This document shows positions 1 through 64,000 of a stretch of DNA of 64,000 nucleotides, piece by piece. The stretch comes from Taeniopygia guttata (taxonomy: Eukaryota > Chordata > Aves > Passeriformes > Estrildidae), in assembly GCF_048771995.1 (NCBI RefSeq), contig NC_133026.1, positions 11,848,001 to 11,912,000 on the forward strand, read 5' to 3'. The notes beneath the pieces were generated by a model. It saw only the letters and a program-made list of their open reading frames with translations, was not told the DNA's origin and ran no database searches. The position numbers and the translations under genes are program-made. The stretch's first letter is position 1. The number at the start of each line of letters is the position of its first letter.

Positions 1-2504
1 AGTCAGGCCTGATCTGGGGCAGCAGGATGGAACAGATGGCCTCTTCAATCCTCTTCCTGCTGCATTTCCTAGGATAATTCTATACTTACTGCATTAATAT
101 TTCCTAGTTGTTGTGCCTTGGACTAAGGTTAGAATTTGTTTTTTTCCTTTTGGGGCACAGAATCCAGAAGAACCTGCAAAACCACAGTGATGTAGAAAGA
201 AACCATCTCATCCAGAGAAAAGCAGTGGCTAATGCTAATGCCTAAATCAGCCAACTACTCCTGGATGTAAAATTTTTTCATTTCATTTCATAGGACCTGA
301 TGGACTGTAGAATTTTTATGATTTCTTTGAGACTCTGAGCATCCTTGTAATGATGACACAGAGGAAGAATGTTGTTGGGAAGTTTCTTCTGAAGTGCATG
401 TGTGGTTGACATTAACAGGCAAGGTTATCTGGGTTGTTGGGACAGCTTACAACCCAGAAAGGCATTTAGTTAATGACTGTTCAATGCAGGAGACACAGTG
501 AAGGAACAGAAAAGGTTATCAGTTGTAAAGAGGACACAGACTGAGACCAGCAGCAGATAACTGAGACAATAGCAGGGCCAGAATTCCCAGTGCGCAGTGT
601 GCCATTCAGAGCCCACCTGTGCAGCCTGTGAAAGGGTCAGCCAGCACTAAGCAACACATGTGAGAGCAAACACCATGATCAGGGTCTCACAGGAAAGACA
701 AATATCTTACACAATATTAGAAGAGGCTTGTGGAAGTGTATGAGACTTATTCTGGACTATTTTGAGGGAATTGTAGGAATGTGAAGGCCTTACTTGAGAT
801 ACTTAGAGGAAAGGACAAAGGTAGTGGTGGGCTGGATCAAGGTGAACTGGGGAAGAGCAGGCATGGAAAAATTAAAGAGGAGAGACTTATAGAGGGCAAG
901 TCACAGGTAAGCAGGTGGCAGGCCAGGGTAGTTGTCCTGTACTTGACATCTCCATTAAACTCTATTTCTACCTATTTTTTGCGCAAGCAGGCTCTCCTGC
1001 TCTGTGCTTTGTGTGTGTGCAAGTGCATGATCCCAAATATAGTCCACCTCCCAAATATAAGGCTAGCATCCAGACAGACCAAGGATTGAGAGTTTTACAG
1101 CACGAATGGAAGAATTCTAGAGACAGATCAGGTACATTTAGGATTTAACTCTACCAGTGAAACTGCAAAAAACAGTCACAAAATGTCTGAGCATCCAATA
1201 GGCCTCACATTAGTCTTTTTCTGAATATAAGCACCAATGTAGTCAAAATACAGTATACAAGGCAGTTACTAAAATCACACATAAATCAAGGGAAAAATGT
1301 TATATACTTCAGGTTTATGGTAATATCTTCAGTGTCTCCAAAGACTCCATAGACAAATTTAAAAAAGATTTGAATCATATAAGAAAATACTTAAAATAAG
1401 CACAGTAAAGGCAGCAGATTGTTACCTAGACAACTTAACTCATCTGCGGTGCTAAAACCAAACATTGAGTCTATCACAGCTGGGAGAGGTGTGACCAGCA
1501 TAAATTCTTAGGGCCTAATTTTAAAATTGACTGTTGAAATGTAGGTTCTAGGCTTCCAATATGAAAACATGCAAGATAAGACAGGTCTAACCAATGGATA
1601 AATAATGAAATATTTTAAAATTTTATTTATAGACTGTTGAATTAATATTTAAGATTTTTTTTTATTCTATAAATTATATTTCCTTGGTACAACACACTTG
1701 TTTTATTATTGTAAATAATAGTATTTACAATATTTTCCTAGGACAAGAAGAAACCCTAAGCATCTTTTTTACAAGGTACATGCTATTTTGAAATCTAGTG
1801 TGTTTCAGTTTAATTTTCATGTAGATTAAAAAAGCAAAAAATTTATGTGAGGACAAAATACTCATGCAGGAACAAATGACTCTGGAAAAGACGCCGTGTG
1901 CATTATAAGGTATGAGGGGTCCCTCTGCTGGGTTTTTATGTTATTCCAGTCTCAGATACAATGCACACAAAAGCTCATACTAGTTGTGAAGGAAGTGGCA
2001 AAGAAATTAATACTCCTGATAGTTCAGTTGTAATAATTCTTAAACTGTGCACTGACAGGCAAGACAATAAACGGTGTCACAGACATTTCTGAGGAAATTG
2101 TATCAACCAGAGTCAGGTACATCTAAACTGCTGCAGAGGAAAAGTTGTAAAAGTTGTAATACTCCTAAGCTACCATTTTCAAGAAATCCATGCTAGTTGA
2201 GCATTGAAGATACACCAGTCAGAGATTCAGCATTTAGTTCTTCAGAATGTCATAAAAACAGACACAGAAGACCAGGCAGGTTGCAAAGTCGCCTTTCAAA
2301 CTACTTAATATCTTAATTTCAGGTGGAATTTTCAGCATTACAATGTAAAAGAATAGGCAATTGTGATAAAAAAAAATATAAAATAAGAAAAGTAAGATTA
2401 CATGGGTGTAGCAGGCTGCTCTGCCTACATGGAGGTAAAATAGCATCAAAAATACCCTATTTGAAAAGGTGATAGATGGAGAATGGGGGTCACACTGCTG
2501 TTGG

Positions 2505-2965
2505 TGTTGAAGAATGCTGAGCCCAGCCTAGCTCATTAATCCCAGAGTTAGACATTCTTAGAAGAACAAGGTTTCCTGGCAGAAGCTGGCACTGAGCAGG
2601 ATGTGGCAGACAAAATTCCTGATAAAGGAACCAACTTTATCAGCATTGATAGTATTGATAACTTATTTAAAGCCCCTGAGCTGACACAGCTGGCCCAGCA
2701 ATGTATGACAGATAAATACATCACATTATCCTATAAAGGCCCAGTCACACTTTTTCATGGCAGGGTCTTCTAACATACCCTTTCCTGGAGTATGTGTGGA
2801 ATTTACTCCTTTGAGTGAGGATGTCCCTCAAGGCTTGTCCTTGAGTCTGAGTGACAGATTTGCCCACAGTCATTTGCATGGGTTACATGGGTATGAGTGA
2901 CATCAATCTCTATTTAATAATTTCTTTTTCTAGATTTAACATCACTGCTTTAATACTGCTTCAAT
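2505..2965 (+). mobile_element. Possible solo LTR of an endogenous retrovirus (fossil)
   Basis: A block beginning with TGTTGA is denser in GC than its surroundings. It contains a TATA-like CCTATAAA near 2730, followed by sequence of U3/R/U5 character, and fades out near 2965. The overall look resembles avian ERVL/ERVK-type LTRs. No internal retroviral coding sequence is adjacent, so if real it is a solo LTR. The right boundary is uncertain and I could not find a clear target-site duplication. Confidence 0.3.
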
Positions 2966-5900
2966 ACTTAGTACATTATAGTTAGTTTTATCTATCTATA
3001 CTGTGCAGTAAATTATGCTGATTAAGATCATCCAGTCTAATCATTATCATCATCAATTTAATTCAATAATTTATGTTATTGATATAAATATATTTGTTCT
3101 TCCATTCTTAATCCTTCAGGATTAAACAGTATAAAGGCTCGGTTACACATATATAATGCTTTAGATCTGAATCTTTGATTAAGAATATGACTAAGATTGA
3201 ATTCAGCTGCACCTAGACTCCTGTTTGTGAAGGAATTCAGAAAGCAAGGAGGTCATTTCTGCACCCTGTAAATCAATGGGAGAATTCCTCTAACAAACCA
3301 TGTCTGAAGATCCTGTTCTGGCAATGGGTAAAAGCAATCTGCACCAAAATTATTTTCTAAGTAGATTTGTGAAGGACCCTCTTGGCATAGTGCTACTCAC
3401 AGGCTTGAAAATAGAAACAGAGATAATAGTGCATAATGCTATCAAATAGCCCATAATGGTATCAAACAGAGACATTCTGCTGGGAATTGTGTCATAATGG
3501 GAGGCAAAGAAACATAATAGAAAGAATAAATAAAAGCAGTCAAGTACATAGGATTATTTATAAACAACAATTCGAGGAATTAACCAAACTAATGACTCCA
3601 GAGGCCTGAGGGTGGAGGTGTCTTGTTTCTGTTGGTGATGCTGTGTGGTGTCTAAGAGACACAAGTGCAGCACAGAACCAGCTGCCTCCCTGCAGGGAGG
3701 GTCCACTGCTGGCACTGACAGCACCCAAAAGCACACTTTGAACAGCAAAATGAAAAACAAAGAAACACAAGAGCTCTTTTCTGTGTATATCTGAGCTCTT
3801 CCAGAGAGTCACAGTTGCTGAAGTGTTCGTCCACAAAACCTGCCTGATCTAGGGCAGGTCATGTATTCCCAGTGACCTTTCCCTGCAGTAGGAACACCAG
3901 ATTCCATCTGCACTTTTGCACTTTTCAGCATACTAGGCTGAGGTTTTCCCTTTGTACATCAGCTTGAGTTAAATTTTCCTCATTTTACTGTGTCATTTCA
4001 GGGGTAACGTGTTCTGTTTTAGAAATAATTGCTGGTTTTCTTTGTGCTGCAACAAAGATGATGAAATATCTTACAAGGTTTCATTTCCTGTTGGATGTTG
4101 AATGATTTATTCATTTCAGCTTGCAAAATTTTTTGCCAGAGGGGAAAAGTGGAAAGAGGAGATGAACAGAAAACCTGGTGGATGCAAATGAAAAACCCTC
4201 ACTTAAGATCTGGACTTCAGACTTTAATGCCTTTTTATGGGGTTAATATGCTATGGTTCATGTGGGGAATAGGGTGATTAAGTCCTTGAAAAAAAAGTCA
4301 TTTAAGCATAGTCTGTTGTTTAAAATGAACATTTTGCCTGTTTTATACTGAGCATGAAAATGTCCCCTATTCTATTTTTCCTTTTCAGTCTAGGGCAACT
4401 AGAGAAAAATATTTGTATTTAATTTAGATTCTTTATAGCAAAATAATAGTTTGGAGAAGTCGTCAGGCCAATACATATTACACTCAGGGTGTGCAGTACA
4501 GGACTAGCTTGGAGAGTATGACACCCTATTTCCTGGAGCATTCCACAAAAATACCAAAGTGAAAATCCTGCAGGAATTGACTTGGCTGTTTGCTGGGCAG
4601 TTCCCATCTGGACAATCAGTGTACCTGCTGAGGTTTACTTTTTACCCACATATGAATAATCCCAGTTTTTAAATATTCAGAAAGACTAGTTCATATCTGC
4701 TCAAATTTATAAGTCAGAATATATTCTTTATTATAACCATTAATAAATATTTCTTTATTTATTTGAAAACCCCCCAATAATTAAACAACAAAAAAAACCT
4801 CAAGTCAACCCCTATAAGAGAGAAAAATAAGTTTTAAACACTGCTTTGGGAAAAAATATATTTAATCATTCTTGTAGATTATTGGATACATATGGAATTT
4901 ATGTAGGACAGGTGTTGGTATATCTTCCTAGACAGAGAAAGAAAATGTTCTGATCTTGCCCTTTTAGGGTTAAAAATGTCAAGTAAGAGCAGGAGACTGT
5001 CATAATAAACCATCCGCTGACACTTGTTGTTCCTGCACCACCGTGGCAAACAGCATTTGCAGCAGGCTGAGTCCTCAGCTGGCCTGTAACACCCTTCTGG
5101 CTCCTGTGAATGCATTCCTTCAAATAGGAACAAGTACAGAATCAGGAAGGGAAGTGGTGTTGCCTCATCCCAACAGATCCACTTCTTGTCCCAACATGGT
5201 CAGGGCATGCACTAAGAGATAATAACAAATAATTACTGTGAGGTGTCTGAACACAGCCTAAGAGAAACAAGAGCACAAGTTCCATGGAAAATGTATTCAC
5301 TTGAAGTATAAAATAGGTCTTGTAAATATTAAAGCATTAATTTATTTGTGCAAATTCAGTCTTGTAGTCCTAGTTAATCTGAGGACATTTATTGAAATAC
5401 ATGGGACATTATAATCTTTTAAATTAAATCTAGGAATACTCCAGCATGGTGAGATTCAAACTCTAATTCACTAGATCCAAATATAAAAGAAAATTATTTC
5501 CTGACTGAAATCATTGTGCACTCACCTGGAATGCATATTCCTCATTTACTATATTCAGAGAAGGGAAAACAGCTGTTACAGAAAAGGACATAACACTCAG
5601 AGTAAATATTGGGAGCTGCAAGATGAAACAAGTATGAAGATGAATCATCAGGAATGTTTTGCTGAGCCTTTGAAATTGCATTCCCATTTATCTAGAGCAC
5701 TCAAATGGCAAAAAGCACAATGACCATGTGATAGTTCCAGATTGGCAAATTGCATTCAACGTTAAAATGTTTGATCTTATATTTTGTAGCTCTTGCTGTA
5801 TGGCTTGTAGATTTACAGACCTTTGACTAAAATCTCTGTCTCATTGTAACTCATTCAACTATATTTGAATAATTTTAATATCTTAGCAAGGCTTTTGACA

Positions 5901-6052
5901 TCATCTTCCAATGTAGCCTTTAATCAAATTGGTGAAATACAGATTCAATTCATGAGCTATGAGTGGAAAATTGACTGGGCTGGGAACAGGCTGCGATCAA
6001 CAGCATAGAGGGCAGTGAATTCCCAGCATTGATCCTCAGGAGTCATGGGATC

Positions 6053-6115
6053 AAAGAATTATGGAATCATTTAGTTTGGAAAAGACACACAACCAGTCAC
6101 TGATCCAGCACATAC
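6053..6115 (-). repeat. CR1 LINE 3' tail fragment
   Basis: The short stretch reading as a run of 'gaatcatttag-tttggaaaagac' type is the reverse complement of the characteristic CR1 3' end (the usual form is a tail such as ttccaacc...attctatgatt). Only the end of the element is kept. It lies just before a longer CR1 piece in the opposite orientation. Confidence 0.5.
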
Positions 6116-6439
6116 CTGCTGCCTCAGCCCTGCTCTGTGCCTGTGGGGCAGCAGCTTTTGCTGGGCTCAGTGCTGCAGTGTCACTTTATTGACCCAAACG
6201 ATGGAAGTTAATATACTCACAGCAGGTTTGTAGAGAATATCAGAGTGGAGGGAAGGGGCCACTACACTGGGAGAGGACAGAATTCCATTCAGAGGAATTC
6301 CAAAGGATTCAGGGAATGGACTTGTACTTGGGATGGAATAACCACGCTCAACTGCCCAAGCTGAGTGTTAGCAGCTAGAAAGGAGTTGTGCAAAAGACAC
6401 TTGTGGTCCTGGGGGCATGAAAATGAGTCAAAATTGCAC

Positions 6440-6985
6440 CCTTCCAGTGGAAAACAACCTGGCCTCCATTAGCAAGGGCTGGCAAGCAGGACTGATGAAA
6501 CAATTATTCCCTTCTGTTTGGCACTTGTGAGAACTCACCTGGAGTTCTGTGTCCAGCACAGTAAATGATATTGTCATACCAGAGCAACCTCAGCACAAAG
6601 GTCACCCAGAGGATTAGGGGGCTGGAGCACAAGATGAGTAGAGGCTGAAAGAGCTGGCTTGTAAACCTGAAAAAATGAAAATCTGAATGGAGGTCCACAG
6701 CTGCTTAAAGAGAGGGTACAGAGAAGAGAGATCCAGACTCCTCCTGGAGGTACAAGAGATGAAACAACTGCCTAAGGACACATATGGCAATAAAGGAAAC
6801 TCTGACTTCTATGGAAAAAACATTCACAATGAGGGTAATCAAAATAATGTCCAGAGAGACTCTATCTCATCATACAAGCCGTATTAAAATCTCAGCTGGA
6901 CACACCTCTGTGAAACCTGCCCTAAGTCTGGCCCCACTCTGAGCAGGGAGTTGGACCAGAAAACCTGCAGAGGTCTTTTCTCATC
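6440..6985 (+). repeat. CR1 LINE fragment (end of RT region and 3' UTR)
   Basis: The sequence around 6530-6660 follows the CR1 motif 'cacctggagttctgtgtccag ... agaggattagggggctggagca', which in intact copies encodes the HLEYCVQ...KVQRRA part of the reverse transcriptase C-terminus. It then runs into the 3' part, ending near 6985 with 'gagttggaccaga ... agaggtctttt'. The copy is 5'-truncated, diverged and not coding. It is an old bird LINE insertion. Confidence 0.6.
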
Positions 6986-9544
6986 AATTTTATTAAGAAG
7001 ACAGATTCCTCAATATGCAAATTTATTCCATCCATTCTAGAATGAAGTGACTTATCCTAAGTACCTCTTTCTTCATGGCCTATGATTATAGAAAATATGT
7101 AATTATATAACTGCTATCTTTTAGATGGCTGGTATTACATGAAATAGATTCAACCTTTACTATTTTTTATCCAGGAAATTTCTCATTAAAAAAAAAAAAA
7201 ATACCCTACTCAATTAGTATGTTGGTTATTTAACCCCAGCACAATCATTAATTTAAACCAGAAATTCTTGAGAAAAACAAAATGAACCTTATATGAGAAG
7301 ACTGAGGATTAAGAAAATGAAATGGAAATAATTCCATAGAAATATATTTTCTTGTATACAAATTTCATTTTAGATATTCAAATACATAGGTCAATAAAAA
7401 TCACAAAGCTACACTCCCTAGTTTATATATCAGAAATTACGAGTATATTACAGAACCACTCAATTATTTCCTTAAACACCTAAGCTTTTGAATAGATCCA
7501 TTAGGAGCTGGCTTTGGCTAAAAACCTCAAAGATTTTCCAGCTGAGATAGATCAAATAAAATTATGCTGATTTATTTGAGAATAATAGGTTTATTTCAAG
7601 TGTTCAGGTGATTATTTTTTAGCAACTACATAAGATACTTTAAGCAGACTGATATAATTTATACATTAGTGAGGTTGGATGCTAGCCCAAAGCTACAATT
7701 TTAGTTTTTAGACATCTAAGCTTGAGCTACTCATTGTAGATTCCTTTTATATTGATAAACAACTAGAAATTTCTAGACAACTACTCTGAAAGAGTGTCTA
7801 AGTGCCAATAAATCACATTCTGGAGTTGCCTATTTACCTTCATTGATTGTTAAAAAACCTCAGATGACTAATTAAGAGTAAGGGCATATTGATGTTTTGG
7901 GTCAGGAGTTTCTAGGGCAAATCTCAGATCATGAGTGGGGGCACTGCTTTCATCTGCCACCAGAAGATGCATTCCAGGATCACAACTGAATGCTTCTACT
8001 GAGACCAGAGTTAATCACAAATAACCACTGCAAAACTTGGATAGTTTATCAGAACTCCACTCCTCAGAATCAACTGTTTGGGTTCTACAGATTCATTCCT
8101 ATAGCTAGCATCATTTTCTAATGATGACACAGTACATGACCGAAATTTAGACTTGTATGTTTAACAAAGACTAATTTAATTTTATATACCCAGTCACTAA
8201 CAACTCATTCATGTTAAAGACTACTCATTTATGCCACCATGAAGTTACAGCTTATCTTGCAATTTTCATAATGAGGTGTCACTGAGGCTCTCAATCAATT
8301 TTGTGATTTAGAAGTTGTCTTCACTTATTGACTTCTTTTATTTACTTAAAAGATGAGCAATGACATAAAAAGTTTGATCTGTAAATATTTAAACCTTCAT
8401 AGTGGCCATCTACTGACATTTGGAAGGTCCACACGAATGTCATGTTAATGTGAGGTTTAAGAGACAGTTGCTTCCCTGAGGGCCCTTGGGACAGCAGCAT
8501 TTTTATTTTTTTCTTCTCAACAATTCTGAATTGTCTCATCACCTGCTTTACAATAAATTTGAAAAGTAACCCTCCTACAATAGACAATGCTGAAGTCTAT
8601 GATCTTCTCTAGGTCTTCATGTTCCTCTGTGAGATCTTGTCTTGTAGGCATGATAATAAATCGAATGAATTATCAGACTGGTGATTAAGCTTCACTTCAG
8701 GGAGAACAAGTCAATCAGGTCTACTAGACTTGAAACAGTTTCAAAATTCACAGACTTCTGCTATATAATCCAGGTAAAATTGAATGGTAAGTAAAATGAT
8801 CGAATTAAAAAAAAAATCCTACTGGAAATTTCTCTGACAGATCACTAGGAACAGATGGGGCATAAGTCACTGGTAATGGACCTAATAATCTGTTTCCATA
8901 TTATTTTCTTGTAAGTTTGTATTTTAATATTTCCTATATTTTTTGTTGCTGTTTGTAGTGTTCCTTCTACCTTCACTGCATCAAATTTGTACAACAAAAC
9001 AAAATAACTCCACTTAACAAAGACATATCAAGTTTTGCCAAGCAACATTATAATTTTAACATGGCATGACATAATTTAAAAATGTACTTTTTGCTGCTTT
9101 TAGTATCCAGTGGCAAATATAGGCAGCAATGGTACTAGACATTTCAAGAGTTTTTCTGTCAAACAGGCCAGTGAGATGGCTGTACAAAATTCTGTGACTT
9201 ACGCTGAAGTAAACCCCAAACGACTTACATTTTCAACTTAGTTATAGATCAGGAATATGAAGAATAGCCATTAATTCCAATTTGACCAATCTCCCAAGAT
9301 CCACAAGTGACAAACACATCAGTCCTACATGAAAGATGTCATTTTGGAAGGTAGCCTTGAAATCAGATTTGAGATGATCAGTAGAAGTTATGAGTACTTT
9401 ATAAAGTCACCCTTTGACACTATTCAAAATATATTCTCTGGGATCTTGAATCCCTCACATACAAAATTAGGCAGCTGGCCTGAGGCTTACAAGGCTTTTT
9501 CCCAGGATATGAAACCCAGTGCTACCTACTGAACTTAGCATGTA

Positions 9545-9782
9545 GCGAGGAAATTGAAAATTAGTAAGAATTTTAGACATTAGGAGGAATTTCTTCATAG
9601 AAAAGGTAACTAGACATTGGAATGAGCTGCCCAGGGAGGTGGTGGAGTCACCATCACTGGGAGTATTTAAGGAAAGACTGGACATGGCAATCAGTGCCAT
9701 GGTCTGGTTGACACAGTGGTGTTGGGTCATAGGTTGGACCTGATGAACTCAGAGGTCTTTTGCAGCCTAGTTGATTCTGTGA
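9545..9782 (+). repeat. CR1 LINE 3' end
   Basis: A clear CR1 3' UTR: 'aggaggaatttcttcata', then 'tggaatgagctgcccagg', then 'ggttggacctgatgaactc', finishing with the terminal 'gattctgtga' at 9782. The copy is 5'-truncated and noncoding. Short open frames overlapping it on both strands are by-products. Confidence 0.8.
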
Positions 9783-9955
9783 AATGGGCAGGGGCACACT
9801 AGAAGGAAAGGAAAATTAATGTGTCAGGCTTTCTACAAATGTAGGGTCATGAAGTATGGAGGAGCATGAAATTCCCCAAATCTCACTGTTACAGCATCAT
9901 CAGAGATGCTCCATTTATTGCCAGGAAAGACATTAATGAAATTCTGTGAATTAAG

Positions 9956-10018
9956 AAAAAAAAAAAAAACACACAAATAAAACCAACCAAACAAAAACAA
10001 ACAAACAAAAAATCCAGC
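9956..10018. repeat. A-rich simple sequence
   Basis: A tract of poly-A followed by AAAC/CAAAC-type units. It may be the decayed A-tail of a retroposed element, but no body of such an element can be recognised next to it. Confidence 0.6.
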
Positions 10019-13000
10019 TCAACCTGAACTGGCAGGAATGTACTGTACAAACAATTGTCCATTTCACTAAATAGAACTATAAAACAAAAAAAAAACTGAG
10101 TTGGCAATTAAAAAGATTCTGCAAATTATTGTAAAGTGAGGTGTGTAACTTATGGGAAGGGTGGAAAGTACTTTCCAGCTGCTGGTCAGAGTAAAGTGAA
10201 ACAATTCAGTGCTACTTTGGCCAAGAAAAGTGAAAGCTAGGAATTGAACATTCTGGTTTTGCACAATAAAAAATTAGGTCTGTTAGGCAACTAGAACAAT
10301 CTAAACCATAAGAAATTTGACCTTTTTTCTATATAAAACTTCTCAGTTACGTACATATAGGAAGATTGTATATAAGTACCCATGTCACACTACTGGCATT
10401 GCTTTCAAAGTCCATGATAAAGAGAACCAAGTACTTATTACAGACATAAGTTTTTCTAGTCAGAAATAAGTGTTTAAAAAAATATAACTTTTCAAGTTCA
10501 TTTACTGGTTTTCTTTTATCAACAACCATTCTTTTATCAACAATCAACTTAACAATCTTTAAGGTCTCATTTACCTCTGCAGTTAAAAGAAAACACATCA
10601 TTATAAAAATTTGGTTTAAAAAATTTCAACAACTGCTGTTTTCAGATCTTGTGGCAAATTACTTTTTTTTTCTACATAGTATAGTAAATCAACATTTAAA
10701 ATATTATTTTATGTATGGATAAATATCCATATATATACACATTGGTTTTGAGTATATTGCAATTATATGTTCACCATTTAAAATATCTTCCTGAGTTTTA
10801 ATAACTGCAAGAATTAAAATAAACATATCACATTTTATCTTGGATTATGAGATGGGTAAATCTGTAACTTTATGCTGTGAAATATTCTAGGATTTTGGGG
10901 AAATTGTATCTTTTGCTAACTATGAATCACAAGCTTTAAAAATACCTCATAATTAAATGTTATTTCAAATAACTGTTCTAAAAAACAAGAAAAAAAAGTT
11001 CTAGAAATTTAATCTCATTGAAAGCACTATTCAGAAATACATGTCTAATACTTTCCAGTTTCTAGGTTGTATGAAAATCCAGATGTAGCTTTCTAAGACA
11101 ATACTTTATAAAATGTTTATGTCATGGTGATGTATTTTCCTATAATACCTGTTTAAAAAAAAAAAATTCTAAGACTGTAATTGCTGTAATTGTTACTGCA
11201 AGTCAGGACAGAGCTTCTTATGACTGACAAATCTAAAAGATTGAGTGGCTTGTACAATTCTTTTAAATGTCCATTTCTGGGAGCTGAAAATAAACTGGCT
11301 TCATTCTCTCCATAGGTATTACCTCCTCTTCCCATTCATTTTGCACTCAAATTAAGCTTTCCTAAAGCAAATTGCAGAGTGCTTACCATATATAGCAATT
11401 AAAAAATTGTCTTCTATCATTTTGCCACCTAAAAATGATTAAAAACATTAATGTTTAAGAAAATTCTCATTAATTTTTTTTTGATATTAGTAAATGAAGG
11501 TAGTCCAAAACCCTGTTATCAACAATTCCGAAACTACTGTGATCCTCTTAGCATAGTTGTGAAAAATCTGTTTTATTCTAGAAATGTATCAGCCTTGTGT
11601 ACATCATTCCTCAATTTAAGCACACCTGCCATACAAGTGCCATAAGCCTAAAATATTTTATTACTAATGAGGCTGGCAGGACCTGGCTTATGAGGTTGCC
11701 CTTTATTAAGCAGAGGAGAGTTTTGACATTAGGACTCCTACATAAGGTTGCAGGTTATTTGCCAGGCTTCACATACATGTGGATGACTTGCTATGAATTT
11801 TTAAAGAAATGAGTAATCTTAAGTTTTCCCAAAAAACCAAAATGAAGGTGCTTAGTCTCTGGAGACTTCCAATTACACTGTACAGCAGCATCTGTTTTTT
11901 GCCACCCACTCAGATACTTTATCAAACCTACAGATAGGAATGGAAAATTGAACTATAGCAGAAACCACATCAGATGTTTCCATAGTAATCTGTTATGTTT
12001 TTATAGATTTAAAAATCCTCATTTCTGGAGTAGAACTTCATAAACAAGGACATTAAATTATAACTAGAAAAAATATTTTCATTTTGTATTGTGTTATCAA
12101 TTCTTCATTGTTTTCCCCCTTTCTTTTTTAATCCTGAAGCTTGTCCATGCAATAATTAATAATAAACAACCATCTGTTGAAAGGCTGAAAGTGCCCTGTT
12201 TATTTCTAAATTCATCGACTTTTTAAATGTCAGAAGTTTTTTAATGACATTTTCTTGCAGGTAGTCAGTGGAATCTGGTTAATAAAGGAGTTTATTCAAG
12301 ATATAGGTTAATGCGTACTGGCCAGCTATTACAGTGCACATTACATACATATTTGAAAGGGAAAAAAGAAGTAGCTATAACATTGGGCAGTAATGTCTGC
12401 TCTATAAAAAGGATTACTTTGGAACAATTCCAAAAAGGACTGAATTAATACTGATGTCCTACATCATACACTTTTGTTCAAGGCTTCAGTTTTGGAAGCC
12501 TTAGAGATGCTTGATTTTATCAGAACTTCAGCTCTTTGAATTTATTTAAGCCATGTAACATTACTCCCCTGTACACTACTGAGCCTGATTAACATCCTGA
12601 CCAACATCTAGCTCACATTTGAGCACAGCATAGATCCTGTGTCTGAAACTCTCAAGGGGGACAGTCTAGTAGTTTAACACAAAATGACACAACTCTACTT
12701 TAGTGGGAAGACAAAATGGATCAGCTCGAGAGAAGTCAATGAAGTTTAGTTTTAAGGCATATCTGGGGAAGAACATCAGTGCCTCTTCCTCTTTGCGGAA
12801 CAAATGAAACACATTCTGCACTGGAAGGCTGTGCAGCTCTCACATTGCCTGTGCTGCCTCAGCAGGAAGCCTGGGCAGGCACAAGATTTAACTAAAATGT
12901 TAACACCAGTAGCATGGCTATTATGTTCATCCCTAGTTGGTACAGCCTTCCTTAAATCTCCAGGTTATAATTTGTCCTAACTGAAGGATGCCGCCTATGT

Positions 13001-13077
13001 TTTTGTCTGGTTTTATCCTAGACTTTAAAGCACAATAATTTGGTTTCTTTCCAAAAATATTGCCCTTGTATTCGACT

Positions 13078-13260
13078 GCAGAATGATAGAATGGCTGAGA
13101 AAGGAAGGGAATCTCTGGGCATCACCTGGTCCACTACCCAAGACAAGGAACACTACCCATGGCAGCAGACACTCCCCATGGCAAGGACAATGAACAAATT
13201 CCCTTTTTAGCTCAGTCTCTCACTGTATCTGGTGTTCCAGATCTGTTTTATAGCAGCTGA
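13078..13260 (-). repeat. CR1 LINE 3' end fragment
   Basis: Starts with 'cagaatgatagaatggctgag' and continues with 'ggaagggaatctctgg', the reverse-complement form of a CR1 3' end ('...cagagattccctt...'). The copy is diverged. Within it 'aaggaacactacccatggcagcagacactccccatggcaaggac' type sequence contains an imperfect local duplication. Confidence 0.5.
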
Positions 13261-13588
13261 CTTCTCCAAGTACAGTTTCCAGAACCTTTGCGCTTAGCCC
13301 AAGAGCCCAGAGTCCACATTGGGAAATATGTAAAGATATAGAATATGATGAGGCTTAAGAAGATTCTAGAGAGTTGAAAATTGGTAGAGTTTTGCTATAA
13401 TTAGGTTTCCTTTTTGTTGTACTCTTGTTTCTGTTATTGGCCTTTATATTTCATTAATTCTTTCCCAAAACAGGAATTTCACCTGCCAATCAAAAAGCAT
13501 ACGTTTTTCTGATAAGAATTTAATAAGTGTCCGCTATTTTTATACTCTATTACATCACTACATGTTTTTGTGCATCTTTTCATAAATA

Positions 13589-13647
13589 TACTTCTGTGTT
13601 AAAAGCATAAATGACTGATTTTAATTTATGCTTTTAACACAGAAGTA
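13589..13647. repeat. Perfect 24-bp inverted repeat (hairpin)
   Basis: Left arm 13589-13612 and right arm 13624-13647 are exact reverse complements (24 of 24), separated by an 11-nt loop at 13613-13623. A T-run follows the right arm. No open reading frame is involved. It could be a young inverted duplication, a MITE-like remnant or a cruciform-forming site. A small-RNA hairpin is possible but unsupported. Confidence 0.9.
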
Positions 13648-15686
13648 CATTTTTTTTTTAATTGCATTGACCTTTAAATAAGTGAGAAATCCTATGGAAT
13701 TTAATGGGAATTAAAAAGTGAATTTAGAGGTTTTTAATTTTAAATTTTGAATGATAAAGTGTCACACTTTAAGGAATAGCTGGACTATATAGCTAATTAA
13801 CAGACTTTCCATAAATATTTTTGTATTATTTTCTGACATAATTGAGTTATTAATAAAAATTAAATGCTAGCAAGGCCTATATCCATGCACACAGAAACAG
13901 GGTAAATTTAGAGAAATTTTTAACAAAAGATAACCTTTAAAAGATAAATGTAAAGTTAAAGATGCATGGCAATGATTTTGAAAATAATTGATGATTTCTT
14001 GTGTCATAATTATTTAAAGTATTAATTTCAAGGACTGGATGATCAGTACTAACAGGAAGCCAGGCCTTTTGACAGTGCCTTGGTCTGGTGCCAAAAACAT
14101 GACATCTATAATGCTTCATATATACAATATTGATGAAAGACATTACATAAACCACAAAGTACTTCCAAACATGAGCTCAGGAATATCTGACACAGAGTTC
14201 AGTCATTGCATAAAAAATTGTACACAGGAAGAAATGAATGAGAATTTTAAAACAGATACATAAACCTCAGGAATAGAAAGCAGGGATTATTAAATCCTAT
14301 GGAAGGAAATGATACCAAAAGTAGTAAAGGCTAAACATTTTCAAATGTGTTCAGGCCTCACCACAATGTTTAAACAATCTGATCATTTGTACAATTATAC
14401 TAATTAGGCAGTGAAGTGGTTGAGAGAATTTCTGAAAATGAGGCAGCTCCTTTTTACTGTAATTTTCTGGCTTTCAAGTCAGAATTCAATCTGGATGAGT
14501 TAAAACTGTCTGAAGAATGTTTACACAAGCTCACAAAAGCATGGAAAAAAATATGTAGGAACTACAAAATTCACCAAATCCAGCTTCCAGCTCTGGGACA
14601 CACTGGATTTCATTGTATTTTCATCAATTTATAAAGATCATATGTTAATGCAAAATATAATTTATCACTATTCCAATTAGAAAATTGTTCCAGAATCCAA
14701 GAGGTTGTAAAATGCCAATTAAATATTGGTATGTTTAAAATGGTCCCTGTATAGTAGAGTGTCTCTCAAAACAGCTGTGCTAAGTACTCTGGAGGGCCTG
14801 GCCCTAGTGATCAGGAAGCCACCAGACTCTGCTCAAGTTCTTGAGATGCACAGAAGTTCCTTCAGCTTCTTACAAATGCAAAGACACAAGATCTCTGGAG
14901 TGACGGCTTGTCATGCCTGTCACTCTCTACAACCTACTCCTGCCACTCAGTTATGCCACATACTCAGAGCTTCAGTATTTAAACAATACCTTCCTTTTGA
15001 AGCAAATTAAACATTGGTATGCAATGACAATTTAATCGCATTTGCCTTTTCTCCTAAAATGTAGTGTGCTGAAAAAAGACACTACTAACAGTTAAATAAA
15101 ATATTCCTAATACATCATAATCATAATGTCAGGTTATTAAATCACCACTGGTCTTCTACATTCACCCTTTGGACTCTTGTATGCCTCATGTCCTAATAGT
15201 CATAATTGATAACTTCATAATAATCAATAATATAATATAAACAATAGTCATAACTGATAACTTCACTTTAACTGAAGTTAAAAAGTGACACAATTTAATA
15301 GATTTTGTTGGGTTTTTTTTTTTAAGCAACCTGAATTTCTTATCCAGGTACCTATAGCAGTGACAAAATACTAGTATTCTCTCCCCTTCCTGGTAAATAT
15401 TTTACTTTTAGCATTTGTTATTCTAAGTTATGATGAATTTGCAAGACAACTTCCTTGTGAAGACTAAAAGTGGAAGTGAATATTGTGTAAACATGGTTTA
15501 GATCATGCTGCAACCTTCTCCACTAGGAATGGTAGGAATGATTACAGGTTGATATGGCAGGAAATATATGATTATGGTAGGAAAAATATGATTATCATAG
15601 GAAAGAGTCTGTCCATGCTCACATTGTTGAGTCCCCAGAGACTTTGCTGTTCCTGGCTCTGCTACTAACACAAGCTCTCACTTAGG

Positions 15687-15818
15687 CTTTTCTGTTTTAC
15701 TCTCTAATAATATTTAGAGTGTTTTGCAGTTTTACTAATAATATTTAGAGAGTTTTAAAACAGTTCTTTTCTGTTTTACTCTCTAATAATATTTCTGTCT
15801 GCTTTCTGCAGACAGAAA
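15687..15818. repeat. Local direct repeats plus 11-bp hairpin
   Basis: A 29-nt AT-rich unit at 15687-15715 recurs exactly at 15766-15794, with a third, shorter copy between them (about 15729-15750). The last copy runs into a perfect 11-bp inverted repeat (15792-15802 with 15808-15818, loop of 5 nt). This looks like slippage or a local duplication. No gene is involved. Confidence 0.8.
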
Positions 15819-17371
15819 GCCATCTGTTAAATTTCCCAATGGACACTCTTTTCGAGATAAGAATTAAAGTAATAAAGAAAAAGTGATTACATGGAGGTCA
15901 CCAAAATACAAGGTCTGAAGGTCCAGATCTTCCAAGTTCCATTTTGTTGCCTTAAAGACAATTTATAACCTATATCGTTATGAGGCCTAACAAAGGTTAG
16001 CAATTTCCTCACTATCAATCTTCTTGAACTAATGAAAGCAAAATTTTTTCTTGAGAGCTATGATGCTATCATTTCAGTTCCGGGTCTTCACTTTGCAATT
16101 CCAGGTGGTAAAGTCAGCTGTTTAATTTCCAAGCTTGGGTTCCTTTTTCTGAAAAGCAGGAAATTGCTTTATTTCACTTTCACTTTCTGCAGTCATGTTT
16201 CACACAGCAAGGTGTGCCTTTTCAAAAAAAAGCTAAAAAAAAAATAGGTGGGGCAGAGGAGGTACACACCTCCCACACACATTAATCCCAAACAGAATGG
16301 AATCTCCTACCACAAGGAATTTTTATAATTCCGTAGTGAAACTGACACTATTCCATTACCTTTTTTTAGAAAAAAAAGTTTCCTCTGTCAAACCAGCAGA
16401 AAAAGGCCTAAACACAATAAAGACTTTGGTTCTTATGATCAATAAACTTACTGTAAAATATTTATCATTATTTAATTATTTTGAAAGTCTTCTGTTTGCT
16501 TGCAAATGCTTTAAAGAGAAACACAGCAAAGCAAAAGTTTTACCACATCAGTGCTGAGAACCTTATAAATGAAAAACCACAATACAGGAACAAAATATTA
16601 AAGTAAAAAAGCTAAAAGTACTTTAGGTGCCAGCCCCAGCCATTAATGGAGTTTCAGTGAACAAAAGGAAATTATATTATCCTGAAATGTGAATCCTAAT
16701 GTTAAAATCCAAGCTGGGTCGAAAAGATTAAGTGGTAAATTTTCACAGACATTTGTCAGTCATCTTTCAGGCTAAGAAAAGTCTATCATTTTAACAATAC
16801 ACAAGTAGCATTTATGCTGTTAAAATAGTCTAATTTTAAACATAAATACATTTTTTAAAAAAATCTGTTACTGAAAGATTTGTAGATTCAAATAAGGTTA
16901 TTTACATCACTACAACAAATTTATTGTGTCTTCTCTTCATTTTTTCACATTTTTTTCTTCAAGAGAACATATTTGAATTCTGACATTAACAGATGATTAC
17001 AGACCCTCACAGAGGTGAACCAGAGGCTCACAAAATGATAATTACAGTTCCTGATGATTTATGAATGGCAAATAGAGAATTGACATCCACTAGAATTATT
17101 AAAGTAAAAACTATTGAAGATGGGCAGATAATGTGTAAAGGGGCAAACCGGCGAAATACTACAGATGAAAGTTACAAATACAATCTTTATGTAATTTCCA
17201 GAAGCTGGATGTTAGGTACTTAAGGACTTATAAAATTACAAGCAAATCCATCCAGAAAGAGCTTTAAAAACCTGGTGCAATCCCCTTTCTATCAGCACAC
17301 TTGCTGTGTGTGCAAGTGCTTAACATTTGGCTAAACTATCACAGAGAAACTTCAGGCAGTAAAAGGAAGGA

Positions 17372-17452
17372 GCTCAGATAGGTATGAAATAACAAGATAG
17401 GTATGAAATAACAAGAACAGCTCAGATAGGTGTGAAATAACAAGAACAGCAC
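17372..17452. repeat. Short tandem duplication, about three copies
   Basis: The core 'gataggtatgaaataacaa' occurs three times in a row, the last with a single A-to-G change. Two copies are flanked by 'gaacagc'. It is a minor local duplication in intergenic DNA about 700 bp upstream of the interferon-like promoter. Confidence 0.8.
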
Positions 17453-18136
17453 AGCTGCATCCTAGGTCTGCTTTGAGTTTTAATGGGATTTTAAACTCCC
17501 AGGGAGAAAATGTAATGAAATTTTATTGTTCTTACTATTATTTGTATAACTACTACATTTTCTGATTTTGTAGGGATTAGTTCTCTTGGAAGTTAATTCT
17601 CTTCAGGATGTCAAACCTTCAGTAAAATAAAAATTTCTGCAGATTACTTCATAGAACTCGGTGCAGCTTCTAGAATTAACATGTCTATATATACATACAT
17701 GTGACATGTAATATGTGTGTGTGAGTGAGTTTGTATTTATATTCTGAAGTAAATATAATAGTTATAGAACCACAAACTAAGAAGTTCACACAGAAAGAGT
17801 AGAGTTTAGCTTTTTTAATGTTCAATTACTTACGGGTATAAACCACATTGAGTAAGTTATATGAAAATCTACATTCATACTGTAAAAACAGAAGACAAGG
17901 CTATTCATTTAAAGTAACAGTGCATTCTATATTTTAACACTTGCATGTGAATATTTACAAACTCTTAGCAATAACAGTTTGTAAAAGCAAGTAAGATAAA
18001 AATTAACATTTTGTTCTACATACTTTAGGGTTTTTTCTGTTTAAGTAAAACTTTCAAAACATGCCACCCACATTCCAGGCAACTCTTTGTTGCCTGGAAA
18101 TCAAGACACCTGAAAGGATGGAATACTGAAAGAAGA

Positions 18137-18151
18137 TAGTTTCACTCTGCA
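18137..18151 (+). promoter_or_regulatory. ISRE-like element upstream of the interferon-like gene
   Basis: TAGTTTCACTCTGCA matches the first ten bases of the classical ISRE form TAGTTTCACTTTCCC and 12 of 15 overall. IRF and ISGF3 factors bind such sites in interferon and interferon-stimulated genes. It sits about 60 bp upstream of a TATA-like box and points in the direction of the cytokine gene. Binding is inferred, not shown. Confidence 0.5.
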
Positions 18152-18197
18152 TCATCTACTGGGAGTAGGTGGTCAGAAATTTATAGAAGTGGAAGAC

Positions 18198-18206
18198 TAT
18201 TTAAAA
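18198..18206 (+). promoter_or_regulatory. TATA-like box of the interferon-like gene
   Basis: TATTTAAAA stands about 30 bp before the expected transcription start near 18228. That fits the noncoding first exon that ends at a good splice donor at 18281/18282. Inducible interferon genes typically have TATA boxes. Confidence 0.5.
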
Positions 18207-18227
18207 GGGACTCAGCTGACAGAATGG

Positions 18228-18281
18228 TACCCCAGGAGCCCTACAGAAGTGCACAACCAGGAGCTGAGTATTATCCACAAG
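18228..18281 (+). other. Probable noncoding 5' exon of the interferon-like gene
   Basis: Inferred from a splice donor (CACAAG|GTAGGC at 18281/18282) downstream of the TATA-like box, and from a strong acceptor (pyrimidine tract then TAG at 18951-18953) 15 bp before the start codon. An acceptor that close to the ATG implies an upstream untranslated exon. The left end is an estimate. If transcription started slightly earlier, an ATG at 18224 would open an upstream frame that overlaps the main start after splicing. Confidence 0.45.
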
Positions 18282-18953
18282 GTAGGCTTCTTTGATTTTA
18301 TTGCTGATTTTCTAAATGAGATTTATTTACTCATTTCATTTCTTCCTTTTTACTTCACAACTGTAATGCAAAATGAGTTTATGAAAAAAGTCCAAGTAAA
18401 GTACAACCTTATATTTAGAAGAAACCGCTCTAAATCATGGCGTGAAATAGAGATAGCAAAGTTACATGTTAATATGAATTACAACAAATGGCTGGAAAAC
18501 TGGAAAAACTAGTTTTAAATTAATTAATTACTAGGAAATAGTTTATATTGAGTTGAATTTACTACAGTAAATAATGCCAGTTTTCTATATAGAGTATGTA
18601 TTTATGAAAATAAGTATTTCAGAAAAAGAGAAATGGATTTTTTAAAAAAACCTACATATGCAACCCTTAACAGAAATATAATAATATATAATATATATAG
18701 TTATAAATAAGTATATAATTTTATATCATATTTTTAAAAGGGCTTCCTCATACAATTTTTTTCTATTTATTCATTGGATAAATGTATTTAATTTTCTAAT
18801 GTCCAACCATAAGATCTGAACTATGTCTATCACAGAACATCTTAAAAACAGAGCACAGTGAACAAGCAGGAACTAACAATCGCATACACTTGTGTTACTT
18901 CAAAAATGTAAAACCTGCCTGATTTTATTAAACCTCCTGTCTTCTTCTCCTAG

Positions 18954-19106
18954 TTCCAGAACCTGACAATGTATTGCCCTGGGAGCTTCTTCTTCCTCTT
19001 AACTGCCTGCCTTATTGCTCCATCCTTTGGTAGCCGCCAGGGCAACAGCCACCAGTGCTTCCAAAGTGTGCCGTGGAGTGAGGTTTTACAGAAGATTGAG
19101 CAACTG
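18954..19106 (+). CDS. Interferon-like gene, first coding exon (CDS from 18969)
   Basis: The acceptor TAG ends at 18953 and the donor CTG|GTAAGT lies at 19106/19107. The exon carries 15 nt of 5' UTR and 46 codons: signal peptide, the first mature cysteine C30, and the start of helix A (VPWSEVLQKIEQL). The ATG at 18969 is the first in this exon that gives a signal peptide in the continuing frame. Confidence 0.8.
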
Positions 19107-22100
19107 GTAAGTCAAAGAGTAAAACATTGCCACAAGCTATAGATGTCATTTTCCATCTTTCTTCAGTTTAGGTGTAAGGAATCCTCAGATGTGTAACTGC
19201 CTGATTATGACTTTTTTTCCCCACATAATTAAAAAGTTATGAGTCAGATGTTCCTTCTCTCTAAAACCAAAAAAACTGAAATTTAGATTTTAATTTACAC
19301 TCATCCTGTTGAATATATAACATTGTGTGCCTTCCCAAGAAGAGTGCAGAGTCATTTGGGAGTCCTTCTAATCCCAAGAAGAGTGCAGAGTCATTTGGGA
19401 GTCCTTCTAATTGGCATCAGATGAAACCGTCACTCCATAATGTACTTTACCATGTAATCTCACTGAAAGAAAAAGACATCCACAGTCACAAAGTTTCTGG
19501 TACAAAAGATTGTCTGAAGCTCTATTTGAAATTAGCTATATTGAAAGCTTCCTTTCCCACTTTGGCTTCTTTTGTGGCCTGCCCTTTCCTCATCTCTGTA
19601 CATATTGACATCCCTGGAAAATTTGAAATAAGTTGAATCAAGCAACTATTCTTCCCATTTCAGACAGGCTTGGGAAGCAAATGAATCTTCTTCAAACTCA
19701 TGAGATAAAATGTCAGTGTTGTCAGTTTTACACTTTATTGTTAAGAAACCAACTGAGAAGGGATTTCTATGAATTTTTTATATAATAAACCTGGTTTAGC
19801 ACACGCTTACAGTTTCTTCAATGTTTTCTTTAAGAACAAAAGAGGCTTTTCCTTGGAGTGTGAGGAAGTGAGCAGTGAAGATTTGTGTTTCCCTGAGCAG
19901 ATGCTGAAAGCAGTAAGTAGAAAAACACGCGTATTCGACATTATCTCACTGTAGTGGCTCTACCTCAGCCAGCCTCTGCATCTTGTGATGAGACTTCTAC
20001 ACCAGAATTGTGCCACATTATACTACAGGCTTAAATGATAACTCTGACTGTTTACTTTTCAGTCTAAATTATTTCCTGGATAAGCTATTTATGGAAGTAA
20101 TTTTTTTCTTCTTTCTTCTACTATTTAAATCACAATGCCACTTTTACAAGAAAAGTGTTAGATTTTTCTTGTTAGTCCTGCTGTTTAAAGGGGAAAAATT
20201 AGTTGGAATCAGTGTGGTAGCCTGGAAACCACCAGAACAGCATGCTGGCCTCAGTTTCAGTCAGCAGCAGATCCCATAAAGGCAGTGCAGAGGTAATTCC
20301 ATGTACTACTTGGCACATACATCATGTGCACAGCTCACTTTGCATCCAGATTTGCAATGCCACAAAATAAGGCCCTGTGCCCCAACAATTCATTCTCCAT
20401 GTTTCCAGCTCATCTCTTCAATGGATCTTCTAAAATGCACCCAGGGGACAAAAGGGCAAAGGATGGCAATATTGGCCTCTCCTGTATTTCGTCTTCTCTG
20501 AGGTAGAGGGAGCTGCCCTTCATCACATAGGGACTGAGCTTGGGAGGAAAGCCCTGCACAGTCTGATGTCTTGGGCCTGAATTCAAAAGATCTGGTTTTG
20601 CCTCTTGGCCTTTTATTGACTATTGCTTATGCATTTTATATATCAAAGTATATAAATGCAGTCTAAAAATGCAAGATAGATTAATTTTACAAAATAGGGG
20701 TCCTCCTTATGAAAGCAACTTGAATTTAAGCAACTCATTAATTGTAACTGGAAGTTTAACATACAAGTCTCGATTTTCAAATAAATGCCATCTTTGCAAT
20801 GCATGTTACTAGCTAGAATTGTTGTACTGAAAATTTTAGAAAAGTACAGAAAAGTGGTGAAAATTGTTTAACAACTTTGATAATTGTTACAATGAGAACT
20901 GGATAATTGATAATTGTCCAATGATAATTGGACCCAGGTAGTTTAAAAATTAACTGATGTTTAGGTGCAGACTTCAGAAACTGAATTTTTTATACTATTT
21001 TTTATCATGACAGGTTAAATATGATAATGCAGCCATTGTTCACATAGTGCATGAAATTGCTGAGTTTTTCAAGAGAGCAGACACTCCTTTTCAAAATAAG
21101 GACACTTTTCTAAGAGAAATGTATGAGACTCATGCTCAGCTCAAGACATGTGTAAGTACAATTTATTCATTTATATAGCATGATAGTCTAGTCAGGTATT
21201 CATGGTGAATAAAACTGACAATATATATGTTGAAAATGCAATAGAAAACTTAAAAAACTACATTTTTAAATAATGATACCTAAATCTTATGTCTGAAAGT
21301 AAAGACAGGTATCTTTCAACTATTTAACTGACCTGTATGATACAGGCCAATTTTAAATTCACACATTATGTTTATGGCCTTATTTAAAGATATGATGCCA
21401 AAAAACAATGTTTAGCTTTCTTCTCCTCAAAGACTGCACTAGCTTTATACAGAAGTATTTACTATTTTAACTAAATATCAATTTAATGTGTTTTTCTTCA
21501 AGTATCTATGACTTCTGTCAAGACAAGCTAACATAAAGAATTACATGCAAATTGTAGGCAAACAACTTTAGGTCTGCATTCAGCCTATTTCAGCTGACTG
21601 AACTACTTAAACATATGTGCAAATAGTTTACTCAGTTGGGGTCAGCTTAAGAACTATTTACAGAGGACAAAGCCTCAGATTTATTGTAGCTTCCCTTGCA
21701 GCTAATGCCTGTGCCAGGCATCAGATTTGCCTGCAGGAAAGCAAAACTGGGCATACAAAGGCGCACCCTGCCCATCTGTGGCCATCTGTGGGAGGGAACC
21801 ACTGCTCAGCTCTACAGGGCAGAGGGCTGGACACTGGCCTGAGCAGGAGCACTGACATCCAAACCCACTCTGCTGCTCCTGACCAGGTCATGCCCCAGGA
21901 ATAAGTGTGTACAGCCATGGACAATAACTACTGCTTAATACACATATAGACACATACACATCAATAGATATTTTGTGTTACTGATCGAACATAATCACCT
22001 CTGTACATCTGTAACACTGAATGTCAACGACCACCAGTTACTCTGAAATCTGTTTCCTTCAGGCAGCACACACTGACAAGACCAGTATTGCCACAAAACA

Positions 22101-23730
22101 AAAAGACCCACAGACCCTTGCCTTGTCCTGAAATATTATTCCCTGATCTCTCTGCAGACAGTGCGCTGCACTAACTTTAGCATTAACCCGTTCAGCAGGC
22201 TTGCATATGGCAGCAGAATTACAGTGCTCTCAGTTGATAATCATGTCCATCAGAGGGCACTGTTTGAACTTTTATATACTAGCCATTGTTCAAATTAACA
22301 GTTTTCTCTCCTCTCCTCTCCTCTCCTCTCCTCTCCTCTCCTCTCCTCTCCTCTCCTCTCCTCTCCTCTCCTCTCCTCTCCTCTCCTCTCCTCTCCTCTC
22401 CTCTCCTCTCCTCTCCTCTCCTCTCCTCTCCTCTCCTCTCCTCTCCTCTCCTCTCCTCTCCTCTCCTCTCCTCTCCTCTCCTCTCCTCTCCTCTCCTCTC
22501 CTCTCCTCTCCTCTCCTCTCCTCTCCTCTCCTCTCCTCTCCTCTCCTCTCCTCTCCTCTCCTCTCCTCTCCTCTCCTCTCCTCTCCTCTCCTCTCCTCTC
22601 CTCTCCTCTCCTCTCCTCTCCTCTCCTCTCCTCTCCTCTCCTCTCCTCTCCTCTCCTCTCCTCTCCTCTCCTCTCCTCTCCTCTCCTCTCCTCTCCTCTC
22701 TCTTCTTTTCCCTTCCTCCTTCCCTTCCCTTCCCTTCCCTTCCCTTCCCTTCCCTTCCCTTCCCTTCCCTTCCCTTCCCTTCCCTTCCCTTCCCTTCCCT
22801 TCCCTTCCCTTCCCTTCCCTTCCCTTCCCTTCCCTTCCCTTCCCTTCCCTTCCCTTCCCTTCCCTTCCCTTCCCTTCCCTTCCCTTCCCTTCCCTTCCCT
22901 TCCCTTCCCTTCCCTTCCCTTCCCTTCCCTTCCCTTCCCTTCCCTTCCCTTCCCTTCCCTTCCCTTCCCTTCCCTTCCCTTCCCTTCCCTTCCCTTCCCT
23001 TCCCTTCCCTTCCCTTCCCTTCCCTTCCCTTCCCTCCAGCTGAAGCCCAGACGTAACATCAGCCATGAGTCTATAGTGAGAGACTGCTTCAATAAAATGG
23101 AGGAATTTGTGGCCAAGGTAAGTAGGCTGTTTCTTTCCAGCCTGTTTTACTTTAAGGAACTCTAAAGATAAAAAGCAGCTTCTTATGCAAGAAGTCCCAC
23201 TGCTGATCAAAGCTGCACATGCCTGTGAAATTGTGCCCCACTTCCATGCACTATAGATTTTCACTCACTGAAAATCTTTTGGTCCACACTCATGTTAAGG
23301 CCATTGTATCAGCATGGGCTTTTAAAAAGCATTTCATTTTAATTCAGCACCAAAACCCATGGCAGTCTGTGCCTATTTAGAAAAGCTTTACATCACTTTG
23401 GACAGGATTAACCATGTGTCTGTTGGTGGAAAAGAAATGGTCATCATATATACCAAAGAATATTTATAATTTAGATAGAATTTTCTAAAATAAATTTTAA
23501 TATTTTCTTAAATTTCTTTTAAATAACTATATGCTTCTTCTCAACTCACATTTTGCTTGCCATAATATTGGATGTATTTTTTTACAAACCAGTTAACAGA
23601 CACTTCTTAATAGCCTTTTTTTTTTTCACAGTCAAATGACCACTGCATTTGGCAAGAGATCCATGCACATTCCAGAGAGATACTCCAAAGAATTGAAAAC
23701 TACTCTTTCAAGAGAAGAGCAAAGCATTAG
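18969..23730 (+). CDS. Type I interferon-like cytokine with five coding exons
   Basis: Joined exons 18969-19106, 19835-19912, 21014-21151, 23040-23117 and 23632-23730 give 176 residues with no internal stop. Every intron is GT-AG and phase 0. Residues 1-21 are a hydrophobic signal peptide (FFFLLTACLIA core); the mature part is about 155 residues and predicted helical. Six mature cysteines are C30, C55, C64, C118, C134 and C149. C30-C118 and C55-C149 correspond to the two conserved IFN-alpha disulfides. The C-terminal HCIWQEI...REIL corresponds to the CAWE.VR.E helix of type I interferons. N-glycosylation sites lie at N124 (NIS) and N167 (NYS); the tail KRRAKH is basic. The expected role is a secreted antiviral cytokine acting through IFNAR1/IFNAR2, which is inferred from the family. 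The exon plan matches intron-containing interferons of fishes, amphibians and reptiles, whereas classical bird IFN-alpha and IFN-beta are intronless. IFN-kappa-like is possible. A type III IFN or IL-10 relative is less likely because of the Cys-x-Trp motif. Confidence 0.8.
19334..19411. repeat. 39-bp perfect tandem duplication
   Basis: Two identical 39-bp units (19334-19372 and 19373-19411) lie in the first coding intron of the interferon-like gene. The open frame that spans them is incidental. Confidence 0.95.
19835..19912 (+). CDS. Interferon-like gene, coding exon 2
   Basis: 26 codons between TTTAAG|AAC and GCA|GTAAGT, both phase 0. It encodes the A-B loop region with C55 (SLEC) and C64 (DLCFPEQML). 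The spacing of these two cysteines, followed by an F-P/F-N-rich segment, resembles the LC...SCSF stretch of chicken IFN-alpha as I recall it. Confidence 0.8.
21014..21151 (+). CDS. Interferon-like gene, coding exon 3
   Basis: 46 codons between CACAG-type acceptor (GACAG|GTT) and TGT|GTAAGT, phase 0 at both ends. It encodes helix B/C-type sequence (IVHIVHEIAEFFKR) and the segment FLREMYETHAQLKTC, which parallels the interferon stretch leading to the third conserved cysteine, here C118. Confidence 0.8.
22306..22700. repeat. (CTCTC)n pentanucleotide array, 79 units
   Basis: 395 bp of uninterrupted CTCTC units inside the third coding intron of the interferon-like gene. All pyrimidine on the + strand and mirror-symmetric, so able to form triplex (H-DNA). 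The perfect uniformity implies recent expansion and likely length polymorphism. The long open frames on both strands here are products of the repeat. Confidence 0.98.
22720..23034. repeat. (TTCCC)n pentanucleotide array, 63 units
   Basis: 315 bp of uninterrupted TTCCC units, separated from the preceding CTCTC array by only about 19 bp of irregular pyrimidines. The array ends five bases before the first base of coding exon 4, so the repeat itself supplies the pyrimidine tract of the 3' splice site. Confidence 0.98.
23040..23117 (+). CDS. Interferon-like gene, coding exon 4
   Basis: 26 codons, acceptor CCTCCAG|CTG and donor AAG|GTAAGT, phase 0. It carries the N-glycosylation site N124 (NIS) and C134 in a helix-like segment (SIVRDCFNKMEEFVAK) that parallels the helix just before the CAW motif of type I interferons. 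Confidence 0.8.
23632..23730 (+). CDS. Interferon-like gene, last coding exon
   Basis: 32 codons plus TAG, after a long T-rich tract and CACAG. It encodes the signature helix with C149 and W151 (HCIWQEIHAHSREILQRIENYS), a glycosylation site N167, and a basic tail KRRAKH. A Cys-x-Trp followed by an amphipathic helix is the most diagnostic part of type I interferons. Confidence 0.8.
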   Translation, partial: SNDHCIWQEIHAHSREILQRIENYSFKRRAKH

Positions 23731-23912
23731 CAAAGTCAGTTTCCATCACATACTTCAGGGATCTTCTATCAAGTCAAGATGTAAAAATTAAAGGAAGAAG
23801 CAAACTCACTGCTTGCATTTAGGGTTATAAACAGATTAATTTATTTTTGTCAATATATTTTTCTAAACTAATATAAAAACTTAAGCCTTAATAAAAAGGA
23901 TGTAAAAAACTC
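23731..23912 (+). promoter_or_regulatory. 3' UTR with AU-rich motifs and poly(A) signal
   Basis: AATAAA at 23890-23895 is the first canonical poly(A) signal after the stop codon. The UTR between contains ATTTA (23839-23843) in a U-rich setting, and further TATTTATTT sequence lies just past the signal. AU-rich elements in the 3' UTR are usual for short-lived cytokine mRNAs. The end near 23912 is an estimate. Confidence 0.55.
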
Positions 23913-26900
23913 TATGTGAATATATTTGTATTTATTTGTTTTACAAAACCAAAGGTGATATTTCTCATAAAACTGGTGTCATAGATAACACCCTCCAAAG
24001 CTGTTTTCAAGCTAAAAAGTGAGCATATCAGTTACACTATTTGATTTCACATCCATCAGGCTATGGAAATACAAATCTCTGACAGCCTAATGCTTTTCCA
24101 ATGCACATCTCACATTTGCACTCTTGCACTTTTACCACTGCAGTCACAAGACTCCCTGACCATTCATGTGTGAAAAGATCAGCCTCTTTCCACAACACTG
24201 TGCTGCCAGGCTTCCACAGCCATTCAGGAATTCTGAGATCGCAGTTTCACCATCCAGATGCAAATTTTATATATGTATAGATATTTTTAAAAACACATAC
24301 AACAAAACAAGCAAACAAAAAATCTTCACATTCTGTTGTAAAGACTAGCAACAGCAAAACACCTTTAAATGCTCACATGGCATCTAATAGGCACTGGCAG
24401 CAATGCATACTGGCACATTTTTCCAAACAGCTCACTGATTATTTGAGAGGCTGTAGAAGAAGATAACATCTATGAAACCGACAGTTTTGAAGGATAGAAA
24501 GGAGGGGTATAGTGAATGAACAGTGTTTCATAATATCTTTCAGCAGCATGATATGCCTAATTCCTTTGGTTCCTGATTTCTAGGCACTGATTTTCAAGCT
24601 GTCTCTTCAGGCAAAGATGTTAAAACAAATCAGGACACTGCAAAAGATTCTAATACTTACACTTAACTTAGATTGTGCAAAGATGAAAAGAGTAAAAATA
24701 TTTGTAAATATTTGTAATTTGTAATTTTCTTACCATTTTTGGACATTGGTTTTATTGGTTGCTTGGTTTGTTGGTTTTAAATCTGGTTTGAGTCTTTACA
24801 GGCAGCTTAGCACCTCATTACAGTGTGACTTTCCCAAAGTCAAAAGATCCCTTCATCTCTCCTTTCAAAAATGGCTTCAGAAAAAAGCCCAAAAACCCAT
24901 TTATGTTTTATGTTTACAAAGAAATAAAAAAGTAACTAGTTAATCAGTATTAACCCTTTTGGACCATCACTTTGTCACCAAGTTTAACAACAAACAGTGT
25001 TGTGTGCATTCTTTCATGACATATTCATTATACTGCCCTGTTCCTGCATCATCTGAATTGGAAAGCATTCACTCAGCTGAGACTTGATCAGTGTGCAGAC
25101 ACTGTTCCAGCTGAAAAAAATAACGCCCTGAAGTCACACAGAAATCAGTACAAGAATCAAAATTCTTCAATGAATAAATTCCACTAAGCCAAATAATACA
25201 TTAAAATAATGAACAGACTTTCCACATCTTTGAACTGAGGGAGTGTTTTGCATTCATTACCTTCTAGGGCAGATATTGATACACATTAGTGTTATTTTGA
25301 CATGAATCTGGCCTTCCCATCATAAATGGTACAGTGCCAGTGTAAGCATATTATATATACTGATAACATTAAATACTTAAAAAGAAAATTGTAGCAATAA
25401 TAATAATAATAAAGTCTTACTGCCACTTTGCAATGTATTCCCTTGACTATAGTTCAATTTAAAACATACACATATTTATTCTGTAACATGTAGACATTTG
25501 TACTTTGAGTTTGGGTACAACTATTATTCTAATTCATACGTCTGAATATTTATTTTAATAGTAGCCATAACCTGTTTTAATCAGATTGGAAAGTACAAAA
25601 AGCATTTAAATTATTTAATGCAGAAAGTACCAGGAGACAAAAACAACTTTGGGAAAAAAAAGGAATGAAGAGATGCACTGGGCTTTCAAGTTTCAGATAA
25701 TGAATCATTTTATGAATGCATCATTTTTACAATAGCTGTCTCAATTTTCTACCACAGAGGAAGATTGAATAGTATTAGGAAATTTTTAGGCATCTAGCAG
25801 TGACACTGTGCATTTCAAATAGCCAAGGGCAGACACTTCAGTTTCTGATGGAAAACCTGGCTATTTCTAACTTGCTTTGGTCTTCAATGAATAAACCAAC
25901 CTGTGCTCTCTTCATAGGAACACATTCTTCTGTGTATTCCCAGATTTGCATGCAAGTTAGAGCAATATATGAAACTAAGACATTTATTATCTCCTTTTTG
26001 GGGACATCAATCACAAGTCATGGCCACAATCCACTCTATGTGCCAGACAGTGACAGAAAGTTTGGACCAGGAGGTATAAGGCTCCATTAGGGACCATTCT
26101 GAGGAAAACTCTCTACAGCACAGGGTAGTCCAAAAATACCTGAGCTAACTTTAAAATGCTTGGCCATAGCATGATCAAAACACAGGCTAGAGATCAGTAC
26201 TTCACTTAGGCTCTGAAGAGCAGAATAACAGCAATCTTGGTTTTATATAAGAAAAATTTAGCATAACTCAGAAAATACTAATGCATAACTCACTATTCAT
26301 GAGTGGTTTATTCAAATTTTTATTTTTCCAGACAAACAGCATTAGAATTGCTAAAGGTTTTTATGCTTTGGGGGAAAAAAGATAGAAGCTATTTAGCATA
26401 TTTTAAAACACTAGTTTTTCAGTGAGAGAGAAAAAGGGAAGGCTGGAGGAAAAAGATTTTTAAAAGGAAGAGAAATAAAAATATGAAATAATTATCATGT
26501 TAAACAGCCTACACTTTTTTCTTGGAAAGATGTACATACAGGATTAAATATATGTTATCTTATTTAGTATATGTTTATGAAGTATTTCAATATGAAAGTA
26601 TTTCAGAATATAAATAAAGCAAGCAGACTGTACACATTCCAAAACAATATCTTTGGAATACACTACATTTATTTTTTTCTCCCATTTGAAGTCACTAGCA
26701 TGCATGAATTTAAAAGTACTCTTTTCTAGTACTCTTTTCAACAACTTATGTCCAGCAAATACGATTTTATCTGTTTAGAGGAATTTGTAATATCAGAAAT
26801 TAAGCATAGTTTATTTTACCAGCTGAGTACACTCAAAATTTCATCTTAAGAGCATCTTTGTAAAACCTTATTCCTCAGTGGCAGCCTTGCTAATTACAAG

Positions 26901-29900
26901 AAGTCTGTATATCATCATGTAGCAAGCACAATATTTTAAGTAAAAAACATATTTTAAGGTACAATACTGGATATTGCCCAGCAATACTGTATTATATTAA
27001 ACATAATTTTTACTGAGACCAGATTAATGAGTCTCTAATTCCAACTTATGAAAGAGATGAGAGTGGTCACTCCTTCCAAAACATGTGTAGATCCATGATT
27101 ACTTTGAAGGTTTTCACACCTGCATTCTTATTTTCATAGGCTTTTCCCAATATCATGCAATGTAATCTGATTTTAAACTCTTCCCTAGTCTGTATTGCAT
27201 AACTAGCATCATTAAAAGTCTAATGGTACCCCCCTTATAGTCTGAACTAATTAATTTAATGAAGCACATAACACAGTTTGGTTTGTCACTCGGATTCAGC
27301 GTGAATACTTTATTGTACTTGATATGGCAAGAGCTTGTAGCTGTCCTTGACCCAGCTATCACTCAGGAGAAAGGTACCTGGTGGCATACAGGAATGGCAA
27401 GAACAGCAAGAGCAAGCAAAAATAGACATATTTATGCTATTAGCATATGACAACCCAAATATATACTAGTTATTTGATATCTGAAGTTTTAATCCATTCT
27501 ATTTGCACAGAGGCATCTCAAGAGGGATGGGGAAGAGCAGCACAAGGCAAAGTCACAAATGGGAAAATTCTGTTTACTGGTGATTTTACTCAGCTGTAGC
27601 AACTGAGCTGTTTAAGTGACAACAGCGGTGTCAGTTGTTTTTCAGTTTTTAACATGAACTCACAGCTGAAAACAAGAAGGAATGAGTGCCATAAACCAGC
27701 TTCTAGACCCTAATGAGAATGCATGGCTTTCAGTTTAATCTGAGCTAACCACAACAGCAGAAGAAAGCAGCCCCACATTGCCTCTTTATGTGATCTCCAC
27801 TCAGACATACCAGAGGAAAAATCCTTGCTAGAGCACGGCCTGTTACTGGCTAGGCAAGCTATCTGTAGCTAATAAGAAAAAAATAGCTGCTCTGAATTAT
27901 ACTCCAGAGAGCTCTTCTTCATCTCTGATCATAACAGAGAGCTCCATTTAGCTTAAGCTCCTATGAGTCAGTCCACACTGCATATCAAAACACTAATAGC
28001 TTATGGTGCTTTGATGAAGGGATAATTTTATATTGTCTTTTTGGACTTTGTTAACAACACACTCTTCACGTGATAACCTTATTGCTCTAATCATCCTAAG
28101 TCTAATTTGCTTTAGAGGATTTTGAAATACTTAGAGAAAAAATGGTAAGGATTTTATAACAACCATGTTGCTCTTTTCAAGTTACTTTTAATACCTCATC
28201 CACTGTGATACTACAGCATTACTAAATTCCACTTCTTGAAAACACTCAAGTCCAGTACAAGTTAATAGTCCCATCATCTCTAGCTAGCTTGGAATACCAA
28301 AATGTTTTTTCTAGTGGAAACTTCACAGATAACACTCTTTCTGACAAATGGAACAGCAGTTCTGCAGTAAAGAAGTCATACTTTATAGCTAAAACTCTTT
28401 ACTTTCTATGTTTGTATATTCTCACCCCATCCTTTTTCCTTCTTCACATGCATTTTCCCTGAATATACCACAACTGAACATCAGGAAAACCTAGCAAAAT
28501 CTAGCTGAGATACCAAGTAGTTTTCCAAGTAAGTCTTTTCTTGCAGCATGGAGTCCTGAAAATAATTCCATCATGAACAATCTGAATTCTAAGGCAGTCT
28601 CACCAGAAATACAGTTTACCTGGAACCCCAGCTTCCCCTCTAGAAGGGCAGGTCTAGCACAGAGGAACATGTCTAGCCTTTGTCCAGCTCAGCAGATTCA
28701 CAATTCTTTCTAGGTTCAGCCTTGAAACTTCAATGGACACATGGCTCCAATGTCTCGACTGCTAAACTTGCATAGGGGTAACTTCAAAAACCATCTAGAT
28801 GCAAAATCCTGTGCAATATTTTCTAGGTGACCCTGCTTGAGCAGAGAGGTTGGACCAGATCACCTTCTAGCCTTAGACATTCTGTGATCTGTGATTTTCC
28901 TCTCTTTTGTCACAGAACAGTTAATGTTGTTGGCTAGAGCAAACTATTGCTCCTGTTAATGAGGATGAACATTCTGCTCCTGCCATTTAAACACTGTCCA
29001 TCTTTTGTTTTGTGGATAACTTCTGCCTCTTAAGAAATATAGATAAAATAGGTAAAATTGCCAGTGAATATTAAACATTAAAATAATGAAAGACAAAATA
29101 ATGAGAATACTATTGTCATATGGTACTCTCTTACATCTGAATTCTTTATTTCTGGTCAAAGAAATTTTCTTGTTAAACTCTCATGTCCTGAAAGATATAA
29201 CTAGATGCAATGTTCATTTTTAAGTACACTATCTAGGTGGTAAAATTATTTAAAGTTAATTTGGAAACTACTTCAAATTGTTATCTCATGTTATCTCATA
29301 AGGTTTAACTTTGAAGGCCTAACCCAGTGCAGAGGGGAAGCTGTGCTGCAAACCTGATGATGTGAACTCATTACATGGCTGAAAAGGTCGTAAAACTGAA
29401 TTAGCTCCACGATAAAGGAACAGAGTACAAATCTCCCATTTGTACTCCTCGTGTGATCCGTGTGCTGGATCCGTGCTCAGCAGCCTTTCCCTCCAACACT
29501 ACACCTTTCCTCTTAAGGATGGTTATTGCTCTTTTTCCAAGTGTTTGCTGACTGACATTGCTCAAAGGTGCCAGGGAAGGGACTGCAGCTCGACTTGGCT
29601 GTGTGCTGCCAGACCTACTCCACAAGTTATATTCACTTTGATTTTCAGCAGTGGCCTAACTCTGTAGCAAAATCCCCTCCTTTAACGACATCATCTACAG
29701 CAGCAGGTACTGTGGCCTCTTGTCAGGGTGCATGGCTTTTGGGACATTGTGGCCCTAACACCTGCAAAGAAAATGCCTGCAATTTCAGTAATTTTGGCCT
29801 CTTCAGGCTTCTAACAATTCTTTTCCCTGCACAAGGAGGTACCCCTTGGGTCTGAATCTATCAGCTATTAAATGCTTCCTCTTTTCTCATTAATCACCAG

Positions 29901-32900
29901 CCTGCACTGACTCATGCTGCTCACCCAGACAGCTGCACAGTAAGAATTTTCTAAAACTACACTGGTTCTTTCTTAAAATTATTTTCAGGCCAGCTGCAAC
30001 TCGCTTGGCAGTGGAACCACATGTGTAAGACCCACCTGATGTTTTTAGCCTGTAACTGGCATTCTTCCCTTCCATGGAAGATGCTATACCATACTCCAAA
30101 GTACATCCTACACTGAGACACGGGGGAAGAGATAAGTCACATGGACCTTCTGATTCCCTGAATGAAAAAGGCTGAAGAGAACTACACGTGAATGCAATGG
30201 GAGACCTGTGCCAACCTTCCTTCAACACAGAGATTCTAAAGGCAAAATGCTGTATCAGGCATTTGGCCTCAGCAGCAAATGGAGACACTCAAGGTCAAAG
30301 AAACACTGCCTTCCTGGAAGGGAAATGAGCAGTCTAAGAAACTTGGCTGTAAACATTAAACATTAAACATGCTCCATCTATGCCTAATCCAAACAATCAC
30401 CATTCAATTTACTCACAATATGCCATCTATTTTCACATAATGATCCTAATGGTATTACTCAAATGTATTTTAAAAGGACTTTGGTCACTTGCAAAAACAA
30501 TCAAATAAAACAATTTTTCTTCATTAAAATTCTAAGGAACTGTTATGTGAGTAAAGAAAAAAGGCAAGAAACCAGATATTTAATATATTTGTATATGGAT
30601 ATTTAATATGTTTGAGCACTGGCTCAAACTCTTAAATTCTTCAATTCTACACTACATGGAAATTTACAACATTATTAATTCTGTAAATAAAAGCAAAACC
30701 AATCTGGTTTGGGATTTTTACTCATCTCTGTTCCATAGTTTAAATATGTCACTTAAATTCTCAGTTATGCCTGTCAAACTATTCCTAAACTGTAGGTTCT
30801 AGCATAAGCAATATATTTGGGCTTTTTGGGGGGGATTGTTTTTTTGCTTGACTTTTTTTTTTCAGGGGTGAGGGTGAGGGTTGTGCTACAGAATCTGAGA
30901 TTAGACTTTTTCTAGTGTTGTTCTGTGAGAGGGATGCATACAAATGCAATTTTCAAGGAATTCAATATTAAATACATCTTTGCTACCTTAATAAATTTCG
31001 CATACAAGGAGAAATGAGATGTTATTAATTCCCCTCACAGGAAGAAAACAGATCACATTGCATAAGGCATCCAGACTGGCTTCTTGCAAATGAAAATGGC
31101 TCTGCCAGTTATTACAGTCTATTTATTTAATTCTGTACGGGAAACATTACATATTTTTCATCCTCTGTTATGATACTGAATCAATGCCATAAAAATATTT
31201 AGAAGCAAGAGTATGAAAATTGTAGCAGTTAACCACTCTACTAAAACTAACAGTGGAAGTGAAAAAACCTCCCGTTATTCTCTTCAATTTAAGAAGAAAG
31301 GAGGAAAGAGGTGGGAAGAAAGTTGAAAATAGTAAAAGCAAGGAGAAAAAGAAAATGGATGATAAGGAAATACCTAAAAGGAAGGAAAGGAAGGCAAAGA
31401 CTGCTCTTGAAATGCTAATTATTTGGATGGAATACCTTACTTCATTGCAATCTCTAAGTACTTGTAATCTCTCTCAGAACCTACTGGCTGCCAACCCATA
31501 TGTAATGATGATCCCACTCTCAGCTATGGTACCAAGTCTGGTCTCCTCCGTCCTGCAAACACAACTCTGTGGCACTCCCCAGACAGTTATTAAAAGAGAC
31601 CAAAATGTCCTGTACACTCTGGAACACATTTCATTTAGAGCAGTTATGCTCTCTGTTCACCTCACTTCCCCACAGATAATTGTCTCCATTAGTCTTAGGC
31701 AATTTTTAATCCTCTTTCAGTACAAAGGCACCACATTGAACAAGAGTCTTTGGAGGACTAGGGTCAGAGCACGTACAATAAAATCTGCAGTCATGTATCA
31801 TTCTGTCCATCTGAGCAGTCTATCACTAACGGCTGCCTGAGGTCTCCACAACCACCTAAGTTATTTTAAGCATTGCTGGAGCTGCCATTTTCAGGCAAGT
31901 CACAAAACTGCAAAGAAAACATGCACAATCTCTATTGCAAAGAGTGAAATGTATCCTCAGAGGTAAACCAATGAGAACTATATATCAAATCCATCGCTTA
32001 ACAGTACAAATAAAAGCAATATAAATTCTTAAACTTCAGCAAAAGCGTTCGGTAAGTAGAAAGTTGAGTATTTACACTGCAATGGACAACAAGATCATCT
32101 ATTTAACTCTCATGTACTACAAAACATAAAGACTGCAAACTGTAAACCACAATCAGTTTAATTTAAAAGAAACTAAAATTGTCCATTATCATGAGAACTG
32201 TTGAATATCTGGGGGAACTGCTGCACAAACAAGTATTTGGGAGGACTGCATTCTTAATTCCTCACATCAGTAACCATGTAACTACATTTATAATACTTCA
32301 ATTATACTGCCATGTTAACTGTAAAATTCTGTTCTTTGTGGAAGGGAGCAACCATTGTGATGCTTGTAAAATATCAGAGCTTACATTTAGGAATGAAGTT
32401 ACACTAACCAATCAAATGAATGAGATCAGATCATTACTAATGGTAGTATTTTTTGAAATATAGTTCTGAGTAGAAAAACATTTTAAGTAGAAAAACATTC
32501 CTGTGATTTTTTGGTTGTTTTTCTTTTACACATAAAAATGATCCCCAATGTCATAAAAAAGGTGAAGAGACTACTGTCTCCTTGAGGAGCCCTAAGTTGC
32601 ATAAATCATCTACATTCTTTATCTCTCCTAGTTCTTTCAGACTTTTCCCCTTGCAGTTATTTCCATCAATCCTGCTAAGGGAAGGAACAGAGAAAGCTTC
32701 AAGCCAAATTATCCATTTGGCCCCAATCCACATAAGCACTTATTGGATGCGTTCTGTATTCATACCTTTTTAGAAACAAGTGGCTAAACATTATCCTAAC
32801 CAAACTCTGTCAAGGAATATGGTATAACAAATCTTCAGAGAACTCCTTAATATCATCCACTCTTTAACAGAAATTGCCTCCATGTAAAATTCCACAGCGC

Positions 32901-35900
32901 ACACCTTTTTATATGCATATATACAGAGAGAGAGAGAGCCTAACAATTCAGCACATGACTAGGAAGCAATGCTCAATGAGATGAATCTTGCCCAAGTACA
33001 TCGAAGCTTTCCTTCACTATCTGCCCACCAATCAGGAGGACATTTTCTGGATGGGGACACTCCAACACTCCTGGTGAAGCTGTTCAAAGGATTCACTAAT
33101 TCAGAAGTACTGTACAAAAGCATAATAACAGCTATAATCAATTAGAACATTCATCTAAAAGAAAGTTCTGCATTTTAGGCAATGTTCTAAGGTTATTGTT
33201 CACATTTTTACACTCTGCATCAATGTAAACAAACATAATTTGAGAATTATCCCATAAGAAGTAAAAATTATCCTTGGTATCTCAAATCCTTTCACACTAC
33301 TTAAGAGAAAGCTGCAGAACTACCACATTCTGAGAGCATATGAGTAGTCTATATCTTTTTAATGTAGACTATGAGCATGTACACATGGCTCTACCCATTT
33401 CCCAATGAGACAGACACCTTTTGTGGCTCATAGTGCAGCAAGTTTGCAAATTATCCTGTGGCGCCAACACTGTGGAAGTGATCTAGGTGAGAAAGGCTTT
33501 CATATTCTTCTCCCCCAAACCTGATGAAATAGCTTACTCAATTGTATGGTCGATTAATTGAATAATTAGCACAATGTTTCCTCTTTTTGAAGTATTAGGC
33601 AGTTGTTTTGGTTTTTTTTCCTTTTCTGAGGATTTTTTTAAACCTCTGAGCAATTATGATACGTGTATGACTAGCATGGCTCAATTTTTCCAAAAAGAGT
33701 ATATCTTACACCATGTATCTTTCCCAGTAACACAGATACTCTTTGGTCTGCAATAATTTTGGGTGGTATTTAGCTCAGTCGTGAATTTTCCTGCCCAATA
33801 AAACACAAAGAAGAATGCACTTTTCAATTAAGAAGTGGACTCCAGGTCATATCAAACCACAGAAAAATGAGGTTTTAGGGGTTTAGAACTTGGTTGGGTT
33901 TTTTTTCAATAATCAAAGTCTGAAAGTTAGATAACCTAGACATACATAGCATGTTGTTTGATAATAGCATTAAGCAGTAAATTTAGGAGCCAGCAACAGG
34001 AGGAAGGAAAAACAGTGACACATAATGAACCTGTTGGGCACAAATTCAAAATGTGTAGGTGCCATTTAAGAAATCAGATGTGAACTTACCAGAGAACAAA
34101 TAATATCAAGCCTAAAGACCACACTGACATATTTTCCATTTAACTACTTATAGAACATTTTCCATAAAACCCTGGAGGCTTCAAACCTGCTATAAGCTGA
34201 ACAATAGCTTTTGGTTTTAAAGCTATGTAACAACATTCTCATTCAAAATGTTTTGGCTAGGAATTAATTTGCTACTGATTTATCATGTCTTACATTTAGA
34301 TTCCAAGATAAAAACAGAGTGGAAGAAATTACTTTACAAAATACTACTCAATCATAGTATTTTTTATTTTAATTAAGAACAGTTATAATGAAGTAAATAT
34401 AGGAATTAAATTTGTGTTTTTCATTTACAGAAGGCCAGATAAAAGTACCATTAAAAACTCCTGTACTTTTATTTCAGTGGGAATTTACTCAATGCCTTAA
34501 ATTTGTACCTAATCTTTCAACTGAAGAATCAGTTACAGCAAATTCAAAGCAACAGCCCTTTGACATTCAAGAAGAGGTTGTAGCTCATATCCAATACATG
34601 ATTTTCCTTCATGATGAAGGTATGGTGATGTTTTGTCATTCCTCACAGAAAACAATAAAAAAATCCTCTATAGTTGACATGTAGGACCAGGAAATATTGT
34701 TGTATAGGAAGTAGGGGAGTATTTTGAAAGAAAGCACTCTTAAAGAAATCACTGTCACCATCTGCTCAGAAACGATACCTAAATGACTTATCAGTTCCTT
34801 CTTTTCGTGCTTATCTGTGCACTCCATGACTGCCCACATAAAGTGCTAGAATTTCTGTAAATTCTTCCATCGCATTTTCTGTACTCTGCCTGGTTTTTAA
34901 TAATACTAAAAGGTTGAATATGCAGAATTTATTTGTCTTTATTACTCCTAAGTGTCATGAAAAAAGACAGCTGAGCAGAAGAAACAACTCCTCCAAGCAC
35001 CTCAGACAAACTTGGGAGTGTGGGCTCAGGTATCATACACAGAAGCCACAGAATCCACACCCAAGAAAGGTCTGGCTGTAGAAAACTGTTTCAGTTGGCT
35101 GGAAATCCATTCATTCAGTTCTAGTATCAATGCTGTAATCTCATTCTCTTTGAGCATAACTTGTTCTTCCCAGTTGAGCTTGATTTCAGTGGAAAATGCT
35201 GTGCTGGGTGCATCTGTGGTATTACACCCAGAAGATGAGCTGCTGTATAGTTGAAAGCAGTGCCTGTAATGATGCCGGTGCAGTAAGAGGAGGTGGGTAG
35301 CAGCCCAAAGTATGTTAGAGGCTCAATCAGGATTTTTTAGGTCTTGATAAGATTCAAAGATGGGCAGATAGGCTGGACCTATATGGCAGAGGGAACACAC
35401 AGTCAATGTGAAAAGGATGCACCAGACCACCTGGAATGGTCAGTATCAGAGAACAAACTCACCTGCCCTCTCCCTATTCCAGGTAAACTGGTTCCATTTA
35501 GTAATTCAGTAACAGGACAATTATAGCACCTAATGTAGTGTGAAAATGACCTGCTGAGGCTTTGTTCAGATATGCAGTTTATCAGTTTGCATATATGACA
35601 AGAGCCTATTCTCTTAGTGTCAGTATGACTTATACATGTGTACCTAGCTGCATTAACAATATCCCACAAGGCTAACACTGATTTCCCCAACAATCTTCAA
35701 CACTTAAACCAGGCAGTCACTCAATCCTTTTAAGATTATAGGCAATTGTATTGCTGGAAGAAACAGTTCCAAATCCTTTCCTCTCCTCCCACCTCTAAAA
35801 GCCCAGCACAGCCAAAACACAAATCTTCCCCGACAGCTCTACTGAAGAACAAGGAGTAGCTGTAATAAATGATGAAAACATGGGCAGATCCTTATTACAT

Positions 35901-37100
35901 GAGGGCGAAAAAATCAATCACTTACAAATTTTTGGATAGGATATAGCAATTGAAGGAAAAAATACTTGCAGAATGTAGGAGCTCCTTTGCATTGATGTTG
36001 TACTGGGAAGCAAGAGGGCAAGTCTACTTCCAGACAAAGTGTCAATGCTTTAGCTACAGTGAATAGCCATTTTTTAGAAATGGTTACACCAAGCAAACAC
36101 AAGCAAGAAAAAGTTGTTGTCTTCGTCAAAGTGCTCCTGAGATGACAATGGCCTTTGGTCCATGGTGATAAAATAGTCATAATAGTTTCTACCAGCAGAA
36201 GGTTTCAGATCAAGCCCTGAATCACTCAAAAACCTTAATTGAACTTTTGCAGAGCTATTCTCAAATAAAATAATGTGATTTCAAATCGAACCAGAACCTT
36301 TTGAACACAGCGTTTTCATATTTCTATAACAGAAGTTCACCTTCATTATAATCTGTGACTCAAGACTTCAGATTCGGGAAAGGATATAGTAAATTCCCTA
36401 CAGAGATATTAATGTTCATAGGATACAATCTATTTGTCAATGGATTGTTTCTGTTGTCAAATCACACTCATTATAGTCTCGGTGTAGATTTGCAAATGTG
36501 AGCTGCCCACACGATAGGTATAAATATCCATTTTCAAAGTTCAAACACTTATCTATGAGTAATTTTGACTGAACTACTCAAATGACTGTACTTCTAAATG
36601 TGTCTGTGTAAAAGCTGAACAGGATGAGCACGTGTATTTTTACGATGTGAGTAGTCTGTGATGTGATGAAGACGTTGAAAAAAGCCAGTAATTAACACAG
36701 CAATTAAAATATAAAACTCGAGTCAGCATTTTGATGCTGTTCCTCTCTCCCTGACTTGCTTTATTATTTCGTGCAAGTAAGTTGGCCCGATTTCGCAAAC
36801 ACTTTTACTTATGCAAAGTACCACAAACAACTGCATGCAGGGTGATACAGCTTTATTTGCTTAAATTACCAAAACCCGGCGCTTTTAAAGTTTCTGTGAC
36901 TACGCACGCTGCTGTGATCAACAGAATTACTCTGCCAGCGTGGTGTTACAATACAAGGAGTTTAAGAGCGCATTTAAGTAGTAGTACTTAATACTAACCA
37001 CTCCCCACGCAGAAGCATCAGTGCTTAACAGGAGAACGAAAAGGAAGCAGAAGATTGCGATTACCACCCGGAGCAATTCCTCCCGATTGCTTCGCCTCTG
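23913..37100. other. Intergenic region between the interferon-like gene and PFKP
   Basis: About 13 kb with no gene I can support. It holds a CR1 tail near 28.8 kb, a short (AAT)n run near 25.4 kb, an (AG)n run near 32.93 kb, and a less AT-rich stretch at about 29.3-30.3 kb with medium-length open frames on both strands. The longest frame outside repeats is a 195-codon stretch at 31253-31840 that shows no domain. No second interferon-like exon set was found. Confidence 0.55.
28775..28897 (+). repeat. CR1 LINE 3' end
   Basis: Contains 'ggtgaccctgcttgagcag', 'aggttggaccagatcacc' and a terminal 'cattctgtgatctgtgat', a diverged CR1 3' terminus. The copy is 5'-truncated. Confidence 0.7.
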
Positions 37101-37831
37101 TTGCTCTTTGACTCAAACCCTGTCTGTCTCTCAGCCGCTGATACTCACGAACAACCTCCTTTTCCTACCGGCGCCTGAACGCCCACTGCGGTGCTGAGAA
37201 CCTCAGCGGGAAAACACCTGAGGATGAGAGGGCAGAAAGAGAAAGAGCAGAGCTCGGGGCCTCAGGGTGTCCCTGCCCGGCCCCGACACGGACCCTGCCA
37301 GACGCCGCCAGGAGCCGTCTGTCCGTCTGTCCTGCATTCCCAGTGGGAGCCGCGCTCCCCGCTCCCTGCCGGAGCCTCCCGAGCAGCAGCCGGGCGGGCA
37401 GCGAGCCCGAGCCGCGCCGGAGGCATCGGGCTGCGAGGGAGCGACACGCTGGGAGCGGATTCCCCCCTCGAGCCTCCGGCAGAGCCGTGAGGGGGACGGG
37501 GAACCGCCGGCGAGGCTCCGCTGAAGGCGCTACCCAGGGGAGCCGCAGGCGCGGCGGAGACACGCGGCTTTCCTCAGCCGCTACAGCGGGGAGGATGAGC
37601 CAGCTCCAGCCGACACAACTCCCTCCCCCGCGCTGCCGCCGTGCCAAGGCGCCAGCCATGTTCCCGCATCGCCCCCACCTCGGGCGCCGGGAAGGAGAGG
37701 GGGAAGGGGAAGGAAGGCGGGAGGCGGTGCCGGGACTCCCGCCCCGCCGGGGCCGCCCCCCCCCCCACCTGCCGCGCCCCACCGGCGGCCCCGCCCCGCC
37801 CGCCGCGCTCGCGGCGCCAGCCTGGCCGCTC

Positions 37832-37970
37832 ATTGGCCGCGCCGCCCGCCCGTCAGCGCCGCTCCCGCAGGGCCGAGGGGGCGGGGCCGCGCCGCGCTGT
37901 CAGCGGCGCGCGGGAGGCGGGGAGGGCGCGGCGGCGGGGCAGAGCGGGGGGCGGCGGGGTGAGAGGAGCT
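37832..37970 (+). promoter_or_regulatory. PFKP: Likely core promoter of PFKP
   Basis: An inverted CCAAT box (ATTGG, 37832-37836) is followed by an Sp1-type GC box (GGGGCGGGGC, 37877-37886) and further GC-rich repeats. No TATA box stands at a fitting distance. This is the usual make-up of a CpG-island promoter with dispersed starts. The transcription start is probably between about 37.9 and 38.05 kb, which would leave a 5' UTR of roughly 200-300 nt. Confidence 0.5.
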
Positions 37971-38219
37971 TAAGAGCTGCTGCTCTGCCCGCTCTGTTTT
38001 TTTCTTCCCCCGGGCTTTTGCACACAGTCTTGCCCCTTCTCGCAGGTTTTGTGCAGAGATTTACCTGTCGGTAACCACACACCCACACCGGGCTGCTCGG
38101 GCTCTTTTCCCGCAGAGGCCGAACGCGCGGTCCAGCGGAGCGGGGGCAGACCCCGGCGGCCAGGGGCTCCCTCAGCGACCGCGCTCCGCCTCGCCCGCCG
38201 GTGCCGCTCCCGCAGCGCC

Positions 38220-64000
<25,781 letters not shown>

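Follow-up and report, generated by a model that had tools for sequence, protein, structure and literature searches.

The 64-kb stretch of Taeniopygia guttata DNA analysed here (the window) carries a gene that is very probably the bird orthologue of interferon-upsilon (IFNU, type IV interferon). We infer the match to this published interferon from what was observed of the gene structure, the orthologous proteins, the fold predicted for one of these and the neighbouring PFKP gene. The type of gene is already known, and no new kind of gene is added. The locus carries an apparently intact copy of an interferon type that has received little study, and naming the uncharacterized bird records accordingly would make bird virus-response data searchable for a type IV response.

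An interferon-like gene with five coding exons

Translation of the joined open reading frame showed that five coding exons at 18969-23730 on the + strand encode an intact 176-residue protein. The joined exons comprise 176 codons and a stop, each exon length being divisible by three, and are separated by four gt...ag introns of 728, 1101, 1888 and 514 nt, all in phase 0. The exons are given below with their tblastn E-values against the Anas (duck) protein and the residues identical to it.

18969..19106, + strand: coding exon 1, signal-like N-terminus, start of the mature chain and C30-x5-W36; E 7.8e-17, 29/46 residues
19835..19912, + strand: coding exon 2, C55 and C64; E 2.5e-12, 24/26 residues
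21014..21151, + strand: coding exon 3, ending at C118; E 6.4e-26, 40/46 residues
23040..23117, + strand: coding exon 4, C134 and the sequon NIS; E 2.1e-5, 16/26 residues
23632..23730, + strand: coding exon 5 and stop codon, C149-x-W151 in an interferon-like helix and the sequon NYS; E 4.1e-13, 24/32 residues

Judged by hydropathy alone, the N-terminal hydrophobic core resembles a signal peptide; cleavage would fall near residue 21, leaving a mature chain of about 155 residues. Past this segment, cysteines are found at positions 30, 55, 64, 118, 134 and 149, two others (3 and 14) lying within it. N-glycosylation sequons are present at 124 (NIS) and 167 (NYS), and the last helix contains C-I-W at 149-151. 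The initial annotation had described a five-coding-exon gene upstream of PFKP, and its exon chain and intact 176-residue frame were recovered, as were the six mature cysteines, the Cys-x-Trp motif (C149-I-W151) and the two glycosylation sites. As read from the DNA, the gene is real and, with its five exons, apparently intact, and its product is a secreted interferon-like protein.

Relatives of the protein and its resemblance to interferons

A protein search with the joined sequence returned 10 proteins at E ≤10 among 12 candidates, nine of them at E 6.5e-66 or better: models from Oenanthe, Zosterops, Bubo, Anas, Hirundo, Turdus, Chloebia and Willisornis, and record P0005. A profile search extended this to 19 proteins, including an added loggerhead turtle (Caretta) protein and eight short fragments containing all or part of exon 3. 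When frog, lizard or fish relatives were sought by a further protein search, 11 proteins came back, none beyond the earlier matches. The eight bird records with a named organism carry NCBI names of the uncharacterized, hypothetical or unnamed kind, and one of these eight is called 'Interleukin' in UniRef.

In ungapped alignment with the window protein, 133 of 176 residues are identical in Anas and 139 of 176 in Bubo (owl), while the Caretta protein is 59% identical and that of Chloebia gouldiae matches at 97% over 67% of the window protein, which suggests an estrildid finch or a near relation as the source of the window. The six mature cysteines, W36 and W151 are kept in all five full-length proteins aligned (window, Anas, Bubo, P0005 and Caretta). 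We then ran tblastn against the single window with the low-complexity filter off. The Anas, Bubo or Caretta protein finds all five exons in order, the weakest match being exon 4 with Caretta (E 5.3e-4). The Anas query is independent of our choice of exons and its remaining matches in the window had E 1.2 or worse; since it matches all five exons in order, the gene is not a chance chain of open reading frames. Among the nine strong matches, three run collinear with the window protein from end to end, those of Anas, Bubo and P0005. The other models deviate: the Oenanthe protein is extended at its N-terminus, that of Zosterops carries 52 additional residues between exons 3 and 4, and that of Turdus has no exon 2, while Hirundo and Willisornis diverge past exon 4 and the partial Chloebia model ends after exon 3. 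Because these deviations fall exactly on exon borders, we read them as probable gene-prediction errors.

Similarity to interferons was assessed at the family and fold levels. The Pfam family PF00143 matched three of five proteins scanned together, Caretta at 41.1 bits, above the curated cut-off of 26.8, and Anas (25.4 bits) and the window protein (24.7 bits) below it; for Bubo, P0005 and Oenanthe there was no match up to E 1. Reaching this cut-off would be expected of an amniote type I interferon; the turtle relative does so and the window protein does not. The window protein also matched two other Pfam families below their cut-offs (E 0.032 and 0.047). The PF00143 resemblance thus appears distant, as expected of a separate interferon type. 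The modelled duck orthologue was closest to type I interferons. Foldseek E-values were weak (best 0.029, none at 0.001 or better), and the five structure models differed widely in confidence. PF00143 similarity and this predicted fold together indicate a type I interferon-like C-terminal region and fold. Searching solved structures with the single protein sequence gave nothing significant (one match, a designed protein, E 4.3), and the corresponding profile search gave four matches, with IFN-omega third (E 0.63) behind two unrelated proteins. An NCBIfam scan of three proteins produced matches far under cut-off only, an Rfam scan covering the full window at gathering thresholds produced none, and positions 18001-24000 had no match in a phage collection.

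Locus and identity of the gene

IFN-upsilon was described across vertebrates as a fourth interferon type (Chen et al. 2022, Nat Commun 13:999, PMC8863823). The paper reports it from cartilaginous fish through monotremes, birds included, with chicken IFN-upsilon among the proteins compared; its authors found none in marsupials and placentals. The gene is described as single-copy and located between ADARB2 and PFKP from elephant shark to platypus, although elephant shark itself has two copies (PMC8863823). Its reported traits are five coding exons, introns all in phase 0, an N-terminal CXXXXX[W/L] pattern, and a C-terminus and predicted structure that are type I-like (PMC8863823).

The locus was examined for these neighbours.

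38208..63571, + strand: exons from the 5' and middle part of PFKP, a gene that continues past the window end, found by tblastn with an approximate human PFKP query and by PFK motifs

The PFKP exons lie downstream of the interferon-like gene on the same strand. As the paralogues PFKM and PFKL were outside the comparison, the name PFKP rests on match identity and published synteny. An approximate human ADARB2 query gave scattered tblastn matches only within the 64-kb window (E 1.6 or worse); ADARB2 may lie beyond it, so that one flank only is seen.

Like IFN-upsilon as published (PMC8863823), the window gene has PFKP as a neighbour, five coding exons, phase-0 introns, a signal-like N-terminus, and a type I-like C-terminal region and fold, and birds are among the reported carriers. 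The CXXXXX[W/L] pattern is present as C30-F-Q-S-V-P-W36, its C and W being kept in Anas, Bubo, P0005 and Caretta. Among the features tested, none argues against membership of IFN-upsilon. An intron-bearing interferon on the PFKP side in a bird had been proposed to be an overlooked lineage: the gene is indeed real, intact and upstream of PFKP, but the lineage that it fits was published in 2022, chicken included.

The same proposal offered two other identities. That birds retain an intron-bearing type I interferon of the fish or frog style, signalling via IFNAR1/IFNAR2, would agree with the type I-like fold, the PF00143 similarity and the five coding exons with phase-0 introns, a plan described as similar to that of fish type I genes (PMC8863823). 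IFN-upsilon itself, however, is reported to resemble type I interferons most, yet to be distinct in locus, N-terminus, receptor and tree (PMC8863823). Fish intron-bearing type I interferons, such as zebrafish interferon 1 and 2 (PDB 3piv, 3piw), differ from it in receptor, clade and locus (PMC8863823), whereas the PFKP neighbour and the N-terminal motif found here are those of IFN-upsilon (PMC8863823). Amniote IFN-alpha, IFN-beta and IFN-kappa, for their part, have coding regions free of introns, and four introns lie inside the coding region here. We consider a type I identity highly improbable. For a relocated relative of IFN-kappa the chances are negligible: all that speaks for it is that chicken IFN-kappa is likewise a bird interferon located apart from the main type I cluster (PMC5457445). 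Chicken IFN-kappa is a separate gene of 184 aa on the Z chromosome, for which an intron within the 3' UTR has been reported (PMC5457445), unlike the window gene with its four coding-region introns. The initial annotation placed chicken IFN-kappa on the Z chromosome near MOB3B; that paper gives the same chromosome, and the word MOB3B is absent from its main text (PMC5457445).

The identification as IFN-upsilon suggests how the gene may act. Zebrafish and Xenopus IFN-upsilon have been tested and induce antiviral genes via a receptor made of IFN-upsilon-R1 and IL-10R2 (PMC8863823). By orthology to these proteins, virus sensing would induce the gene in this bird, and its product, a predicted secreted helical class II cytokine, would bind IFN-upsilon-R1 with IL-10R2. 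The receptor signal, presumably through JAK-STAT, would then turn on interferon-stimulated antiviral genes. No separate functional study of bird IFN-upsilon was recognised by title in a literature search, which is weak evidence as the search ran without most subscription journals and without the Greek letter upsilon.

The exon 4 acceptor and the ends of the gene

Intron 3 ends in an unusual manner.

22302..23037, + strand: unbroken tract of 736 pyrimidines, free of A and G, that closes intron 3 immediately upstream of the acceptor AG

In the tract, CTCTC is repeated about 79 times (100% matches) and TTCCC then about 65 times (98% matches, 1% indels). Since it contains no A, any branch-point A must lie more than 735 nt upstream of the exon 4 acceptor; the closest match to the yTnAy branch-site consensus places this A at 22298, a distance of 741 nt from the acceptor AG. 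Distant branch points have been reported up to 400 nt away for a few human exons, an AG-free stretch being the mark of such exons (PMC1431707). As there is no competing AG in the tract, splicing is still possible, and exon 4 inclusion may be reduced. The long intron 3 tract is a local feature of the window gene, known here from one sequence.

This tract raises the question of whether the gene, while being IFN-upsilon, is losing its function in this lineage through hampered splicing of exon 4. Such a loss would be compatible with the IFN-upsilon identity, and it would fit both a tract of 736 nt without A or G, with its branch site 741 nt off as against the 400 nt reported (PMC1431707), and the partial Chloebia model, which is the closest to the window protein and stops right after exon 3. 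Yet neither the reading frame nor the splice dinucleotides nor the conserved residues are disrupted, the tract lacks AG as do the stretches before exons with distant branch points (PMC1431707), and the Chloebia model may stop where a tract of this kind left a gap in the assembly. We regard loss of function as distinctly unlikely. Another reading, which we hold improbable, is that splicing of the IFN-upsilon transcript depends on a branch point exceptionally far away (about 740 nt), on the other side of a pyrimidine microsatellite that has expanded. Repeat length might then influence how often exon 4 is included, and individuals or species could differ in how much working interferon they make.

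Outside the coding exons, two further features were delineated.

18138..18281, + strand: probable promoter and upstream untranslated exon, with an AGTTTC interferon-response half-site at 18138, a TATTTAA box at 18198 and a splice donor after 18281
23731..23895, + strand: 3' UTR, with two ATTTA elements (23817 and 23839), ATTAAA at 23787 and AATAAA at 23890; probable end point

The promoter elements are short motifs from a scan that had no chance control, and more TATA-like matches occur farther upstream; a promoter role of 18138..18281, including the transcription start, is suggested by these motifs. The Oenanthe model P0001 has an upstream exon matching the one that ends at 18281. The outer limits first proposed for the gene, 18137-23895, contain the upstream exon and the 3' UTR with its AATAAA at 23890, and both ends are plausible, if unproven.

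An open frame spans 18114-18281 in the upstream exon, and Oenanthe P0001 translates its counterpart as an N-terminal extension. We considered a start in this exon, as in the 232-aa Oenanthe model, and rejected it: the window frame has no ATG (ATA stands at the Oenanthe M) and includes the TATTTAA box. With both of these features in the upstream frame, translation most likely starts at 18969.

Two short repeats were also observed near the 5' part of the gene: a 29-nt unit repeated about twice (93% matches) at 17395-17454, upstream of the gene, and an exact tandem duplication of a 39-nt unit at 19333-19411, inside intron 1.
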